Positions 1-64,000 of a stretch of DNA of 64,000 bases are shown one piece after another. This DNA comes from Amycolatopsis lurida (GTDB taxonomy: Bacteria; Actinomycetota; Actinomycetes; Mycobacteriales; Pseudonocardiaceae). Both the position numbers and the translations under genes were made by a program. The stretch covers positions 5,735,501 through 5,799,500 of the forward strand of contig NZ_FNTA01000004.1 in assembly GCF_900105055.1 (NCBI RefSeq), written 5' to 3'. Numbering within the stretch: the stretch's first letter is position 1; the number at the start of each line of letters is the position of its first letter. The notes beneath the pieces were generated by a model, which saw only the letters and a list, made by a program, of their open reading frames with translations, was not told the DNA's origin and ran no database searches.

Positions 1-1
1 G

Positions 2-3000
2 CACCACGAAGGCATCATCGCCACCACCGGATGCCCGTCGGGCGAGGTGCAGACCAGGCTCCGGCTCGGGCAGCCCGGCGAGGCGATCCAGGCGGCGTCG
101 GACTACCGCGACATCTTCGGCGCGGACGGCTTCTTCCTCGAACTGATGGACCACGGGCTCCCGATCGAACGGTCCGTGCGGGACGGGTTGCTGGACATCG
201 GGCGCAGGCTCAGGCTGAAACCCTTAGCCACCAACGATTCGCATTACGTCACGCGGGACAAGGCCGCCGCGCATTCGGCGCTGCTGTGCGTTCAGTCCGG
301 CAAGACCCTCGACGATCCCGGCCGGTTCAAGTTCGACGGCGACGGCTACTACCTCAAATCCGCGGAGGAGATGCGGGAGTACTGGGACACGGAGGTCCCG
401 GGCGCGGCGGACTCCACGCTGCTCATCGCCGAACGGATCGAGCCCTACGACGACGTCTACCGGCACGTCGACCGCATGCCGGTCTTCGAAGTCCCCGACG
501 GACACGACGAGGAGTCCTGGTTGCGCGAGGAGGTCGCGGCCGGGCTTCGCCGCCGTCTGCCGGGCGGTGTCCCCGAGGCGTACCTCGCCCGCGCCGACTT
601 CGAGATCGGGGTGATCGCCGACAAGGGCTTCCCGGCGTACTTCCTGATCACCGCCGACCTGATGAACCACGCCCGCCGCGTCGGCATCCGCGTCGGGCCG
701 GGCCGCGGCTCGGCGGCGGGCTCGCTCGTGGCGTACGCGCTCGGCATCACCAACCTGGACCCGATCGACCTCGGGCTGCTCTTCGAACGGTTCCTCAATC
801 CGGAGCGGGTCTCCATGCCGGACATCGACATGGACTTCGACGACCGGCGGCGCGGCGAGATGATCCGGTACGCCACCGACAAGTACGGCGCCGAGCACGT
901 CGCCCAGGTGATCACCTTCGGCACCATCAAGACGAAGGCGGCCATCAAGGACGCCGCGCGCGTCCACTATGGACAGAGCGGGTACGCGATCGCGGACCGG
1001 ATCTCCAAAGCGCTCCCGCCGCCGGTCGCGGCGAAGGACATCCCGCTCGCCGGGATCGTCGAGCCGGATCACGAGCGGTACGCCGAAGCGGCGGAGGTCC
1101 GTGCGCTGCTGGAAGGCGACGGCGAGGCGGCCAAGATCTTCGAGACCGCGCGCGGGCTCGAAGGCCTGATCCGCAACGCGGGGGTGCACGCCTGCGCCGT
1201 CATCATGTCGAGTGAACCACTGCTCGATGCGATCCCCTTGTGGCGGAGGGACGACGGCGCGGTCATCACCGGCTGGGACTACCCGTCGTGCGAGGCCATC
1301 GGCCTGCTGAAGATGGACTTCCTCGGCCTGCGGAACCTCACCGTCATCGGTGACGCGCTCGACAACATCAAGGCCAACCGCGGCGAGGAGATCGATCTCG
1401 ACACGCTCGGCGTCGAGGATCCGGCGACCTACGAACTGCTCGCGCGCGGCGACAGTCTCGGTGTCTTCCAGCTCGACGGCGGCGCGATGCGGGATCTGCT
1501 GCGCAGGCTGAAACCGACCGGATTCGGCGACATCATCGCGGTGAACGCGTTGTACCGGCCGGGTCCGATCGCGATGAACACGCACAACAACTACGCGGAC
1601 CGCAAGAACGGCAGGCAGCCGATCGAGTCGATCCATCCCGAGCTCGCCGGGCCGCTGCGCGAGATCCTGGTCGAGACGCACGGCCTGATCGTGTACCAGG
1701 AACAGATCATGCGGATCGCGCGGGACGTCGCGGGCTACTCCATGGGGCGCGCCGACGTGCTGCGCAAGGCGATGGGCAAGAAGAAGAAAGAGGTACTGGA
1801 GAAGGAGTTCGAGGGTTTCCGCGACGGCATGGTCGCCAACGGCTTCTCGCGCGAGGCCGTGCAGGCCCTTTGGGACGCGATCCTGCCGTTCGCCGGCTAC
1901 GCGTTCAACAAGTCCCACGCCGCCGGCTACGGCCTGGTCGGCTATTGGACCGCGTACCTGAAGGCGAATTACCCGGCCGAGTACATGGCGGGCCTGCTGA
2001 CTTCGGTGGGGGACAACAAGGACAAGTCGGCGGTCTATCTCTCGGAATGCCGTCGGCTGGGGATCAAGGTGCTGCCGCCGGACGTCAACGAATCCGGGCT
2101 CCGGTTCTCCGCGGTGGGGGACGCGATCCGGTTCGGGCTGGGCGCGGTGCGCAACGTCGGCGCGAACGTCGTCGACGCGATCATCAAGACCCGTCGTGAG
2201 AAGGGGAAGTACGCGTCGTTCACCGACTTCCTCGACAAGTCGGAACTGGTGGCCTGCAACAAACGCGTCATCGAGTCCCTGGCCAAAGCGGGTGCTTTCG
2301 ACTCGCTCGGGCATACGCGGCTTTCGATCCAGCGAGTGCACGAGGACGCGGTGGACGCCGTGGTGCCGCTGAAACGCAAGCAGGCGATGGGTCAGTTCGA
2401 CCTGTTCGGTCCGGGCGAGGAGAGCGACGACGGCACCTCGCCGCTCGCGCACCTCAGGTTCGGCGACGAAGAGTGGCCGCGCAAGGAATTGCTCGCCCAC
2501 GAACGGGAGATGCTCGGCCTGTACGTGTCCGCGCATCCGCTCGACGGCGCCGAACACGTCCTGCGGGCGCACGCGCCCCGGCCGATCGCGGCGATCCTCG
2601 ACAACCCGCCGCGCGAGGGTGAACTGGTCGTCGCCGGAATCGTCACGTCACTGGAGCGGCGGGTGAACAAGAAGGGCGAGCCATGGGCGATCTGCACGAT
2701 CGAAGATCTGGACGCCGCGCTCGAAGTGCTGTTCTTTCCCAAGGCGTATGCGCTGTTCGCGGCGGATCTCGCCGAGGACGACGCCGTCCGCGTCAGCGGC
2801 CGGGTGAACTGGCGGGAGGACAAGATGTCCGTGTTCGGCGGCGGGCTCGTCCCGCTCGATCTTTCCGCGGCGGGCGACGGGGAGCCGCCGTTGACCCTGC
2901 ACGCGACCGCCGAGCGGCTGACCGAGGACGCGGTTCTCGAACTGAAGCGGACTTTGCTGGCGCACAAGGGAAAGACCCCGGTCCGCGTCGAACTCGCCGA

Positions 3001-3106
3001 GACGGTGTACGCGCTCGACGACTATCCGGTCGCCGTCAGTTCGATGCTCCTCGGCGAGCTGAAGTCCATCCCCGGCATCACACCGAGCTGCGCCGCAGCA
3101 ACCTGA
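2..3106 (+). CDS. dnaE: DNA polymerase III alpha subunit, 5'-truncated by window edge
   Basis: Replicative polymerase catalytic subunit. The reading frame is open from base 2 and the real start lies outside the window; 1034 residues are visible. The first residues ([19 protein letters not shown]) match the C-terminal part of the PHP domain. The palm carries [12 protein letters not shown] and the acidic PDIDMDFDD motif (about 826-852 nt). Later parts hold the helix-hairpin-helix-like region and an OB-fold region near [20 protein letters not shown]. Length and motif order fit DnaE1-type polymerase; ImuA/ImuB mutasome genes are absent nearby, which argues against DnaE2, although the missing N-terminus prevents certainty. 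Its 3' end overlaps the convergent DinB-type gene by 29 bp. Confidence 0.96.
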
Positions 3107-3587
3107 GCTGCCCGATCTCGGCCACGTTCTTCATCAGTTCGGAGTTCACCCAGGCGACAGTGTGGGCGAAGGTCAGCCCGGCGTCCTCGCCCCACGGATA
3201 GGCGGAAGGCGCGTCCAGGTCGGCGTCGGTCAACCGGTCCAGCACCGCCAGCCATTCCTCGCGAAGACCGCGAAGCCACTCGACGGCGGATTCTTCACCG
3301 GGCCAGGTGATCGCCTCGCGCTCGCGCGGAGTCCGCCCGTTCGCGTGATCCAGCGCGACACTCCACCACCAGCCGACATGCCAGGTGAGCCAGGCGATCG
3401 TGGGGACCGGGATCGGGTCGGGTTCGGTGTCGGCCCAGTCCGGGGTGCCGTCCGGCCGGATCGTCCAGCACAGGGCCGACGGCTCCCAGCGGAAGTCCGC
3501 CGGTCCGAGGTCGGCGAGGTGGTAATCGAACAACGACCAGGTCAGATCGAACTGCCAGCGCGACAGTTCGGTACGCGATGCGGGCAC
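3078..3587 (-). CDS. DinB-superfamily protein
   Basis: A 169-residue helical-bundle protein of the DinB/YfiT type. Conserved features are the N-terminal [17 protein letters not shown], the central [18 protein letters not shown] with histidines expected to help bind a metal, and the C-terminal [18 protein letters not shown]. The frame stays open much further upstream, but a GTG at 3587 with a GGAGGAAGG-type ribosome binding site just before it gives a normal family length. Members include thiol-dependent S-transferases (mycothiol or bacillithiol type) and metal-binding proteins of unknown role. It converges on dnaE and overlaps its end, so the two 3' ends form antisense transcripts. The exact reaction cannot be told. 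Confidence 0.8.
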
Positions 3588-3641
3588 CCGCGGGATCCTT
3601 CCTCCGGGACAGGGTGGTCGCAACCGGATTACGGTGCGGGC

Positions 3642-4415
3642 ATGAGTCCTCATGTCGCGCAGCGGAACGGCCGGACGGCGACCGCCGAAGAGCTGGCGCC
3701 GCTCGCCTTCGCCGGTTTCGCGCATTTCACGGCCATGCAGGTGCGTGACGGCCGTGTGCGCGGTCTCGACCTGCATCTGGACCGGCTCCGCGCCGCCTCG
3801 CTGGAGCTGTTCGGCGACGCCCTTCCCGACGACCGGATCCGGTCGTATGTGCGAGAGGCGCTGAAAGCCGGCCCGTCCGACGTCTCCCTGACCGTGACGA
3901 TCCACCTGCCGGGTGACCTCGAAGTCCTGGTGCGTACCCGGCCGCCGTCGTCCGGTCCGGCGGGGCCGCTGGCGCTGACGGCCGTGGAACACGAGCGCGT
4001 CCTCCCGGCCGTCAAGCACACCGGCGAGATGGCGAAGACGTACTACCGGCGGCAGGCTGTCGGTGAAGGGTTCGACGACGCGGCGTTCGTCGACCGCCGG
4101 GGCAGGCTGAGCGAGGCGACGATTTGGAACCTCGCCTTCTGGGACGGCGATACGGTGGTGTGGCCGGACGCCGACCTGCTGACGGGGACCATGATGGGCA
4201 TCGTCCAGCGGCGGCTGGGGGAGCTCGGTGTGCCGCAACGGGTCCAGGAGGTCACGCTCACCGACCTGCCGGGGCTCGCGGGGGCGGTGGTCATGAACTC
4301 GTGGACGCCCGGGATCGCGGTGCGCCGGATCGGCGCGACCCCGCTGCCGTCCGCTCCGGCGTTCGTCTCGGCGCTGCACCGGGCTTACGAAACCGAACCA
4401 CTCACGCGACCTTGA
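3642..4415 (+). CDS. Class IV aminotransferase (aminodeoxychorismate lyase-like)
   Basis: A 257-residue PLP enzyme of the fold type IV family, which includes branched-chain aminotransferase, D-amino acid transaminase and 4-amino-4-deoxychorismate lyase. The candidate PLP lysine lies in KHTGEMAKTYYRRQA and the later block DAAFVDRRGRLSEATIWNLAF matches the family pattern of a glutamate-containing loop after the lysine. The start ATG at 3642 lies 54 bp from the divergent DinB-type gene, in a short shared promoter region. The C-terminus is followed 14 bp later by the SDR gene, so they are probably co-transcribed. Substrate is uncertain; no folate or isoleucine genes are adjacent. Confidence 0.85.
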   Translation: MSPHVAQRNGRTATAEELAPLAFAGFAHFTAMQVRDGRVRGLDLHLDRLRAASLELFGDALPDDRIRSYVREALKAGPSDVSLTVTIHLPGDLEVLVRTRPPSSGPAGPLALTAVEHERVLPAVKHTGEMAKTYYRRQAVGEGFDDAAFVDRRGRLSEATIWNLAFWDGDTVVWPDADLLTGTMMGIVQRRLGELGVPQRVQEVTLTDLPGLAGAVVMNSWTPGIAVRRIGATPLPSAPAFVSALHRAYETEPLTRP

Positions 4416-4429
4416 AGGGAAAGACGCCG

Positions 4430-5017
4430 ATGAAGATCCTCGTGATCGGTGCCACCGGGACGATCGGAGCCGTCGTCTCGTCGGCACTCACCGCGCGCGG
4501 GCACGCCGTGCTCCCCGCGTCCCGCTCCGGTGAGGTCAAGGTGGACGTCGAGCAGCCCGCCACGTTCGACGCGCTCTTCGCCGCCGAGCCGGGGATCGAG
4601 CACGTCGTGTGCTGTGCGGGGAGCGGCTCGCTGGTGCCGGTCGACGGCGGCTCCGACGAAGAGTTCACCCAAGGGCTGCAAGGAAAACTGCTCGGTCAGG
4701 TGTACCTGCTGCGGCGCGCGATCCCTCATCTGCCGGATGGCGGCTCGGTCACCTTGACCGCCGGCCGGATCCCGGAGACGTTGCGCGGCAGCGCTTTCGG
4801 TGTCCTGACCAACGCCGGTCTCGAAGCGTTCGTCGCCGCGGCCGCGCGCGAACTGCCGCGCGGCCTCCGGGTCAACGCAGTCAGCCCCGGCTGGGTGAGC
4901 GAAACCCTCGCCGCGCTCGGCGAGCCGGAAGGAGGCACCCCGGCGGCCGACGTCGCGCGGAGCTACGTCGAAGCCGTGGAGGACGCGGACCTCACCGGGT
5001 GCACGCTGGTGCCGTAA
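4430..5017 (+). CDS. Atypical short-chain dehydrogenase/reductase-like protein
   Basis: A 195-residue Rossmann protein with an N-terminal dinucleotide loop (GATGTIG, residues 7-13) and the late SDR motif RVNAVSPGWV. The region where the catalytic YxxxK should lie reads RGSAFGVLTNAGLEAF, so tyrosine and lysine are both replaced. This resembles the short, YxxxK-lacking Lin1944-type SDRs. NAD(P) binding is likely, but ordinary SDR catalysis is doubtful. The ATG at 4430 is preceded by GAAGGGAAAG. It sits 14 bp after the aminotransferase and 32 bp before the methyltransferase, all on the same strand, so a small operon is plausible. Confidence 0.85.
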   Translation: MKILVIGATGTIGAVVSSALTARGHAVLPASRSGEVKVDVEQPATFDALFAAEPGIEHVVCCAGSGSLVPVDGGSDEEFTQGLQGKLLGQVYLLRRAIPHLPDGGSVTLTAGRIPETLRGSAFGVLTNAGLEAFVAAAARELPRGLRVNAVSPGWVSETLAALGEPEGGTPAADVARSYVEAVEDADLTGCTLVP

Positions 5018-5049
5018 GTCGCTTGACCGCGCTGCCACAGTGGGCAGAC

Positions 5050-6057
5050 GTGACCACTCATGACAAGGACAGACAGGAATTCCTCCGGCTGGCCGGGCTG
5101 GCGACGCCGATGGCGCTGCGCGTCGCGGTGACACTGGGACTGCCGGACCGGCTGTCCGGCGAAGGCGCGGCCGTCGACGACCTGTCGACGGAGCTTGGCC
5201 AATCTTCGCTGGCCCTCGGCCTGCTGCTCGGACATCTCGCGACCCTCGGTGTCGTCGAGGCGACTCCGGACGGCTACCGCACCACCGAGTACGGCGCGAA
5301 ACTGCGCGCCGACGCCGGAAACGGGCTCGCCGGGCTCCTCGACATGAACGCCGCCGGCGGGCGGGGCGAGCTGGCGTTCATCGAGCTCGCGCACAGCATC
5401 GCCACCGGCGAGGCGGGGTACGACCGCCGTTACGGCAAGGACTTCTGGACCGATCTCGCCGAGCAGCCCCACCTTCGGGAGACGTTCGACCGGCAGATGA
5501 CCCAGCGGTACCTGACGCAGGTGCCGAGGTTCGTCTCCGGGTTCGACTGGCCCCGGTTCGGCTCGCTCGTCGACGTCGGCGGGGGCCACGGCAGCCTGCT
5601 CGCCGCGATCCTGAAGGCCAACCCCTCGATGCGCGGCCATCTCGTCGACCTCGCGCCGACCGCGGCGGCCGCGGAACGGGAACTGCGCGCGCAGGGCCTC
5701 GAAGACCGTGCCGAGGTCACGGCGGGCAGCTTCTTCGATGCGCTCCCGGCCGGCGCGGACGCCTATCTGCTCTCCGACATCCTGCACGACTGGGACGACG
5801 AACACGCCCATCGCATCCTGGCGCGCTGCGCCGAGGCGGCCGGACCCGGCGGCCGGGTCCTCGTGATCGAGGCGGTCGGCGGGATCGGCGCCCAGACCGA
5901 ATGGGACCTGGTCATGCTCGTGCTCTACGGCGGCCGCGAGCGACGCCTCGACGAACTTCGCGATCTCGCCGCCGCACACGGGCTGGTCTTCGACACCGTC
6001 ACCACACTCACCGAGGAACGAAGCCTGCTGGAGTTCCATCGCCAAGATATTCCTTGA
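5050..6057 (+). CDS. SAM-dependent O-methyltransferase, family 2 type
   Basis: A 335-residue protein of the plant-COMT/hydroxyindole O-methyltransferase group common in actinomycete natural-product chemistry. An N-terminal winged-helix dimerisation region (residues about 10-90) is followed by the SAM motif DVGGGHG (175-181). The LSDILHDWDDEHAHRIL segment carries the histidine (about 246) that acts as general base in this family. Start GTG at 5050 is chosen because it gives the family N-terminus; the upstream ribosome binding site is weak. The stop codon overlaps the operator-promoter of the next gene. Aromatic hydroxyl groups are the expected acceptors, but no polyketide or peptide synthase is nearby to name the substrate. 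Confidence 0.9.
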   Translation: MTTHDKDRQEFLRLAGLATPMALRVAVTLGLPDRLSGEGAAVDDLSTELGQSSLALGLLLGHLATLGVVEATPDGYRTTEYGAKLRADAGNGLAGLLDMNAAGGRGELAFIELAHSIATGEAGYDRRYGKDFWTDLAEQPHLRETFDRQMTQRYLTQVPRFVSGFDWPRFGSLVDVGGGHGSLLAAILKANPSMRGHLVDLAPTAAAAERELRAQGLEDRAEVTAGSFFDALPAGADAYLLSDILHDWDDEHAHRILARCAEAAGPGGRVLVIEAVGGIGAQTEWDLVMLVLYGGRERRLDELRDLAAAHGLVFDTVTTLTEERSLLEFHRQDIP

Positions 6058-6082
6058 CAGGAATATTCTGATGAGTGAATAC
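6047..6082 (+). promoter_or_regulatory. Operator-promoter of the ArsR-SRPBCC/RibD_C unit
   Basis: A perfect 7-bp inverted repeat, ATATTCC (6047-6053) and GGAATAT (6060-6066), brackets an exact TTGACA -35 hexamer (6054-6059). A -10-like GAATAC follows after 17 bp (6077-6082), only 9 nt before the next ATG, so the message would have a very short leader. A repressor on the repeat would cover the -35, which fits autoregulation by the ArsR-type protein encoded directly downstream. Assignment of the bound protein is inference. Confidence 0.7.
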
Positions 6083-6090
6083 TTCTGGGC

Positions 6091-6891
6091 ATGGAGCAGA
6101 TCGCAGCAGCACTGGGAGACGGAGCGAGGCGGCGCATCGTCGAGCTTCTGGCCGAGCGGCCCCGGTCCGTCGGTGAACTCGCCGAGCTGACCGGTCTGCG
6201 GCAGCCGCAGACCACCAAGCACCTGCAGACCCTCTCCCGCGCCGGCCTCGTGACGGTCTTCCCGCTGGGTCAGCGCCGGGTCTATGCGGTCGAAGCGGGC
6301 CCGCTGAAGGACTTCGAAGGGCGGCTGCGGGCGCTGATCGCGACCATCGAGGCGAACGCGGGCGAGCGAGACGTCCTCACGCGCTACCAGGCCGCGATCG
6401 GCGCGGACACCGCCTCCGCGAAGCAGGACCGGTGGGCGGACGGGCGGGCGTTCTCGTTCGACCGTCTGCTCGCCGCGTCGCCGGACGTCGTCTGGCGGCA
6501 CTGGACCGAGCCCGCCCTGCTCGCGTCCTGGTGGGCGCCGCCTTCGATGACCGTCACCGCCTGCGTCATCGAGCCGCGGGCCGGGGGCCGGGCCGTACTC
6601 GACTACCGCGACGCGGAAGGGCGCTACCGCTCCGCGGGCGAGGTCCGCGCCGCGACCGAACCCGAACACCTCGAGTTCGACCTCTCGGTGCTGGACGCCC
6701 AGGGGGACACCTTCTTCACCGGTCACTACGACCTGAAGTTCGCCGAGACGCCGGGAGGGACCCGGCTCCGGCTCGACCTGCGCATCACCGAAACGACCGT
6801 CGAGGCGGTCCCCTTCATCGCCGGTATCGAAACCGGCTGGGGCCAGGTGCTCGACAACCTCGCAGCTCAGCTCACTCAGGAAAAGGACTGA
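6091..6891 (+). CDS. ArsR-type HTH regulator fused to SRPBCC (AHSA1-like) domain
   Basis: A 266-residue two-domain protein. Residues 1-80 form a winged helix of the ArsR type (GDGARRRIVELLAERPRSVG, then LRQPQTTKHLQTLSRAGLV and a YAVEAGPL wing). No obvious cysteine metal site is present. Residues about 115-260 form an SRPBCC/AHSA1 fold (FDRLLAASPDVVWRHWTEP, LLASWWAPPSM, GGRAVLDYRDAEGRYRSAGE, and a C-terminal GWGQVLDNLAAQL helix) with a hydrophobic cavity that often binds lipids or aromatics. In many genomes these are two adjacent genes; here one chain could sense its ligand directly. The next gene starts 5 bp downstream, and the promoter upstream has a clear palindrome. Confidence 0.9.
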   Translation: MEQIAAALGDGARRRIVELLAERPRSVGELAELTGLRQPQTTKHLQTLSRAGLVTVFPLGQRRVYAVEAGPLKDFEGRLRALIATIEANAGERDVLTRYQAAIGADTASAKQDRWADGRAFSFDRLLAASPDVVWRHWTEPALLASWWAPPSMTVTACVIEPRAGGRAVLDYRDAEGRYRSAGEVRAATEPEHLEFDLSVLDAQGDTFFTGHYDLKFAETPGGTRLRLDLRITETTVEAVPFIAGIETGWGQVLDNLAAQLTQEKD

Positions 6892-6896
6892 ACGAC

Positions 6897-7496
6897 ATGA
6901 CGAACCCGACCGGCCGCCGCGTCACCGCGAACATCAGCCTCACCCTCGACGGCCACTACAGCGGTCCCGGTGGCCCCGGCGACATGGGCGCGATCGTCTC
7001 GTACGCCACCACCGATGTCGCCCGCGCCCACCTCGCCCGTATCCACGAGACGGCGACCACCGCGGTGCTCGGCAGACTGAACGCCGAGGGATTCCTGGGC
7101 TTCTGGCCCACCGTCGCCGCCGACGAGAACGCCGACCCGCGCGACCGCGCCTACGCGAAGTGGCTGGTGGACGCCGAAAAAGTCGTCTTCTCCACGACAC
7201 TGACCGAAGCGCCGTGGGACCGTGCCCGCGTCGTGAACGCCCCGGCCGCCGACGTCATCGCCGACCTGAAGGCGGACGGCGCGGGCGACATCCTGGTCAA
7301 CAGCAGCGCGAGCGTCATCAAGGCACTGCTCGCGGACGATTTGATCGACCGGCTGTACCTGATGATCTGCCCCGAGATCACCGGCGGTGGGCAACGGCTG
7401 TTCGCCGACGGCCTGCCCGCGTCGAAGTGGGCGCTGGCTTATCAGGAGGCCGGGGAGCTGGGGGAGATGGCGCTGGTCTACGACCGGGTGCGCTGA
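6897..7496 (+). CDS. Dihydrofolate reductase-like (RibD C-terminal) family protein
   Basis: A 199-residue NADPH-binding protein of the YyaP/YwjB/RibD_C group. It starts with the family pattern VTANISLTLDGHYSGPGG, contains TTAVLGRLNAEGF, the KVVFSTTLTEAPWDRARVV block, GDILVNSSASVIKALLADDLIDRLYL split across the central sheet, and PEITGGGQRLFADG near the end. It begins 5 bp after the ArsR-SRPBCC stop, so it is almost certainly the regulated partner of that gene. The physiological substrate of these stand-alone reductases is generally unknown. The gene is followed at once by a 25-bp-arm hairpin. Confidence 0.88.
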   Translation: MTNPTGRRVTANISLTLDGHYSGPGGPGDMGAIVSYATTDVARAHLARIHETATTAVLGRLNAEGFLGFWPTVAADENADPRDRAYAKWLVDAEKVVFSTTLTEAPWDRARVVNAPAADVIADLKADGAGDILVNSSASVIKALLADDLIDRLYLMICPEITGGGQRLFADGLPASKWALAYQEAGELGEMALVYDRVR

Positions 7497-7500
7497 TCGG

Positions 7501-7555
7501 GTCCGTGAAGGCCTCCTTGAGGGACCCAGCGTCCCTCAAGGAGGCCTTCACGGAC
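7501..7555. terminator. Perfect 25-bp-arm hairpin, bidirectional terminator candidate
   Basis: Arms at 7501-7525 and 7531-7555 are exactly complementary around a 5-nt loop (CCAGC). The module GTGAAGGCCTCCTT recurs in the hairpin at 57593-57641 and, in variants, at 38269-38323 and 57483-57751. It lies 4 bp after the RibD_C stop and its right arm contains the stop codon of the last gene of the minus-strand tail cluster. There is no U-tract, which is usual for actinomycete terminators. Confidence 0.8.
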
Positions 7556-7736
7556 CGCCGGGCCCGGGAGGCCGACCGCCGCTCGAAGCGTCGTCCGCGT
7601 GCGGTTCCTCGGGCTCCGGTGCGGCCTCGGCGGTCGCAGGAGGCAGGGCGGCGCTCCTTGTCTCCAGCGCCCGAAGCCGACGCTTGATGTCACGCAGCTC
7701 GGTGAGCAGCGAGTCGGGCTGGTTCACGCGGGTCAT
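7548..7736 (-). CDS. Small coiled-coil protein ending the tail cluster
   Basis: A 62-residue protein. Residues 1-30 (MTRVNQPDSLLTELRDIKRR and on to LRALETRSAAL) can form a short amphipathic coiled coil; the rest is rich in Pro, Ala, Glu and Gly. Its ATG overlaps the stop of the preceding hub-like gene by 4 bp (TCAT on the plus strand), which indicates translational coupling and supports reality. The stop codon lies inside the right arm of the 7501-7555 hairpin. No function is recognised; last-gene position suggests an accessory tail or anchoring role, which is only a guess. Confidence 0.6.
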   Translation of the reverse strand: MTRVNQPDSLLTELRDIKRRLRALETRSAALPPATAEAAPEPEEPHADDASSGGRPPGPGGP

Positions 7737-8866
7737 GACGGTCCTCCGCTGATCGGTGACACGGTGAGCTGCACCTTTTCTTCACCCGCGTCGTCGCCGG
7801 GTGTCACTTCGAACGCGACGATCCGGACCCGGAACCTGGTGCCGAGCGGGAAGAAGTCGTCACGCACCACGATGAACGCGTGGTCGCCGACCGCGTACGA
7901 GCCGAGCACCGGGTCCAGGTCACCCCGGACGGTCAACTCGGGCAGCACGACCGGATCGACCGCCGCGGCCAGCGCCGAACGGGCCTGCGAACGAAGCAGC
8001 ACCGGGTCGCTCAGGTTCACGAGCGACACCTCGGTCTCCAGCAGCAGGCGGGCCGGGGAGGTGTCCTGTGCGATCCCGACCTGCTGGCCGGCCTCGTTCT
8101 CGTCGCCGAGGGCGAACACCCGCGTCGCCATCGACGACCCGTCGCGCGGCCACGAGTACTCGATGAGGTTGCCGCCGAACTCCCACACGTACGGAGTGCC
8201 CTGCTGACCCAGTTCCGGAGTGCCGACCCGCAGCCTGCGCACGGCGTGGCCGCCCTCGCCGTAGCCGACATCGAACGCGAAGTCCGGCCCGTTCTCCAGA
8301 GCGCACAGCTCCCGCAGCGCGTCACCGACGGATTTGAGCTCACGACCCGGATAGCCGATCGTCCGCCGGATCCCGGACCGCACGGACGGGTCGGACTGGA
8401 TCCGGATGTCACCGCGCGGATGCCCCTGCGCGGTGGCGACCAGGTTGCGCGCGATCTCGGTCTGATCCTCGTCCGTGTACGTGACCGCGACGCTCCCCAG
8501 GTTGCCGCTCGCCGGGTCGAAATCCTTCGGCAGCACCCGGCGATGGTCGAAATAGGACAGGAACCCGGCCGCGCCGATGTCGATCGCCCGGCTCGCAGAC
8601 GAGTACTTGCTCGTCCAGATGATCCCGCCCCAGACGAGCACCCCGTCACGTTCGACATACAGCGCCGTGTGCGCGGGCCTGGTCACGAACTCGGGCTCGC
8701 GCACGGCGATCCGGGGATCGCCCAGTACCAGCCGGCCCTGGAATTCGCCCACGTCGTTGAGCGCGGAGCTGAACGAGACGTCGCGCAGCGGCAGTTCCGC
8801 GTGCACCTGCCCGGTCCGCAGATCGGCCACGATGTACCGGTAGCGGGCGGTGTTCTGGTTCGCCAT
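7733..8866 (-). CDS. Tail hub/minor tail protein (siphovirus type)
   Basis: A 377-residue protein beginning MANQNTARYRYIVADLRTGQ. It contains the pattern LPLRDVSFSSALNDVGEFQG and VERDGVLVWGGIIWTSKYSS, typical of baseplate hub or minor tail proteins of actinophages that resemble the T4 gp27/lambda gpL-type fold (known for such families; not proven here). The frame is open for another 49 codons upstream, but the ATG at 8866 starts 7 bp after the upstream fibre stop, giving normal operon packing. It sits after two fibre genes and before a small coupled gene. It probably forms the tip or adhesion hub of the tail particle. Confidence 0.75.
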   Translation of the reverse strand: MANQNTARYRYIVADLRTGQVHAELPLRDVSFSSALNDVGEFQGRLVLGDPRIAVREPEFVTRPAHTALYVERDGVLVWGGIIWTSKYSSASRAIDIGAAGFLSYFDHRRVLPKDFDPASGNLGSVAVTYTDEDQTEIARNLVATAQGHPRGDIRIQSDPSVRSGIRRTIGYPGRELKSVGDALRELCALENGPDFAFDVGYGEGGHAVRRLRVGTPELGQQGTPYVWEFGGNLIEYSWPRDGSSMATRVFALGDENEAGQQVGIAQDTSPARLLLETEVSLVNLSDPVLLRSQARSALAAAVDPVVLPELTVRGDLDPVLGSYAVGDHAFIVVRDDFFPLGTRFRVRIVAFEVTPGDDAGEEKVQLTVSPISGGPS

Positions 8867-8873
8867 CGTCCGG

Positions 8874-9899
8874 TCAGCCCAGCAGGTAGGACGTGTGCAG
8901 CATGACAGTCTCGTCGACGGGAACGGAGACGGTGTTGTCGGTCCACATGGCCAGGTCACCGTTTCGCTCGATACTGAGGTCGAGGAACTGGTGCGAGCCG
9001 ACGTGGTGGCCACTCCAGGTGTTCCCGGCCCAGCGGTGGGCGTACTGCGGCTGGTAGGCCTGCGGCATCTTCAGGATCACCGTGCCGTGTCCGGCCGGGG
9101 TGTTCTGGCGCGTGACCGCGCCCCGCACGTACACCGTGGGGCCGATCCTGCGTATGTGGACCGCGGTGGCGTCCTGGGAGTCGCCTGGTCTTCCCGCCGT
9201 CCAGCCGGTGACCACGGGGACGGCCTGCCAGCCCGTGTCGTCCTCCACCACCAGCGATCGCCACGTGGCACCGGTCCAGAACTCGAGTCTGCCGGTGTCG
9301 GCACGATGCACGTACAGGCCGGGGTAGGCGTCGGCGGGACGTTCGCTCGCGTTGCGCACGGGCAGGATCCCGCCCACCGCGCAGGTGTACGGGCGCAGGT
9401 CGGTGATGTCGCCGCCGGTCACGGTCGAGGTGTTGGCCCGCACCGTGACCCTGGCGAGCTTGAGCACGTCGCCGGTCACCACCGGGTCGCTCGGTTGCGA
9501 CGCGGGGCCGCCCGGGACGATCTCGACGGCGAACTTCGATGTCGAGTCGCCGTACTGAGCGTCCGTCTGCCTGGCGACGACGAGATCGTGCCGGTTGTAC
9601 GAGCCGTGGGCGGGCACCTTCAGCACGTCGAGTGTCTTCTGCTCGTCCAGCGTCGCCAGGTACGCGCCCGCGGCGGCGTGCCGGGTGCCCTGGATGACGG
9701 CCTGGAACGGTTGCACGGTCACGTTTCCCGACGGCGTGGCGGTGGCGCGGACCACGCCGGGATCGCCGGGGGCGGGCCGCAGGCCGGTGCGGGACTGTGC
9801 CGGGGTCCTCCCGGGCGCGGCGAGGGCCGCGGTGGCCAGCCGGGCGTCCTCGGCGTCGACAACGGCGCCGCCGACCCAGCCGGAGTCGCGTTCTGGCAT
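8874..9899 (-). CDS. Tail fibre/receptor-binding protein paralogue B
   Basis: A 341-residue protein starting MPERDSGWVGGAVVDAEDAR. Its first about 200 residues align closely with the neighbouring upstream gene (shared SRTGLRPA, NPFQAV/QPFQAV, HDL(I/V)VARQTDAQYGD and VTGDV blocks). The last about 130 residues differ fully and form a beta-rich domain (WRSLVVEDDTGWQAVPVV, GPTVYVRGAVTRQNTP, GTVILKMPQAYQPQ) like phage fibre heads. A strong ribosome binding site (AGGAGACG) precedes the ATG at 9899, 11 bp after the first fibre gene. Inference: conserved tail-docking part and variable target-binding part. Confidence 0.72.
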   Translation of the reverse strand: MPERDSGWVGGAVVDAEDARLATAALAAPGRTPAQSRTGLRPAPGDPGVVRATATPSGNVTVQPFQAVIQGTRHAAAGAYLATLDEQKTLDVLKVPAHGSYNRHDLVVARQTDAQYGDSTSKFAVEIVPGGPASQPSDPVVTGDVLKLARVTVRANTSTVTGGDITDLRPYTCAVGGILPVRNASERPADAYPGLYVHRADTGRLEFWTGATWRSLVVEDDTGWQAVPVVTGWTAGRPGDSQDATAVHIRRIGPTVYVRGAVTRQNTPAGHGTVILKMPQAYQPQYAHRWAGNTWSGHHVGSHQFLDLSIERNGDLAMWTDNTVSVPVDETVMLHTSYLLG

Positions 9900-9910
9900 G
9901 GTTTCGTCTC

Positions 9911-10963
9911 CTAGCTCGGGATCGCGAGAACGTTGATGGAGTCGTACGGATGGCCCCAGCCAACATGGGCCGACCCGTCACCGTCGAACCGCTGGATGCC
10001 CAGCTCGACGGTGACGACCGTGTCGGCGGGCTGACTGGCGATCCCGGTCACCGAACCGGTGGCCATCCCGGCGCCGATCGGGGTGTTGACCACGGTCAGG
10101 CCGACCGTGGTGCCGTTGGCCTGCAACGTGATGTCGTACCGGTCGGCCGCACCGGAGGTGTCGTAGAAGGCGATCGCGGTGATCAACAGCCGTCGCGCGA
10201 AGTACACGGCGGGGATGGTCAGCCGGTTGAACACGAGGCGGTTGCCGCCCACCGTGTCGCCGCCTTGCGGCCAGCCCGGATCGTTGGGTCCGTAGATGGC
10301 CAGCGAGTTGGCCACGGCGGGTTTCCAAGCCGTGCCCTCGTAGACCTCGAGCACCCTGAGGTCCTGGCGGTACACCAGCTGGCCGGCGTACGGCACGGCG
10401 GGCCGGTTCACCTCTCCCTGGACCGGCACGACACCACCGGCGGAGCTGGTGAACACGCGCCGGTCCTGGAGCTGCGGCGAACCGATCGTCGTCGCGTTAG
10501 CGGGTACCGTGATCCGGCCCAGCACGATGACGTCCCCGGTGACCGTGGGCTCCACCGGCGTTTGCGCGGGCGTTCCCGCGACCAGGCCGACGGTCATCGC
10601 CGACGTGGTGTCGCCGTACTGGGCGTCGGTCTGGCGCGCCACGATCAGGTCGTGCCGGGCGTAGGTCGCGTGGGCGGGCACCGCACCGAGCACGTCGATC
10701 GTCTTGGCCTGGTCCAGGGTCACCAGGTACGAGCCCGCGCTGGGCGAACGGGTCCCCTGCACGACCGCCTGGAACGGATTGACCTGCACCTTGCCGGACG
10801 GCGGACTGGTCGGGACGACCCGGCCCGCGCTCGCCGCCGGCCGCAGCCCGGTCCGGCTCTGCACCGGGGAGTTCCCGGCGGCCACCAGGGAACCGGTGGC
10901 GAGCCGGGCGTCCTCGGCGTCGACGACGCCACCGGACAGCCAGCCGGAATCACGCTCGGGCAT
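9911..10963 (-). CDS. Tail fibre/receptor-binding protein paralogue A
   Basis: A 350-residue protein starting MPERDSGWLSGGVVDAEDAR, a tandem paralogue of the next gene. The N-terminal about 200 residues are conserved between the two. From about residue 205 it has its own C-terminal domain (LVYRQDLRVLEVYEGTAW, GPNDPGWPQGGDTVGG, LTIPAVYFARRLLITAIAF and a carbohydrate-module-like end with FDGDGSAHVGWGHPYDS). The ATG at 10963 has a GAGGAG site upstream and follows the distal tail gene by 24 bp. A role in binding a surface ligand is inferred from position and paralogy. Confidence 0.72.
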   Translation of the reverse strand: MPERDSGWLSGGVVDAEDARLATGSLVAAGNSPVQSRTGLRPAASAGRVVPTSPPSGKVQVNPFQAVVQGTRSPSAGSYLVTLDQAKTIDVLGAVPAHATYARHDLIVARQTDAQYGDTTSAMTVGLVAGTPAQTPVEPTVTGDVIVLGRITVPANATTIGSPQLQDRRVFTSSAGGVVPVQGEVNRPAVPYAGQLVYRQDLRVLEVYEGTAWKPAVANSLAIYGPNDPGWPQGGDTVGGNRLVFNRLTIPAVYFARRLLITAIAFYDTSGAADRYDITLQANGTTVGLTVVNTPIGAGMATGSVTGIASQPADTVVTVELGIQRFDGDGSAHVGWGHPYDSINVLAIPS

Positions 10964-10987
10964 CAGTGGCTCCTCGGGTCGAAACGG

Positions 10988-11863
10988 TCAGCTCCATGCG
11001 TCACGCCATTCGGCGGTCAGCCGCGCGGCCGGGTTGTAGACGGCGGCCCGGAACGCGACGTCGATCCCGCCGCGGCCGAGCGGGAACCAGCGGGAATGGG
11101 GTAACAGCACCGAGCGGCGCGACGCGAGGCCTTGCAGCAGCACGGTTCGCGCGTCGGTGTCCACGACGAGCACCTCGCCGGCGGCCAGCTGGATCTGAAA
11201 CGCCAGCTCTTCACCGGTCTGGGTGTTGACGATCACCGGGTCGGCGCACGGGCCGCTGATCTTCCACGTCGGCCAGGCCGCCACCGTGCCGTCGTTCGCC
11301 AGCGACAGCCTGCCGCCGGTGGCACCGGTGCCGAAGTCCAGGGGGAAGGTCAGCGGGAACGTCAACCCGCCCGCGGAGCTGGGCAGCGGACAGCTCGCGA
11401 CACGCAGTTCGGCGGAGTAGCGCAGTGGATCCGGCGCGGTGACCTGTACCGAGAACTCGAAGACGCCCGCCTTCTTGTCCAGGATCTTCGACTCGCTGGA
11501 CAGCCGCACCATCGCCCGGCGCACCGCGTGGGGCTCGGTCACCACGAGTGGGAACAGCCGCGATCCGTCGTTGAGCACGGCGGCCAACCGGTCTTTGGCG
11601 CGCTCCTTGCTGATCCGGTCCGGCGCGACCGCGGTGCCCTCCAACGTGATCACCCTGGGCGAGCGATAGGACGGCGCGTCGAACGCGCCGTCCCGCTCCG
11701 GCCGGTCGGTCAGCGTGAGCCGGACGGAGGGGGAGGAGGCCCAGCCTTCCTCCTTGGTCACCCACCACTCCACGCCCTCGGTGTCGACCGTATTGCCCGC
11801 CCAGCCGTCGACCGAGAAAACCGGTTGCTGCAGAACGGTTCCCGGGGGCCGCATCGTGGTCAT
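10988..11863 (-). CDS. Distal tail protein (Sipho_tail/Dit-like)
   Basis: A 291-residue protein starting MTTMRPPGTVLQQPVFSVDG. The order RSPRVITLEGTAVAPDR, then FEFSVQVTAPDPLRYS and the C-terminal LANDGTVAAWPTWKISGP with SRWFPLGRGGIDVAF is typical of siphoviral phage tail components that form the ring at the distal end of the tube. The ATG at 11863 overlaps the tape measure stop by 4 bp, so the annotated start is better than the longer open frame to 12292. In phages this gene sits directly after the tape measure, exactly as here. Confidence 0.85.
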   Translation of the reverse strand: MTTMRPPGTVLQQPVFSVDGWAGNTVDTEGVEWWVTKEEGWASSPSVRLTLTDRPERDGAFDAPSYRSPRVITLEGTAVAPDRISKERAKDRLAAVLNDGSRLFPLVVTEPHAVRRAMVRLSSESKILDKKAGVFEFSVQVTAPDPLRYSAELRVASCPLPSSAGGLTFPLTFPLDFGTGATGGRLSLANDGTVAAWPTWKISGPCADPVIVNTQTGEELAFQIQLAAGEVLVVDTDARTVLLQGLASRRSVLLPHSRWFPLGRGGIDVAFRAAVYNPAARLTAEWRDAWS

Positions 11864-12996
11864 CGCTTCCCCGCCCAGGCGAGTTCGCGCGCGGCGATCC
11901 GGCCGATCTCGTATTCGGACTGCCGCGCCCTCGGGTGGATGTTCACCGTGACCGGCTTGTCGTCGCGGCGTTTGTTCGTCAGGTCGAGCAGTTGCGGCAG
12001 CTTCGACAACGGGATGATCGCCTCGGCGTGCCCGGCCTCGGCGACGTTCACCAGCCGCCCGCCCGGCACCGGCGTGGCGATACCGCCCGCGGCCAGCTGC
12101 GGGATCTGCGGCAGGTTGATCCCGAAGGTCTTCCCGCCGACGAACGGCACCCAGTCCGGGATGGTGACGCTGATGCTGTTGAGGCCGCGGATGGCCATGT
12201 TGACCAGGCCGATGATCGCGTTGATGGGGGCCTTGACCGCCCCGAGTACCGCTTCGAACGCGGCGCGCGCGAAACCGGCCAGCCCGTCCCACGCCGCGCG
12301 CAACGCGCCGGTCACCCGGTTCCAGACGGCCGGGATGGCCTCACCGATCCAGGTGATGACCGGCATGATCACGTTCTTGATGCCGTTCCAGGCACCGGAG
12401 ACGACCGTGCTGATCACGTTCATGGCGGTGCGGAAGATCGTGGAGATCACGTTCCAGACCGTGGAAATGACCGTCTGGATGACGTTCATGACGGTCCGGA
12501 TCACCGTCATGACGATGTTTATGTACGTCCGGACGTAGGTCTCGATCCACGGCCATACCGCGCTGATGATCTTGCGGATGAAATCCATCACCGCGCCGAC
12601 GACCTGCCCGATGATCCGGAAGGCCGCCGACACGACTTGCCGCACGCGCTGCGACTGCATGGCCATGTCGACGATCTTGGCGACCAGCGGCAGCAACAGG
12701 CTCAGCAGGAAGCCGAGGACGTTGGCCTTCATCGCGGCGTTGAGTCCTCTTTGGGCGGTGGTCGCCGTGCGCAGCCCCTGGCTGAACCGGGAGAAGAACC
12801 CGCCACCGGACGCCGCCTGCCGCCCGGCCTGCTGTACGGACCTGGCCGCCTGGTCGGCCGCGGTCTTGAGCTGGCGGACCTGGGTGGCGCTCTGGCTCGT
12901 GGCCGTACGGAACTGGCCGCCCGCCCCACTGGCCTGCGCCAGCGCCGCACGGAACCGGCCGACCGCGCCCGTGGCCTGTACCAAGGCATTTCTCAT
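11860..12996 (-). CDS. Short tape measure protein
   Basis: A 378-residue protein of strongly helical, hydrophobic composition. Residues about 90-260 repeat the pattern V-x-x-x-I/V with regularly spaced Trp/Phe (TVMNVIQTVISTVWNVISTI). The C-terminal block GGIATPVPGGRLVNVAEAG followed by HAEAIIPLSKL is a hallmark of tape measure proteins. If the usual 0.15 nm per residue rule holds, the tail would be only about 55-60 nm long; full siphophage tape measures are often 800-2000 residues. A GAAGGAAG site precedes the ATG at 12996. It lies between the chaperone genes and the distal tail gene as in lambda-like tails. Confidence 0.85.
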   Translation of the reverse strand: MRNALVQATGAVGRFRAALAQASGAGGQFRTATSQSATQVRQLKTAADQAARSVQQAGRQAASGGGFFSRFSQGLRTATTAQRGLNAAMKANVLGFLLSLLLPLVAKIVDMAMQSQRVRQVVSAAFRIIGQVVGAVMDFIRKIISAVWPWIETYVRTYINIVMTVIRTVMNVIQTVISTVWNVISTIFRTAMNVISTVVSGAWNGIKNVIMPVITWIGEAIPAVWNRVTGALRAAWDGLAGFARAAFEAVLGAVKAPINAIIGLVNMAIRGLNSISVTIPDWVPFVGGKTFGINLPQIPQLAAGGIATPVPGGRLVNVAEAGHAEAIIPLSKLPQLLDLTNKRRDDKPVTVNIHPRARQSEYEIGRIAARELAWAGKR

Positions 12997-13029
12997 GCTG
13001 GCTGGCTTCCTTCGTCTGCGTGGTGATGA

Positions 13030-13713
13030 TCAGCGGAGGGACTGTTCGATCGCGTCGAGCCGTTGTTTGAGCTGGTTCATGGTGGCGCTCGTCCCCTTGA
13101 CCGCGTTGTTGAGCTCGTTGACGGCGCTGCGAGTCTTTTTGCCCTCGGCCCTGATCGCCGCGGCTTCCTCGCCTCCCGCCTTGCGGGTCTTCTGGTTGGC
13201 GTCTTTGATGCTTTTGTTGATAGCGTTCTGCAGGTTGTTGATGCGGACGTTGACCGCTTTCACTTCTGTGTTGACCTTGTTGCGGACGGCGTCGTCGTCG
13301 GCCTTGACTTCCTTCTTCGTCGCCAGGCCCTCGATGGCTTGTTGCGCCTTGGTCGCGACACGGTTCGCGGTCTCCGCGAGCTCCTTCGCCGAAGTGCCGA
13401 GTTTTTTGAGCTGGTCGGGTGCCTCACCCCGTGCTTCCGCCCGGCGTTTCTGGACGATCTCCCAGATCGACGGTGGCTCCAGCTTGAACGCGGTCCATTC
13501 GACCTTGAACAGGTTGAGCGCGCTCGTGACGCCGTTGAGCTCGTTCTTGATGGCCGTGACCTCGCCCTTGTGGAGCACGGCCGGGTCGGGGAACGCGACC
13601 TTGAACGCGGCGACGACCTGCTTGATCATCGCCTCGCTCTGCTCAGGCGTCATCGGGCCGGGGCCGGGGCCGGGGCCGGTCGGGTAATAGCCCCCGATGG
13701 GCGGCATGGTCAC
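13030..13713 (-). CDS. Coiled-coil protein of the tail cluster, unknown function
   Basis: A 227-residue protein. Residues 1-25 include a Pro-Gly tract (PTGPGPGPGP); from about residue 85 onward it is a long charged helix region rich in Lys, Glu, Ala and Asn (for example KELAETANRVATKAQQAIEG and VNVRINNLQNAINKSIKDAN) predicted to be coiled coil. The GTG start at 13713 has an AGGAGG site. It stands between the G-T chaperone and the tape measure. No family is recognised. It might be a second ruler-like or shaft component, or a chaperone for the hydrophobic tape measure; both are guesses. Confidence 0.7.
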   Translation of the reverse strand: MTMPPIGGYYPTGPGPGPGPMTPEQSEAMIKQVVAAFKVAFPDPAVLHKGEVTAIKNELNGVTSALNLFKVEWTAFKLEPPSIWEIVQKRRAEARGEAPDQLKKLGTSAKELAETANRVATKAQQAIEGLATKKEVKADDDAVRNKVNTEVKAVNVRINNLQNAINKSIKDANQKTRKAGGEEAAAIRAEGKKTRSAVNELNNAVKGTSATMNQLKQRLDAIEQSLR

Positions 13714-13722
13714 GTCTGCCTC

Positions 13723-14130
13723 CTAACCACTGCGCAGGAAGGCGAGGATCTCGCTCGCGTCCGTGCTTTCGGGTTCCGCCGTCGGTGCTTCCTCGTCGGC
13801 CGCTTCGGGGCCCGGACGTGGAATGGCTTGCGGGTACGGGATCTCTTCGGCGTTCTCGTCCCGGTTGACGGTGGCGAACATCCAGTTCGACACCGCCAGG
13901 TGATCCACCACCGCGGCCAGCAGATGGTCGCTCAGGCGCCACTCCGCTTCCTCGCCGTGCAGCGATTTCGCGAACGACGAATCCCGCGGCAGGTGCTCGA
14001 TGAGCACCTTCAACCGCCGGGACGACAGTTTCTCCCGGTACCAGTCGAGCAGATCCACGTTGTAGTACCGCAGCAGGTCGGCCTCGAGGGCCTCGGCATG
14101 CTCTTCGACGAGCGTGCCGAGGCTCAGCCT
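13723..14130 (-). CDS. Tail assembly chaperone T part, made by -1 frameshift from G
   Basis: The frame is open without a start codon up to the end of the G gene and reads LSLGTLVEEHAEALEADLL then RYYNVDLLDWYREKLSSRR and LKVLIEHLPRDSSFAKSL, the conserved T-domain pattern of actinophage gpG-T. It is in the -1 frame relative to G. A GTG at 14058 exists but would cut off the conserved N-terminal part and has no good ribosome binding site. The product is thus a G-T fusion of about 230 residues, with the T part adding about 135. The C-terminal tail (residues AADEEAPTAEPESTDASE) is acidic and probably disordered. Confidence 0.8.
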   Translation of the reverse strand, partial: RLSLGTLVEEHAEALEADLLRYYNVDLLDWYREKLSSRRLKVLIEHLPRDSSFAKSLHGEEAEWRLSDHLLAAVVDHLAVSNWMFATVNRDENAEEIPYPQAIPRPGPEAADEEAPTAEPESTDASEILAFLRSG

Positions 14131-14414
14131 TCCCCCAGCGGCAGACCCGTCTCCTTGCCGTAGGCCTCCAACAGCGCGGCGACGTCCTGCACGGTCACCA
14201 GGTGCTTGTCGAAGCGCTCGTACTGCTCCTCGCCGAGCAGTATTTCGAGCAGGCCGTCGACGTCGTTGTCGTCGACCTGGCTCAGTTTCCTGGCCATGGC
14301 GCGCGGGAACTCGCGGGGCAGCCGGAAGACCTCGTCGTCCAGTTCGAACTCCCAGTCCGTGCCGTCCACTTCGAGGCGCTGGGCTCGAGCGGCGTTGACG
14401 TTGAAGCGGGTCAT
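14124..14414 (-). CDS. Tail assembly chaperone G
   Basis: A 96-residue protein (MTRFNVNAARAQRLEVDGTD start) that is small, acidic and helical, positioned between the tail tube gene and the tape measure as lambda gpG is. The ATG at 14414 has an AAAGGAC site. The last codons (CTG GGG GAA GGC TGA) contain the frameshift heptamer G GGG GAA six bases before the stop. G and the G-T fusion normally coat the tape measure protein and recruit tube subunits during assembly. Confidence 0.85.
   Translation of the reverse strand: MTRFNVNAARAQRLEVDGTDWEFELDDEVFRLPREFPRAMARKLSQVDDNDVDGLLEILLGEEQYERFDKHLVTVQDVAALLEAYGKETGLPLGEG
14130..14136 (-). promoter_or_regulatory. Predicted -1 programmed frameshift site (G GGG GAA)
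   Basis: On the minus strand the zero frame reads CTG GGG GAA GGC TGA. The heptamer G GGG GAA fits the X XXY YYZ type slip; after a -1 shift the next codons are AGG CTG AGC CTC, which enter the open T frame directly. The position at the end of G and before T is the same as in lambda and many actinophages. Efficiency cannot be judged from sequence. Confidence 0.75.
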
Positions 14415-14451
14415 GGCTGTGTCCTTTCGGAGCAGGGCGGAGAGTCGATCG

Positions 14452-15024
14452 TCAGACGGCGGCGTAGGCCGGGTCCTTCATCAGGAAGGTGACCAGCGGG
14501 GCCTTCTCGTCGACGGCCAGCGCCGTGTAGGTGACGCCGAGTTTCAGCGGAGCGGTGCGCACCAGCGCCATCTCCTCGGTCTCGGTGACCTGTCCACGCG
14601 CGACGATGAGGCGGTACTTCACGTCGTTGCCGTCGGTGAACTCCACGCCGAGCATGCGCTCGTCGAACTTCGGCTCGGCGGCCATCTCGTACTTGTGGAC
14701 GCCCGACGTCCCGACCTGCGTGACCGCGCCGCCCCCGAAGAAGAACGGCATCGTGTCCTCGTTGAGCTGCAGCATCTGGAACTTGAAGGTCAGGTCGCGG
14801 TCGGAGTAGACGAATCGGGCGGGGCTGACGCTCTGCCACGTGTCGATCGGGTCGATCTTGTCCTTCTTGGCCACCTTGACCCCGTCGGTCGTGGTGTAGC
14901 CGAGATCCTTCCAGTCGGCGCCCCACGCCGCGGTGGTGTCCGCGGGAGCCGCGGTGCCCAGCGGGGCGACGAGGACACGGCCGCTACCGGCGACCCGGAT
15001 CTCCTTGGCGTTGGAACCAGCCAT
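14452..15024 (-). CDS. Major tail tube protein
   Basis: A 190-residue protein starting MAGSNAKEIRVAGSGRVLVA. Patterns such as PLGTAAPADTTAAWGADWKD, LGYTTTDGVKV, SDRDLTFKFQMLQLNEDT and the C-terminal LGVTYTALAVDEKAPLVTF are typical of the tail tube proteins of actinophages (phage_TTP-like fold). A GAGGAGTGAG site precedes the ATG at 15024. It would polymerise into the non-contractile tube. No sheath gene accompanies it, which separates this cluster from contractile injection systems. Confidence 0.85.
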   Translation of the reverse strand: MAGSNAKEIRVAGSGRVLVAPLGTAAPADTTAAWGADWKDLGYTTTDGVKVAKKDKIDPIDTWQSVSPARFVYSDRDLTFKFQMLQLNEDTMPFFFGGGAVTQVGTSGVHKYEMAAEPKFDERMLGVEFTDGNDVKYRLIVARGQVTETEEMALVRTAPLKLGVTYTALAVDEKAPLVTFLMKDPAYAAV

Positions 15025-15057
15025 CTGTGCTCACTCCTCGGTTCGGAACGGAAAGGG

Positions 15058-15462
15058 TCAGGCCGGCCGGACGAGCAGCCGCACCGTGGCCAGGTAGCGG
15101 CTGGCCGCCGCGTGGTGGTAGTCGGGCAGCCAGCGCGGCCCGTCCATCTCGGCGACGTCGACCACCCGCGCGCCGCCGTAGCCGACTTCGCGCAACGTGA
15201 GGACCGCGGCCCTCGCGAGCAACGCCACCCCGTGCGCGGCCGTCTTGTCGGGGCCGTAGCACTCCAGATCGATCAACGGCTGGTCGAGGTACTGGTCGTC
15301 GATCCACGCGCCGCCGACGCGCGAGACCAGCACGGTTTTCCGGGTGCCGTCGAACCCGGGCGGCGGCTTGTTGTCCACGAGGATCCCGGCCAGTTCCGCG
15401 CGGTTCTTGATCGAGTCGACGACCAGCCGCTCGACATCGGGGAAGACGATCGGGCCGGTCAC
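15058..15462 (-). CDS. Tail terminator-like protein
   Basis: A 134-residue protein (GTG start, TGPIVFPDVERLVVDSIKN). The sequence KTVLVSRVGGAWIDDQYLDQ followed by PLIDLECYGPDKTAAHGVAL and the end RYLATVRLLVRP match tail terminator proteins (lambda gpU-like) that cap the tube. The frame continues upstream but the GTG at 15462 overlaps the previous stop by 4 bp (GTGA type), showing translational coupling. In complete phages this protein joins tail to head; with no head genes here it may simply close the tube. Confidence 0.8.
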   Translation of the reverse strand: MTGPIVFPDVERLVVDSIKNRAELAGILVDNKPPPGFDGTRKTVLVSRVGGAWIDDQYLDQPLIDLECYGPDKTAAHGVALLARAAVLTLREVGYGGARVVDVAEMDGPRWLPDYHHAAASRYLATVRLLVRPA

Positions 15463-15623
15463 TCCTTGCTCGCCTCGGCCCGCTCGGCCGCGGGTTCGCC
15501 GCCGTCGTCCTCGGCGCGCACCGCGATCCGGCCGACCAACGTGACCGCGACCTGGTCGTCGACATCGACCACGTCGCCGGGGGCGTGGCCGTCCCACCAA
15601 TAGGTGAGTCGAATTCTGGGCAT
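15459..15623 (-). CDS. Small first protein of the tail cluster
   Basis: A 54-residue protein (MPRIRLTYWWDGHAPGDVVD start) with an SH3-like short beta pattern (VVDVDDQVAVTLVGRIAVRA) and an acidic-alanine C-terminus. The ATG at 15623 has an AGGGAGA site. It overlaps the tail terminator gene by 4 bp. Similar short proteins precede tail terminator genes in some actinophage genomes, where they lie in the head-tail region; its role is unknown. It marks the upstream end of the cluster. Confidence 0.7.
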   Translation of the reverse strand: MPRIRLTYWWDGHAPGDVVDVDDQVAVTLVGRIAVRAEDDGGEPAAERAEASKE

Positions 15624-16139
15624 GGCTCTCCCTGTAAAAGCGCTGGCGGGCAGCGAAACGCGAGCTGGCAGAATCGCGCGCGTGAATGCCGCGGGCTCGG
15701 TGAATTCATGCGGAGAGGTGCGGGTGAAATGGTGAACCACGCCCGCAATGCGCCTGGTGCTGGCGCGTCAACCGTCGAGCGGGTACACGTATCCCCCCGG
15801 AATGTCGTGGTATTACCCCGAAAACGCGAGAGCTCCGCAGGCTGACCCCGATATCGCTCTGCCGGTGCTTGAGGCCGAGTATACGCAAATCGGCGTCCGG
15901 CTCAAACGATTCGCCCGATAAGGCAAGGCAGGTTCTTTCGGGCAAGATCACTCGGGTTTGGATTGTTCTTACGAATTTCTGTGGCGGTATCGAAGCGGAG
16001 GCCGCCCGCCGGGAGAAAGCCGCCCTGGTTTCCGCGGTATCCGTTGAACCGGACCGGCCCCGCGAAGGAGGGGTGAGCGGGCCGGCGGAGCGACTGGTCA
16101 CGCACGGTCACGCGACGGTCACCGACGTGTCGTAGTGGG
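15624..16139. other. Gene-free upstream region of the tail cluster
   Basis: About 516 bp between the first tail gene and the tRNA. No convincing ORF on either strand. It contains AT-richer stretches (around 15935-15985) than its surroundings and should hold the tail-cluster promoter, but I could not pick a -35/-10 pair with confidence. Confidence 0.6.
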
Positions 16140-16213
16140 TGGGCCCGGAGAGACTCGAACTCTCACTGGCACGGACCTAAACCGTGTGCCTCTGCCAATT
16201 GGGCTACGGGCCC
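16140..16213 (-). tRNA. Class I tRNA with UAG anticodon (Leu CUA codon), atypical
   Basis: The minus strand folds as a tRNA: 7-bp acceptor GGGCCCG/CGGGCCC, D arm with AATTGGCA loop, anticodon stem CACGG/CCGTG with loop TTTAGGT, a 5-nt variable loop (CCAGT), T arm GAGAG-TTCGAGT-CTCTC, discriminator A. The anticodon is UAG, which reads leucine CUA, and the loop equals that of ordinary tRNA-Leu(UAG). Leucine tRNAs normally have a long variable arm, which is missing. The D stem has one mismatch. CCA is not encoded (ACCC follows). Functionality and charging are uncertain. Confidence 0.8.
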
Positions 16214-16337
16214 CAGTACTGCCCCGAAATCGTAGCGTGCGACACGATCCGCGTTTCTCGGCGTGGCCGGTGCCACCGTGAGGGGCGGCGTCCTCTAACG
16301 TGGGCTTCCAGCAAGTCCGTCGCGGCGAGGAGGACAC

Positions 16338-16559
16338 GTGGCTCGCGATCCCGAGACCATCGAGCGTGAGATCGAGCAGGCCAGGAACGCGCTGGTCGCC
16401 ACGCTCGACCAGCTGGGCACGAAGGCGAACCCCGCGAAGCTGGTGGATTCCGCGAAGACCGGCCTGCGCGCGAAGCTGGACGAGCCCAAGGTGAAGTACC
16501 CGCTCATCGGCGGGGCGGTGCTGATCGGCGTGCTGCTGATCCGCAAACTCCTGAAGTAG
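16338..16559 (+). CDS. DUF3618 small membrane protein
   Basis: A 73-residue protein (MARDPETIEREIEQARNALV) with the DUF3618 N-terminal pattern of a conserved Glu/Arg-rich helix, LDQLGTKANPAKLVDSAK, and one C-terminal membrane helix (YPLIGGAVLIGVLLIRKLL, about residues 54-72). GTG start at 16338 follows a GGCGAGGAGGAC site. The family is widespread in actinobacteria, often beside DUF1469 or phage-shock type envelope genes; none are adjacent here. It ends 4 bp before the stop of the convergent gene. Confidence 0.88.
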   Translation: MARDPETIEREIEQARNALVATLDQLGTKANPAKLVDSAKTGLRAKLDEPKVKYPLIGGAVLIGVLLIRKLLK

Positions 16560-16562
16560 GTC

Positions 16563-16973
16563 TCAGGAGGTCTGAGCCGCCTTGGCGGGTGTCTTGGCGG
16601 GCTCGGACTTCTCCTTGGACTTCGCCTCGTCGACGGCCTTCGGGAGTTCTTTGCCCTGGGGCACCGGGGGCTTGCCGCCGGTCTTCTCCTTGGCTTTGCC
16701 GTTCGACGGCGGAGGAACCTCGAGCGGTTCGATCTCCGGAAGCGTGAGCCTCGCCGTCATGTAGGCGGCGGTGAACTCGAGGGCGCTGCCGTTGAGCAGG
16801 TGCACCACCGTCGAATGTTCCGGCGGGGACAGTTTCTCGACCAGCTGGTCGGCCCGGTCCCGTGCCGCGATGATGCCCGGCGCGCGACCGGTCAGTTCCT
16901 TGCCGGAGCCGCTGACCGTGATCTTCCAGTCGTCGTCCTCCTGGACGTACGACGCGGTGATCGGTTCGGTCAT
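16563..16973 (-). CDS. Hypothetical protein with Lys/Pro-rich tail
   Basis: A 136-residue protein. The N-terminal half (MTEPITASYVQEDDDWKITV, then GIIAARDRADQLVEKLSP) is a compact alpha-beta region vaguely like the HicB-type fold; the C-terminal half is low complexity, rich in Lys, Pro, Glu and Ala. ATG at 16973 has a GGAGAGGGG site; the longer frame to 17000 is less likely. No HicA-like toxin gene is present, so an antitoxin role is not supported. The 233 bp upstream contain a GTGTC/GACAC inverted repeat at 17130-17143. Confidence 0.65.
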   Translation of the reverse strand: MTEPITASYVQEDDDWKITVSGSGKELTGRAPGIIAARDRADQLVEKLSPPEHSTVVHLLNGSALEFTAAYMTARLTLPEIEPLEVPPPSNGKAKEKTGGKPPVPQGKELPKAVDEAKSKEKSEPAKTPAKAAQTS

Positions 16974-17206
16974 CCGCCTCACCCCTCTCCTCGCGAGCAA
17001 GCGTCACTCAATGGACTCGGTCAGGCCGCCGTCATGACGCCACTTTCAGGTGGTGGCGCCCCCTCCTGACGGAGGCCGCGACTGTCCATCAGACTTTCTA
17101 CAGTGTCATCGATACAGTAGGACAACTCTGTGTCACAAGACACTGGCGGCAATGTGCTCTGAGTGACGACCGAATGGCCTAATGCACGAGCATCTTCACA
17201 GTCGTT

Positions 17207-17809
17207 TCAGCGGGCCCGCCCGGACAGGCCTGACCAGAGGACGTCCATGGCGTATCCGGTCGCCGTTTCGGGGCTGACGTCCTCGTGTCGTTCGCACCAG
17301 ATCGCGAGCCGCTCGCACGCGCCGACGACGAATTCCGCGGACGCCTCGGCGTGGAGGTCGTCCCCGGCGTCGAAGTAGTCACCCATCAGTGCGGCGATCA
17401 GGTCGGTCTGCTGGCGCCGGGTCTGCTCGATCTCGTCGGCGGCCCCGGTTCCGATCAGAGCCATTTCGTGGCGGAGCAGTGACCAGGCCTGCCGTCGTTC
17501 GCGGATGAAGACGAAGAAGGCGAGCAGCCCGCGCCGCAGCGCGTCCTCGGCGGACGTCGCGCCGATGGTCGCCCGTTCGGTGACCTCGCGCAGTGCTGCC
17601 CGCGACTGCTGGATGCAGGCCAGCAGCAGCCCCTCTTTCGAGTTGAAGTACTCGTAGAGCATCGGCTTGGAGACCCCGACGCGTTCCGCGATGTCGTCCA
17701 TCGACGCCGCGCTGTAGCCGCGGTCGGCGAAGACCTCCTCAGCGATCTCGATCATTTGCCGCATTCGCTCTGCTCGTGGCATGCGTTTGCGCTTCGCCGT
17801 CGTCACCAC
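17207..17809 (-). CDS. TetR-family repressor
   Basis: A 200-residue regulator. The HTH is clear: MIEIAEEVFADRGYSAASMD followed by DIAERVGVSKPMLYEYFNSK. The C-terminal ligand domain (WSLLRHEMALIGTGAADEIE) resembles the AcrR-type. GTG at 17809 or 17806 is the start. It is divergent from the monooxygenase with 77 bp between the genes, so it probably controls that gene and itself. Confidence 0.9.
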   Translation of the reverse strand: MVTTAKRKRMPRAERMRQMIEIAEEVFADRGYSAASMDDIAERVGVSKPMLYEYFNSKEGLLLACIQQSRAALREVTERATIGATSAEDALRRGLLAFFVFIRERRQAWSLLRHEMALIGTGAADEIEQTRRQQTDLIAALMGDYFDAGDDLHAEASAEFVVGACERLAIWCERHEDVSPETATGYAMDVLWSGLSGRAR

Positions 17810-17886
17810 AACACTCTACCGAAGGTAACCTACTTCGAGTAAGGTGAACTCCCGGTAACAGGTAAAACGAACGAGAGGTCGGGGTC
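17810..17886. promoter_or_regulatory. Divergent promoter region of TetR and monooxygenase
   Basis: The 77-bp spacer contains an imperfect palindrome at 17828-17845 (ACCTACTTC/GAGTAAGGT, 6 of 9 positions paired) and two AAGGTnA-type direct repeats. This is a plausible TetR operator. A purine-rich GAGAGGTCGGGGTC ribosome binding region precedes the monooxygenase ATG. Confidence 0.45.
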
Positions 17887-19347
17887 ATGGGCAACCGCAC
17901 CGAGACCGGTGTCGTCATCGTCGGAACCGGTTTCTCCGGGCTGGGCATGGCCATTCAGCTGCGCAAAGAGGGCCGCGAGGACTTCGTGATCCTGGAGAAG
18001 GCCGACGACGTGGGCGGCACGTGGCGGGACAACACCTACCCCGGCTGCGCCTGCGACATTCCCTCGCATATGTACTCGTACTCGTTCGAGCAGAACCCCG
18101 GCTGGTCCCGCGCGTACTCGCCGCAGCCGGAGATCTGGCAGTACATGCGCGACGTCGCCGCGAAGTACGACCTGCACCGCTTCATCCGCTTCGGTCAGGA
18201 GATGACCGGCGCCCGCTGGGACGCGGACGAGAACCGCTGGCATGTCGCGTCGAAGTCGGGTGACGAGTTCGTCGCGCCCGCGCTGGTCGCCGGAGTCGGC
18301 GCGCTGCACCTGCCGCAGATCCCGAAGCTGCCCGGCATCGAGCGTTTCCAGGGCCGGGCGTTCCACTCGGCGCGGTGGGAACACGACTACGACCTCGCCG
18401 GCAAGCGCGTCGCCGTGGTCGGCACCGGCGCGAGCGCGATCCAGTTCGTGCCGCGGATCGCGAAGGACGTCGCCGAGCTGACGCTCTTCCAGCGGACGCC
18501 GCCGTGGATCATGCCGAAGCCGGACCGTGAGATGCCGGAAGCGCTCCGGAAGACGTTCAGCTCGGTGCCGCTGCTGCAGCGCGCCTTCCGCGACGTTCTC
18601 TACTGGGGTCTCGAAGCCCGCGCGATCGGCTTCAACGGACAGCCGTGGGTGATGAAGATCGGCCAGCGCATCGCGCAGCGCAACATCCACAAGAGCGTGA
18701 AGGACCCGGAGCTGCGCCGGAAGCTGACGCCGGACTACACCATGGGCTGCAAGCGGGTCCTGGTCTCCAACGACTACTACCCGGCGCTCGCGCGGGACAA
18801 CGTCGACGTCGTCACCGACGGCGTGAAAGAGGTCCGCGAGCACAGCGTCGTCGACGGCGCCGGTGTCGAGCACGAGGTCGACGCGATCATCTACGGCACC
18901 GGATTCCACGTCACCGACGCCTTCGACGATCTGGAGATCATCGGCCGGGACGGGCGCAACCTCGGCAAGGAGTGGGCGACCGAGGGGATGCGGACGTACC
19001 AGGGCATCACCGTGTCCGGGTTCCCGAACCTGTTCTTCCTGCTCGGCCCGAACACCGGGCTGGGGCACAACTCCGTGGTGTTCATGATCGAAGCGCAGAT
19101 CTCCTACGTCGCGCAGGCGCTGCGGCTCGCCCGCGGCAAGGCGCTCGACCCGCGGCCGGAGGCGCAGGAGCGCTTCAACGGCGAGATCCAGCGCAAACTC
19201 GCCAAGGGCATCTGGACCCAGGGCGGCTGCAAGAGCTGGTACCTCGACGCGAAGGGCGTCAACCGCACGATCTGGCCGGGCTTCACCTGGCGGTACTGGC
19301 TCGACACCCGCAAGGTGCGCCGCGAGGACTACGAACTCCTCGGCTGA
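17887..19347 (+). CDS. Baeyer-Villiger-type flavin monooxygenase
   Basis: A 486-residue class B flavoprotein monooxygenase. It has the FAD motif GTGFSGLG (residues about 13-20), the family fingerprint FQGRAFHSARW (FxGxxxHxxxW), the NADPH motif GTGASA, and the conserved GGTWRDNTYPGCACDIPSH region. The C-terminal WPGFTWRYWLDTRKVRREDY is typical of the EthA/CzcO-like actinobacterial enzymes. It converts ketones to esters or oxidises heteroatoms; EthA members activate thioamide drugs. Divergent TetR suggests induction by a hydrophobic ligand. A hairpin follows directly. Confidence 0.93.
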   Translation: MGNRTETGVVIVGTGFSGLGMAIQLRKEGREDFVILEKADDVGGTWRDNTYPGCACDIPSHMYSYSFEQNPGWSRAYSPQPEIWQYMRDVAAKYDLHRFIRFGQEMTGARWDADENRWHVASKSGDEFVAPALVAGVGALHLPQIPKLPGIERFQGRAFHSARWEHDYDLAGKRVAVVGTGASAIQFVPRIAKDVAELTLFQRTPPWIMPKPDREMPEALRKTFSSVPLLQRAFRDVLYWGLEARAIGFNGQPWVMKIGQRIAQRNIHKSVKDPELRRKLTPDYTMGCKRVLVSNDYYPALARDNVDVVTDGVKEVREHSVVDGAGVEHEVDAIIYGTGFHVTDAFDDLEIIGRDGRNLGKEWATEGMRTYQGITVSGFPNLFFLLGPNTGLGHNSVVFMIEAQISYVAQALRLARGKALDPRPEAQERFNGEIQRKLAKGIWTQGGCKSWYLDAKGVNRTIWPGFTWRYWLDTRKVRREDYELLG

Positions 19348-19358
19348 AAAGAGGGGGA

Positions 19359-19400
19359 GGTCCGTGAAAGCCAAGATGGGGGGCATGGCCTTCACGGACC
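19359..19400. terminator. Hairpin between convergent genes
   Basis: Arms 19359-19373 and 19386-19400 pair over 15 bp with one mismatch; the stem includes the TCCGTGAA/TTCACGGA module seen at 7501-7555. It sits between the monooxygenase and the convergent HTH gene. Confidence 0.7.
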
Positions 19401-19414
19401 GGGGAACGCCGCGC

Positions 19415-19885
19415 TCATGAGGGGTTGAGCCGGCGAAGCCTTCCGATGAGATCGACGGTGGGGATGCCGCAGAGTTCGGCCATCCGTTCCAGCGCCGCGA
19501 GGTCGAGATGGACTTCGGCGGAGCCGTTGTCGCTCGACCGTTTGAGCCGGTCGTCCGCCCACCGCCGCAGCGGGAGCAGTTCCTCCTGGTCGTCCTTGAT
19601 CACCTGGCGCAGGTCGACCCGGACCCGGCCCGGTTCGTCCACGAACACCCGGCGATGCACCTTGGCCAGCAGATCCTGTGGCAGCTCGTCCATCGCGACG
19701 CACAGTTCGACCAGCCGCACCACGGAACAGTGCCGGGTGCCCAGCTCGTAGGTCGCCAGCGTCTGGAGCGAGATCTCGCTCTGCAGATGCTGGTTCAGTT
19801 CCTTGCGTGTCCAGCCACGTTTACGGCGGAGCTTGCGGAGCTCGTCTCCGAGTATCCGCTGATAGCTCTCAGCGTCGATCAGCAC
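19415..19885 (-). CDS. XRE-type helix-turn-helix regulator
   Basis: A 156-residue regulator. Residues about 10-70 form a cro/C1-type HTH (ILGDELRKLRRKRGWTRKEL and SLQTLATYELGTRHCSVVRL). The C-terminal part (RVRVDLRQVIKDDQEELLPL, ERMAELCGIPTVDLIGRL) is a helical domain seen in actinomycete developmental XRE proteins; overall layout recalls small BldD-like regulators, but identity is not claimed. GTG at 19885 with a GGGGA site gives the best start; the frame stays open upstream. The 250 bp upstream contain a hairpin (20068-20115). Confidence 0.82.
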   Translation of the reverse strand: MLIDAESYQRILGDELRKLRRKRGWTRKELNQHLQSEISLQTLATYELGTRHCSVVRLVELCVAMDELPQDLLAKVHRRVFVDEPGRVRVDLRQVIKDDQEELLPLRRWADDRLKRSSDNGSAEVHLDLAALERMAELCGIPTVDLIGRLRRLNPS

Positions 19886-20067
19886 TCCCCATCCCCTGCC
19901 TTGCCAACCTTCTCCACCGCCCGCCCCGTGTGACAAAACCGGGGACGAGCGCGCTCACGTGTATGAAAGTCGGCAGGGCCGCCGCTCTTACGCGGTTTCG
20001 GGGGTGGTTTTCCGGTCGATTTCGGCTCGTTGGGCCGAATGGGTGAAGGAATGGTGCTCGACGGCGG

Positions 20068-20115
20068 CGCGAGAGCCACTTTCAGGACATCTGACGTCCT
20101 GAAAGTGGCTTTCGC
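20068..20115. terminator. 21-bp-arm hairpin downstream of the LCP gene
   Basis: Arms 20068-20088 and 20095-20115, one mismatch, 6-nt loop. The stem carries the GCGAAAGCCACTTTC-like module also found at 40019-40071 and 48308-48326. It lies 24 bp after the LCP stop and upstream of the HTH gene. Confidence 0.75.
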
Positions 20116-20139
20116 GACACTCGGTGCAGCGCCTGCGCG

Positions 20140-21762
20140 TCAGTTGACGCAGGGCACGCCTTCGGCGGTGATCGGCTTCTCGGCGGACTGCTCGGGCGGG
20201 GGCGCGGCGGCCGACGAACCGGCGGCGTTCTGCGAGGAGCCGGAGCCTTCCGTGCCGCTCGGCGCCTTGAAGTCCGACCCGAGGAAGACCATCACATGCC
20301 CGGCCTCGACGCTCTTGTCCTCCTGGACGGTCGGGTTGCCGCCGAGTGCCTCGGCGACCGCCTGACCCTTCGCCTTCTCGCCCTTGGCGACCCAGACGAC
20401 CGTCTTCTTGCGCGCGCTCGCGGTGGCCGTGTCACCAGCGGTGAAGCCCTTGTCGACGAGCTGCTTCAGCACCGACGAGGCCAGCCCGTCCCGGGGCGTC
20501 GAGTTGCGGACGTCGACCGTGGTCGCCTTGTTGGGCGACTCGGCGGGCGGCGCCTGCTGCTGTTCGCCCGGCTGCGGGCCCGCGAGCCCCTGGACGAAGT
20601 TCTTCACCTGCTTCGGGTCGACCTGGATGGCGACGCCGTCGTTCGGGGTCTTGTACTCGATGTTGACGATCGGGATCGTCCGGAACTCGAGCTGGCCGCC
20701 GGTCAGGCTCTTCATCTGCTGCGCGAAGCCGAAGACGTCCCAGTTCTGGTTGAGCACGACCGACTTCTTGATCGCCGTGATCAGGTCGTTGAGCTTGCCC
20801 GGGTTCGCGAGCGTGCCCGCCGACAGCACCTTCCGCGCCATCCCGGCCATGAACACCTGCTGCCGGACGACCCGGTCGAGGTCGCCGCGCGGCAGCCCGT
20901 GCCGCTGCCGGACGAAGCCGAGCGCCTCGACACCGGAGATGGTGTGCGGGCCCTTGGTGAACTTCGCGCCGGAGAACTGGTCGTTGACGTCGTCGTTGAG
21001 GCAGACGTCGACCCCGCCGATGGCCTGCGTGATCTCGCTGAAGCCCAGCAGGTTGATGGCGGCGTAGTTGTCGATGGTCGACCCGGTCAGCTGCTCGACC
21101 GTCTTGATCAGGGTCTTCGCCCCGGCCTCGTTGGCCTTCTGGTCGAGTTCCTTCGGGTCGGAGACGCCGTTCTCCTGCTGCTTCTTGCGCTCGTCGAGCA
21201 TCGCGCGGGCGTAGGCCGAGTTGATCTTGTGCTTCCCGTAGCCGCCGGGGATGTCGACGTAGGAGTCGCGCGGCAGCGAGATCGCGACGGCCTTGGAGCC
21301 GTCGTTCGGGATGTGCACGAAGATCAGCGAGTCGGTGTTCAGTTCGCCGTCGGCCTGTCCGGCACGCAGCTGGGCCAGGACCTCCTTCGACAGCGGATTG
21401 CCCTGCGCGTCCGTGCGGCTGTCGAGGCCGACGAGCAGGATGTCGCGGGCGCCGTCGGCGGGCTTCTCGCCTTCGTCCGCGCCGATGCCGACGTTCGCGA
21501 AGGTCAGGCCGTCCATCGCGGCCCACGCGTACCCGGTCAGGCCCATCACCAGCAGCGAGACCAGGCCGAGAGCGATCTTGGGGCCGCGGAACGACCGTCG
21601 CCTCGGGGCCGGGCGCCGGGGCGGCATGCCCGCGGCCTGGCGGGAAGGGGCCGGGCGGGCTCCACGGGGCGGGGCCGGTCGGGAAGGAACGCGTCCGGGC
21701 GCGTCCTGCCTAGGCCGGGCGGGACGTCGATCCCCATGCCCATTCCGAGGCGGGTACTCCAC
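20140..21762 (-). CDS. LytR-CpsA-Psr (LCP) cell-wall ligase with LytR_C domain
   Basis: A 540-residue membrane-anchored protein. Residues 1-60 are a basic, Pro-rich cytoplasmic tail; one membrane helix follows (ALGLVSLLVMGLTGYAWAAM, about 63-83). The LCP domain (about 105-340) shows DILLVGLDSR, ISLPRDSYVDIPG, KHKINSAYA and the arginine-rich GFVRQRHGLPRGDLDRVVRQ expected to bind the polyprenyl pyrophosphate head. A LytR_C domain (about 415-500) and a Ser/Ala/Pro-rich tail follow. It attaches glycopolymers (arabinogalactan type in these bacteria) to peptidoglycan. GTG at 21762 has an exact AAGGAG site. Confidence 0.93.
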   Translation of the reverse strand: MEYPPRNGHGDRRPARPRQDAPGRVPSRPAPPRGARPAPSRQAAGMPPRRPAPRRRSFRGPKIALGLVSLLVMGLTGYAWAAMDGLTFANVGIGADEGEKPADGARDILLVGLDSRTDAQGNPLSKEVLAQLRAGQADGELNTDSLIFVHIPNDGSKAVAISLPRDSYVDIPGGYGKHKINSAYARAMLDERKKQQENGVSDPKELDQKANEAGAKTLIKTVEQLTGSTIDNYAAINLLGFSEITQAIGGVDVCLNDDVNDQFSGAKFTKGPHTISGVEALGFVRQRHGLPRGDLDRVVRQQVFMAGMARKVLSAGTLANPGKLNDLITAIKKSVVLNQNWDVFGFAQQMKSLTGGQLEFRTIPIVNIEYKTPNDGVAIQVDPKQVKNFVQGLAGPQPGEQQQAPPAESPNKATTVDVRNSTPRDGLASSVLKQLVDKGFTAGDTATASARKKTVVWVAKGEKAKGQAVAEALGGNPTVQEDKSVEAGHVMVFLGSDFKAPSGTEGSGSSQNAAGSSAAAPPPEQSAEKPITAEGVPCVN

Positions 21763-21924
21763 GCGGTCTGCTCCTTCTGGTCGTTACCGGTTCGACGGTC
21801 TCTTCAAGGGACGCATGGTGCCTGTTGCGGGTTGTCGCAGGATTACACATCCCCCCGAAGATGTGGCACGCACCACCGTTTTCCTCCTGATGGTACGGAG
21901 AATGCCTGGTCAGCGCCGTATGGA

Positions 21925-24102
21925 TCAGGGTAGGACACGCCGGGCGGCGCGGGCCGGGACCAGCGTGGCGGCCGCCGCGAGCATCGCGACGACGATCGTC
22001 GCGACCGGCAGCGCGACGGACGCGGCGCTCACCCGCTCGCCTTCGAGAGCCGTCATCAAAGGCGGCGCGCACGCGACCGCGCACACGAGCCAGGTCCCCG
22101 TCATCCGGCTGGTGCCGTTCCGCACGGTGTGCAGGAGGTACACCCCGAGCAGCAGGTTGACCAGGCTCTGGACCGGGCCGAACCGGATCCCGAGGAGGTC
22201 GGCGTCGGCGGACGCGCCGCCGAAGCGGGTCAGAGCGAACCCGAACACGCCGAGCATCGCGTACGCCATGCCGACCGTCGCCGCCGCGCGGCAGAAGACC
22301 ATGGCCCGCAGGCCCGGCTCGTCGACCGCCCGCTGTTGCGGTCCACGCAGTTGAGTGTTCCAGTGCCGCTCGAACCACCAGAAGACGAGCACGGCGGGCA
22401 CGGCCAACAGGGCCATCGCGAGCAGGATTCGCGGGCGCGCCAGCCAGCTGAGCCCGTCCACGAACGGTCCCGGCAGGTAGACGACCGCCACGAGCAGCAG
22501 CATCGCGGACAGGAAGCCGAGGTACAGGCTCATCGGGGCGCGCAGGACCAGACGCGCGGTGGCGGCGACCGCGGGACGGTCGCCGAACCGGGCCAGCGGC
22601 TGCGAGAGCAGGCCGAGGAGCGCGAGCTGGACCAGGCCGAGCAGGAGCACGCCCCAGGGCGGACCCGACAGGGCCGCCGGGGCGCCGGGGCCGCCGAGCA
22701 GCATCGGGCCTTCGCCGCGGACGGCGACCGCGAGCCCCAGCCCGGCGGCGCCGGTGAACGCCGTCGCCACGAGGGCGCCGCGCGGCAGGCGGACGCCGTC
22801 GGCGTGGGCGAACGCCAGTTGCTGGACGAACAGGGCGAGGAACAACGTCTCCGCGTAGCGCGGGACGGCCGAACCGGACCACTGCGCGGCGGCCTCGCTC
22901 GCCAAGGTCAGCGCCAGGAGCCCGGCGACGGAGGCGGTCCGCGTCCGTCGGTACAACGTCAGCAGCGCCGGCGCGAGCACGACGGTCAGCAGGAAGACGC
23001 CGAGCAGCCAGAGCGGATGCAGCGCGATCCGCATGACGGTGGCGTTCGTGCCCGTCGGGATCCCCAGCACCTCCAGCGCGAGGGGGACGACCAGCGCGAC
23101 GACGGCGAAGATCAGCGCCGGGCGCAGCAACGGGCTCGCGCGGTCGGCGAGGTACTGCGGATAACGGCCGCCGGTCGCGCGGATCGACCGCCAGCCCGCC
23201 TCGTTGATCCGGCCGACCGCGAAGAAGATGAGCGGGCAGAGCTGGGCGAGCCAGGTGAGCGGCCACAACGACCGCTCCGGCGCCCCCGCCCAGTGCGCGA
23301 GCGCGACGGCGGATTCACCGAGCAGCATGAGGACGACACCGGCGACCCCGAGCAACGCCCACCGGCCGACCGGGACGACGGGCCGCGGCTCGCGGGGGAG
23401 CGTGACGGTGGTCCGGCGGTTGCGAACCCAGCCGCGCAGCCGGAACACCAGCAACGCGCCGATCACCAGCACACCGACGATCATCGGGCCGAGCGGGTCG
23501 CCGACCGGCGGCCCCCAGCGCTGATGCCAGGAGTTGAGCACGAGACCGGCGGTATAGAGGGAGGCGACGACGTCGCAGGTGCCGCGCGAGTCCATCGGGT
23601 TGAGGACGCAGGCGTTGTGCATGTCGGCCGAGAGCCGGTCGTCGAGCGAGGCCCTGGCCTCCTGACCGAGCGGGTGCCCCTTGCGTTCGGCGTAGCGGAG
23701 GATGTCGTAGCCCAGGTCGTGCGCCTTGCAGGGGACCGCGTAGTCCCACTTGGTGTTGTCGTCGCCCCAGGGTGCCGAGCAGCCGCCGTCGGTGTGGACG
23801 GCGCGCACGGTGCCGTCTCGCGCCGTCATCACCCCCGGGGTGATGCCGCTGACCGCGGTGAAGTCGGCGGGCAGCGCGGCGATCGCGTTCTCCACCGGGC
23901 CCGGCCGCACCAGCGCGTCGACCGCGTTCTGCGCGGCGAGGATGTCACCCGTCGGTGGTCCCTGGTCCGGCGGCGAGGCCGGCCGTGACGCGATCAGCCC
24001 GAAGCCGAACACCAGCACCGTGACCAGCAATAACCAGCCCGAAGTCGACCACGGCCGCCGGATCCGGGCGGGACGAGCGGCGGCTTCGGCTGTCGCTGGC
24101 AT
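21925..24102 (-). CDS. Phospholipase A2 domain fused to polytopic membrane domain
   Basis: A 725-residue membrane protein. After one N-terminal membrane helix (about 22-38), an extracytoplasmic domain carries the prokaryotic PLA2 signature: GGCSAPWGDDN, VPCKAHDLGYD with the catalytic pair His128-Asp129, then LDDRLSADMHNAC and later cysteines (about 108-190). From residue about 208 there are roughly ten to twelve membrane helices; AQLCPLIFFAVGRINEAG and the general layout resemble acyltransferase-3 type membrane proteins, though its catalytic residues are not clear to me. A lipid remodelling role (deacylation plus transfer) is an inference. ATG at 24102. Confidence 0.8.
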   Translation of the reverse strand: MPATAEAAARPARIRRPWSTSGWLLLVTVLVFGFGLIASRPASPPDQGPPTGDILAAQNAVDALVRPGPVENAIAALPADFTAVSGITPGVMTARDGTVRAVHTDGGCSAPWGDDNTKWDYAVPCKAHDLGYDILRYAERKGHPLGQEARASLDDRLSADMHNACVLNPMDSRGTCDVVASLYTAGLVLNSWHQRWGPPVGDPLGPMIVGVLVIGALLVFRLRGWVRNRRTTVTLPREPRPVVPVGRWALLGVAGVVLMLLGESAVALAHWAGAPERSLWPLTWLAQLCPLIFFAVGRINEAGWRSIRATGGRYPQYLADRASPLLRPALIFAVVALVVPLALEVLGIPTGTNATVMRIALHPLWLLGVFLLTVVLAPALLTLYRRTRTASVAGLLALTLASEAAAQWSGSAVPRYAETLFLALFVQQLAFAHADGVRLPRGALVATAFTGAAGLGLAVAVRGEGPMLLGGPGAPAALSGPPWGVLLLGLVQLALLGLLSQPLARFGDRPAVAATARLVLRAPMSLYLGFLSAMLLLVAVVYLPGPFVDGLSWLARPRILLAMALLAVPAVLVFWWFERHWNTQLRGPQQRAVDEPGLRAMVFCRAAATVGMAYAMLGVFGFALTRFGGASADADLLGIRFGPVQSLVNLLLGVYLLHTVRNGTSRMTGTWLVCAVACAPPLMTALEGERVSAASVALPVATIVVAMLAAAATLVPARAARRVLP

Positions 24103-24181
24103 GGCGTCCAGGGTGCCATCCGCCGATCAAGGCCGACATCCGGATAACCCCCGAGTCGCGCCCGGATGGGTGACCAGGGGC

Positions 24182-24259
24182 TGAAGGACGCTTTCCCCGT
24201 ATGCGACGCGGCGAAGGGCGCTTTCACCACGCGGGATGCGGTGAAGGACGCTTTCAGCC
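24182..24259. repeat. Three tandem copies of a 30-bp-period motif
   Basis: GAAGGACGCTTTC-type motifs start at 24182, 24212 and 24242 (second copy GAAGGGCGCTTTC), exactly 30 bp apart, with shared GCG(A/G)(C/T)GCGG spacer parts. They lie between the diguanylate cyclase stop and the PLA2 gene; the last copy overlaps the cyclase 3' end. Confidence 0.75.
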
Positions 24260-25699
24260 CTGGTCGGTGGGCGGCGAGGGAGGGGGCCGGTCCACGTCTT
24301 GGGCGAAGCGCACCTGGTTACGGCCGTTCTCCTTGGCCACGTAGACGGCGGCGTCGGAGGCGTGCAGAAGTTCCTCCAGGGATTCACCGTGACGGGGGAA
24401 CAACGCCGCGCCGATCGAGGTGGTGCGGCCCGAGATGGTCACCCGGCTGCCCCTTTTGTCGGTAGTCACTATATGCAGTTCGGCGATAGCACTGCGCACT
24501 CGCTCGGCGGCGAGTTTGGCCGCCGTTTCGTCGATATCCGGCAGGAGTACGAGGAATTCTTCGCCGCCGAACCGGCCGATGACGTCGGCGGGCCGGGTGA
24601 CCTCGTCCAATTTCCGCGCCACATCGCGGAGCACGTCGTCGCCCGCCGGATGTCCATATGTGTCGTTAATCCACTTGAAGTGATCGAGATCAATCATCAG
24701 AAGGGCCAGGTTGTCGTCCGATCGGGCAGTCCTGCCGAGCGCCCGATCGGCCGACTCCGACCATCCGCGCATGTTGAGAACACCGGTTTTCGGGTCCGTC
24801 CGCGCGTCGTTTTGCAGTTGGTCGATCTCGGCGAGGCGATTGAACACCACCGTCACCACGGCCATCACGATCACCATCGGTGGCATGATCAACAGCAGCA
24901 CCGCGGTGACCGCGCCGAGGCCGATCGTGATGGCCTCCAGCAGGTTGTCCGCCGTATTGCCGAGCACGGTGGAGATCGACGGCCGCTTCGGCGAGCCGAG
25001 CGCGAGGATGCCGCCGATGTAGGCGATCTGCACCGCCTCGAAGACCATTCCGGTGACGATCAGGACGCCGAACTCGCCGAGGGTGTCCCAGCCGGAGATC
25101 CGCCCCCATTCATGCGGCCCGAACGCGGCGAAGGTGAGCGACGCCAGCGTCACCGAAACGCCGTGGGTGACCGACGAGAACACGAAGTTGTGCGCGGGAC
25201 GGCGGGCGATGAACCAATGCTGGATCCGGACGATCGCGATGATGGAAAGCGTGAGCGAAAGCGGCAGGATCACCGCGGCGGGAAATGTCCACACCGCGGT
25301 GAGGTCGATGAGGACGGTATGGCTTCGATCGCGCCGCCTTTCCTCTTGCCGCTGGGTGAGCTGAATATGTGCCGTGGCGCCGACCGCGAGAATGGCGAAA
25401 CGGACCCAGTCCGTTCTTCCCGGATTCGCGGAATTCATCGTCGCGACGACCATGATCGCGATTCCGACGGCCTCCATCGCGAAAAGGAACGCGATGAATC
25501 GCTTCGGCCGCTGCCACAGCGCCCACGCCCTGGGATCGTAGGGATGACGTTCCGGTGGTGCGGCCTGGTCACCTTCCGGACTCGCCTGCCCGCGTTCGGT
25601 CACCGGTACACCGCTCTGGGCGGCGGGTGTCGCCGTCGCGTCGTCAAGGTCGCCGGTGCCGTCACCGTGCTGGCGGCGGTCACCGGTCTCGGCTGGCAA
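24254..25699 (-). CDS. Membrane diguanylate cyclase
   Basis: A 481-residue protein that makes cyclic di-GMP. About seven membrane helices span residues 65-290. The C-terminal GGDEF domain (about 310-470) has an intact GGEEF active site in IGRFGGEEFLVLLPD, the substrate-binding LMIDLDHFKWINDTYGH, and an RPAD inhibitory site five residues before GGEEF, so product feedback is expected. No EAL domain is present. Start TTG at 25699 is supported by an AGAGGT site and by the N-terminal length; an internal GTG is an alternative. In actinomycetes c-di-GMP acts through BldD in development. Confidence 0.9.
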   Translation of the reverse strand: MPAETGDRRQHGDGTGDLDDATATPAAQSGVPVTERGQASPEGDQAAPPERHPYDPRAWALWQRPKRFIAFLFAMEAVGIAIMVVATMNSANPGRTDWVRFAILAVGATAHIQLTQRQEERRRDRSHTVLIDLTAVWTFPAAVILPLSLTLSIIAIVRIQHWFIARRPAHNFVFSSVTHGVSVTLASLTFAAFGPHEWGRISGWDTLGEFGVLIVTGMVFEAVQIAYIGGILALGSPKRPSISTVLGNTADNLLEAITIGLGAVTAVLLLIMPPMVIVMAVVTVVFNRLAEIDQLQNDARTDPKTGVLNMRGWSESADRALGRTARSDDNLALLMIDLDHFKWINDTYGHPAGDDVLRDVARKLDEVTRPADVIGRFGGEEFLVLLPDIDETAAKLAAERVRSAIAELHIVTTDKRGSRVTISGRTTSIGAALFPRHGESLEELLHASDAAVYVAKENGRNQVRFAQDVDRPPPSPPTDQG

Positions 25700-25852
25700 T
25701 TGCTACCTCTTTTCCGCGCGGACGGCACGGCTGAGTAATCTCACCGGTACCGACTGATACACCGTTCGTATTCCACGGCCGGTATCATCCCATCGCATCG
25801 GTTGTCCGACACAGGCAAGGGTGCCCGCGAACACGGACCGGAGGTGGCAATC

Positions 25853-25870
25853 GTGTCCCGTGATTTCTGA
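25853..25870 (+). CDS. Mini-ORF 1 encoding MSRDF
   Basis: GTG start, five codons and TGA, preceded by a GGAGGTG site with about 6 nt spacing. The peptide MSRDF is nearly repeated by three further mini-ORFs in the next 200 bp. Too short for standard gene finding; the case rests on repetition plus synonymous codon differences. Confidence 0.55.
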   Translation: MSRDF

Positions 25871-25921
25871 TCTTGGCGACTGAATGTTTTTCGAGACGTG
25901 ACGCGGAAGGGGTGACGGATA

Positions 25922-25942
25922 GTGTCCAGTCGTGACTTCTGA
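25922..25942 (+). CDS. Mini-ORF 2 encoding MSSRDF
   Basis: GTG start, six codons and TGA; a GGAAGGGGTGA purine-rich site lies upstream. Same peptide as mini-ORF 3, but with different serine codons (TCC AGT versus TCG AGC), so identity holds at protein rather than DNA level. Confidence 0.55.
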   Translation: MSSRDF

Positions 25943-25995
25943 GCCCGGACAAGGTATTAGTTCGCAGCAACGAGGTGGCCGGGAGGTGTGTGACC

Positions 25996-26016
25996 GTGTC
26001 GAGCCGTGACTTCTGA
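25996..26016 (+). CDS. Mini-ORF 3 encoding MSSRDF
   Basis: GTG start, six codons, TGA; a strong GGGAGGTG site ends about 8 nt upstream. The sequences between mini-ORFs 1-2, 2-3 and 3-4 (52, 53 and 36 nt) are otherwise unlike each other. Confidence 0.55.
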   Translation: MSSRDF

Positions 26017-26052
26017 TCCGAAGCCGTTTCTTTTCACTGAGGTGCCGAAGCA

Positions 26053-26133
26053 GTGTCGTGTCGAGATTTCCGAGTACGAACCCGCCGGGCGGCCGTGCCG
26101 CCCCAGGGGTCGTCCAGTGTGGATTCCTCATGA
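26053..26133 (+). CDS. Mini-ORF 4, extended copy starting MSCRDF
   Basis: GTG start with a GAGGTG site upstream. The first six residues are MSCRDF; where the other copies have TGA, this one has CGA, so translation would run on to a 26-residue Arg/Pro/Ser-rich product ending over the 3' end of the convergent MFS gene. It may be a decayed copy with a lost stop or a longer effector peptide. Confidence 0.4.
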   Translation: MSCRDFRVRTRRAAVPPQGSSSVDSS

Positions 26134-27342
26134 CAGCAGCGGTTCCGGGCTGGATCCGTTGATGTGTCCCCAACTGAGTGCGACCAGGACGGCCAGCAGC
26201 AGGCCGACCACACCGGCCAGCGCGATGGCCGAGGTCGCCGACCCGAGCCGGTCGGCGGCGAGCCCGCCGAGTCCCGCCCCTACTCCCTGAGCCACCCGCA
26301 ACCCCGTGCGGTACACCCCACCCGCACCGCCCCTGAGTTCGTTCGGGACCCACGTGATGAACGTGGCGCTCACCGTGATCAGGTACGCCCCCGCGGCACC
26401 CGCCGCCGCCAGCAGGAGCAACGCCGGGATGAGCCCGGGTTGGAGCGCGAAGGCGATCAGAGCGACCATCGGTAGTGCCGCCAGCACGCCGAGCAGCTTC
26501 CGCCGTTGTTCCGCCGAGACGAACCGGGACAGCAGGAACGCCCCGATGACGAACCCCAGCGGATCGGCGGCCAGCAGCCAGCCGACGGCCTGTTTTCCCA
26601 CGCCCATCTCCGCGGCTAGCGGTGCGGCGAGCCCCTCGGGGACGACGGCCAGGCCCACCAGCCACGAGAACCAGACCAGCACCCGCAGGTGACGGTTGCC
26701 GAAAACCTGCTTCACCGCGCCGAACCAGCTGCCGTTGCCGTCGGACGCCGCCGCCCGCCGGGAGACCGAGAAGCGGACCACGGCCGCGCTCAGCAGGAAC
26801 GTCGCGGCGTCCAGTGCCAGAGCCCAGCTCGCCCCGACCTGCGACACCAGCAGACCGCCGCCCGCCAGGCCGAGCAGCATGGCGGTGTTCGTCGAGATGC
26901 CCCTGATGTCCTGGCTTTTGAGATAGAGGTCGTCGTCGGTGAACACCTCACGGGTCAGCGCGTTCTGCGCCGCGTTGCCGGGTGCGTTCACGAGCCGTGC
27001 CAGCACCACGAGCCCGCACAACAGGGCGAGCGGGGTGCCGGGGATCGCCATGATCGCGATCAGCACGCCTTGGATCAGGGACGAGACGACGAGGACGGTG
27101 CGCCTCGGGTATCGGTCGGCCAGCTGGGAGAGGCCGAGACCGCCGGCCAGCGCGGGCAGGAAGGTCAGGGAGTAGACCACCGCGGAAAGCAGCGCGGAGC
27201 CTGTCCGGTCGTAAACGAGGATCGCCAGCGCGACGATGGTGAGCTGGTCCCCGATGAGGGACTGCACCTCGGCGAGCCAGAGTGCGCGGAACTCGCGGTT
27301 CGCCAGGGCGGCGGTCATCCGCGGCGCCGCGTTCGTCTTCAC
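26128..27342 (-). CDS. MFS transporter
   Basis: A 404-residue protein with about twelve membrane helices. The loop after helix 2 has SQLADRYPRRTVLV, the MFS motif A region, and the pattern ARLVNAPGNAAQNAL is typical of the DHA-type/enterobactin exporter-like group (MFS_3). No substrate can be named. GTG at 27342 has a GGGGGAGGTGG site. It is divergent from the SDR gene with a 372-bp intergenic region and convergent with the mini-ORF transcript. Confidence 0.9.
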   Translation of the reverse strand: MKTNAAPRMTAALANREFRALWLAEVQSLIGDQLTIVALAILVYDRTGSALLSAVVYSLTFLPALAGGLGLSQLADRYPRRTVLVVSSLIQGVLIAIMAIPGTPLALLCGLVVLARLVNAPGNAAQNALTREVFTDDDLYLKSQDIRGISTNTAMLLGLAGGGLLVSQVGASWALALDAATFLLSAAVVRFSVSRRAAASDGNGSWFGAVKQVFGNRHLRVLVWFSWLVGLAVVPEGLAAPLAAEMGVGKQAVGWLLAADPLGFVIGAFLLSRFVSAEQRRKLLGVLAALPMVALIAFALQPGLIPALLLLAAAGAAGAYLITVSATFITWVPNELRGGAGGVYRTGLRVAQGVGAGLGGLAADRLGSATSAIALAGVVGLLLAVLVALSWGHINGSSPEPLLS

Positions 27343-27714
27343 TGCGTGACCACCTCCCCCCGATCGGGTGAACTTCCGTCCCTCGCATTCTTGCCTGCCG
27401 TGTTACGCGGTCGACGAGGGAGTCACGGTTGTCGTCCCGCCGGACAACGTTCAGTATGCCTCCGGCTACAGGGAGACGAACAGAAGACGGAGGAATCCTT
27501 CGCCTGTTGAGCTGATCGGGTTACGCCGTCTGACCGGTGGGTGACATCGGCCTGACTCGCCCGCGGGTATCTGCGCGCCGATCGCCCCGCCCTCGCTCGG
27601 CGCAGCCGGGCCGCCGTTCGCCGCCGCATGCGCTCCGGTTGGGCCGAATGGGCCAACACTGAGTAGAGACCGGTCTGGAGGTGGAGGCCGGCTTGGGTCA
27701 AAGGGGTGAAGGCG
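27343..27714. promoter_or_regulatory. Divergent intergenic region with GTTGG/CCAAC palindrome
   Basis: 372 bp without a convincing gene between the MFS and SDR starts. At 27638-27657 lies an imperfect palindrome (GTTGGGCC, GAAT, GGGCCAAC). Its first 15 bases are identical to 20029-20043 upstream of the HTH gene, hinting at a shared regulator or a small dispersed motif. Confidence 0.4.
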
Positions 27715-28608
27715 ATGAACGGTTTGCTCGACGACAAGGCCGTCGTCGTGACCGGGGCGGGACGGGGCCTCGGCGAGGCGTTCGCGGTGCACGTCGCGAG
27801 GGCGGGCGGGGCCGTCGTGGTCAACGACATCGACGCCGAACTGGCCGAACGGACGACGGAGAACATCCGCCGGTTCGGCGGGAGGGCGGTCGCCAGCGGG
27901 CACAGCGTCGCGGATCCGGAGCAGGCACAGGAGATCGTCGACCTGTGCCTCACCGAGTTCGGCGCGATCGACGGGCTGGTCAACAACGCGGGCCTGAACT
28001 ACGAGGCGCTGCCGTGGGAGGACGACGTCGAACAGGCCCGCGAACTGGTCGAGGTGAACGTCCTCGGCGTCATGTACACCGGGCTCGCCGCGATCAAGGC
28101 GATGGTGGCGCGGGGCAAGCCGGGCTCGATCGTCAACATCTCGTCGGGGGCGTCGCTCGGGCAGCGCAAGCTCGGCGTGTACGCCGCCAGCAAGGGCGCC
28201 GTCGCTTCGCTGACCTACTCGTGGGCGCTCGACCTGGAGGAGAGCGGGATCCGGGTGAACGCGGTCTGCCCGCTCGCGCACACCCGGATGGTGTGGAAAT
28301 CCGAACGGTCGCTGCGGGCCTGCCCACCGGACCGGACGCCGTCGCGGATCGCGCCCGTCGTGCTCTTCCTGCTCGGCTCCGGATCCGACGGCATCACCGG
28401 GCAGATGATCCGCTGCAACGGGCCGCAGCTGCACGTCATGGGGCAGCCGTTCCTCAAGCAGCCCATCCTCGAGCGGCCGGTGTGGGACACCGAGACCGTG
28501 CAGCGCGCCTTCGACGAGGTCTTCAGCGCGCACCTGGAGAACTACGGCCTCGAAAAGCGTGTCCCGCCGCGGCTGCGCAAATGGACCGAGTCGACCCGGA
28601 CCGCGTGA
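27715..28608 (+). CDS. Short-chain dehydrogenase/reductase
   Basis: A 297-residue classical SDR. It has the cofactor motif TGAGRGLG, an Asp after the second strand (NDID, favouring NAD), NNAG, the serine in NISSGASLGQ and YAASK with catalytic Tyr and Lys, then RVNAVCPLA. The C-terminal extension (about residues 235-297, QLHVMGQPFLKQPILERPVW) is longer than usual and resembles the multifunctional steroid-type or acyl-group SDRs of mycobacteria. ATG at 27715 is chosen over the GTG at 27706 because AAGGGG then lies at normal distance. Substrate unknown. Confidence 0.88.
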   Translation: MNGLLDDKAVVVTGAGRGLGEAFAVHVARAGGAVVVNDIDAELAERTTENIRRFGGRAVASGHSVADPEQAQEIVDLCLTEFGAIDGLVNNAGLNYEALPWEDDVEQARELVEVNVLGVMYTGLAAIKAMVARGKPGSIVNISSGASLGQRKLGVYAASKGAVASLTYSWALDLEESGIRVNAVCPLAHTRMVWKSERSLRACPPDRTPSRIAPVVLFLLGSGSDGITGQMIRCNGPQLHVMGQPFLKQPILERPVWDTETVQRAFDEVFSAHLENYGLEKRVPPRLRKWTESTRTA

Positions 28609-28610
28609 CC

Positions 28611-28733
28611 AGCTGGACGACACGCGTGACCAGCGGGACGACACGCGTGCTCAGACGGACGACACGGCCGTGCCGTCCGTCCAGTCACGCGTGTCGTCCA
28701 TGCAGTCACGCGTGTCGTCCGTCTGAGCACGCG
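28611..28733. repeat. Nested inverted repeat, terminator candidate
   Basis: Arms at 28644-28666 and 28711-28733 pair perfectly over 23 bp (containing CTCAGACGGACGACACG). Inside and before them the short unit GACGACACGCGTGA occurs several times in both directions, so alternative stems can form. It lies between the SDR and the convergent isomerase-family gene. A related GGACGACACG stem occurs at 48237-48283. Confidence 0.75.
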
Positions 28734-28754
28734 AGCCGGCCGCTGACTTGAGAG

Positions 28755-29411
28755 TCAGCCGATCACGAACGGCAGCTTCGCGGCCAAGTCGCCGAGTTCG
28801 GCCTTCTCCGCGTCCGTCGGCTGACGGCGGCCGGTGCCGACCAGCAGCGCGTCCGTGTCGGAGAACGACGCCGGGAACGTTTCGCCGGTGCGCTGCTCCA
28901 GGATCTGCCGCGTCCTGGCGAGGCTGTCGGCGGCGGGGCCGTCGAGGTGCGGGAGATACGCGACCAGGTCGAGGTGGTGCAGCGTCCACTCCAGGACGTA
29001 CGCGGAGAGGAAGTCGCCGGCGGTCAGGACGATGTCGCGGGTGGCGACCCGCGTCGCCGGGTCGGCGAGGCCGGCGGCCCGGCCCGCGGCGGAGCCGACG
29101 TCGTCGAGGTGGAACTTGAGCAGCCGCGGCTCCTGATAGGCGGCGGCGAGGCGCACGATCAGCGCGTCGAGGTCGTCCTCGCCGGTGGGCGGCTTGTCGG
29201 CGAGCTCCCAGTAGGTGACCGCGTCACGCGTGGGTTCCGTCTCGGCGGGAGTGGCGAGGGTGATCAGGACGTCCTGGGCGTCGATCACCAGGTGACACAC
29301 CAGGTCCCGCACCAGCCAGCCGGCGCAGCCGGACGGCTTGGCGAAGTCTTCGTCGGGGGTTTCGGCGACGGCGGCGAGGAGCGCCGCCCAAGAGCGGGAG
29401 AAGAGATCCAC
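28755..29411 (-). CDS. Maleylpyruvate isomerase family mycothiol-dependent enzyme
   Basis: A 218-residue protein of the MDMPI_N/DinB-like group (TIGR03083 type). The pattern GWLVRDLVCHLVIDAQDVLI with a conserved His, and a later WTLHHLDLVAYLP with two His, fit the three-histidine metal site of mycothiol-dependent enzymes. The C-terminus (QPTDAEKAELGDLAAKLPFV) is typical. It would use mycothiol as a thiol cofactor in the cytoplasm; the substrate is unknown since most members have no gentisate neighbours. GTG start at 29411 has a weak ribosome binding site. Confidence 0.85.
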   Translation of the reverse strand: MDLFSRSWAALLAAVAETPDEDFAKPSGCAGWLVRDLVCHLVIDAQDVLITLATPAETEPTRDAVTYWELADKPPTGEDDLDALIVRLAAAYQEPRLLKFHLDDVGSAAGRAAGLADPATRVATRDIVLTAGDFLSAYVLEWTLHHLDLVAYLPHLDGPAADSLARTRQILEQRTGETFPASFSDTDALLVGTGRRQPTDAEKAELGDLAAKLPFVIG

Positions 29412-29460
29412 GGCGGCAAGTTAACAGCGGTCGCTTCCCGCTCGCGACTCCTTTCGTCCC

Positions 29461-29590
29461 GTGCTCGAAGACGTAACTCGCGTGCTTGAAGGCGTAACTC
29501 GCGTGCTTGAAGGCGTAACTCGCGTGATTGGAGACGGAACTCGCGAGTTACGCCTCCAGACACGCGAGTTACGCCTCCCATCACGGGTGT
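29461..29590. repeat. 21-bp tandem repeats forming a large hairpin
   Basis: Four tandem 21-bp units of the type GAAGGCGTAACTCGCGTG run forward (29461-29540), followed by two inverted units with CGCGAGTTACGCCTCC and a decayed third. The array can fold as one long or several alternative stems. It lies after the acyl-CoA ligase stop and before the isomerase-family gene, both on the minus strand. Confidence 0.8.
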
Positions 29591-29596
29591 TACGGC

Positions 29597-31462
29597 TCAG
29601 GAACCGGCGGCGGGGGCGGGTTCCGGAGCGGAGGCCGCGTACAGATCCGCGATCGTCGGCGCGTAGCGGTCGTTGATGACCCGCCGCTTCAGCTTCAGGG
29701 TCGGGGTCACCTCGCCGGTTTCCGGCGTCCACGCCTTGGGGATCACGTGGTACCGCTTGATCTGCTCGATCCTGGCCAGCCGCGCGTTCGCCGCCTCGAC
29801 GGCCTTGTCGATCTCCGCGCGGACCTCCGCGTTGTCGGCGAGCGATTCGCCTTCCGCCAGCTGGATGCCGTTCGCGGTCGCCCAGCCCGGCGCGATCTCG
29901 TCGTCGACGACGATGAGCGCCGTGACGTACGGCCGTTTCTCGCCGATCGCGACGGCCTGCCCGATCAGCGGGTGTTCCTTGAGGAGACCTTCGATCTTCG
30001 TCGGGGCGATGTTCTTGCCGCTCGAAGTGATGATCAGTTCCTTCTTGCGGTCGGTGATCGTGACGAAACCGCGTTCGTCGACGGTCCCGATGTCGCCGGT
30101 GGCGAGCCAGCCGTCGGCGTCGACGTCCGGTTCGATCGTGCCGTCCGCCTGCAGGTAACCGAGGAACACGATCGCGCCGCGGACGAGGAGTTCGCCGTCC
30201 TCGGCGACCTTCACCTCGATGCCCTCCAGCGGGCGGCCGACCGAACCGGCCTTGAACGCCGACGGTGAGTTCGAGGTGACCGCGCCGGTGGTCTCGGACA
30301 GTCCCCAGACCTCCTGGATCTCGACCCCGAGCCCGGCGATGAAGTACAGGACCTCCACCGGCAGCGCGGCGGCACCGCTGGAGGCGACCTCGATCTGGTC
30401 GAGGCCCAGCATCGCCCGCACCGGCGCGAGCGCGGCCGCGTCGGTCTGGGCGATCTTCTCGGCGAGTTCCGGCGGCACCTCCTTGCCGTCACTGCGCAGT
30501 TTGTAGCCCTGTTGCAGCAGTTCGTTCGCGGCGATCAGGCCGTTCCGCTTCTCTTCAGGCAGCGAGCCGAGCAGGTTTTTGAGGCCTGCCGCCATCTTTT
30601 CCCACACCCGCGGTACGCCGAAGAAACTCTTCGGGTGCACCTGGCCGAGCGCGCCGACGACGCCGGTCGGGTCGGCGACGGTGTGCACGTGCCCGGCCCA
30701 CACGATCGGCATGTAGATCGACAGCTCGCGTTCGGCGATGTGCGCGAGCGGCAGGTACGCGATGTTCGTGGCGTGCATCGGGGAGTCGTGCAGCCTCTGC
30801 ACGGCGACGGCCTGGTAGATCGCGTTGCGGTGCGAGAGCACGACACCCTTGGGGTCGCCGGTGGTGCCGGAGGTGTAGATCATCGACAGCGGGTCGTCCG
30901 GAGTGATCGCGGACCACGCTGTCTCGAACGCCTGCGGGTCGGCGGCGTGTGCCTCCGCGCCCGCCGCGCGCAGCTCGGCGAACGACAGGAACCGCTTGTC
31001 GTCCGGCGGGACCACGGACGCGTCGAGCAGGACGACGTGCCGCAGCGCGGGCAGGTCGTCGAGGACCTGCGACCAGCGGCCGAGTTCGTCGGCTCCGGCG
31101 AGGACGACGACGCCGGCGGCGCTGTGCCGGGCGACGAACCCGATCTGCTCCGGGCTGAGCGTCGCGTACGCGGTGCAGGGGATCGCGCCGAGATGGGCCG
31201 CGGCGAGATCGGCGATCAGGTGGTCCGGACTGCTCGGCGCCATGATCAGCATCCGGTCGCGGACGCCGAGCCCGAGGCCGGCGAGTCCTCGGGAAACCTC
31301 CGCGATGGAGGTGCGGAATTCGGCCCAGTTCAGGGTCGGCTTGCCCTCGATGTCGAGTGACGTGACCGCCGGCAGGTCACCGAACTCCTGAGCGTTGCGG
31401 TGAAGCAGGGCGGGGATGGTCTGGCCTTCGATCTGCTCGGCGACGGTCGGCTGGGTGGTCAA
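29597..31462 (-). CDS. Long-chain acyl-CoA ligase
   Basis: A 621-residue AMP-forming ligase of the FadD15/FAA1 type. It has the P-loop-like YTSGTTGDPKGVVLSH, the EVWGLSETTGAVTSN motif, the TGDIGTVDERGFVTITDRKK hinge region and a C-terminal catalytic lysine region (TPTLKLKRRVI). It activates fatty acids as acyl-AMP then acyl-CoA in the cytoplasm. TTG at 31462 is chosen because an exact AGGAGG sits 6 nt upstream; a GTG at 31495 would lengthen it by 11 residues. It is divergent from the TenA-like/kynureninase pair, across a region with a perfect palindrome. Confidence 0.93.
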   Translation of the reverse strand: MTTQPTVAEQIEGQTIPALLHRNAQEFGDLPAVTSLDIEGKPTLNWAEFRTSIAEVSRGLAGLGLGVRDRMLIMAPSSPDHLIADLAAAHLGAIPCTAYATLSPEQIGFVARHSAAGVVVLAGADELGRWSQVLDDLPALRHVVLLDASVVPPDDKRFLSFAELRAAGAEAHAADPQAFETAWSAITPDDPLSMIYTSGTTGDPKGVVLSHRNAIYQAVAVQRLHDSPMHATNIAYLPLAHIAERELSIYMPIVWAGHVHTVADPTGVVGALGQVHPKSFFGVPRVWEKMAAGLKNLLGSLPEEKRNGLIAANELLQQGYKLRSDGKEVPPELAEKIAQTDAAALAPVRAMLGLDQIEVASSGAAALPVEVLYFIAGLGVEIQEVWGLSETTGAVTSNSPSAFKAGSVGRPLEGIEVKVAEDGELLVRGAIVFLGYLQADGTIEPDVDADGWLATGDIGTVDERGFVTITDRKKELIITSSGKNIAPTKIEGLLKEHPLIGQAVAIGEKRPYVTALIVVDDEIAPGWATANGIQLAEGESLADNAEVRAEIDKAVEAANARLARIEQIKRYHVIPKAWTPETGEVTPTLKLKRRVINDRYAPTIADLYAASAPEPAPAAGS

Positions 31463-31480
31463 CGCTGGCCTCCTCGATGC

Positions 31481-31494
31481 TGCCTGATCAGGCA
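31481..31494. promoter_or_regulatory. Perfect 14-bp palindrome TGCCTGATCAGGCA
   Basis: Lies 19 bp upstream of the acyl-CoA ligase TTG start and 118 bp upstream of the divergent TenA-like gene, a fitting place for a shared operator. The regulator is not encoded in the immediate neighbourhood. Palindromes of this size occur by chance only rarely at such a site, but the DNA context is GC-rich. Confidence 0.5.
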
Positions 31495-31611
31495 CACTGT
31501 AAGGGCTGTCGGCAGTGCTGGATAGAGAATCGCGGCCACGGTCGTGCTCCGCGAAATGTCCACCTTTTCCGTTTTCACCGCGTCAGTCCCGAACAACGAG
31601 GAGCCTCGACG

Positions 31612-32259
31612 ATGACCGGTTCGGCACGCGAGTTGATCGACGCGGTCCAGGCGGAACTCGCGCCCCGCGACGGCGAGAACAGGCTCGTCCCGGCGGTCGA
31701 GGCGGGCGAGGCGCCGCGCGAGGTCTTCGCCGCGATCGCCGCGGAGGAGTACCGGATCGTCCGCAGCGACTGGCGCAGTTTCCTCCATCTCGCGTCGCGT
31801 TCGCGGGAGCCGCGGGCACGGGAGTTCTTCACGGCCTTGGCTTCGGGTGAAGGGCTGGCGCTCGGCAAGCTGGCGGCGCTCGCCGAAGAGCCGCCCGGCT
31901 TCGAGCCCCGCGCGGGATGCCAGGCGTACCCGGCGTTCGTCGCCTGGCTCGCGCTCAACGGCGAGCCGGCGGACGTCATCGTGGCGATCGTCGCCAACTT
32001 CGCCGCCTTCGGCCGGTACTGCGCCGCGATCGCCACCGCGATGCGCGAGCGATACGGCTTCGACGACGAGGCCTGTGCCTTCTTCGACTTCTTCGGCGCG
32101 CCGTCGCCGGAGCTCGAGGCGTTGGCCGTCCAGGCCGTGCAGGCCGCGCTCGACGCCGGCGATCTGTCCGAAAAGGACGCTCGGACCCACGCGCGGTTGT
32201 TCCAGGCGTACGAGCTGGACTTCTGGAACACTCTCGCCGACGATGGTCGCCGTGACTGA
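31612..32259 (+). CDS. TenA/PqqC-like protein
   Basis: A 215-residue all-helical protein of the TenA/heme-oxygenase-like fold. Recognisable parts are EVFAAIAAEEYRIVRSDWRS, the central ANFAAFGRYCAAIATAMRER and the C-terminal LFQAYELDFWNTLAD, whose Glu matches the conserved TenA glutamate. It lacks the His/Glu set expected of heme-oxygenase-like diiron oxidases. ATG at 31612 has a GAGGAG site. It overlaps kynureninase by 17 bp, so the two are coupled. The family hydrolyses thiamine parts in some bacteria, but linkage to kynureninase points to a different, perhaps tryptophan-related, role. Confidence 0.82.
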   Translation: MTGSARELIDAVQAELAPRDGENRLVPAVEAGEAPREVFAAIAAEEYRIVRSDWRSFLHLASRSREPRAREFFTALASGEGLALGKLAALAEEPPGFEPRAGCQAYPAFVAWLALNGEPADVIVAIVANFAAFGRYCAAIATAMRERYGFDDEACAFFDFFGAPSPELEALAVQAVQAALDAGDLSEKDARTHARLFQAYELDFWNTLADDGRRD

Positions 32260-33421
32260 CCTCGTAGCCGAGGCCGCGGCGCTGGACGCGGCCGATCCCT
32301 TGGCGCACAAGCGAAACGAATTCGACCTCGACGCGAGCGTCGCCTATTTCGACGGTAACTCCCTCGGCGCCCCGCCGAAGCACGTGGCCGAACGCGTCGC
32401 CGCGGTCGTCCGCGAGCAGTGGGGCGGGCGGCTCATCCGGTCCTGGTCGGAGGGCTGGTGGGAGGCTCCGGTACGGGTCGGCGAACGGATCGCGCCGCTG
32501 GTGGGAGCCGCGCCGGGGCAGCTCGTCGTGGCGGATTCGACCAGCGTGAACCTGTTCAAGGCGCTGGTCGCCGCGACCCGCCTCCAGCCCGGCCGTGACG
32601 AGATCCTCGTCGACGCGGACACCTTCCCGACCGACGGCTACATCGCCGACGAGGTCGCCCGGCTGACCGGGCGCACGGTGCGCCGGGTCGTCGCCGAGGA
32701 CATGCCCGCCCAGGTGAGCGAGCGGACGGCCGTCGCCCTGATCAACCACGTCGACTACGTCACCGGGCGCGCCCACGACATGGCCGGGCTGACCGCGGCA
32801 CTGCACCGCGCCGGGGCGCTGGCGCTCTGGGACCTCTGCCACAGCGTCGGCGCGCTGCCGGTCGAGCTCGACGCGGCGGGCGTGGATCTCGCCGTCGGCT
32901 GTACCTACAAATTCCTCAACGGTGGCCCCGGCTCGCCCGCTTTTCTTTACGTGGCAACGAAGTGGCTGGACAGCTTCGACCAGCCGCTGGCGGGCTGGGC
33001 CGGCGACCGCGACCCGTTCGCGATGCGGGGCGCGTACGAGGCGGACGCGGGCATCGCACGAGGCCGCGCGGGCACGCCCGACATCCTTTCGCTGCTGGCG
33101 CTGGACGCGGCCCTCGACGTCTGGGACGGCGTGGACCGCGGAGTGCTCAGGACGAAGGGGCTCGCGCTCGGCGACTTCTTCTTCCGGTGCGCGGACGAGC
33201 TCCTGGACGGCGCGACGATCCGGACCCCGCGCGGGGAGGACCGCGGCCACCAGATCTCCGTCGCCGACGACGACGCGGCCAAGACGATGGCGGCCCTGAT
33301 CGACCGCGGCGTGATCGGCGACTTCCGCCCGCCCAATGTGCTGCGATTCGGGCTGGCGCCGCTCTACACCACCTACGGCGAGGTGCTTCGCGCCGTGACG
33401 ACGCTACGCGAATTTCGATGA
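32243..33421 (+). CDS. kynU: Kynureninase
   Basis: A 392-residue PLP enzyme that cleaves kynurenine to anthranilate and alanine. Features are YFDGNSLGAPPKHVAE near the N-terminus, VADSTSVNLFKALVAA, the aspartate in ALWDLCHSVGALP, and the PLP lysine in GCTYKFLNGGPGSPAF. The C-terminal FRPPNVLRFGLAPLYTTYGE is highly typical. The ATG at 32243 lies within the end of the TenA-like gene. No tryptophan dioxygenase or formamidase gene is in the window, so the source of kynurenine must be elsewhere or the neighbour must contribute. Confidence 0.95.
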   Translation: MVAVTDLVAEAAALDAADPLAHKRNEFDLDASVAYFDGNSLGAPPKHVAERVAAVVREQWGGRLIRSWSEGWWEAPVRVGERIAPLVGAAPGQLVVADSTSVNLFKALVAATRLQPGRDEILVDADTFPTDGYIADEVARLTGRTVRRVVAEDMPAQVSERTAVALINHVDYVTGRAHDMAGLTAALHRAGALALWDLCHSVGALPVELDAAGVDLAVGCTYKFLNGGPGSPAFLYVATKWLDSFDQPLAGWAGDRDPFAMRGAYEADAGIARGRAGTPDILSLLALDAALDVWDGVDRGVLRTKGLALGDFFFRCADELLDGATIRTPRGEDRGHQISVADDDAAKTMAALIDRGVIGDFRPPNVLRFGLAPLYTTYGEVLRAVTTLREFR

Positions 33422-33674
33422 TTTTCGAAGGCCGCTCACTTCGGCACCCTGGGTGTGGCGAAAAGGGTGAAACGCATTCGGGAATGTGTGGCAAAGAGGT
33501 GATCGCCTCGCCCCGGCGGGGGAGAACGCGCGATCTTTCGCGAATCCGCTGCTAATCTCGACCTTCGCTCGCCGCGTGTGTGACGTAGGTCCTTCCTCTG
33601 TGGCGTAAGGAAAACTCGCGTCGCTCGTCGTAGCGGTGAGGCGCGGGACGCGGCGCCGGGAGAGGGAGGGAATC
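33422..33674. other. Intergenic region without visible features
   Basis: About 250 bp between kynureninase and the small membrane protein gene. I see no RNA gene or strong hairpin; a GAGGGAGGG ribosome binding site ends it. Confidence 0.5.
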
Positions 33675-34025
33675 ATGTCGTTCACCTATGTCGCCATCGC
33701 CGTTTTCGGTGCCGTCTCCGGATTTCTGCTCAACGAATTCGGTGCCCGTCATCCGGTCGAGACCGCTCTCGTCGTGATCCTGATCTGCGGGGTGGCGACC
33801 TTGTGCTGGGCAGGCACCCGCCTCCTTCGTGACGCCTCCGGGAGGGTCGAGGCGCTCCTCGATGACGAGCTCGGCAGGCCCGGCGAAGATCATTTCGCCG
33901 AATCGTCGGCAATGGGCGGTGGAAATTCTCGATTTCGCGGTGCGAAGGGCGTTACGGCGGCGCTGCTCCGAGGTGATGTCGTTCGCAAACCGAACGGTAT
34001 GTGGGGCTCTGATCCGAAAGCGTGA
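33675..34025 (+). CDS. Small membrane protein, unknown
   Basis: A 116-residue protein starting MSFTYVAIAVFGAVSGFLLN with two membrane helices (about 4-20 and 29-49, ALVVILICGVATLCWAGTRL) followed by a soluble, Gly/Arg-rich tail. ATG at 33675 is preceded by GAGGGAGGGAATC. Codon use is less GC-rich at third positions towards its 3' end, where coding signal is weak. No family recognised. Confidence 0.6.
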   Translation: MSFTYVAIAVFGAVSGFLLNEFGARHPVETALVVILICGVATLCWAGTRLLRDASGRVEALLDDELGRPGEDHFAESSAMGGGNSRFRGAKGVTAALLRGDVVRKPNGMWGSDPKA

Positions 34026-34397
34026 GCGACGTCACGGCGAGTAGTTTTCGTCCGCTTTTTCGGCGGGGCGCGGAGCCCGTGAGGTGTGACTTGATCGAAT
34101 CCGAAGAGTGACGATCAAGCCGCTGCCTGCGGTAAACCGCCAGGTGATCTACTGGTGAGTCACTTGGCCGGGTACCCCGTCTCACGTGGTGGACTTTCCT
34201 GGTCCGGCTGCCTCTTGTCAGCAGGTCACGGCCATACGCGACTACCCTTCGCGTCTGGACTTGACTCACCCGTTTGGGTCTCCTAGCGTCTTCGCGGGCG
34301 GAGCGGACCACGCTGTGTTGATCCGGCTATCGGATCCCGCGGGTAGGAATCCCCGGCGACCCGACACCAAAAACTGCCGGAAGGAAAACGGACCACG
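34026..34397. promoter_or_regulatory. Upstream region of the conservon
   Basis: 372 bp with no convincing gene; it must hold the conservon promoter. The last bases, GGAAGGAAAACGGACCACG, give a good ribosome binding site for the sensor kinase GTG start. Confidence 0.5.
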
Positions 34398-36896
34398 GTG
34401 AAGCAGATTTCCCTTCGACGAGGCCGCGGCTCTTCGATTCGTTCGCGCGTTCTGACGATCGCGCTCATTCCGAGCATCGCGCTGATGCTGGTCGGTCTGG
34501 CGATCGGCGGGTACCTGATCTTCGACGCGGTCAACGGTCGTGACTACGCGCAGCGAATCCGTGACTCGGAAGCCCCCGCTCTCCCCTTCTTCGTCCAGGT
34601 GCAGGAGGAGCGGCGCCTGACCCTGCGCGAGCTCGCCGGCGACCGGGCACAGCACGCCACGCTCGTCGAGCAGCGCGCCAAGACCGACGCCGCCGCACAG
34701 GGCGTCGCCTCGCATCTGCAGAAGTTCGTCGGCGACTCGCCGGACAGTGTGCAGCGCAACATCGCCACGCTGAACGGGCTCCTCCAGAAGGCGCCGCAGA
34801 TCCGGCAGTCGGCCGACTCCGGCCAGCTCCCGCTGCTGGACGCCTTCACCTACTACAACCAGATCCTCGACCAGTTCGTCGAGGGCCTCACCGGGCTGGC
34901 CCAGGACGCGCCGAACGCCGAGAACGCCTATCAGCGGATCACCGCGGTCCCGTTGTTCACCGCCATCGACCAGATGCAGCGCGCGAACGCCCTCGCCGCC
35001 GCGGCCGTCGCGGGCGGCGGCTTCACCGACGAGACCTACCGCGCCTACGTGACCGAGGTCGGTTCCTACCGTTCGCAGCTGGAGTCGTCGGTCTCGCGGA
35101 TGATCCCGGACGTCAAGGCGAAGTTCGACCAGCTCGTCGCGAGTGATCCGTGGAAGGCCGTCACCACGGTCGAGAACACCTTCCTGCAGAACAGCAAGGC
35201 CACGCTCCCCATCCCCGAGCAGACGTGGCTTCAGGCCGCGCGCGGCGTCAGCGACGCGATGATGCGCGGCTTCGTCGAGCAGAGTGGTACGGCCACGACA
35301 CAGGCGGTCGACGACGCCGACCGGACGCTGATCACCTCGGCCATCGCCGCGGCCATCGCGCTGCTGGTGGCGATCGGCGTGTTCGTCGTCGCCCTGCGGC
35401 TGTCCAACCGGCTCATCGGAAGGCTGGCGCGGCTGCGCGAGGACACCCTCGACGTCGCCGAGATCCGGCTGCCCGAACTGGTGGACCGCGTGCGGGCGGG
35501 TGAACCCGTCGACCTCGACGACAAGGGTCACTTCCTCGACCACGGCGACGACGAGATCGGCCAGGTCGCCGAGGCCTTCAACAAGGCGCAGCAGACCGCC
35601 ATCGCGGCCGCCGTCGAAGAGGCGAGGACCCGTGAGGGCACCAAGACGGTGTTCCTCAACATCGCGCACCGCAGCCAGGTCATCGTGCACCGTCAGCTCA
35701 AGGTGCTCGACCAGGCCGAGCGCAAGCAGGAGGACCCGGAGCAGCTGGAGACGCTCTTCCAGCTGGACCACCTCTCCACCCGTGCCCGCCGCAACGCGGA
35801 GAACCTGATCATCCTCGGTGGCGGGCAGCCCGGCCGTCAGTGGCGCAAGCCGGTGACGCTGGCCGAGCTGACCCGCGGCGCCTCGGCCGAGACCGAGGAC
35901 TTCGCCAGGGTGAAGACGGCGAAGATGCCCGCGATGGCGGTGCAGGGCCCGGTCGTCGGCGACCTCGTGCACCTGCTCGCCGAGCTGATCGACAACGCGA
36001 CCTCCTTCTCGCCGCCGCAATCGCGCGTCGAGCTGCGGGGCAACGTGGTCGGCAAGGGTGTCGTGATCGAGGTCGAGGACCAGGGCCTCGGTATCGAACC
36101 CGAGCAGGCCGCCGAGCTGAACGCGATGTTGGCCGATCCGCCGGACTTCGGCATCATGGCCCTGTCAGCCGAGCCACGGCTGGGCCTGTTCGTGGTCGCG
36201 CGCCTCGCCGCGCGGCACGGGATCTCCGTGCACCTGCGCGAATCCGCGTACGGCGGCACCAGGGCCATCGTGCTCGTCCGCACCGACCTGCTCGCGCCGG
36301 TCCCGTCTGATCAGCCGGAGGACGAGGTGGACCCCGAGAGCACCGAGGTGCCGGAAGCCGCGCCGCTGCTTCCGGGCCGTCGTGCCCGCCACCGCACCGA
36401 GATCCCCGCGGAGCGGCCCGAGCTGCCCGTGCCGATGCCGGTCGCGCCGCAGCCTCAGCAGCAGGCCCCGGAGCAGCCCGTTGGCGCGTTGCCGCCGCTG
36501 CCCCCGCGTCCGCCGCGAGTGCCCCGGCCGGAGACGCCGCGCCCCGAGCCGATCCGTCCCGAGCCCGCGCGTGCCGAGGGACGTCCGCAGCCGGTGCAGC
36601 CGCCGGCGTGGCCGCCCGCCGACACCCGGCCGCAGGACGGCCGTCCGCCGCAGACCCGGCGGCCCGGCCCCGAGGCGCCCGGCAGGCCACCGCTGCCGCA
36701 GCGCCGCCGTCAGGCGAACCTGGTCCCTCAGCTGATGGAGGACCGGCCCGCCGCCCAGCGCGAGGAGGTCCGCGAGGACACCCCCGAGCTGGCGAGGAAC
36801 CGGCTCGCCGCGTTCCAGCAGGGCACGCGCCGCGCGCGGGACACCGAACCGACCGACGATTACACCGACCTCGACATGTACGGAGATCGTGACTAG
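34398..36896 (+). CDS. cvnA: Conservon sensor histidine kinase CvnA
   Basis: An 832-residue nitrate/nitrite-sensor (NIT) type kinase. Membrane helices at about 18-42 and 310-334 flank a helical extracytoplasmic NIT-like domain with EERRLTLRELAG and TAIDQMQRANALAAAAVAGG. A HAMP region follows, then a helical domain with NIAHRSQVIVHRQ (His about 424), an ATPase domain with LAELIDNATSFSPP and DQGLGIEP, and a Pro/Arg-rich disordered tail of about 190 residues. It heads a cvnABCD set in which the kinase, roadblock protein, DUF742 protein and GTPase form a membrane-linked complex resembling eukaryotic G-protein coupling, as described in Streptomyces. Confidence 0.93.
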   Translation: MKQISLRRGRGSSIRSRVLTIALIPSIALMLVGLAIGGYLIFDAVNGRDYAQRIRDSEAPALPFFVQVQEERRLTLRELAGDRAQHATLVEQRAKTDAAAQGVASHLQKFVGDSPDSVQRNIATLNGLLQKAPQIRQSADSGQLPLLDAFTYYNQILDQFVEGLTGLAQDAPNAENAYQRITAVPLFTAIDQMQRANALAAAAVAGGGFTDETYRAYVTEVGSYRSQLESSVSRMIPDVKAKFDQLVASDPWKAVTTVENTFLQNSKATLPIPEQTWLQAARGVSDAMMRGFVEQSGTATTQAVDDADRTLITSAIAAAIALLVAIGVFVVALRLSNRLIGRLARLREDTLDVAEIRLPELVDRVRAGEPVDLDDKGHFLDHGDDEIGQVAEAFNKAQQTAIAAAVEEARTREGTKTVFLNIAHRSQVIVHRQLKVLDQAERKQEDPEQLETLFQLDHLSTRARRNAENLIILGGGQPGRQWRKPVTLAELTRGASAETEDFARVKTAKMPAMAVQGPVVGDLVHLLAELIDNATSFSPPQSRVELRGNVVGKGVVIEVEDQGLGIEPEQAAELNAMLADPPDFGIMALSAEPRLGLFVVARLAARHGISVHLRESAYGGTRAIVLVRTDLLAPVPSDQPEDEVDPESTEVPEAAPLLPGRRARHRTEIPAERPELPVPMPVAPQPQQQAPEQPVGALPPLPPRPPRVPRPETPRPEPIRPEPARAEGRPQPVQPPAWPPADTRPQDGRPPQTRRPGPEAPGRPPLPQRRRQANLVPQLMEDRPAAQREEVREDTPELARNRLAAFQQGTRRARDTEPTDDYTDLDMYGDRD

Positions 36897-37307
36897 ATGG
36901 CCAACGCGGGAGTCAGTGAACTCGACTGGTTGCTGGATGACCTGGTCAAGCGTGTCGCCGGTGCCGACAGGGCGGTAGTCCTGTCCTCCGACGGCCTGCT
37001 CATCGGACGGTCCGGGAACCTGTCGGAGCAGGACGGCGAGCACCTGTCCGCGGTCGCGTCGGCGTTCCAGAGCCTCGCGCGGGGCACGGGACGGCACTTC
37101 GGCGGCGGCAACGTCCGCCAGACCATGGTCGAGATGGACCACGCCTTCCTGTTCGTCACCGCGGCGGGCCGCGGTGCGTGCCTCGCGCTGCTGGCGAAAG
37201 AGGACGCGGACATGGGCCTCGTGGCCTACGAGATGAACCTGATGGTCAAACGCGTCGGCGCGGTGCTCACCTCGGCGCCCCGCGCCGCGACTCCCACGTC
37301 GCCATGA
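36897..37307 (+). CDS. cvnB: Conservon roadblock/LC7 protein CvnB
   Basis: A 136-residue roadblock/LC7-fold protein (ELDWLLDDLVKRVAGADRAV, VLSSDGLLIGRSGNLSEQDG, FLFVTAAGRGACLALLAKED). It probably acts as regulator (GAP- or scaffold-like) of the CvnD GTPase, by analogy with MglB and known conservons. ATG directly follows the kinase stop, and its own stop overlaps the next start by 4 bp, so all four genes are coupled. Confidence 0.95.
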   Translation: MANAGVSELDWLLDDLVKRVAGADRAVVLSSDGLLIGRSGNLSEQDGEHLSAVASAFQSLARGTGRHFGGGNVRQTMVEMDHAFLFVTAAGRGACLALLAKEDADMGLVAYEMNLMVKRVGAVLTSAPRAATPTSP

Positions 37308-37675
37308 GCGGGCGGCACGAGTCGTGGTTCGAGGAGGAGGCCGGGCCCCTGGTCCGGTCGTACGCCGTCACGGGCGGGCGCACCCGCTCGGACACGATCG
37401 GCCTCGACCTGATCACCCTGGTGGTCGCCATGCGCTCCTCGCAGGAAGTGGCCGGCTTCGAGCCGGAGTACGGGCGGATCCTCAACCTGTGCCAGAGACC
37501 GACCTCCGTCGCGGAGGTCGCCGCGCGCATAGACCTGCCGCTGCCGGTGGTGAAGGTACTGCTGAGCGACCTCATCGAGCAGAACCTCGTGCTGTTCCGC
37601 ACCGCGACCCCGGTCACCGACACCCCCAACAAACACGTACTCCAGGCGGTTCTTGATGGCATCCGGAAACTCTGA
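37304..37675 (+). CDS. cvnC: Conservon DUF742 protein CvnC
   Basis: A 123-residue DUF742 protein. VRSYAVTGGRTRSDTIGLDL and ILNLCQRPTSVAEVAARIDL, then VVKVLLSDLIEQNLVLFRTA, form a winged-helix-like fold typical of the family. It is the third member of the conservon complex; DNA binding has not been established for the family to my knowledge. ATGA overlap with cvnB and a 20-bp overlap with cvnD. Confidence 0.95.
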   Translation: MSGRHESWFEEEAGPLVRSYAVTGGRTRSDTIGLDLITLVVAMRSSQEVAGFEPEYGRILNLCQRPTSVAEVAARIDLPLPVVKVLLSDLIEQNLVLFRTATPVTDTPNKHVLQAVLDGIRKL

Positions 37676-38261
37676 GCCCCGGCGCTCCTTGACCGCGAAC
37701 GCGGTCAAGGTCCTCATCGCCGGCGGGTTCGGGGTCGGTAAGACCACGATGGTCGGTTCGGTCAGCGAGGTTCCCCCGCTGCGCACCGAGGAGGTCATCA
37801 CCGCGGCGTCCGAGGGCGTCGACGACCTCACCGGTGTCGAGAAGAAGACGACCACCACGGTGGCCCTCGACTTCGGCCGCATCACCATCAACCCCGAGCT
37901 GATCCTGTACCTGTTCGGCACGCCCGGACAGGACCGGTTCTGGTTCATGTGGGACGAGCTGGCCGAAGGTGCCCTGGGCGCCGTCGTGCTGGCCGACACC
38001 CGGCGGCTCGACAGCTGCTTCGCGGCCGTGGACTTCTTCGAGCGCCGCGGGCTGCCGTTCGTCGTCGCCGTCAACTGCTTCGACAACGCCTACCGTTACG
38101 GCACCGAGGAGGTCCGGCAGGCGCTCGACGTCGGTATGGACGTCCCGCTGCTGCTGTGCGACGCGCGGGAACGCGAGTCGACGAAGCAGGTGCTGACCGT
38201 GCTGATGGAGCACGTGCTGGCGCTGTCCGACCTGGCCGCCGGGTTGCCACAGGGCCGCTGA
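37656..38261 (+). CDS. cvnD: Conservon small GTPase CvnD
   Basis: A 201-residue Ras-like/MglA-like GTPase. It carries the P-loop GGFGVGKTTMV, a TTTT switch I region, FGTPGQDRFWFMWDEL (switch II) and AVNCFDN in place of the NKxD guanine-specificity motif, a substitution usual for this family. It is the output switch of the conservon. Both TTG (37653) and ATG (37656) could start it; ATG is used. A 27-bp-arm hairpin follows 7 bp after the stop. Confidence 0.95.
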   Translation: MASGNSEPRRSLTANAVKVLIAGGFGVGKTTMVGSVSEVPPLRTEEVITAASEGVDDLTGVEKKTTTTVALDFGRITINPELILYLFGTPGQDRFWFMWDELAEGALGAVVLADTRRLDSCFAAVDFFERRGLPFVVAVNCFDNAYRYGTEEVRQALDVGMDVPLLLCDARERESTKQVLTVLMEHVLALSDLAAGLPQGR

Positions 38262-38268
38262 CGTTTTC

Positions 38269-38323
38269 GCGCGTGAAGGCCCCCTTCCCTCGGCTCAGCC
38301 GAGGGAAGGGGGCCTTCACGCGC
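38269..38323. terminator. Perfect 27-bp-arm hairpin
   Basis: Arms 38269-38295 and 38297-38323 around one central base; the stem has GTGAAGGCCCCCTTCCCT. It separates the conservon from the convergent DoxX gene and overlaps nothing but the last base pairs before that stop. Confidence 0.85.
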
Positions 38324-38324
38324 T

Positions 38325-38750
38325 TCAGGACTTGCGGCGCCGGAGCAGGGTGTCGAGCGCGTAGGTGCCCGGGCCGACCACCGCGAACAGCAGGAAGATC
38401 CAGGAGTACAGGGCGGCCATTTCGCCCTTGTTCTGCAGTGGCAGCAGCGCGTCGGGCTGGTGTACGACGAAGTACGCGTACGCCATCGTTCCGGAGAGCA
38501 GCACCGCGACCGGGCGGGTGAACAGGCCGGCGAGGATCAGCAGCGAGCCGACCGTTTCGATCACCCCGGCGTACCAGCCGGGCCAGGTGGCGAACGGTAC
38601 GGCGGGCTTGTCGAAGAGCCCCATCTTCTGCAGACCGTGGCAGAGGAAGAGGAACGAGACCACTACGCGGACGACGGAGAGGGCCAGTCCCTGCCACTTC
38701 GGAGCGGTCGGGCCGACCTCGGTGGTCGTGGCGGCGGCTGTCTGGGTCAT
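38325..38750 (-). CDS. DoxX-family membrane protein 1
   Basis: A 141-residue protein with four membrane helices. Typical DoxX patterns are SVVRVVVSFLFLCHGLQKMG, WPGWYAGVIETVGSLLILAG and FTRPVAVLLSGTMAYAYFVV. Family members act near membrane redox and thiol-stress systems. It is a tandem paralogue of the next gene upstream, sharing most of the membrane region. ATG at 38750 with AAGGATG-like site. The longer open frame to 38816 is unlikely. Confidence 0.88.
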   Translation of the reverse strand: MTQTAAATTTEVGPTAPKWQGLALSVVRVVVSFLFLCHGLQKMGLFDKPAVPFATWPGWYAGVIETVGSLLILAGLFTRPVAVLLSGTMAYAYFVVHQPDALLPLQNKGEMAALYSWIFLLFAVVGPGTYALDTLLRRRKS

Positions 38751-38872
38751 GACGCATCCTTCCGGCTCAAGGTGGTCTAAACCATTGATGCGATAGAGGA
38801 TGCCGGATACCCCCATCGGCAGGGAACTTTCTTTCGGGGGGTAATTCCATGATATGTCCGAATTTAACGACG

Positions 38873-38937
38873 CCGAAACGCGATTAAGGCCCCTTTCCTG
38901 GAATGGTTCCAGGAAAGGGGCCTTAATCGCGTTTCGG
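38873..38937. terminator. Perfect 31-bp-arm hairpin between the DoxX genes
   Basis: Arms 38873-38903 and 38907-38937, exact over all 31 bp, 3-nt loop (TGG). The stem includes CGCGATTAAGGCCCCTTTCC. Its right arm ends one base before the stop of the upstream DoxX gene, so it should end that transcript although the next gene is on the same strand. Confidence 0.88.
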
Positions 38938-39381
38938 TCAGCGGCGGCGGCGCAGGGTGTCGAGGGCGTAGGTGCCCGGGCCGATCGCGGCGATCAGCAG
39001 GAAGATCCAGCAGTAGAGGGTCGACAGCTCGCCCATGTTCTGCAGCGGCAGCAGGCCTTCCGGCGCGTGCACGGTGAAGTAGGCGTAGGCCATGACACCG
39101 GAGAGGAGGATCGCGACCGGGCGGGTGAACAGGCCGACCAGCACGAACGCGGCGCCGACGAGTTCGATCACGCTGCCGTACCAGCCGGGCCAGGAGCCGA
39201 GCTCGACCGAGCCGCCCGCGCCGTCGACGCCACCGAAGAATCCGAATCCCTGCAAACCGTGGCAGAGGAAGAGGAACGAGACGACGATCCGGACGGCGGA
39301 CTGGATCGCACCCTGCGCCTTGGCGGCACGCGGGGTGGTCGTGGTGGCGGTGGTCTGGGCGGGGGTGGTGGTCTGCGTCAT
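38938..39381 (-). CDS. DoxX-family membrane protein 2
   Basis: A 147-residue four-helix DoxX protein (SAVRIVVSFLFLCHGLQGFG, FTRPVAILLSGVMAYAYFTV, GPGTYALDTLRRRR end). It is clearly a duplicate of the downstream gene; a glycine-rich insert (GGVDGAGGSVELGS) lies after the first helix. ATG at 39381 has a GGAAGGACCGG site. A perfect hairpin separates the two copies. Confidence 0.88.
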   Translation of the reverse strand: MTQTTTPAQTTATTTTPRAAKAQGAIQSAVRIVVSFLFLCHGLQGFGFFGGVDGAGGSVELGSWPGWYGSVIELVGAAFVLVGLFTRPVAILLSGVMAYAYFTVHAPEGLLPLQNMGELSTLYCWIFLLIAAIGPGTYALDTLRRRR

Positions 39382-39522
39382 GGTTCCGGTCCTTCCGGGA
39401 GTGTCTGTCGGGCGGCTTCTGACAACGCGTCGGACGGGCGCGGCGCGAATCGACAGCCGGGCGGAAAGTTTTTTCGCGGGCCGGCCACATCACCCGATCG
39501 GAGCAAGGCCAGACTGGACGGC

Positions 39523-39990
39523 ATGGCGGGTAAGACGAGTGCCGGGATTCTGCTCTTCCGCAGGTCGGGCGAGGTGACCGAGGTGCTGCTCGGGCATATG
39601 GGCGGGCCGTTCTGGGCGAAGAAGGACGCGGGCGGCTGGTCGGTCCCCAAAGGCGAGTACGAGCCGGACGAGGCGCCGGAGGCCGCGGCGCGGCGCGAGT
39701 TCCAGGAGGAACTGGGGTTGCCGGCGCCGGAGGGGGAGTACCTCCCGCTCGGCGTGGTGAAGCAGTCCGGCGGTAAGGTCGTGACGGTCTGGGCGGTGGA
39801 GGGCGACCTCGACCCGGCTCAGGTCGTGCCGGGCACCTTCGAGATGGAATGGCCGCCGCGGTCGGGCCGGACGCAGGAGTTCCCGGAGGTCGACAGGGCC
39901 GCCTGGTTCACGCTGGCCGAAGCGGAGGAGAAGTTGCTCAAAGGCCAGCGCCCGTTCCTCGTCCGGCTGGGTGAACTGCTCAACGGCTGA
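39523..39990 (+). CDS. NUDIX hydrolase
   Basis: A 155-residue NUDIX protein with a full box: GEYEPDEAPEAAARREFQEE LG, matching Gx5Ex7REUxEExGU. The start TSAGILLFRRSGEVTEVLLG and WAKKDAGGWSVPKGEYEPDE are typical of the predicted NTP pyrophosphohydrolase group seen in actinobacteria, including proteins beside DNA-ligase D type repair genes. Substrate unknown. Start ATG at 39523; the region between it and the DoxX gene (39382-39522) is a shared divergent promoter. Confidence 0.9.
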   Translation: MAGKTSAGILLFRRSGEVTEVLLGHMGGPFWAKKDAGGWSVPKGEYEPDEAPEAAARREFQEELGLPAPEGEYLPLGVVKQSGGKVVTVWAVEGDLDPAQVVPGTFEMEWPPRSGRTQEFPEVDRAAWFTLAEAEEKLLKGQRPFLVRLGELLNG

Positions 39991-40157
39991 GCAACTCGCC
40001 GAGGTGGGGCGCGGTGGTGTTGCGAAAGCCACTTTCGCAACCTCCAACGTTGCGAAAGTGGCTTTCGCAACGTCGGTGGCGGCACTCCTGGGGCACCTGG
40101 AACCGCGCCGCGAAGGCCGGCATCCGGCGCTGCTCAACGGCTGAGCAACTCGCCGAG
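39976..40157. repeat. 28-bp direct repeats flanking a 23-bp-arm hairpin
   Basis: Identical 28-bp copies at 39976-40003 and 40130-40157 contain the NUDIX 3' end and the HAD 3' end respectively. Between them, arms 40019-40041 and 40049-40071 form a perfect hairpin; each arm (GTTGCGAAAG..CTTTCGCAAC) is itself nearly palindromic. Confidence 0.85.
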
Positions 40158-40778
40158 TGGTTTGTCGGCCAGTGAGCCGAGTACGAGGTCGGCGTGGTCG
40201 AAGTTCAGTACCGCGGTGATCTCGTTCGGCACGGCGACGCACTCCAGCCCGGCGGCCTTCGCCGCGGTGACGCCGTGCGGCGAGTCCTCGAACGCGATCG
40301 CCTCGCTCGCGGGCAGGTCTAGCGCGGCGAGCGCGGCCAGGTAGAGGTCGGGGCTCGGCTTCGCCTCATGGAGGTCGCCGGTGAGGACGGCCTCGAACGC
40401 GTCCGCGAGCCCTAGCCGGTTCAGGTGCGTGGTGACCCAGTCGCCGGTCGAACTGGACGCGATGGCCAGCCGCAGGCCGTGCTCCTTCGCGTCTTCGAGG
40501 TACTCCTGGACGCCGGGCCGCGGCCCCACCGATTCCAGCAGCTCGATGACCCTGGAGCGGACGCCGGTGCGGATCGCGACCCGGTCCAGGTTCTCGTCGT
40601 TCTTCTCCAGCAGTTCGAACATCGCGACGGCGGTGTTCTGTGTGCCGATCACGGTGTGCCAGACGTCGAGGGGGAGCTCGCCGCCGCGGGCGCGGAAGGT
40701 CTCCTGCCAGGCCACGAGGACGGCCGCCTCGGTGTCGACCAGCGTCCCGTCGAAGTCGAAGATCAATGCGCCGGTCAT
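40134..40778 (-). CDS. HAD-family phosphatase (beta-phosphoglucomutase-like)
   Basis: A 214-residue HAD hydrolase. Motif I is FDFDGTLVDTE, motif II is ASSSTGDW, motif III uses the lysine in HEAKPSPDLYL and motif IV is FEDSPHGVTAAKAAG. The helical cap after motif I is of the C1 type, as in beta-phosphoglucomutase and phosphoglycolate phosphatase. Substrate unknown. ATG at 40778 is divergent from the secreted phosphoesterase. The C-terminal codons are part of the 28-bp direct repeat. Confidence 0.92.
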   Translation of the reverse strand: MTGALIFDFDGTLVDTEAAVLVAWQETFRARGGELPLDVWHTVIGTQNTAVAMFELLEKNDENLDRVAIRTGVRSRVIELLESVGPRPGVQEYLEDAKEHGLRLAIASSSTGDWVTTHLNRLGLADAFEAVLTGDLHEAKPSPDLYLAALAALDLPASEAIAFEDSPHGVTAAKAAGLECVAVPNEITAVLNFDHADLVLGSLADKPLGELLSR

Positions 40779-40926
40779 GGGACGAGTCTACGTCTTGACT
40801 CACTGAGTGGTACGGATTACCGTACGCATTCGTTAGGAAACTTACCAAACGAACACGTGTACTCGAAGTGAACGCCGCGCACCCGTCCCTCTCAACCCGC
40901 CGCCACGGATTCCCGGGGAGATCGAT

Positions 40927-42513
40927 GTGAAGGCCCGAACCCGACTACTGCCACTAGGCGCGGCCGCCATCCTGTTGCCGACGCTGCTCAGCGGAAACGC
41001 CCAAGCCGCTGATGTCCTTTTGTACCAAGGTAAAGCCGTCCTGGTCTCCTCGGTGGAGTCCTCATCCTACGGCGGTCCGCTCGCCGTGGACGGCAAGAGC
41101 ACCACCCGCTGGGCGAGCGCGGAAGGCATCGACCCGCAGTTCATCCGCGTCGACCTCGGCGGCCCTTCGGCCATCAACCGGGTCAAGCTGAACTGGGAGG
41201 CGGCGTACGCCTCCGCGTACCGGCTGGAAGTCTCCAACGACGGCTCGGCGTGGACCCCGATCAAGTCCGTCACCAACGGCAACGGCGGGACCGACGACCT
41301 CACCGGGCTGGCCGCGCGCGGCCGTTACCTGCGCCTCGTCGGCACCAAACGCGCCACCAGCTACGGCTACTCCCTTTGGGAGATGCAGGTTTACGGGACG
41401 TCGGACTCCTCCGGCGACACGCAGGCGCCCACCGCGCCGTCGAACCTCAAGGCGGGTTCGGTCACTTCGTCCACTGTGGACCTGACGTGGACCGGCTCGA
41501 CGGACAACGTCGGCGTCAGCGGCTACGAGGTGCTGCGCAACGGCCAGGTCGTCGGCACTACTGAAAGCGCTTCCTACACCGACAGCGGGCTGAGCGCGTC
41601 CACCGCGTACACCTACACCGTCCGCGCGAAGGACGCCGCCGGCAACACCTCGGCGGCCAGCAACCAGATCCAGGCGACCACGCAGGCGGGCGGTTCTTCG
41701 TTCGTCCTCGCCGCCTCCGGTGACATCGCCGAACAGTGCACCGCTTCGTCGTCTTCGTGCATCCACCCGAAGACGGCCGCGCTGGTCGGCCAGATGAACC
41801 CGGCCGCGGTCATCACCATGGGCGACAACCAGTACGACGACGCCCATATCGAGGACTTCACGAAGTACTTCGACAAGACCTGGGGCAAGTACAAGAACAT
41901 CATGCACCCGGTCCCCGGCAACCACGAGACCTACGACCACACCCCGCTCGGTGCCTACAAGCAGTACTTCGGCAAGATCGCGACGCCGAACGGGAAGACC
42001 TACTACAGCTGGGAAATGGGCAACTGGCACTTCGTCGCCATCGACAGCACGGAGTTCTCGCCCGGCCTGGCCGCGAACGCGATCAGCGACGAGCAGCTGA
42101 ACTGGATCAAGCAGGACCTGAAGAACAACACCAAGCCCTGCGTCGCCGCGTACTACCACCACCCGCGCTACACCTCGGGTGACCACGGCGACAACAGCAA
42201 GATGGCCACCCTCTGGGAGACCCTGGTCCAGAACAAGGTCGACCTGGTGCTCAATGGGCACGACCACCACTACGAGCGGTTCTATCCGCAGAACGCCGAC
42301 GGCGACAAGGACCCCGCGGGTCCGGTGCAGATCATCGGCGGCGGTGGCGGGGCGAGCCTGTACCCGGTCAAGACCGAGCACCCGGCCACGGCGAAGGCGA
42401 TCTCGACCTACGGCGTGCTCAAGCTGAACATGTCGGACAACGCCTTCTCGACCCAGCTGATCGGTCTGGACGGCAAGACCATCGACTCCTCGCCCACCTA
42501 CACCTGCCACTGA
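40927..42513 (+). CDS. Secreted metallophosphoesterase with F5/8-C and FN3 domains
   Basis: A 528-residue exported protein. A signal peptide (residues 1-28, cut after NAQA) is followed by a discoidin/CBM32-like domain (about 30-158, AVDGKSTTRWASAEG and YLRLVGTKRATSYGYSLWEM), a fibronectin type III domain (about 165-255), and a calcineurin-like domain with GDNQYDD, GNHETYDH, YYHHPRY and GHDHHYERF metal-site motifs (about 260-528). It likely hydrolyses phosphate esters outside the cell while the first domain binds glycans. The GTG start at 40927 follows GGGGAGATC. A terminator hairpin follows. Confidence 0.93.
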   Translation: MKARTRLLPLGAAAILLPTLLSGNAQAADVLLYQGKAVLVSSVESSSYGGPLAVDGKSTTRWASAEGIDPQFIRVDLGGPSAINRVKLNWEAAYASAYRLEVSNDGSAWTPIKSVTNGNGGTDDLTGLAARGRYLRLVGTKRATSYGYSLWEMQVYGTSDSSGDTQAPTAPSNLKAGSVTSSTVDLTWTGSTDNVGVSGYEVLRNGQVVGTTESASYTDSGLSASTAYTYTVRAKDAAGNTSAASNQIQATTQAGGSSFVLAASGDIAEQCTASSSSCIHPKTAALVGQMNPAAVITMGDNQYDDAHIEDFTKYFDKTWGKYKNIMHPVPGNHETYDHTPLGAYKQYFGKIATPNGKTYYSWEMGNWHFVAIDSTEFSPGLAANAISDEQLNWIKQDLKNNTKPCVAAYYHHPRYTSGDHGDNSKMATLWETLVQNKVDLVLNGHDHHYERFYPQNADGDKDPAGPVQIIGGGGGASLYPVKTEHPATAKAISTYGVLKLNMSDNAFSTQLIGLDGKTIDSSPTYTCH

Positions 42514-42526
42514 TCCTCGCGATCCG

Positions 42527-42555
42527 GGTGCCGGGTCGCGCTGCGACCCGGCACC
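42527..42555 (+). terminator. 13-bp-arm terminator hairpin
   Basis: Arms 42527-42539 and 42543-42555 (GGTGCCGGGTCGC and its complement) with a GCT loop, 14 bp after the phosphoesterase stop. The next gene is on the same strand, so this acts in one direction. Confidence 0.8.
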
Positions 42556-42579
42556 TCCTCACGGCGCTGGAGGTCTCCT

Positions 42580-43824
42580 ATGTACATAGCCACCAGTAGG
42601 GGAGCGGACGCCGCGGCGGACGTCCCGAAGAGCGGCGTGAAACGGGCCGTCACCGGGAACGTCGTCGCGCTCGGCCTGGTCAGCCTGGTCACCGACATCT
42701 CGTCGGAGATGGTGACCGCGGTCCTGCCGCTCTACCTGGTCCTCGGTCTCGGTCTCAGCCCGCTGCAGTTCGGCGTGCTCGACGGCCTCTACTCCGGTGT
42801 CACCGCCGTCGTCCGGCTCGTCGGCGGGCATCTCGCGGACCGGTGGCAGCGGCTCAAGGCGGTCGCCTGCTTCGGTTACGGCATCTCCGCGCTGGGCAAG
42901 ATCGGCCTGATGATGGCGGGTTCGTCCACCGTCGCGATCGGCGCGGTACTCGCCGCCGACCGCACCGGCAAAGGAGTCCGGACCGCGCCGCGGGACGCGT
43001 TGATCACCTTGAGCAGCGAGCCGGAACACCTCGGCCGCGCGTTCGGTGTGCACCGCGCGATGGACACCTTCGGCGCGTTCCTCGGCCCGCTGGTCGCGAT
43101 GGCCGTGCTGTGGCTCAGTCTCGGCAGCTACGACTCGGTGTTCTTCACGAGCTTCTGCATTGCCGCGATCGGCGTGATCATCCTGGTGGTGCTGGTCAAG
43201 GACCACCAGCCCAAACCGCGGGCCGAACGCCCCAAGGTCTCCTTGCGGGAGACCGCCGGCCTGATCCGGCAGGCGTCGTTCCGCCGGATCTGCGTCTGGG
43301 CGGCGCTGCTGGGCCTGGTCACCCTCAGCGATTCGTTCCTCTACCTCGTGCTGCAGCGCCGCTGGGAACTCGGCGCGGTCTTCTTCCCCTTGCTGCCGCT
43401 GGGAACCGCCGGCGTGTACCTGCTGCTGGCCGTCCCGTTCGGCAGGCTTTCGGACCGGATCGGCCGCTGGAAGGTGTTCCTCGGCGGGCACGTCGCGCTG
43501 GTCGTCGCGCTGCTGGCGCTGCTCGGTCCGGTGGACGGCGGCATCCTCGCGGTGCTGGCGCTCGTGCTGCACGGTGTCTTCTACGCGGCCACCGACGGTG
43601 TGCTGATGGCCGCCGCCGGGCCGCTGCTGCCCGAGCACCAGCGGGCGAGCGGGCTGGCGCTCGTGCAGACGGGGCAGGCGACCACGCGCATGCTCGCGTC
43701 CGTCCTTTTCGGACTCGCCTGGACCACGTGGGACCTGCACGCCGCGGTACTGGTCGCCGCGGGCGCGCTGGCCGTGGTGGTCGTCGCGGCGGCGGTGCTC
43801 CGTCCTTTGCGGACATACGCATGA
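42580..43824 (+). CDS. MFS transporter
   Basis: A 414-residue twelve-helix transporter. SSEMVTAVLPLYLVLGLGLS and DRTGKGVRTAPRDALI are typical of the YfmO/fosmidomycin-resistance-like branch, with ADRWQRL as motif A. ATG at 42580 follows GGAGGTCTCCT. Its stop overlaps the start of the next gene by 4 bp, so transporter and propeller protein are made together; that pairing suggests export linked to an envelope component. Confidence 0.9.
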   Translation: MYIATSRGADAAADVPKSGVKRAVTGNVVALGLVSLVTDISSEMVTAVLPLYLVLGLGLSPLQFGVLDGLYSGVTAVVRLVGGHLADRWQRLKAVACFGYGISALGKIGLMMAGSSTVAIGAVLAADRTGKGVRTAPRDALITLSSEPEHLGRAFGVHRAMDTFGAFLGPLVAMAVLWLSLGSYDSVFFTSFCIAAIGVIILVVLVKDHQPKPRAERPKVSLRETAGLIRQASFRRICVWAALLGLVTLSDSFLYLVLQRRWELGAVFFPLLPLGTAGVYLLLAVPFGRLSDRIGRWKVFLGGHVALVVALLALLGPVDGGILAVLALVLHGVFYAATDGVLMAAAGPLLPEHQRASGLALVQTGQATTRMLASVLFGLAWTTWDLHAAVLVAAGALAVVVVAAAVLRPLRTYA

Positions 43825-44804
43825 AGGCGCGGATTCTCGGCGTGGTGGCGGCGGTCGTCGTCCTGATCGCGGCGGCCGTCGGCTACGGTGTCGTCTCCCG
43901 GGACCGCGGACCGGACGTCAACTCCGTCGCCGTCGTGTCCGGGCAGCCGGTTTCGGTGCAGGCCAAGGGGCAGCTGCTGTTCCGCAACACCGCCGAAGGC
44001 CCCGACTTCGGCCATCTCGCCACCGTCCCGGCCGACCGGCCCGGCGAGCCGAGGAAGGTGTCCGGCCTCAGCTGCGACCGGTTCGCCGCCTCGGCGGGGA
44101 CCGCGCTGTGCCTGGCCGCCCAGCCGGGGGTGCTGCCGCCGATGACCGACGTCATCGTGCTGGACAAGGACCTCACGGAGATCCGCCGGATCGAACTGCC
44201 CGGCACCCCGAGCCGCGGCCGGGTCTCGCCGGACGGGAAGCTCGCCTACTGGACGCTGTTCGTCAACGGGGATTCCTACGCGGAGACCGGGTTTTCGACC
44301 AGGGCGGGGATCTTCGACCTGACCACCGGGAAGCTGATGAAGAGCATCGAGGAGATGGGGCTCCTGCTCGACGGCAAGCCGTACTACTCGTCCGACGTCA
44401 ACTACTGGGGGATCACCTTCACTCCCGACGGCAAGCGCTTCTACGCGACCGTGGGGACGAAGGGGAAGACGTACCTGGTCGAGGCGGACTACGAGAAGCT
44501 CGTCGCGAGGATGATCCGGGAGAACGTCGAATGCCCGTCGCTCTCACCGGACGGGAAGCGGATCGCCTTCAAGAAGAAGGTTTCCGCCGATCTCGCGGCG
44601 CCGTGGCGGCTCGCCGTCCTCGATCTGGCGTCCGGGAAGGAGACCATGCTGGCCGAGACGCGCAGCGTGGACGACCAGGCGACCTGGCTCGACGACCGGA
44701 CCGTGGCGTACGGCGTCGACTCGGCGATCTGGGCGGTTCCGGCGGACGGGAGCGGGGCGGCCCGGGAGCTGGTCCAGCGGGCAAGTTCGCCTGCGGGCGT
44801 GTAG
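43821..44804 (+). CDS. Membrane-anchored beta-propeller (TolB/PD40-like) protein
   Basis: A 327-residue protein with an N-terminal membrane anchor or uncleaved signal (ILGVVAAVVVLIAAAVGYGV, residues 5-24) and repeats of the PD40 type: RVSPDGKLAYW, FTPDGKRFYATV, LSPDGKRIAFKKK, each with xSPDGK. It is probably outside the membrane. ATGA overlap with the MFS gene shows coupling. A solute-binding or regulatory role for the transporter is inferred only from this linkage. The stop abuts a hairpin. Confidence 0.82.
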   Translation: MKARILGVVAAVVVLIAAAVGYGVVSRDRGPDVNSVAVVSGQPVSVQAKGQLLFRNTAEGPDFGHLATVPADRPGEPRKVSGLSCDRFAASAGTALCLAAQPGVLPPMTDVIVLDKDLTEIRRIELPGTPSRGRVSPDGKLAYWTLFVNGDSYAETGFSTRAGIFDLTTGKLMKSIEEMGLLLDGKPYYSSDVNYWGITFTPDGKRFYATVGTKGKTYLVEADYEKLVARMIRENVECPSLSPDGKRIAFKKKVSADLAAPWRLAVLDLASGKETMLAETRSVDDQATWLDDRTVAYGVDSAIWAVPADGSGAARELVQRASSPAGV

Positions 44805-44860
44805 TGGGTCTCGTGAGTGGCAAGGACGGTTCTAACCGTCCTTGCCACTCACGAGACCCA
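44805..44860. terminator. Perfect 27-bp-arm hairpin
   Basis: Arms 44805-44831 and 44834-44860, exact. The left arm begins at the base after the propeller gene stop and the right arm encodes the last codons of the convergent macro-domain gene, so one element serves both genes. Confidence 0.88.
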
Positions 44861-45377
44861 TCGCCTCCGCCTGCTCGCGGAACACGTCGTAGGCGGCCTT
44901 CCCGAACAGGACGAACCGCACCAGCTCCACCGAGCACGCCCCGGCCGAGAGCGTGGTCACCACCGTTTCGAGGGCGATCTCCGCCGCGGATTCGACCGGC
45001 CACCGGTAAATCCCGGTCGAGATCGCGGGGAACGCGACGGTGTGCGCGCCGAGGTCGGCGGCCACGTGCAGCGAGTTGCGGTGGCAGGCGGCCAGCAAAG
45101 CCGAGCGGTCTTCGGAGTCGGACCACACCGGCCCCACGGTGTGCACCACCCAGCGCGCCGGGAGGCGGCCCGCCGTGGTCGCGACCGCCTCTCCGGTCTT
45201 CAGTCCCTTGCCGTAGTGCCCCGCGCGCAGGGCCCGGCATTCGGTGAGGATCTCCGGTCCGCCGCGGCGGTGGATCGCGCCGTCCACCCCGCCGCCCCCG
45301 AGCAGTGAGGAATTCGCGGCGTTGACCACGACGTCGACCTGCTGTTCGGTGATGTCGCCTTCGACCAGTTCGATCAT
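44832..45377 (-). CDS. Macro domain protein (ADP-ribose/O-acetyl-ADP-ribose hydrolase type)
   Basis: A 181-residue single macro domain of the MacroD/YmdB type. It starts MIELVEGDITEQQVDVVVNA and continues ANSSLLGGGGVDGAIHRRGG, the ADP-ribose pocket; later AVATTAGRLPARWVVHTVGP and AFPAISTGIYRWP are also diagnostic. It removes O-acetyl-ADP-ribose or mono-ADP-ribose from acidic residues. ATG at 45377 is close to the upstream hydrolase stop (14 bp), so read-through from the hydrolase/DUF998 operon is likely. Confidence 0.95.
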   Translation of the reverse strand: MIELVEGDITEQQVDVVVNAANSSLLGGGGVDGAIHRRGGPEILTECRALRAGHYGKGLKTGEAVATTAGRLPARWVVHTVGPVWSDSEDRSALLAACHRNSLHVAADLGAHTVAFPAISTGIYRWPVESAAEIALETVVTTLSAGACSVELVRFVLFGKAAYDVFREQAEAMGLVSGKDG

Positions 45378-45390
45378 CGTGATCGCTCCG

Positions 45391-46188
45391 TCAGTCGGTG
45401 AAGTACTCGATCAGTATCGGGGCAACGGCCTTCGGCTTGAGCATATGCGTCTGGCCCTCGATCGTGCGGTACTCGGCGCCGGGCACCGCCTTCGCCAGCG
45501 CGGCGACACCGTTGCGGATCCACGCGGGGCTCTTGCCGCCGTCCATGACCAGCGTCGGCACGGAAACGCTCGCCCAGCGGCCCTCGGGCAGCGGGGTGCC
45601 GTCGTGCAGACCGTCGAAGAGGGCGGCGTCGTAACGCAGCGTCGGCGCGACCTTCTTCAGCTTCGGCCAGGCGGGCATGAACTGCATCATGAACACGACC
45701 GGGGCCGGGACGCGGACGCCTTCCCGCATGAACGTCTTGATCGCGGTGCCGGGGCGCCCGGCGGCGATGGCCTTCTCCAGCCGTTCGTCGTAGTCGGCCG
45801 GGACCGGCGGGCGGGTGTCGTCGACGACCAGGGGGAACTCGTAGACCGCCAGTTTCGTGATGGGGAGCCCGGCTTTCGCGGCTTCGAGGGCGAGGGCGGC
45901 GCCGGACGAGATCCCGTAGACGCAGGCGGTCCCGCCCGCTTCCTTGATCAGGGCCGCGATGTCCTCGACCTCGCGGGCGACGGAGAACGGTGCGGTGTCT
46001 CCGCTTTCGCCGCGGCCGCGGCGGTCGTAGGTGTAGACGGTGAAGTGGGCGGCCAGTTCGGCGGCCAGCGGCGTGGCCGGGCCGAACTCGCGGTGGCACA
46101 TCGCGCCGTCGACCAGGATGACGGCGGGGCCGGAGCCGGTGCGGGTGTAGGCGATGGTGGTGCCGTCTTGCGAGGTCACGGTGCTCAT
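45391..46188 (-). CDS. Alpha/beta hydrolase
   Basis: A 265-residue hydrolase. Nucleophile elbow is YGISSGAAL (GxSxG), the oxyanion region is VILVDGAMCHREFGP and the likely catalytic His is in EGQTHMLKP. YTYDRRGRGESGDT is standard for the family. ATG at 46188 with a GGAGAATTCCCGCC site; the much longer open frame to 46950 is spurious because it crosses the DUF998 gene. It follows DUF998 by 23 bp, giving a two- or three-gene operon. Confidence 0.9.
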   Translation of the reverse strand: MSTVTSQDGTTIAYTRTGSGPAVILVDGAMCHREFGPATPLAAELAAHFTVYTYDRRGRGESGDTAPFSVAREVEDIAALIKEAGGTACVYGISSGAALALEAAKAGLPITKLAVYEFPLVVDDTRPPVPADYDERLEKAIAAGRPGTAIKTFMREGVRVPAPVVFMMQFMPAWPKLKKVAPTLRYDAALFDGLHDGTPLPEGRWASVSVPTLVMDGGKSPAWIRNGVAALAKAVPGAEYRTIEGQTHMLKPKAVAPILIEYFTD

Positions 46189-46211
46189 GGCGGGAATTCT
46201 CCTCGGGTGGT

Positions 46212-46856
46212 CTAGCGAGCGGAACGGAGGATGACGGCGGTGACCCAGCCCCAGGCCAGCATCACGGTGGCCCAGAAGGCGAGCATCACGGGGGCGTTCG
46301 CGTTGCCGGAGCTGATCCCGGCGAAGGAGGCGAAGAACGCGATGCCGGTGGCGCGGGAGTAGACGGCCCAACCGCGGTGTCCTTCGCGGGAGAAGCGGCT
46401 CGCGAACACGAAGGTCGCGACGATCAGCGACAGGAAACCGATCGAGCCGGCGGCCATGTGCAGGACGCCCGCGGTGCTGATGGTGGCCTGGCCGGACCCC
46501 GCCGGGAAGCCGTTGCCGGGGTCGGCCTTGAAGACCGCGGCGAAGAGCAGGCTGACGCCGAAGACGCCCAGCAGCCGTGGCCCCCACGTGCCGCCTCTGC
46601 CCGGTGCGAGCGTCCGGCTCAGCCCGATCGCTCCGGCGAGCATCAGGACGCCGGTGAACAGGAAGTTCGTCACCTGGATCCAGCCCGCGTCGCCGTTGCT
46701 CAGCATGCTCGCCGGGTGCTTCGTCACGTCGAAGCCGTCGCGGGCAGCGGCCTGGACGAACGTGGTCAGGAAGTACAGCGGACCCGAGACGGCGCCGCAG
46801 GCGAGCAGGGCGCGGGCCGGCAGTGCGACGGGGATCCGGGTGGCGGTGATGGTCAT
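46212..46856 (-). CDS. DUF998 membrane protein
   Basis: A 214-residue protein with six membrane helices (ALLACGAVSGPLYFLTTFVQ, then FTGVLMLAGAIGLSRTLAPG, LGVFGVSLLFAAVFKADPG, and so on) matching DUF998; HPASMLSNGDAGWIQVTNF is the diagnostic loop. ATG at 46856 is preferred to an upstream start at 46922. Function unknown; some members are linked to environmental-signal operons with small hydrolases, as here. It probably heads the operon with the hydrolase and macro-domain genes. Confidence 0.9.
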   Translation of the reverse strand: MTITATRIPVALPARALLACGAVSGPLYFLTTFVQAAARDGFDVTKHPASMLSNGDAGWIQVTNFLFTGVLMLAGAIGLSRTLAPGRGGTWGPRLLGVFGVSLLFAAVFKADPGNGFPAGSGQATISTAGVLHMAAGSIGFLSLIVATFVFASRFSREGHRGWAVYSRATGIAFFASFAGISSGNANAPVMLAFWATVMLAWGWVTAVILRSAR

Positions 46857-46915
46857 CGTTTCGGCCTTTCGGGGCGGCGGGTGCGTTGGCACAACTCTCG
46901 CTCCGAAAGTCTCGG

Positions 46916-46938
46916 TTGTCAAGACAAAAAAACTTGTC
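46916..46938 (-). promoter_or_regulatory. TTGTC/GACAA operator over a -35 element
   Basis: TTGTC-AA-GACAA (46916-46927) and an overlapping GACAA...TTGTC pair (46923-46938) lie 60 bp upstream of the DUF998 ATG. Read on the minus strand they contain TTGACA (46922-46917) as a -35, so a bound repressor of the MarR/TetR type would block transcription. Confidence 0.5.
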
Positions 46939-46980
46939 GGTGGCGCCCAAGGGACACCGCGAGGTGTCCCAACGGGGTGA

Positions 46981-48114
46981 CTACTTGACGTTTCGCAAGG
47001 TCAGGAGGGTGATTTCGCTGGGTGCGAAGACGCGCAGCGGCGGTCCCCAGAAGCCGGTGCCGCGGCTCGTGTAGAGCTGCGTGCGCTCGCCGTGGCGCGA
47101 AAGACCGGCCAGTACGGGCTGGTCGAGCCGGACCAGGAGATGGAACGGCCAGATCTGGCCGCCGTGGGTATGGCCGGAGATCTGGAGATCGATCCCGGCC
47201 TCGGCGGCCTGCTTGACCTGCTTCGGCTGGTGCGCGAGCAGGACGACCGGCGTGTCCGAGGTGACGCCGTCGAGCGCGGCGGGGAGGTCGGGGCCGTGAC
47301 CGGGCAGGCCGGACGCGGCGCCGGTCGGGTCGTCGATGCCGGCGAAGACGAGCGTGTCCCCGCCTTGGCGGACCTTCGCGTGCCGGTTGTGCAGCGTGTC
47401 CCAGCCGAGGTCGCGCATGTGATCGAGCCAGGCCTGCGCTTCGCCGAAGTACTCGTGGTTGCCGGTGATGTAGAACTTGCCGAGTTTCGCCCGCACCTTC
47501 CCGAGCGGCGCCACCTGCTCCCGGCGTTTCGCGACGGAGCCGTCGGCGAGGTCCCCCGCATGGGCGACGACGTCCGCGTCGAGTTCGTTCACCGCCTCGA
47601 CGACCTTCTCCGACCATTTCGTCCGGTTCAGCGGGCCGAAATGGGTGTCGGTGATGATCGCGAAGCGGAGCCCGTCGAGTCCCGCGCCGAGACGAGGGAG
47701 CACGACGTCGAGTTCCTTGAGCCTCGGCACGCGCCGGGCCTCGAACATCCCGTACGCCGCCAGCGCCGCGAAGGCGACCAGGACGACGCCGGACACAATT
47801 CCCGCCGCACTGTCCACTCCGGACACGGCGAGGACGAGACGCAGCACGTTTCCGAGTATCGACAAGGAGAACAGCAGCCAGATCAGCCCGAGGGAGAGGT
47901 CGCCGATCTTCGCCGCGAGATCACGCTGCCACGGGCCGTGGCCGAGGACCATGCACGCGGGGACGGCGACCGCGGCGGCGGCGAACACGATCGTGCCGAG
48001 GACTTCGAGCGCGGCCGGGAGCTCGGGGGAGCCGACGATCGTCCACCACGGCACTCCGAACAGGAGGGCGAGAACGGCGATCAGCGCGGCGACGCGGGCA
48101 AGGATGCGGGGCAT
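46981..48114 (-). CDS. Membrane metallophosphoesterase
   Basis: A 377-residue protein with four N-terminal membrane helices (about 1-130) and a calcineurin-like domain outside or facing the membrane: ITDTHFGP, HAGDLADG, ITGNHEYFG, LLAHQPKQ and ISGHTHGGQIWPF give the complete metal-binding set of the YkuE/LpxH-like group. Substrate may be a lipid phosphate or nucleotide. ATG at 48114 is preceded by an AGACCATTGGTCT palindrome. Confidence 0.93.
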   Translation of the reverse strand: MPRILARVAALIAVLALLFGVPWWTIVGSPELPAALEVLGTIVFAAAAVAVPACMVLGHGPWQRDLAAKIGDLSLGLIWLLFSLSILGNVLRLVLAVSGVDSAAGIVSGVVLVAFAALAAYGMFEARRVPRLKELDVVLPRLGAGLDGLRFAIITDTHFGPLNRTKWSEKVVEAVNELDADVVAHAGDLADGSVAKRREQVAPLGKVRAKLGKFYITGNHEYFGEAQAWLDHMRDLGWDTLHNRHAKVRQGGDTLVFAGIDDPTGAASGLPGHGPDLPAALDGVTSDTPVVLLAHQPKQVKQAAEAGIDLQISGHTHGGQIWPFHLLVRLDQPVLAGLSRHGERTQLYTSRGTGFWGPPLRVFAPSEITLLTLRNVK

Positions 48115-48132
48115 GATGCCGGCCAGACTAAC

Positions 48133-48145
48133 AGACCATTGGTCT
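48133..48145 (-). promoter_or_regulatory. TetR-type operator AGACCATTGGTCT
   Basis: Perfect 6-bp arms around one base, 18 bp upstream of the metallophosphoesterase start, within the expected promoter region. The matching regulator gene is not evident nearby. Confidence 0.5.
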
Positions 48146-48236
48146 CTACCGCCGTCCTCGCTGAGGGCGTCTCAGGTACGTCGACTTGGGGTCGCTTGGG
48201 GGCTGGGTCTCATCGGTGCGGCGTCTCACATGACCG

Positions 48237-48326
48237 GATGGACGACACGCGGCAGAGCCACGGCCCCGCTCGTGTCGTCCATCGACCACTTCTCACCGCC
48301 GCCGACGTCGCGAAAGCCACTTTCGC
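48237..48326. repeat. Two intergenic hairpins of the genome-wide family
   Basis: First stem: 48237-48249 with 48271-48283 (GATGGACGACACG, exact), related to 28611-28733. Second: GCGAAAG/CTTTCGC at 48310-48316 and 48320-48326, the core of the 40019-40071 hairpin. They lie between two same-strand genes, 33 bp after the UvrA-like gene stop. Confidence 0.75.
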
Positions 48327-48358
48327 AACACGCCGGCCTCGCTACTCAAGACAGCGCG

Positions 48359-50620
<2,262 letters not shown>

Positions 50621-50641
50621 GGCTCTCCCCTGGTTGGAACT

Positions 50642-50689
50642 CTTTAGCCTGTAAAGTGAGGGTAGCAGAGGTTAGTTTATGCTGTAAGG
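50642..50689. promoter_or_regulatory. Two copies of a 15-bp TetR operator
   Basis: CTTTAGCCTGTAAAG (50642-50656) and GTTTATGCTGTAAGG (50675-50689) agree at 11 of 15 positions; the first is palindromic at its ends (CTTTA/TAAAG). They fill the 78-bp spacer between the UvrA-like and TetR genes, so a dimer at each site could shut both promoters. Confidence 0.65.
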
Positions 50690-50698
50690 AGTTGGCAA

Positions 50699-51481
50699 GT
50701 GGTCGTCTACGCGGCGCAGGGGGATCCTCGGCGGTCGATGGCGCTGCTGTGGCGGACCGAGTCGCCGGACAGCGAGCGGCCCGGCCCCAAACCGGGGCTT
50801 TCGGTGGAGCTGATCGTCGAGACCGCCATCGCCATCGCGGACGCCGAAGGCATGGCGGGCCTTTCGATGCGGGCCGTCGGGGACCGGCTCGGCCGGACGG
50901 CGATGGCGCTCTACACGTATGTCCCGAGCAAGAGCGAACTCGTGGACCTCATGTACGACACGGCGCTCGCCGAGCTTCCGGCCACTTACGACGGGGACGG
51001 CTGGCGGGCCGACGCCGCGCGCTGGGCCGAGGATCTCTGGGACTTCTACCTGCGGCACCCTTGGGTTCTTCAGGTCTCGCAGGCGCGGCCGGTGCTCGGG
51101 CCGAACGAGTACGTCGTCCTGGAGGCGCTGGTGAAGATCCTGCGCCGGACCGGATTGCGGCCGACGGCGCTGCGGCGGCTGGTCAGCGCGCTGTACTCGT
51201 GCGTGCGCGAGCCCGCCAGGACGGCTTCGGAGGCGCGGCTGGCCGAAAAGGTGACAGGGCAGCCCGACGACGAGTGGTGGTACGCGCGCTCCGCGCATCT
51301 CGAGGAGGTTTCGCCGGACTTCGCCGAGCGGTTCCCGACGCTGACCTGGATGGAGAGCGAGCACGCGTTCCGGATGGAGGACGAGACGGTGTCCTATCTG
51401 GAGCAGGAGGCGAGGGAGGCCTTCGAGTTCTCGCTGGCCGTTCTCCTGGATGGAATCGAAGTGGCGACGAAAGCGGAGTAG
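50699..51481 (+). CDS. TetR-family regulator with TetR_C-type domain
   Basis: A 260-residue regulator with HTH LIVETAIAIADAEGMAGLSM and AVGDRLGRTAMALYTYVPSK. The longer C-terminal domain (WVLQVSQARPVLGPNEYVVL, LVSALYSCVREPARTASEAR) is of the tetracycline-repressor type, which binds bulky antibiotics. GTG at 50699 with AAGGAG site. It likely represses the divergent UvrA-like gene and the downstream nitroreductase 10 bp away. Confidence 0.9.
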   Translation: MVVYAAQGDPRRSMALLWRTESPDSERPGPKPGLSVELIVETAIAIADAEGMAGLSMRAVGDRLGRTAMALYTYVPSKSELVDLMYDTALAELPATYDGDGWRADAARWAEDLWDFYLRHPWVLQVSQARPVLGPNEYVVLEALVKILRRTGLRPTALRRLVSALYSCVREPARTASEARLAEKVTGQPDDEWWYARSAHLEEVSPDFAERFPTLTWMESEHAFRMEDETVSYLEQEAREAFEFSLAVLLDGIEVATKAE

Positions 51482-51491
51482 TCTTCTCCGC

Positions 51492-51923
51492 ATGCCCTCC
51501 GATTTCGCCTTGAAGACCATGAACGCCGTCCACCGCGTCATCCAGAAGGTCAGCGGCGGCCGCGCCGGCTGGCAGGTCGCCGGGATGACCGTCCTGGAAC
51601 TGACCACCATCGGCCGCAAATCCGGCCGGCCGCGCACCGTGCTGCTGACTTCGCCGCTGCGCGAGGGCGAGGCGTACGTCATCGTCGCCTCGCGCGGTGG
51701 CGACGACCAGCACCCGGCGTGGTTCCTCAACCTCCGCGACAACCCCGACGTCCAGGTGACCCTGAAGGGTGAGAGCGCGAAACCGATGGTCGCGAGCGTG
51801 GCCGACGCCGAGCAGCGCGCCCGCCTGTGGCCCAAGATCACCGCGGACTTCAAGAACTACGCGCAATACCAGACCAAGACCGAACGGGAGATTCCTGTCG
51901 TCCTGCTGACCCCGAAGGCGTAG
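51492..51923 (+). CDS. F420-dependent (Ddn-type) nitroreductase
   Basis: A 143-residue split beta-barrel protein. TVLELTTIGRKSGRPRTVLL is the signature of the deazaflavin-dependent nitroreductase (DDN/Rv3547-like) family, and HPAWFLNLRDNPDVQVTL is the matching F420 loop. F420H2 is the expected donor; substrates range from quinones to nitroimidazoles. ATG at 51492 follows the TetR gene by 10 bp. It might protect against the same toxin sensed by TetR. Confidence 0.92.
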   Translation: MPSDFALKTMNAVHRVIQKVSGGRAGWQVAGMTVLELTTIGRKSGRPRTVLLTSPLREGEAYVIVASRGGDDQHPAWFLNLRDNPDVQVTLKGESAKPMVASVADAEQRARLWPKITADFKNYAQYQTKTEREIPVVLLTPKA

Positions 51924-51996
51924 GTACCTCCAGGCGCTCAGGTTTCGGCGGCTTTCGCCTCGGCGCCTCTCCGAGCCGGCATCCCCCGCACGGGCC

Positions 51997-52010
51997 GGGT
52001 CCATCGGCCC
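51997..52010 (+). promoter_or_regulatory. DevR/OsdR-like box upstream of the PNPOx-DevS-DevR genes
   Basis: GGGTCCATCGGCCC agrees at 12 of 14 positions with GGGCCGATCGGCCC, which I recall as the core of Streptomyces DevR/OsdR sites. It ends 27 bp before the PNPOx GTG start, a promoter-proximal place, and the set encodes a DevR-like regulator. Confidence 0.55.
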
Positions 52011-52037
52011 TACCGGCGAGTCGGTAAGCCGGGGACC

Positions 52038-52553
52038 GTGGACCTCGACGAACCACACGACGAGAACGCGGGGATGCCGATGTCCGACTCCTTGGGTCTC
52101 GAGACGCTCGGCCGCGAGCAGTGCCTGGCACTGCTCGCGGGCGCCGGGCTGGGCCGGGTGGTGTTCACCTCGCGGGCCATGCCGGCGATCCAGCCCGCGC
52201 GGTTCGCGCTCCACCACGGCGCGATCGTGGTCCGGACGCCGTCACAGAGCGCGTTGTTCGCCGGGATACTCGACAGCGTGGTGGCGTTCGCCGTCGACGA
52301 GTTCGCCAAGGACCTGGGGACGGGCTGGTTCGTCACCGTCGTCGGCCGTGCCGCCGAGGTGCGTGATCCGATCGTGATCGCCGAGCTGGAGACCCTGCCG
52401 CTGGGTTGCTGGACTGGTCAAACGGACGCCCGCTACCTCCGCATCCCGATCGAATCGGTGACCGGTCGAAGGATCCTCGGCGTTCGCAGTAACGAAGCAC
52501 TGTCCGTGATCGACGCACCAGATGAGCGATCCGGGCGCGTCTGTCATTCCTGA
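52038..52553 (+). CDS. PNPOx-fold flavin/F420-binding protein
   Basis: A 171-residue split-barrel protein of the pyridoxamine-oxidase-like group: LGREQCLALLAGAGLGRVVF, MPAIQPARFALHHGAIVVRT, VVAFAVDEFAKDLGTGWFVT and VVGRAAEV. Several DosR-regulon proteins of mycobacteria have this fold. GTG at 52038 is the likely start; a downstream ATG near 52074 is possible. It is followed 30 bp later by the sensor kinase, and an OsdR-like box precedes it. Confidence 0.88.
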   Translation: MDLDEPHDENAGMPMSDSLGLETLGREQCLALLAGAGLGRVVFTSRAMPAIQPARFALHHGAIVVRTPSQSALFAGILDSVVAFAVDEFAKDLGTGWFVTVVGRAAEVRDPIVIAELETLPLGCWTGQTDARYLRIPIESVTGRRILGVRSNEALSVIDAPDERSGRVCHS

Positions 52554-52583
52554 CCCCACTGCCCGGGGAGGTACTCCGGGACG

Positions 52584-54131
52584 GTGACGCCAGTGCGGCG
52601 GGTGAGTGCGGCGAGCGACGCCAAAGCGCCCAGGATTCTGGACGCGGTGGCCGGGATCGCCCACGATCTCAGCCTCTCCGACGTCCTGCGGCGGATGGTC
52701 GAATCCGCCTGCGAGCTGACCGGCGCGCCGTACGGGGCGTTGAGCGTGCTCGATTCCGGCGAATTCATCCGCTTCGGCGACGCCTGGGAACGGCCGCCGT
52801 CCGAGGACGAGTCCCGGGTGATGCCCATCCGGATGCGTGGCCGCATCTTCGGGATGCTGTACCTCGCCCGCAAACCGGACGGTGCGGAGTTCACCGAAGC
52901 CGAGGACGACCTGCTCGTCGCGCTCACCGCGGCGGCCGGTGTGGTGATCGAGAACGCCGCGCTCTTCGAGCAGGTGCAGCGGCGCGAACGCTGGCTCGAA
53001 GCCTCCTATCACGTCACCGGCGCGCTCCTGACCGACCAGGATCTGACCGCGACCCTGCGCCTGATCGCCGAGCGCGCCCGTGTCGTCGCCGGCGGTTCGG
53101 CGGGTGCGGTCGCCCGGCCGCGCGGTGACGGGATGCTGGTCTTCGAGATCGTCGAGCCGCCGGGGCCGGACGCCGACCGGATCGCCGGCGTCACCGTGCC
53201 GACGGAGGGCACCGCGACCGGACTGGCGTACACGAGCGGCAAACCCGTCGTGGTGCGGGAGTACGGCGACAAGGTGATCGAGCACCAGGGCGGACGCGGC
53301 GTCACGATGCCCGCGATGATCAAGGACCTCGACTCCACCGTCGCCGTCCCGCTGATCGCCGGCGAGGAGAAACTCGGCGTCCTCCTGGTGGCGAAGTTCC
53401 GCGACAAGACCCCGTTCTCCGCCTACGACGTCCAGCTCGCCGAGACCTTCGCCGGACACGCCGCGCTCGCGGTCGAGTTCGCCCGCGCGCAGCAGGACAG
53501 GCAGCGCCTCGCCGTGTTCGAAGACCGTGACCGGATCGCCCGGGACCTGCACGACCTGGTGATCCAGCGGCTGTTCGCGATCGGGCTCGGCCTGGAGGGG
53601 CTCAGCAGGCTCGCGGGCGAACCCGCCGTCGCCGACCGCGTGACCGGCTTCGCGCACGAGATCGACCGCACCATCCGCGAGATCCGCAACAGCATCTTTT
53701 CCCTGCAGGAACCGGCGGAGGCGCAGGGCAGCCTCCGGTCGGAGCTGCTGCGTGTCGCGCTGGACGCGGGCTGCGCGTCGGAGCCCCGGGTCGGCTTCGA
53801 CGGGCCGCTCGATTCGGCCGTGCCGGACACGGTCCGCTCGGATCTCATCGCGACCCTGCGCGAAGCACTGTCCAATGTGGTCAGACATGCCGCGGCGACC
53901 GTGGTCTCGGTCGACGTCTCCGTGGACCGGGACGGCCGGTGGCTGAAACTTTCGGTGGTGGACGACGGTGTCGGCATGCCCGCCGAACCCGGCCATCGCA
54001 GCGGCGTGGCGAACCTGGCCGAACGCGCGGCCCGCTGGAACGGCTCGTTCGCCGTCGAAGCGGCGGCGGAAGGCGGGACGAAGCTCGACTGGTCGGTGGA
54101 GCTGCCGGCCCGACAGGGGAGTGTGCGATGA
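52584..54131 (+). CDS. GAF sensor histidine kinase (DevS/DosT-like)
   Basis: A 515-residue soluble kinase. Two GAF domains (about 20-140 and 150-310) precede a HisKA_3 box DRDRIARDLHDLVIQRLFAI (phospho-His in RDLHD, about 325) and an ATPase domain with LREALSNVVRHAAA and VDDGVGMP. The layout is that of DevS/DosT, where GAF-A binds heme to sense O2, NO and CO; the first GAF here looks shorter, so heme binding is not certain. GTG at 52584 with GGGGAGGTACTCC. ATGA overlap with the regulator gene. Confidence 0.92.
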   Translation: MTPVRRVSAASDAKAPRILDAVAGIAHDLSLSDVLRRMVESACELTGAPYGALSVLDSGEFIRFGDAWERPPSEDESRVMPIRMRGRIFGMLYLARKPDGAEFTEAEDDLLVALTAAAGVVIENAALFEQVQRRERWLEASYHVTGALLTDQDLTATLRLIAERARVVAGGSAGAVARPRGDGMLVFEIVEPPGPDADRIAGVTVPTEGTATGLAYTSGKPVVVREYGDKVIEHQGGRGVTMPAMIKDLDSTVAVPLIAGEEKLGVLLVAKFRDKTPFSAYDVQLAETFAGHAALAVEFARAQQDRQRLAVFEDRDRIARDLHDLVIQRLFAIGLGLEGLSRLAGEPAVADRVTGFAHEIDRTIREIRNSIFSLQEPAEAQGSLRSELLRVALDAGCASEPRVGFDGPLDSAVPDTVRSDLIATLREALSNVVRHAAATVVSVDVSVDRDGRWLKLSVVDDGVGMPAEPGHRSGVANLAERAARWNGSFAVEAAAEGGTKLDWSVELPARQGSVR

Positions 54132-54775
54132 CGATTTCGGTGTTCCTGCTGGACGATCACGAACTCGTCCGCACCGGGCTGAAGACGGTCTTCGAAGCCG
54201 AAGACGATCTCACGGTGGTCGGCGAAGCGTCCACGGCCGCCGAGGCGTACGTGCGGATCCCCGCGGTCAAACCGCAGGTCGCGGTGCTCGACGTCCGCTT
54301 GCCGGACGGCGAGGGGGTCAGCGTCTGCCGGGAGATCCGGGCGTCCGTCGATCCGCCGCCCGCCTGCCTGATGCTGACGTCCTATTCGGACGACGACGCT
54401 TTGTTCGGCGCGATCATGGCCGGCGCGGCCGGGTACATGCTCAAGCAGGTCTCCGGCGGCGCGCTCGTCAAGGCCGTCCGCACCGTCGCCGCGGGCGGAT
54501 CGCTCCTGGACAGCACGCTGACGGCGTCGGTGATGAACCGGCTGCGCGGGGAGAGCGAACTGCCGGACCCGCGGTACGAACAGCTGAGCCCGCAGGAGCG
54601 GCGCGTGCTCGACCACATCGCCGACGGGCTGACCAACCGCCAGATCGCGGAAAAGCTGTACCTGGCGGAGAAGACGGTCAAGAACTACGTGTCGTCCCTG
54701 CTGCACAAGCTCGGTTTCGAACGCCGCACCGCCGCCGCCGTCTACGCCACGCAACGCCGCAAGCCCACCGTCTAG
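54128..54775 (+). CDS. NarL/DevR-like response regulator
   Basis: A 215-residue regulator. Receiver: VFLLDDHELVR, VAVLDVRLPDGEG (phospho-Asp), MLTSYSD and YMLKQVSG (Lys). The LuxR HTH is LSPQERRVLDHIADGLTNRQ with AEKTVKNYVSSLLHKLGFER, which is very close to DosR. It is coupled to the kinase by a 4-bp overlap. Its TAG stop shares the CTAG with the stop codon of the convergent sigma gene. Confidence 0.94.
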   Translation: MTISVFLLDDHELVRTGLKTVFEAEDDLTVVGEASTAAEAYVRIPAVKPQVAVLDVRLPDGEGVSVCREIRASVDPPPACLMLTSYSDDDALFGAIMAGAAGYMLKQVSGGALVKAVRTVAAGGSLLDSTLTASVMNRLRGESELPDPRYEQLSPQERRVLDHIADGLTNRQIAEKLYLAEKTVKNYVSSLLHKLGFERRTAAAVYATQRRKPTV

Positions 54776-55407
54776 AAGAACGCGACCCCGCCGGCGAAAT
54801 CGGGGTTCTCGCGCAGCACCCGGCGCAGTTCGTTGAGGGCCCGGTGCTGGGTGACGCGGACGGCGCCCGCGCTCGCCATGCCCAGCGCGCCGGCGGTCTC
54901 CTCGGCGCTGTACCCGTGGATCACCCGCAGCACCAGCACGTCGCGCTGTTTGGCCGAAAGGACGTCGAACAGCCGCGACAACCGGCGGCGGCGATCGGCC
55001 CTCTCGACCTCTTCGAACGTCGGGTTCCACGGTCCGTCCTGGTCGGGCTCCGGATCGGGCACCGGCGCGGACGGGTCGCGGGCGAGGTTGCGGCGGACGT
55101 CGGCGACCTTGTGCGCAGCGATTCCGAAGACGTACGGCAAGAAGCTGTTGTCCTGGTAGCTGTAGCGCGGCAAGGCGACCAGGACGGCCATCAGGACCTC
55201 CTGCGCGCAGTCCTCGGCGTTGGAGACGCCGCGTATCGTCCCGCCCAGCCTGCCCGCGCAGTAGCGGAAAACGATCGGCCGGAGGAGCGTCAGCAGGCTC
55301 CCGACGGCCGGCCGGTCACCGCTGATCGCCGCGCGGATCAGTTCGCCGTCCGGCTCTCCCGGGCGGGGCACGTAGGTCGGACGCACCGCTTCGGACACGG
55401 TCATCAC
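54772..55407 (-). CDS. ECF-type RNA polymerase sigma factor (SigD/ShbA-like)
   Basis: A 211-residue sigma factor. Region 2 (AVGSLLTLLRPIVFRYCAGR, NAEDCAQEVLMAVLVALPRY, then FLPYVFGIAAHKVADVRRNL) and region 4 (LSAKQRDVLVLRVIHGYSAE, ETAGALGMASAGAVRVTQHR) are complete. The sequence is close in style to mycobacterial SigD/streptomycete ShbA, which do not depend on a membrane anti-sigma next door. The two adjacent starts (GTG 55407, ATG 55404) cannot be separated. No anti-sigma gene follows. Confidence 0.9.
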   Translation of the reverse strand: MMTVSEAVRPTYVPRPGEPDGELIRAAISGDRPAVGSLLTLLRPIVFRYCAGRLGGTIRGVSNAEDCAQEVLMAVLVALPRYSYQDNSFLPYVFGIAAHKVADVRRNLARDPSAPVPDPEPDQDGPWNPTFEEVERADRRRRLSRLFDVLSAKQRDVLVLRVIHGYSAEETAGALGMASAGAVRVTQHRALNELRRVLRENPDFAGGVAFF

Positions 55408-55590
55408 GCCGGATCTGCCGTTCTCGGCGCGCCCCTGTGCGTTCCCATCGTCCCCACCTCCCGCAAGCCCCCAGGCCTGTTTGGCCCCTTCGACGTTACG
55501 GAGCGCGTCCGCGCGTCACACCGGTAAAGCAGCCCGGAGTAGTCGGGTCTTTCGGCCCTGGTGTCCCCGGGGTATGGACTTTCGCCAGAT

Positions 55591-55602
55591 TGGTCTAGAC
55601 AA
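55591..55602 (+). promoter_or_regulatory. DasR-like (dre) site upstream of chitinase
   Basis: TGGTCTAGACAA matches the dre core TGGTCTAGACCA at 11 of 12 bases. It lies 45 bp upstream of the chitinase ATG, in the promoter region shared with the divergent sigma gene. A second like site stands before the other chitinase unit. Confidence 0.75.
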
Positions 55603-55647
55603 TTAGCCCAGCGCGGCGGCAGGCCGCCCTTCCACGGAGGAATCGCG

Positions 55648-57417
55648 ATGAGGCGTTCCAGATCCTTGTCATTTCTGGCCGTTTTGGTGCTCGTCTTCAC
55701 CGGCCTGGTCACGGGTGGTGGCACCGCGAGCGCGGCCAACCTGCTCCTCAATCCCGGTTTCGAGGCGGGTTCGACGTCCGGCTGGTCCTGCGCGGCGGGC
55801 GCGGCCGTGACCACACCGGTCCGTTCGGGCGGGTACGCCGTTTCGGTCACGCCCGGCTCGACGATCGGGAAATGCGCACAGACGGTATCCGTCCAGCCGA
55901 ACACGACCTACGCGGTGTCCGCCTGGGTGAACGGGAACCCGGTGTACCTCGGGGTCACCGGCGGGCCGTCGACCTGGACCGCGGCGACCTCCTACACGCG
56001 GCTGTCACTTTCGTTCACGACGTCGGCCACGCAGACGACGGCGGAGGTGTACGTCCACGGCTGGTACGGGTCGGGCACCTTCTACGCGGACGACATCAGT
56101 CTCGACGGGCCCGGCGGTGGCACCCCCGGCGCGCCGCCCGCACCGGGGAATCCGGCCGTGGGCACGGTGACGAACTCGTCGATCGCGCTCTCGTGGGGCG
56201 CCTCGGCGGGGACGGTGACCGGCTATCGCGTGTACGAGGCAGGCAAGGTGGTCGCGACGGTGACCGGGACTTCGGCGACGATCTCGGGGCTGACGGCCTG
56301 TTCGTCACACACCTATTCGGTGGCCGCGTACAACAGCACAGGCGAATCGCCGAAGACCACCGAGGTCGGCGCTACGACTTCCGGCTGCGTCGACTCCGGC
56401 CTGCCGAAGCACGCGCTGATCGGCTACCTGCACGCGAGTTTCGCCAACGGCTCCGGCTACACACGGATGGCCGACGTCCCGGCTGCGTGGGACATCGTCA
56501 ACCTGGCCTTCGGTGAACCGACCTCGGTGACCTCCGGTGACATCCGCTTCACGCGGTGCCCGGTCGCGGAATGCCCGACCGTGGAAAGCGACGCGGACTT
56601 CATCGCCGCGATCCGCGCGAAACAGGCTCAGGGCAAGAAGGTCCTGATCTCCATCGGTGGCCAGAACGGCCAGGTCCAGCTGACCACGACCGCGGCTCGG
56701 GACGCTTTCGTGAGTTCGGTGTCCGCGATCATCGACCGGTACGGGTTGAACGGGCTCGACATCGATTTCGAGGGACACTCGCTGTACCTCAACTCCGGTG
56801 ACAACGACTTCCGCAATCCGACCACGCCGGTGATCGTCAACCTCATCTCGGCACTGAAGACGCTGAAAGCCCGCTACGGTGCGGGATTCGTCCTGACGAT
56901 GGCGCCGGAGACGTTCTTCGTGCAGACCGGATACCAGTACTACGGCGGCCTCGGCGGCGCCGACAACCGGACGGGCTCGTACCTCCCGGTGATCCACGCG
57001 ATGCGGGACGCGCTGACCGTGCTGCACGTCCAGGACTACAACTCCGGGCCGGTGATGGGGCTGGACAACCAGTACCACTTCATGGGCGGCGCGGACTTCC
57101 ACATCGCGATGACCGACATGATCAAGGCGGGTTTCACGGTGTCCTCGACCGGCTTCCGGTTCCCGGGGCTGCGTGAGGACCAGATCGCGTTCGGCCTGCC
57201 CGCGGCGGTGAGCGCGGGCAACGGGCACACCGCGCCGGCGGCGGTGCATGCGGCGCTGAACTGCCTGGTGAAGAACTCCGGATGCGGGTCGTATTCCTTG
57301 CGTGGCGGTGCCTCACCGGCGTTGCGCGGGCTGATGACGTGGTCGATCAACTGGGACCGGTACTACGGATGGGAGTTCCAGAACGCGCACGAGCCGTTCT
57401 TGAACGCTCTGCCCTGA
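55648..57417 (+). CDS. Secreted GH18 chitinase with N-terminal CBM and FN3 domains
   Basis: A 589-residue exported enzyme. Signal peptide about 1-32; a carbohydrate-binding jelly-roll domain (about 33-150, NLLLNPGFEAGSTSGWSC and FYADDISLDGP); an FN3 domain (about 160-245); GH18 barrel (about 255-589) with VLISIGGQNG and NGLDIDFEG. The usual DGxDxDxE reads N-G-L-D-I-D-F-E: the first Asp is Asn, but the catalytic Glu and paired Asp are intact. The substrate is chitin, and the end products would feed GlcNAc metabolism. The ATG at 55648 has a GGAGGAA site; a dre site lies upstream. Confidence 0.94.
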   Translation: MRRSRSLSFLAVLVLVFTGLVTGGGTASAANLLLNPGFEAGSTSGWSCAAGAAVTTPVRSGGYAVSVTPGSTIGKCAQTVSVQPNTTYAVSAWVNGNPVYLGVTGGPSTWTAATSYTRLSLSFTTSATQTTAEVYVHGWYGSGTFYADDISLDGPGGGTPGAPPAPGNPAVGTVTNSSIALSWGASAGTVTGYRVYEAGKVVATVTGTSATISGLTACSSHTYSVAAYNSTGESPKTTEVGATTSGCVDSGLPKHALIGYLHASFANGSGYTRMADVPAAWDIVNLAFGEPTSVTSGDIRFTRCPVAECPTVESDADFIAAIRAKQAQGKKVLISIGGQNGQVQLTTTAARDAFVSSVSAIIDRYGLNGLDIDFEGHSLYLNSGDNDFRNPTTPVIVNLISALKTLKARYGAGFVLTMAPETFFVQTGYQYYGGLGGADNRTGSYLPVIHAMRDALTVLHVQDYNSGPVMGLDNQYHFMGGADFHIAMTDMIKAGFTVSSTGFRFPGLREDQIAFGLPAAVSAGNGHTAPAAVHAALNCLVKNSGCGSYSLRGGASPALRGLMTWSINWDRYYGWEFQNAHEPFLNALP

Positions 57418-57482
57418 GCGCTCCCGGCTTTCGCGAGCGTACGGACCGGCTCTGAGACTCCGGTGACCATTGTGGTCATCCG

Positions 57483-57543
57483 CAAGTACGTGAAGGCCCC
57501 CTTCACTGCGCTAGACGCAATGAAGGGGGCCTTCACGTACTTG
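57483..57543. terminator. Hairpin 1 after the chitinase gene
   Basis: Arms 57483-57505 and 57521-57543 (23 bp exact, extendable by 4 more pairs past one mismatch), with loop core CTAGA. Flanked upstream by GACTCCGGTGACCATT-like sequence that recurs before hairpin 3. Confidence 0.85.
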
Positions 57544-57592
57544 ACGGGCGCTCTGGAGGAACTACCCATCCGTCACCACAGGATCGCGGCGT

Positions 57593-57641
57593 CGTGAAGG
57601 CCTCCTTCCCTGCCCTCAAAGTAGGCAAGGAGGCCTTCACG
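57593..57641. terminator. Hairpin 2 after the chitinase gene
   Basis: Arms 57593-57607 and 57627-57641, 15 bp exact; contains CGTGAAGGCCTCCTT as in the 7501-7555 hairpin. Confidence 0.8.
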
Positions 57642-57690
57642 GACCGGGGCTGAGGACTCCGGTGACCATTGTGGTCACTGTGGCGTTCCG

Positions 57691-57751
57691 CAAGTACGTG
57701 AAGGCCCCCTTCACTGCGCTAGACGCAATGAAGGAGGCCTTCACGTACTTG
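57691..57751. terminator. Hairpin 3, duplicate of hairpin 1
   Basis: Arms 57691-57713 and 57729-57751, one mismatch. Same loop and stem as hairpin 1, with the preceding about 20 bp also copied, so a segment of about 90 bp has been duplicated. Converging chitinase genes lie on each side. Confidence 0.85.
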
Positions 57752-57845
57752 CCGCGACCTCCCGCGATCAGTCCTCTGGTCGCGAGAGAAAGGAGCGGGC
57801 CCGCACCGTGCAGCATCGGTGCGGGCCCGCGGTTCGAAGGGGACG

Positions 57846-59213
57846 TCAGAAGGCCGCGGTGATCCGCGTGAAGTCCCAGTCGTTCTGTGCGATACCACTG
57901 CAGTTCTCGGCGACCCCGCCGTTCGGGCAGCCCCGGTCACGGTTGGCCGACCAGAACGCGAGTCTGGCGATCTTGTTGGTCTTGGACCAGTCGGTGATCC
58001 GCGTCCAGGTGTCGAGACTCGTCAGTTCCCGCTGATCCGAAAGGCCGTTCATCCCGCTGATGCCCAGGTGGCCGTACGCCGTGGCGTCGTTCCACCCGAA
58101 GGTCGACTTCAGCTTGTCCCGCAGGCCGTTCGCCGCCCGGATGGTGTTGCCGTACATGTCCGCGCCACCACCGAAATCGAACGGCATGATCGTGTAGACG
58201 TCGATCCCGGCGTTCAGTGCCTTCGACTGGTCGATGAGCCGGTTGCCCCAGGAGTTCGGGCCGCTGGTCGTCGTGCCGAAGGTCAGGATGGTCTGGATAC
58301 CGGGGTTGTTCGCCTTCACGATCTTCAGCGCGTTCAGGACGCGGTCCTGAACGACCGCGTTCTCGAACTCGTCGGTGTTCTCGATGTCGATGTCGATCGC
58401 CTTGAGACCGTAGGCGTCGATCACCTTCTGGTAGGCCCCGGCGAGCGCCTCCGGCGTCGAGCAGTTCGGGCCGAGCTTGTTGCCGCTCCACCCGCCGAAG
58501 GACGGCACGATCTGCCCGCCCGCGGCCTTGATCTGCGCGATCGCGTTCGCGTCGACCCCGCCCTGCAGCGGACGGCTGCCGTCCCAGGCGGGATTGCACC
58601 CACCGGACGACAGGATGAACGCCATCGTGAACCATTTGATCCCGGTCGCGTTCATCACCGTCTGCGGATTCGGCGGGCTGCCCCAGCCCATGTACAGATA
58701 CGGCGCGCCACGGCCGCCGGGCGGCGGCGGGGTGCTCGTGGTCGTCGTCGGAGAGGTCGTGGTCGTGCTGGTGGGTGTGGTCGGCGTCGTGGTCGGGCCG
58801 CCACCTCCCGGATCGCAGGAACCACCGTTGATCTTGCAGTTCGCCGGGGCGACGTAACCCCCGGAGTACTTGACGTTGAAGCCGAAGCTGGTGGAGCCGC
58901 CGTTGGACAGGTTGCCGTTCCAGGTGTTCTTCACCGTCACGTGCTGCCCGGAGACCGAGTAGCTGCCATCCCACAGTGAAGCGATCGAGTGCCCCGCGGG
59001 GAGGTCGAATTCGACCGTCCAGGTGGGAAGGCTCGATCCGGAATTGTTGCTGATCGTGTACTTGCCCTCCCAGCCGGAGCCCCAATCGGAACCCTTGCTG
59101 AAGGCGGCGCCGACGCCGCCGGCCGCGGAGGCCGGCGCGATCACGAGGACCGCGCCGGCCGTTGCGGCAGCGGCGGCCAGGCCGACGGCCTGGATCCAAG
59201 TCCGCTTGCCCAC
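57846..59213 (-). CDS. Secreted CBM2-GH18 chitinase (second gene of the unit)
   Basis: A 455-residue exported enzyme. Signal peptide (about 1-30), a CBM2 domain (about 31-135, with WEGKYTISNNSGSSLPTWTV and VTVKNTWNGNLSNGGSTSFG), a Thr/Pro linker (about 140-168) and a GH18 domain (about 170-455) with AIDIDIENTDEF (catalytic Glu) and IVPSFGGWSG. The CBM2 is almost the same as that of the upstream gene. GTG at 59213 starts 11 bp after the upstream stop, with a GAGAGG site: the two are one operon. Small barrel and lack of the alpha+beta insertion suggest a non-processive enzyme. Confidence 0.94.
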   Translation of the reverse strand: MGKRTWIQAVGLAAAAATAGAVLVIAPASAAGGVGAAFSKGSDWGSGWEGKYTISNNSGSSLPTWTVEFDLPAGHSIASLWDGSYSVSGQHVTVKNTWNGNLSNGGSTSFGFNVKYSGGYVAPANCKINGGSCDPGGGGPTTTPTTPTSTTTTSPTTTTSTPPPPGGRGAPYLYMGWGSPPNPQTVMNATGIKWFTMAFILSSGGCNPAWDGSRPLQGGVDANAIAQIKAAGGQIVPSFGGWSGNKLGPNCSTPEALAGAYQKVIDAYGLKAIDIDIENTDEFENAVVQDRVLNALKIVKANNPGIQTILTFGTTTSGPNSWGNRLIDQSKALNAGIDVYTIMPFDFGGGADMYGNTIRAANGLRDKLKSTFGWNDATAYGHLGISGMNGLSDQRELTSLDTWTRITDWSKTNKIARLAFWSANRDRGCPNGGVAENCSGIAQNDWDFTRITAAF

Positions 59214-59224
59214 TGTCGAACCTC

Positions 59225-60862
59225 TCAGTTCAGGCCGTTGCGCATGGCCGTGACGAGTTCACCGTTGGTGGTGTCACCACTGAGCTCCCAGAAGAACGCG
59301 CCGCCGAGACCCTGGTTCTTGGTCCAGCCCATCTTTCCGTTGATGGTCGCGGGAGTGTCGTAGCTCCACCAGTTGTTGCCGCACTTCGCGTACGCGGTGC
59401 CCGCGATCGTGCCGGTCGACGGGCAGCTGTTCTTGAGGATCTTGTAGTCCTCGATGCCCGCCTCGTAGGTGCCCGGTGCCGCGCCGGTCGCGGTGCCGCC
59501 CGGGGCGTCCTGGGTGACGCCGGTCCAGCCTCGGCCGTAGAAACCGATACCCAGCAACAGTTTGCTCGCCGGGACACCCTTGGCCTTGAGCTTCTGGATG
59601 GCGTCGTCGGAGGTGAAGCCCTGCTGCGGGATGCCGGGGTACGACGTCAGCGGCGAGTGCGGGGCCGTCGGTCCCTGCGCCGCCCAGGCGCCGAAGAAGT
59701 CGTACGTCATGACGTTGTACCAGTCGAAGTACGCCGACGCGGGGCCGTAGTCGGCGGCGTCGATCTTGCCACCGCTGCTGGCGTCCGCGGTGATCGCGGC
59801 GGTGACCAGGAACGAGGAGCCGAACTTGGTGCGCAGCGCCTGTGCCACGTTCTTGATGGCGGCGGGACCGCTGGTGTCACAGGTCAGGCCACAGGCGTTC
59901 GGGTACTCCCAGTCGATGTCGATACCGTCGAAGACGTCGGCCCACCGCGGGTCCTTGATCAGCTTGTAGCAGGATTCCGCGAACGCGGCCGGGTTCTTCG
60001 ACGCCTGGCCGAAGCCGCCGGACCAGGTCCAGCCGCCGAACGACCAGAGCACCTTCAGGCCCGGGTACATCTTCTTCAGCTTGCGCAGCTGGTTGAAGTT
60101 ACCGCGCAGCGAGCCCGCGTCCCACGAGTCCGCGACACCGTCCACACTGGACCCGGCGTCGTAGAACTTGTCGTAGTCGGCGTAGGTGTCGTCGTTCGCG
60201 GTGCAGGAACCGTTGGTGACGTTGCCGAACGCGTAGTTGATATGCGTCAGCTTGGCCGCGGAACCGGAAGTGTGAATATTCTTCACGTGATAGTTGCGGC
60301 CGTAGACGCCCCACTGCACGAAGTAGCCGAGGTTCTTCTTCGCGCCCGGGTTCGGGTTCGAAGTCGTGGTGGTCGGCGGATTGCTCGTGCTGGTCGACGT
60401 CGGGGGATTGGACGTCGTGGTGGTCGGCGTGGTCGGCGTCGTGGTCGGGTTACCGCCGCCCGGATCGCACGAGCCGCCGTTGATCTTGCAGTTGGCGGGC
60501 GCGGTGTAGGCGCCGGAGTACTTGACGTTGAAGCCGAAGCTGGTGGAACCGCCGTTGGAAAGGTTGCCGTTCCAGGTGTTCTTGACGGTCACGTGCTGGC
60601 CGGAGACGGTGTAGCTGCCGTCCCACAGCGAAGCGATCGAGTGTCCCGCCGCGAGGTCGAACTCGAGGGTCCAGTTGGTCAGGCTCGATCCCGAGTTGTT
60701 GGTGATCGTGTACTTGCCTTCCCAGCCGGAGCCCCAGTCCGACCCCTTGGTCAGGGTGGCTCCGACGCCACCGGCCGCGTTCGCCGGCACGGTCACCAGA
60801 CCGACCGCCAGCGCCGCCACGGCCGTGAACAGGCCGACCAGATGCCATCTTTTTCTCGACAT
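59225..60862 (-). CDS. Secreted CBM2-GH18 chitinase (first gene of the unit)
   Basis: A 545-residue exported enzyme. Signal peptide (about 1-30), CBM2 (about 31-135), a Thr/Asn/Pro linker, then a GH18 domain (about 172-545) with VLWSFGGWTWSGGF, the full FDGIDIDWEYP catalytic motif and an alpha+beta insertion around the Tyr/Gly-rich LLLGIGFYGRGWTGV. This is the typical processive ChiA/ChiC-like bacterial chitinase. A dre-like site stands 160 bp upstream of the start, so GlcNAc-responsive control of both genes is expected. Together with the smaller downstream chitinase and the gene at 55648 it gives three complementary chitinases. Confidence 0.95.
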   Translation of the reverse strand: MSRKRWHLVGLFTAVAALAVGLVTVPANAAGGVGATLTKGSDWGSGWEGKYTITNNSGSSLTNWTLEFDLAAGHSIASLWDGSYTVSGQHVTVKNTWNGNLSNGGSTSFGFNVKYSGAYTAPANCKINGGSCDPGGGNPTTTPTTPTTTTSNPPTSTSTSNPPTTTTSNPNPGAKKNLGYFVQWGVYGRNYHVKNIHTSGSAAKLTHINYAFGNVTNGSCTANDDTYADYDKFYDAGSSVDGVADSWDAGSLRGNFNQLRKLKKMYPGLKVLWSFGGWTWSGGFGQASKNPAAFAESCYKLIKDPRWADVFDGIDIDWEYPNACGLTCDTSGPAAIKNVAQALRTKFGSSFLVTAAITADASSGGKIDAADYGPASAYFDWYNVMTYDFFGAWAAQGPTAPHSPLTSYPGIPQQGFTSDDAIQKLKAKGVPASKLLLGIGFYGRGWTGVTQDAPGGTATGAAPGTYEAGIEDYKILKNSCPSTGTIAGTAYAKCGNNWWSYDTPATINGKMGWTKNQGLGGAFFWELSGDTTNGELVTAMRNGLN

Positions 60863-61021
60863 TTCACTCCTTACAACCCGGTGCAGGGAAATGATCTTGG
60901 AGATGATTTCGTCAAAGGGAAATCAGCGACATCGCGTTGCCGCGGCCGGAGCCGGGCAGGCGGGGATGCGTCTTCATCGACCACCTCCATGGCGGAACGC
61001 TTTGTTGCGGGAGACGGTACG

Positions 61022-61033
61022 TGGTCTGGACCA
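61022..61033 (-). promoter_or_regulatory. DasR-like (dre) site upstream of the chitinase operon
   Basis: TGGTCTGGACCA matches the dre core TGGTCTAGACCA at 11 of 12 bases and is itself a nearly perfect palindrome. It lies within the 262-bp region upstream of the first chitinase gene. Confidence 0.75.
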
Positions 61034-61124
61034 ATATGGGAAGCATCACTACGTAGAGTGGTGATTTTCCTGCGAACGGCCTAATACGTTCGACAGCGTT
61101 AACCGTTCACTGGTTCGGTGCCGG

Positions 61125-61556
61125 TCACCGACGGAATTCGTCCATTTCGCCGAGCCGGGCGATATTCGCGGATTCGTCGGGGTCGGGCAGGACACCGGAA
61201 AGGAACACCTCGGTGATTTCGACGGCCACGTCGGGGGCCAGCCGTTTGAGGCTCAGCGCCAGCACGTTGGCGTCGTTCCATTTACGCGCGCCGGCGGCGA
61301 TCCAGGTGTCCCAGGCCAGCGCCGCGCGGACGCCGGGGACCTTGTTGGCCGCGATGGCCGTCCCCGTCCCGGTCCAGCACATCACCACGCCGAAATCGGC
61401 CTCGCCTTCCGCGACCGCCCTGCCCACCGCCGCGCCGAGCTCGGGCCAGACGTCGGATGTAGCCGGGCGGAACACCTCGTGGCCCGCCTCGGCGAGATAC
61501 GCCTGGACGGCGTCCGTCGTGGCGTTGCGGTCGTCGGCGGCGAAGGCGATCCTCAT
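61125..61556 (-). CDS. RpiB/LacAB-family sugar-phosphate isomerase
   Basis: A 143-residue protein starting MRIAFAADDRNATTDAVQAY. The active-site Cys is in GVVMCWTGTGTAIAANKVPG, and RAALAWDTWIAAGARKWNDA matches the phosphate-binding region. It interconverts aldo- and keto-pentose (or hexose) phosphates; the exact sugar is uncertain. ATG at 61556 is divergent from the TetR gene, with 60 bp between, so the TetR protein may regulate it. Confidence 0.92.
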   Translation of the reverse strand: MRIAFAADDRNATTDAVQAYLAEAGHEVFRPATSDVWPELGAAVGRAVAEGEADFGVVMCWTGTGTAIAANKVPGVRAALAWDTWIAAGARKWNDANVLALSLKRLAPDVAVEITEVFLSGVLPDPDESANIARLGEMDEFRR

Positions 61557-61616
61557 GTCCGGATCGTAACGCCGCGTCGACCGGTGGCGAACCGGAAGTC
61601 ATGGGAGGATCGCGGC

Positions 61617-62246
61617 GTGGACTCGTCTGCGGAGGAGCACCAGGTCCAGCGTGACCAGGAGATCGCACGGACACGGATTCTCGACACCGCCGCCCGCCTC
61701 ATCGGCGAGGCAGGTTTCGCCCGGCTCAAGATCGGCATGATCTGCGCCAGGACCGGCTACCCCAGCGGCGTCGTCTACCAGTTGTTCGGCTCGAAGGAGA
61801 CGCTGGTCCAGCGGCTCGTCGAGTTCGCCGCGGAGAAGTTCGCCGATGTCTTCGGCGCCGCCGTCGCCACCCGGACCGGCGGGCTGACCCCGAGCCCGAT
61901 GGACATGCTGCGGGCCCTGCTGGACGTCTTCTTCGAGCTGCTCACCGACATGCCGCCGCTGAACCGGGCGTTCGTGGTGCTCTGGACGGACGCGACCGTC
62001 GGTGATCCGGCGGTGCGGTCGGCGATGACCGAGGCCGACCGCCGGTACCGGTTCGCCATCGCGCAGACCGTCGCCGCGGGGCTCGCGGACGGCTCCATCA
62101 CCGGCGTCCGCGACCCCGACGCGTACGCGGCGGCACTGGTGGGGCAGCTGCGCGGGATCGCCGTGGCCTCGATCATCGATCCCGGTGGCATCGATCTGCG
62201 TGCCGTTCGCGCGGAGATGGAGTACGCCGTGGACCGGCTCGCCTAG
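61617..62246 (+). CDS. TetR-family regulator
   Basis: A 209-residue regulator. HTH: ILDTAARLIGEAGFARLKIG, then MICARTGYPSGVVYQLFGSK. The C-terminal domain (LTDMPPLNRAFVVLWTDATV) is of the AcrR/BetI-like kind. GTG at 61617 with GGGAGGATCGCGGC; the open frame from 61479 is not used. A small CAGGC/GCCTG hairpin at 62280-62292 separates it from the convergent DM13 gene. Confidence 0.9.
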   Translation: MDSSAEEHQVQRDQEIARTRILDTAARLIGEAGFARLKIGMICARTGYPSGVVYQLFGSKETLVQRLVEFAAEKFADVFGAAVATRTGGLTPSPMDMLRALLDVFFELLTDMPPLNRAFVVLWTDATVGDPAVRSAMTEADRRYRFAIAQTVAAGLADGSITGVRDPDAYAAALVGQLRGIAVASIIDPGGIDLRAVRAEMEYAVDRLA

Positions 62247-62296
62247 CCCGGACCCCGCCCCGCCGCCACCCTCAACGGACAGGCTTCGCCTGGCTG

Positions 62297-62851
62297 TCAG
62301 ACCCTGGTAAGCGCGGCCGCGCCGAACGAGACGCTGAACCGCTCGCACCAGATGGTCACGCTCGAATAGCGCGCCAGGTCGGTGCCGGCGGGCAGCGTGT
62401 AGTTCTGGCTTCCCTTGTTGCCCTTGAGTTTCCCGGCGCTCACGTATGCGCCGTCGTCGAACACGAACCAGCCGTCCTTGCCGGGGATGACCGGCGCGTC
62501 GGTGAGCCAGACCCGCAGATCCGGTCCGTTGCTCGTGTCGAGGTTCTCCAAGCGCAGCACCAGTGATCCGTCGGCCCCGCGCAGGATCCGGACGTCACCA
62601 CTGGTCGTGTGCTCGTGGCTGATCAAGGCGCCGGTGGCCACGACCGAGGGCTCTTTCGGGGCGGGCGTGGCACTTCCCGAAGGCTGGGCCGTCGGTTGAG
62701 CCGAGGGCTGGGCGACGACGGGCGCGGCCTCCTGGACCGTTTCGTTCACCCAGAGCTTCCACGGCTGGAACCAGTAGAGGCCCGCGGCCACCGCCACCAC
62801 CAGTCCGACCGCCACCACGGCGAGCACCCGCTTGCGTTTCATGGGGGACAT
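62297..62851 (-). CDS. Membrane-anchored DM13-domain protein
   Basis: A 184-residue protein with an N-terminal membrane anchor (VLAVVAVGLVVAVAAGLYWF), a Pro/Ala/Gln linker (about 45-68) and a DM13 domain: GALISHEHTTSGDVRILRGA, LENLDTSNGPDLRVWLTDAP and the terminal YSSVTIWCERFSVSFGAA with Cys. DM13 is thought to be an electron-transfer or redox domain. The start is the ATG at 62851 or the in-frame ATG three codons later. It lies outside the cytoplasm. Confidence 0.88.
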   Translation of the reverse strand: MSPMKRKRVLAVVAVGLVVAVAAGLYWFQPWKLWVNETVQEAAPVVAQPSAQPTAQPSGSATPAPKEPSVVATGALISHEHTTSGDVRILRGADGSLVLRLENLDTSNGPDLRVWLTDAPVIPGKDGWFVFDDGAYVSAGKLKGNKGSQNYTLPAGTDLARYSSVTIWCERFSVSFGAAALTRV

Positions 62852-63012
62852 TCAAGCGTGCGAACCGTCCTAATCGCCCGGTTCGGGCGATTACCGAACT
62901 CTTACGATGCCGATCGGGTGGGGTCACGGCTGGGTGTCGGTGCCTTGACCCCGGTCACGCCGCTTGACACGATTGCCGATCTGAAAAGGGCATATCGGAC
63001 GGAGGCCCCTCG

Positions 63013-63879
63013 ATGGGTTCGGCGATGTTTTCCATCCTCCTGCCGGTAGCGCTGGCACTGGTCATGTTCGGGCTGGGCTTGACCCTGACCGTCGGCGACT
63101 TCACGCGGGTGCTGAAGTACCCGAAGGCCGCCGTCATCGCGCTGGTGTGCCAGATGATCGTGCTGCCCGTGATCTGTGTCGGCCTGATCCTGGTGTTCGG
63201 TCTCGGAGGCGTGCTCGCGGTCGGCATGATGCTGCTCGTCGCCTCGCCCGGCGGGACCTCGGCGAACCTGTTCAGTCATCTCGCGGGCGGCGACGTCGCC
63301 CTCAACGTGACACTCACGGCGATCAACTCCGTGCTGGCCGTGTTCACCTTGCCGCTGGTTGTCGGCTTGTCGATGGCCCAATTCCTCGACGGCAGTGCCG
63401 CTGTCGGGCTCCAGCCCGCGAAATTCGTGCAGGTGTTCGCGATCGTGCTGATCCCGGTCGTGATCGGGATGGCGGTGCGGCACCGGTTCATCGACTGGGC
63501 CGAGCGGATGCGCAAACCGGTCAAGATCGGCTCCGCCGTGGTGCTCGTGCTGGTGATCGCGGCGGCGATCGCGCAGGAATTCCGGACGCTGGTGGACAAC
63601 ATCTGGACGCTCGGGCCGGTGGCGCTGGCGCTTTCCGTGCTCAGCCTCGCGATCGGGTACTACGTGCCGCGACTGTTCCGGGTGGACCGCGGGCAGTCGA
63701 TCGCTTCCGCCATGGAGATCGGCGTCCACAATGCCACCCTCGCGATCGCGGTGGCGATTTCCGTGCTCGGTGACAAGGCGATGGCCGTGCCGGCCGGGAT
63801 CTACGGCGTGCTCATGTTCTTCCCCGCCGGGATCGCGGCGGTCCTGTTGTCCCGCAGCCGGGAGAGCGCGCCGGTCTGA
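63013..63879 (+). CDS. Bile acid:sodium symporter (BASS) family transporter
   Basis: A 288-residue membrane protein with about nine to ten helices. MFGLGLTLTVGDFTRVLKYP, then MMLLVASPGGTSANLFSHLA with the Na+/substrate loop, and SAMEIGVHNATLAIAVAISV define the family (YocS/BASS). It imports an organic anion with sodium. ATG at 63013 follows GGAGGCCCCTCG. The region 62852-63012 is a divergent promoter. Confidence 0.93.
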   Translation: MGSAMFSILLPVALALVMFGLGLTLTVGDFTRVLKYPKAAVIALVCQMIVLPVICVGLILVFGLGGVLAVGMMLLVASPGGTSANLFSHLAGGDVALNVTLTAINSVLAVFTLPLVVGLSMAQFLDGSAAVGLQPAKFVQVFAIVLIPVVIGMAVRHRFIDWAERMRKPVKIGSAVVLVLVIAAAIAQEFRTLVDNIWTLGPVALALSVLSLAIGYYVPRLFRVDRGQSIASAMEIGVHNATLAIAVAISVLGDKAMAVPAGIYGVLMFFPAGIAAVLLSRSRESAPV

Positions 63880-63887
63880 GTTACGTT

Positions 63888-64000
63888 GTGGAAGTGCCCC
63901 GCCTCCCCATTGGTGAACTCCTCGACGTGAACGGCGTCGCCGTCCACGTCCGGCAGGACGGTGCCGGGCCGCCGTTGGTGCTGCTGCACGGGTATTGCGG
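63888..64000 (+). CDS. Alpha/beta hydrolase, truncated by window edge
   Basis: N-terminal 37 residues only: VNGVAVHVRQDGAGPPLVLL followed by HGYC, the oxyanion-hole HG motif of alpha/beta hydrolases. GTG at 63888 or 63894 starts it, 9 or 15 bp after the transporter stop. Confidence 0.7.
   Translation, partial: MEVPRLPIGELLDVNGVAVHVRQDGAGPPLVLLHGYC

Follow-up and report, generated by a model that had tools for sequence, protein, structure and literature searches.

Tandem mini-ORFs that probably encode short peptide ligands of a divergent membrane diguanylate cyclase in Amycolatopsis and its relatives

An array of mini-ORFs in Amycolatopsis lurida, and its counterparts in relatives, probably consists of genes for directly encoded, unprocessed peptide ligands of a divergent membrane diguanylate cyclase, whose c-di-GMP output the peptides would set. 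This reading is drawn from sequence comparisons, in which the array and the cyclase were found side by side and the peptide and the sensor were found to change in step. The partner role of the cyclase, this change in step and the width of the family all go beyond the original prediction, which had described an array of four mini-ORFs as a signalling or regulatory peptide family or a translated leader array.

The mini-ORF array and selection on its peptides

The array lies in the window, the 64,000-nucleotide stretch of DNA that was analysed. Mini-ORFs encoding MSRDF, MSSRDF and MSSRDF were present where they had been predicted, each behind a ribosome binding site, and they run divergently from the diguanylate cyclase gene, as had been proposed (cyclase on the minus strand, mini-ORFs on the plus strand). 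The first observation was thus confirmed and proved larger in extent than first stated. The array and its surroundings comprise the following features.

25781..25788, plus strand: candidate −10 element of the array promoter, GGTATCAT (block GGTATCATCYCA), the best-conserved upstream block, 65 to 72 bases before mini-ORF 1
25840..25846, plus strand: ribosome binding site of mini-ORF 1, GGAGGTG
25853..25870, plus strand: mini-ORF 1, MSRDF (GTG TCC CGT GAT TTC TGA; GTG start, TGA stop)
25905..25912, plus strand: ribosome binding site of mini-ORF 2, purine-rich GGAAGGGG
25922..25942, plus strand: mini-ORF 2, MSSRDF (GTG TCC AGT CGT GAC TTC TGA)
25981..25988, plus strand: ribosome binding site of mini-ORF 3, purine-rich GGGAGGTG
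25996..26016, plus strand: mini-ORF 3, MSSRDF (GTG TCG AGC CGT GAC TTC TGA)
26053..26073, plus strand: decayed fourth copy, MSCRDF (GTG TCG TGT CGA GAT TTC CGA; CGA replaces the stop)
26087..26103, plus strand: hairpin GGGCGGC-CGT-GCCGCCC, a possible terminator without a T run, paired in the RNA fold
26128..27342, minus strand: MFS transporter (Pfam MFS_1, 2.5e-25), a frequent but not constant neighbour

The SRDF-stop pattern WSNCGNGAYTTYTGA has four matches in the 9.05-Mb genome, three of them inside the 164 bases that span the intact mini-ORFs, and this clustering exceeds chance. Searching 80 genomes of the genus at the DNA level recovered the array from 19 close genomes, the window's own included, with 84 to 100% identity; species further away gave matches that were weaker and incomplete. 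Among the 19 genomes, the three intact mini-ORFs together varied at 3 of 60 sites: none of 18 in mini-ORF 1, 2 of 21 in mini-ORF 2 (both third codon positions) and 1 of 21 in mini-ORF 3 (GTG/ATG in the start codon). The array spacers were variable at 14/38, 16/38 and 14/24 sites (37 to 58%), and the stretches before mini-ORF 2 (25909-25921) and mini-ORF 3 (25981-25995) at 2/13 and 6/15 sites. All 18 core sites of the fourth copy were variable or lost; it is decayed throughout and is mostly deleted in two genomes. Therefore, the array consists of three conserved mini-genes and one relic, and the predicted four-member array stands with respect to its three intact copies, but not to the fourth, which is decayed across the whole clade. 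The frame of the fourth copy, open past the CGA codon, reaches a stop at 26131-26133 and overlaps the 3' end of the MFS gene at 26128 by its last six bases only. The array had been described as antisense to the MFS end; instead, the intact mini-ORFs and the MFS gene point towards each other in a convergent arrangement.

Conservation upstream suggests a promoter that reads the array. Alignment of 22 upstream regions showed the block GGTATCAT in all but a few; because a sigma-70 consensus scan did not match it, its assignment as a −10 element is conjectural. In the same 22 regions, AGGTG is the consensus at the 80% level at the ribosome binding site of mini-ORF 1. The hairpin 3' of the array was missed by a scan for terminators with a T run, and no Rfam family was found at the array. 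Pfam searches of six neighbours in the window identified GGDEF, MFS, phospholipase A2-like, SDR, MDMPI_N and AMP-binding proteins. Elsewhere in the window (28602-28733 and 29460-29598), 21-base tandem repeats around CGCGTG/ACTCGCG occur near gene ends and are apparently unrelated to the mini-ORFs.

The array is conserved at the same place in relatives, as the original prediction called for. When the pattern was sought across the family, 157 of 390 genomes, from 23 of 46 genera, gave a match; a backwards control pattern matched 16, and some of the single matches are due to chance. The detailed set comprised 104 loci from 102 genomes, with 1 to 23 copies per locus; the highest numbers were 23 copies of MxSRDW/MSRDW (L194), 18 copies (L189) and 10 copies of MSSRDF (L143). 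Some of the weaker matches within the genus were internally uniform for a different peptide: MSNRDF (four copies), MxARDF (five), MSSRDW (five), MxNRDL (three) and MxGRDF (three). The mini-ORFs hold about 5 to 8 residues in all and have no signal sequence.

Comparison of copies within genomes shows, at the level of codons, that selection acts on the peptide. In 614 within-genome pairs, positions 1 and 2 of the Arg and Asp codons never differed, third positions differed in 33% (Arg) and 18% (Asp), and flanks differed in about 40 to 74%. Of 653 differences in the codon for X, the residue before Arg-Asp, 652 were silent, 270 of these being AGY↔TCN serine exchanges. Start codons interchange as NTG, and ribosome sites are retained. 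Both selection at the peptide level and the assignment to a signalling or regulatory peptide family, the latter also resting on the arrays found beside cyclases (below), are therefore strongly supported.

Several single copies and variants were also observed. A lone MSDRDF mini-ORF with a ribosome site lies in a prophage-like region (L222, G203:C1:2643200-2649500, reverse-complement 3147; terminase-like neighbour, by eye); its host has its own MxDRDF array, and the match could be due to chance, or a phage may carry the host peptide. Three genomes of genus g47 have an additional MSNRDF mini-ORF that is not linked to the main locus and has the same X: in G266 (L157, G266:C4, 9035-9055) it shares bases with the stop codon of a small gene ahead of it, and the same pattern matches in G252:C51 and G263:C205. 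Upstream of position 8876 in L145 (G287) lies a decayed first copy, TTG TCT GGC CGT AAC TTC TGA (MSGRNF), beside live MxDRDF copies; the X of this relic is Gly, as in sister species, as if it were the remnant of an X switch. In five loci from Amycolatopsis species (L259, L260, L265, L266 and L270; species including A. bullii, A. vancoresmycina and A. iheyensis), a terminal Gly, Cys or Ala replaces Phe, Trp or Leu (MSNRDG, MSNRDC, MRNRDA).

The divergent diguanylate cyclase as partner of the array

The putative receptor has the following features.

24257..25699, minus strand: divergent membrane diguanylate cyclase, a GGDEF protein of 481 residues (listed from TTG; Pfam GGDEF, 6.6e-43)
24827..25534, minus strand: membrane sensor domain of the cyclase, residues 56-291 (MASE9 below the Pfam cut-off only)
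25217..25219, minus strand: codon for sensor residue 161, a His in this cyclase; peptide residue X covaries with the sensor residue

The catalytic motif is intact: GGEEF (378-382) is invariant in 55 of 55 aligned cyclases, as are R369 and D372 of the RxxD motif, which we take to be the inhibitory-site motif. The sensor matched no Pfam family at cut-off; the nearest was MASE9, at 11 bits against a cut-off of 24.3, and the sensors of two relatives (22.8 and 17.5 bits) also fell below it. An AlphaFold model of the cyclase (pLDDT 85, pTM 0.71) placed helices before the GGDEF domain at 66-88, 95-114, 116-125, 135-144, 147-165, 169-192, 205-235, 249-271 and 273-300, and the Foldseek matches shown were GGDEF proteins.

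Comparison of gene neighbourhoods shows that the steady partner of the array is this cyclase. Of 21 loci whose gene order was compared, 19 have it next to the array, and it is present in 97 of the 104 array loci. MFS genes are near the array in 18 of the 21; among the 104, an MFS match was found in 91 and none in 13, and in g26 it lies 2 to 3 kb off. No adjacent MFS match was found in g46, g49 (G277, G280), g56, two single-copy g26 loci and G361. The reciprocal test, in which only the sensor domain (alignment A1) served as query against the genome collection, returned 62 loci from Amycolatopsis, Prauserella, Saccharomonospora, Thermocrispum, Haloechinothrix, Actinophytocola, Qaidamihabitans, Goodfellowiella and one unclassified MAG, species that overlap the genomes of the pattern-based array sets. 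An RD-type mini-ORF with a ribosome-like site lay on the divergent side of the cyclase in 60 of the 62. Under a strict, motif-blind rule (at least two mini-ORFs of 5 to 8 residues with four residues in common), arrays were found at 51/62 loci; the reverse strand gave 0/62, and shuffles predicted 0. No cyclase was found near the arrays of G240, G242 (mini-ORF near an MFS gene in both) and G357-G359 or near two second-site single copies, and no array was visible beside the cyclases of L282, many paralogues, family f29 and L275 (on a G359 contig, the array being on another contig).

Comparison also shows that the peptide and the sensor covary. Columns of the cyclase and of the MFS protein were scanned against every one- or two-letter set of X, with a tree built from the GGDEF domain and MFS protein only; the states taken at each column were every residue seen at least five times plus two groups. 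The top column was sensor residue 161 (alignment position 162), with a phi of 0.98 and five co-changes, and the runners-up were also sensor residues (220, 164, 124, 134 and 187); the best MFS column had three co-changes and the best GGDEF column had two. Arg161 pairs with X = D, G or A, and loci with X = S or N lack it, having His (g1, g33 and g68) or Leu, Met or Ile (g26, g46 and g47). The sole outlying row was G146, the only genome with mixed copies. Independent pairs agreed in six cases, opposed in none and tied in one (sign test, p 0.031). Among 300 runs with random traits of 6 to 8 changes, 12 gave five co-changes at a cyclase column and none gave a phi of 0.975; since the null used one partition against fifteen scanned, the covariation is suggestive of a real signal and short of final. 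Outside the data set, all 24 loci with a readable X agreed, representing few lineages rather than 24 independent cases. In these 24 loci, X = D goes with R116/R161, X = G with Q116/R161/D197 and X = N with Q116/H161. Within the data set, most lineages with X = D have Arg or His at residue 116, the exceptions being g40 and one g28 with Ser, and all 10 rows with X = G have Gln; this pattern would suit a charge pairing to Asp.

If the peptide is the cyclase ligand, an array of another peptide is expected beside orthologues in genomes without any RDF-pattern match, in which cyclase orthologues also occur. This prediction held in many: strict arrays were found at 19 of 30 such loci (controls, 0), encoding MRDREA (two to four copies), MSDREA (10 or more), MSDRAW (three to four), MAGRDY/MTGRDY (three) and MMDREY/MLDREY. 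Six paralogous cyclases, with sensors 25 to 34% identical, also adjoin strict arrays; among the paralogue arrays are MxNRDN (11 copies, G404), MRNHNW (three), MREKIW (two), MRNREY (two) and MRADRDM/MRRDRDM, and the window's own genome has a paralogous cyclase with an MQDNNW/MRDNNWT array. The paralogue set had a strict array at 11/29 loci, of which five were main-locus cyclases fetched again, and many paralogues had none. In a class-wide sample, the sensor matched 55 of 296 genomes. Strict arrays were found at 16 of 28 class-wide loci (controls, 0), 15 of them among the 18 loci of another family, f32, whose cyclases adjoin MRDTTWS (13 copies), MRDNTWT (four to eight), MRDNNWN (seven) and MRDNKWSR (three). 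Seven weak homologues of family f29 had no array.

Proposed mechanism and alternative explanations

We infer the transcription and translation of the array, and the binding and membrane side of the peptide, as follows. A single promoter with the conserved block would transcribe the whole array, and each mini-ORF would be translated separately from its own ribosome site into a near-mature peptide of 5 to 6 residues, with no precursor, signal sequence or processing. Because residue 2 varies and five-residue forms exist (MSRDF, MSRDW, MDRDL), the recognised part is probably the C-terminal core X-R-D-Z (SRDF here), leaving residue 2 and the start codon free. The peptide may bind the polytopic sensor, probably close to the cytosolic side, at which residues 116, 161 and 164 are predicted to neighbour invariant arginines. 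These arginines (R117, R121-R123, R158, R166 and R167) fall in sensor loops at about 117-126 and 158-168, which the positive-inside rule would make cytosolic; residues 116, 124, 134, 161 and 164 are accordingly predicted on the inner side, and 197 on the outside. Binding would change c-di-GMP synthesis by the GGDEF domain, with the dose set by copy number (1 to 23). If ligand and receptor diverge in concert, each lineage would come to have a peptide of its own, as would some of the cyclase paralogues within one cell. Since there is neither a signal sequence nor a constant transporter gene, the simplest model is an inside ligand that reports array expression; by analogy with RRNPP systems, release and re-import is a possible alternative route.

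Other explanations were weighed against this one. The array could act in cis, as a leader or antisense array in which ribosomes control MFS transcription or the divergent promoter and the peptides are inert. In its favour, array and MFS gene converge in most of the 21 loci, the upstream region is common to array and cyclase, and the next gene is on the array's own strand in 3 of 21 (L150, L154 and L157). However, the peptide sequence itself is conserved and tracks sensor residues, the MFS match is absent or distant in the loci noted above, and RNA folding of 25795-26127 was no better than that of 100 shuffles (z-score, +1.43), so that we consider cis regulation very unlikely. With the next gene on the opposite strand in 18/21 loci and the array divergent from the cyclase, the translated leader array of the original prediction was likewise not borne out. 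Equally improbable is that the peptide is a substrate or regulator of the MFS transporter and the cyclase a bystander: the frequency of MFS genes and the G240 and G242 loci favour it, but several arrays lack an adjacent MFS match, and MFS columns track X less well than sensor columns do (three co-changes at best versus five).

Repeats of a short motif in intergenic DNA ahead of the cyclase could also be protein-binding DNA sites of its promoter that resemble ORFs by accident. We find this scarcely credible, since the variation follows the reading frame (third positions, AGY/TCN exchange) and NTG starts and ribosome sites are kept. Slightly less remote, though still most improbable, is the release of the peptides against other cells as antimicrobial or toxin-like agents, with the cyclase as immunity or output. 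Multiple copies and an X that differs between species of one genus would suit such a role; the peptides, however, are very short and charged, lack a signal sequence and a constant transporter gene, and covary with a signalling enzyme.

The ligand-receptor reading extends to a wider proposal, which we offer tentatively and would not expect to hold in full: a class-wide actinobacterial peptide language in which each cyclase hears its own encoded peptide of 5 to 7 residues, shared between cells, with orthogonal channels per cell, copy number as volume and species-isolating pherotype switches, and with every channel acting on development through the c-di-GMP switch. To our knowledge, many membrane sensor domains of GGDEF proteins have no known ligand. 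In a review, MASE1 is listed with the domains that have no known purpose (PMC8846402). Here, many receptor genes appear to have their ligand written out next to them in the genome, and such peptides are short enough for cheap synthesis. If so, c-di-GMP would have a gene-encoded peptide input in actinobacteria, which are major antibiotic producers; ribosomal signals could be encoded without any precursor, and the ligand of a cyclase could be read from sequence. ORFs of 5 to 8 codons fall below usual gene-finder limits, and such arrays could therefore be common yet unseen.

Comparison with known peptide systems

In RRNPP systems (Rap-Phr, PlcR-PapR, Rgg-SHP and the arbitrium pair AimR-AimP), peptides cut from longer secreted precursors bind cytosolic TPR proteins. 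The arrays resemble these systems in their very short, specific peptides, adjoining receptor gene and lineage-specific pairs but differ in that the mini-ORF would yield the peptide directly, is present in 1 to 23 copies and is linked to a membrane enzyme of the GGDEF type. No cytosolic TPR-repeat receptor was found beside the array, and no longer precursor with an export signal was found. Agr, ComX-ComP and ComD-CSP pheromones act on membrane histidine kinases, with precursor processing and two-component output. A membrane receptor adjoining the ligand gene and pherotype-like changes of ligand and receptor are shared with them; here, in contrast, there is no precursor and the output would be c-di-GMP, and no kinase was found among the six window neighbours scanned with Pfam. 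Leader and attenuator mini-ORFs (trpL, ermCL) lie upstream of the gene they control, on the same strand, and are usually single. The arrays share with them a tiny ORF with its own ribosome site, but are divergent, tandem and covarying with a protein; the next gene was on the opposite strand in the 18 loci described above, and the RNA around the window's array folded no better than shuffles. Yeast MF-alpha is a multi-copy pheromone made from one precursor with internal repeats; in both cases a repeated ligand sequence would raise the dose, whereas here the repeats are separately translated mini-genes.

Among c-di-GMP enzymes, diffusible small ligands set the activity of RpfR (BDSF) and of a dCACHE cyclase (AI-2), but these ligands are a fatty acid or AI-2, the sensors are PAS or dCACHE domains and no gene-encoded peptide array is involved, as far as the review describes them (PMC8846402). 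The word "peptide" occurs once in the main text of that review, in another context (PMC8846402). The cyclase resembles MASE9 and other MASE proteins in having a polytopic membrane domain ahead of GGDEF, and its MASE9 score lies below the family cut-off, as given above. A literature search found no description of such arrays. Peptide-receptor pairs are expected to have linked and covarying genes; here, linkage was found in 60 of 62 loci, and X covaries with residue 161 at a statistically suggestive level.
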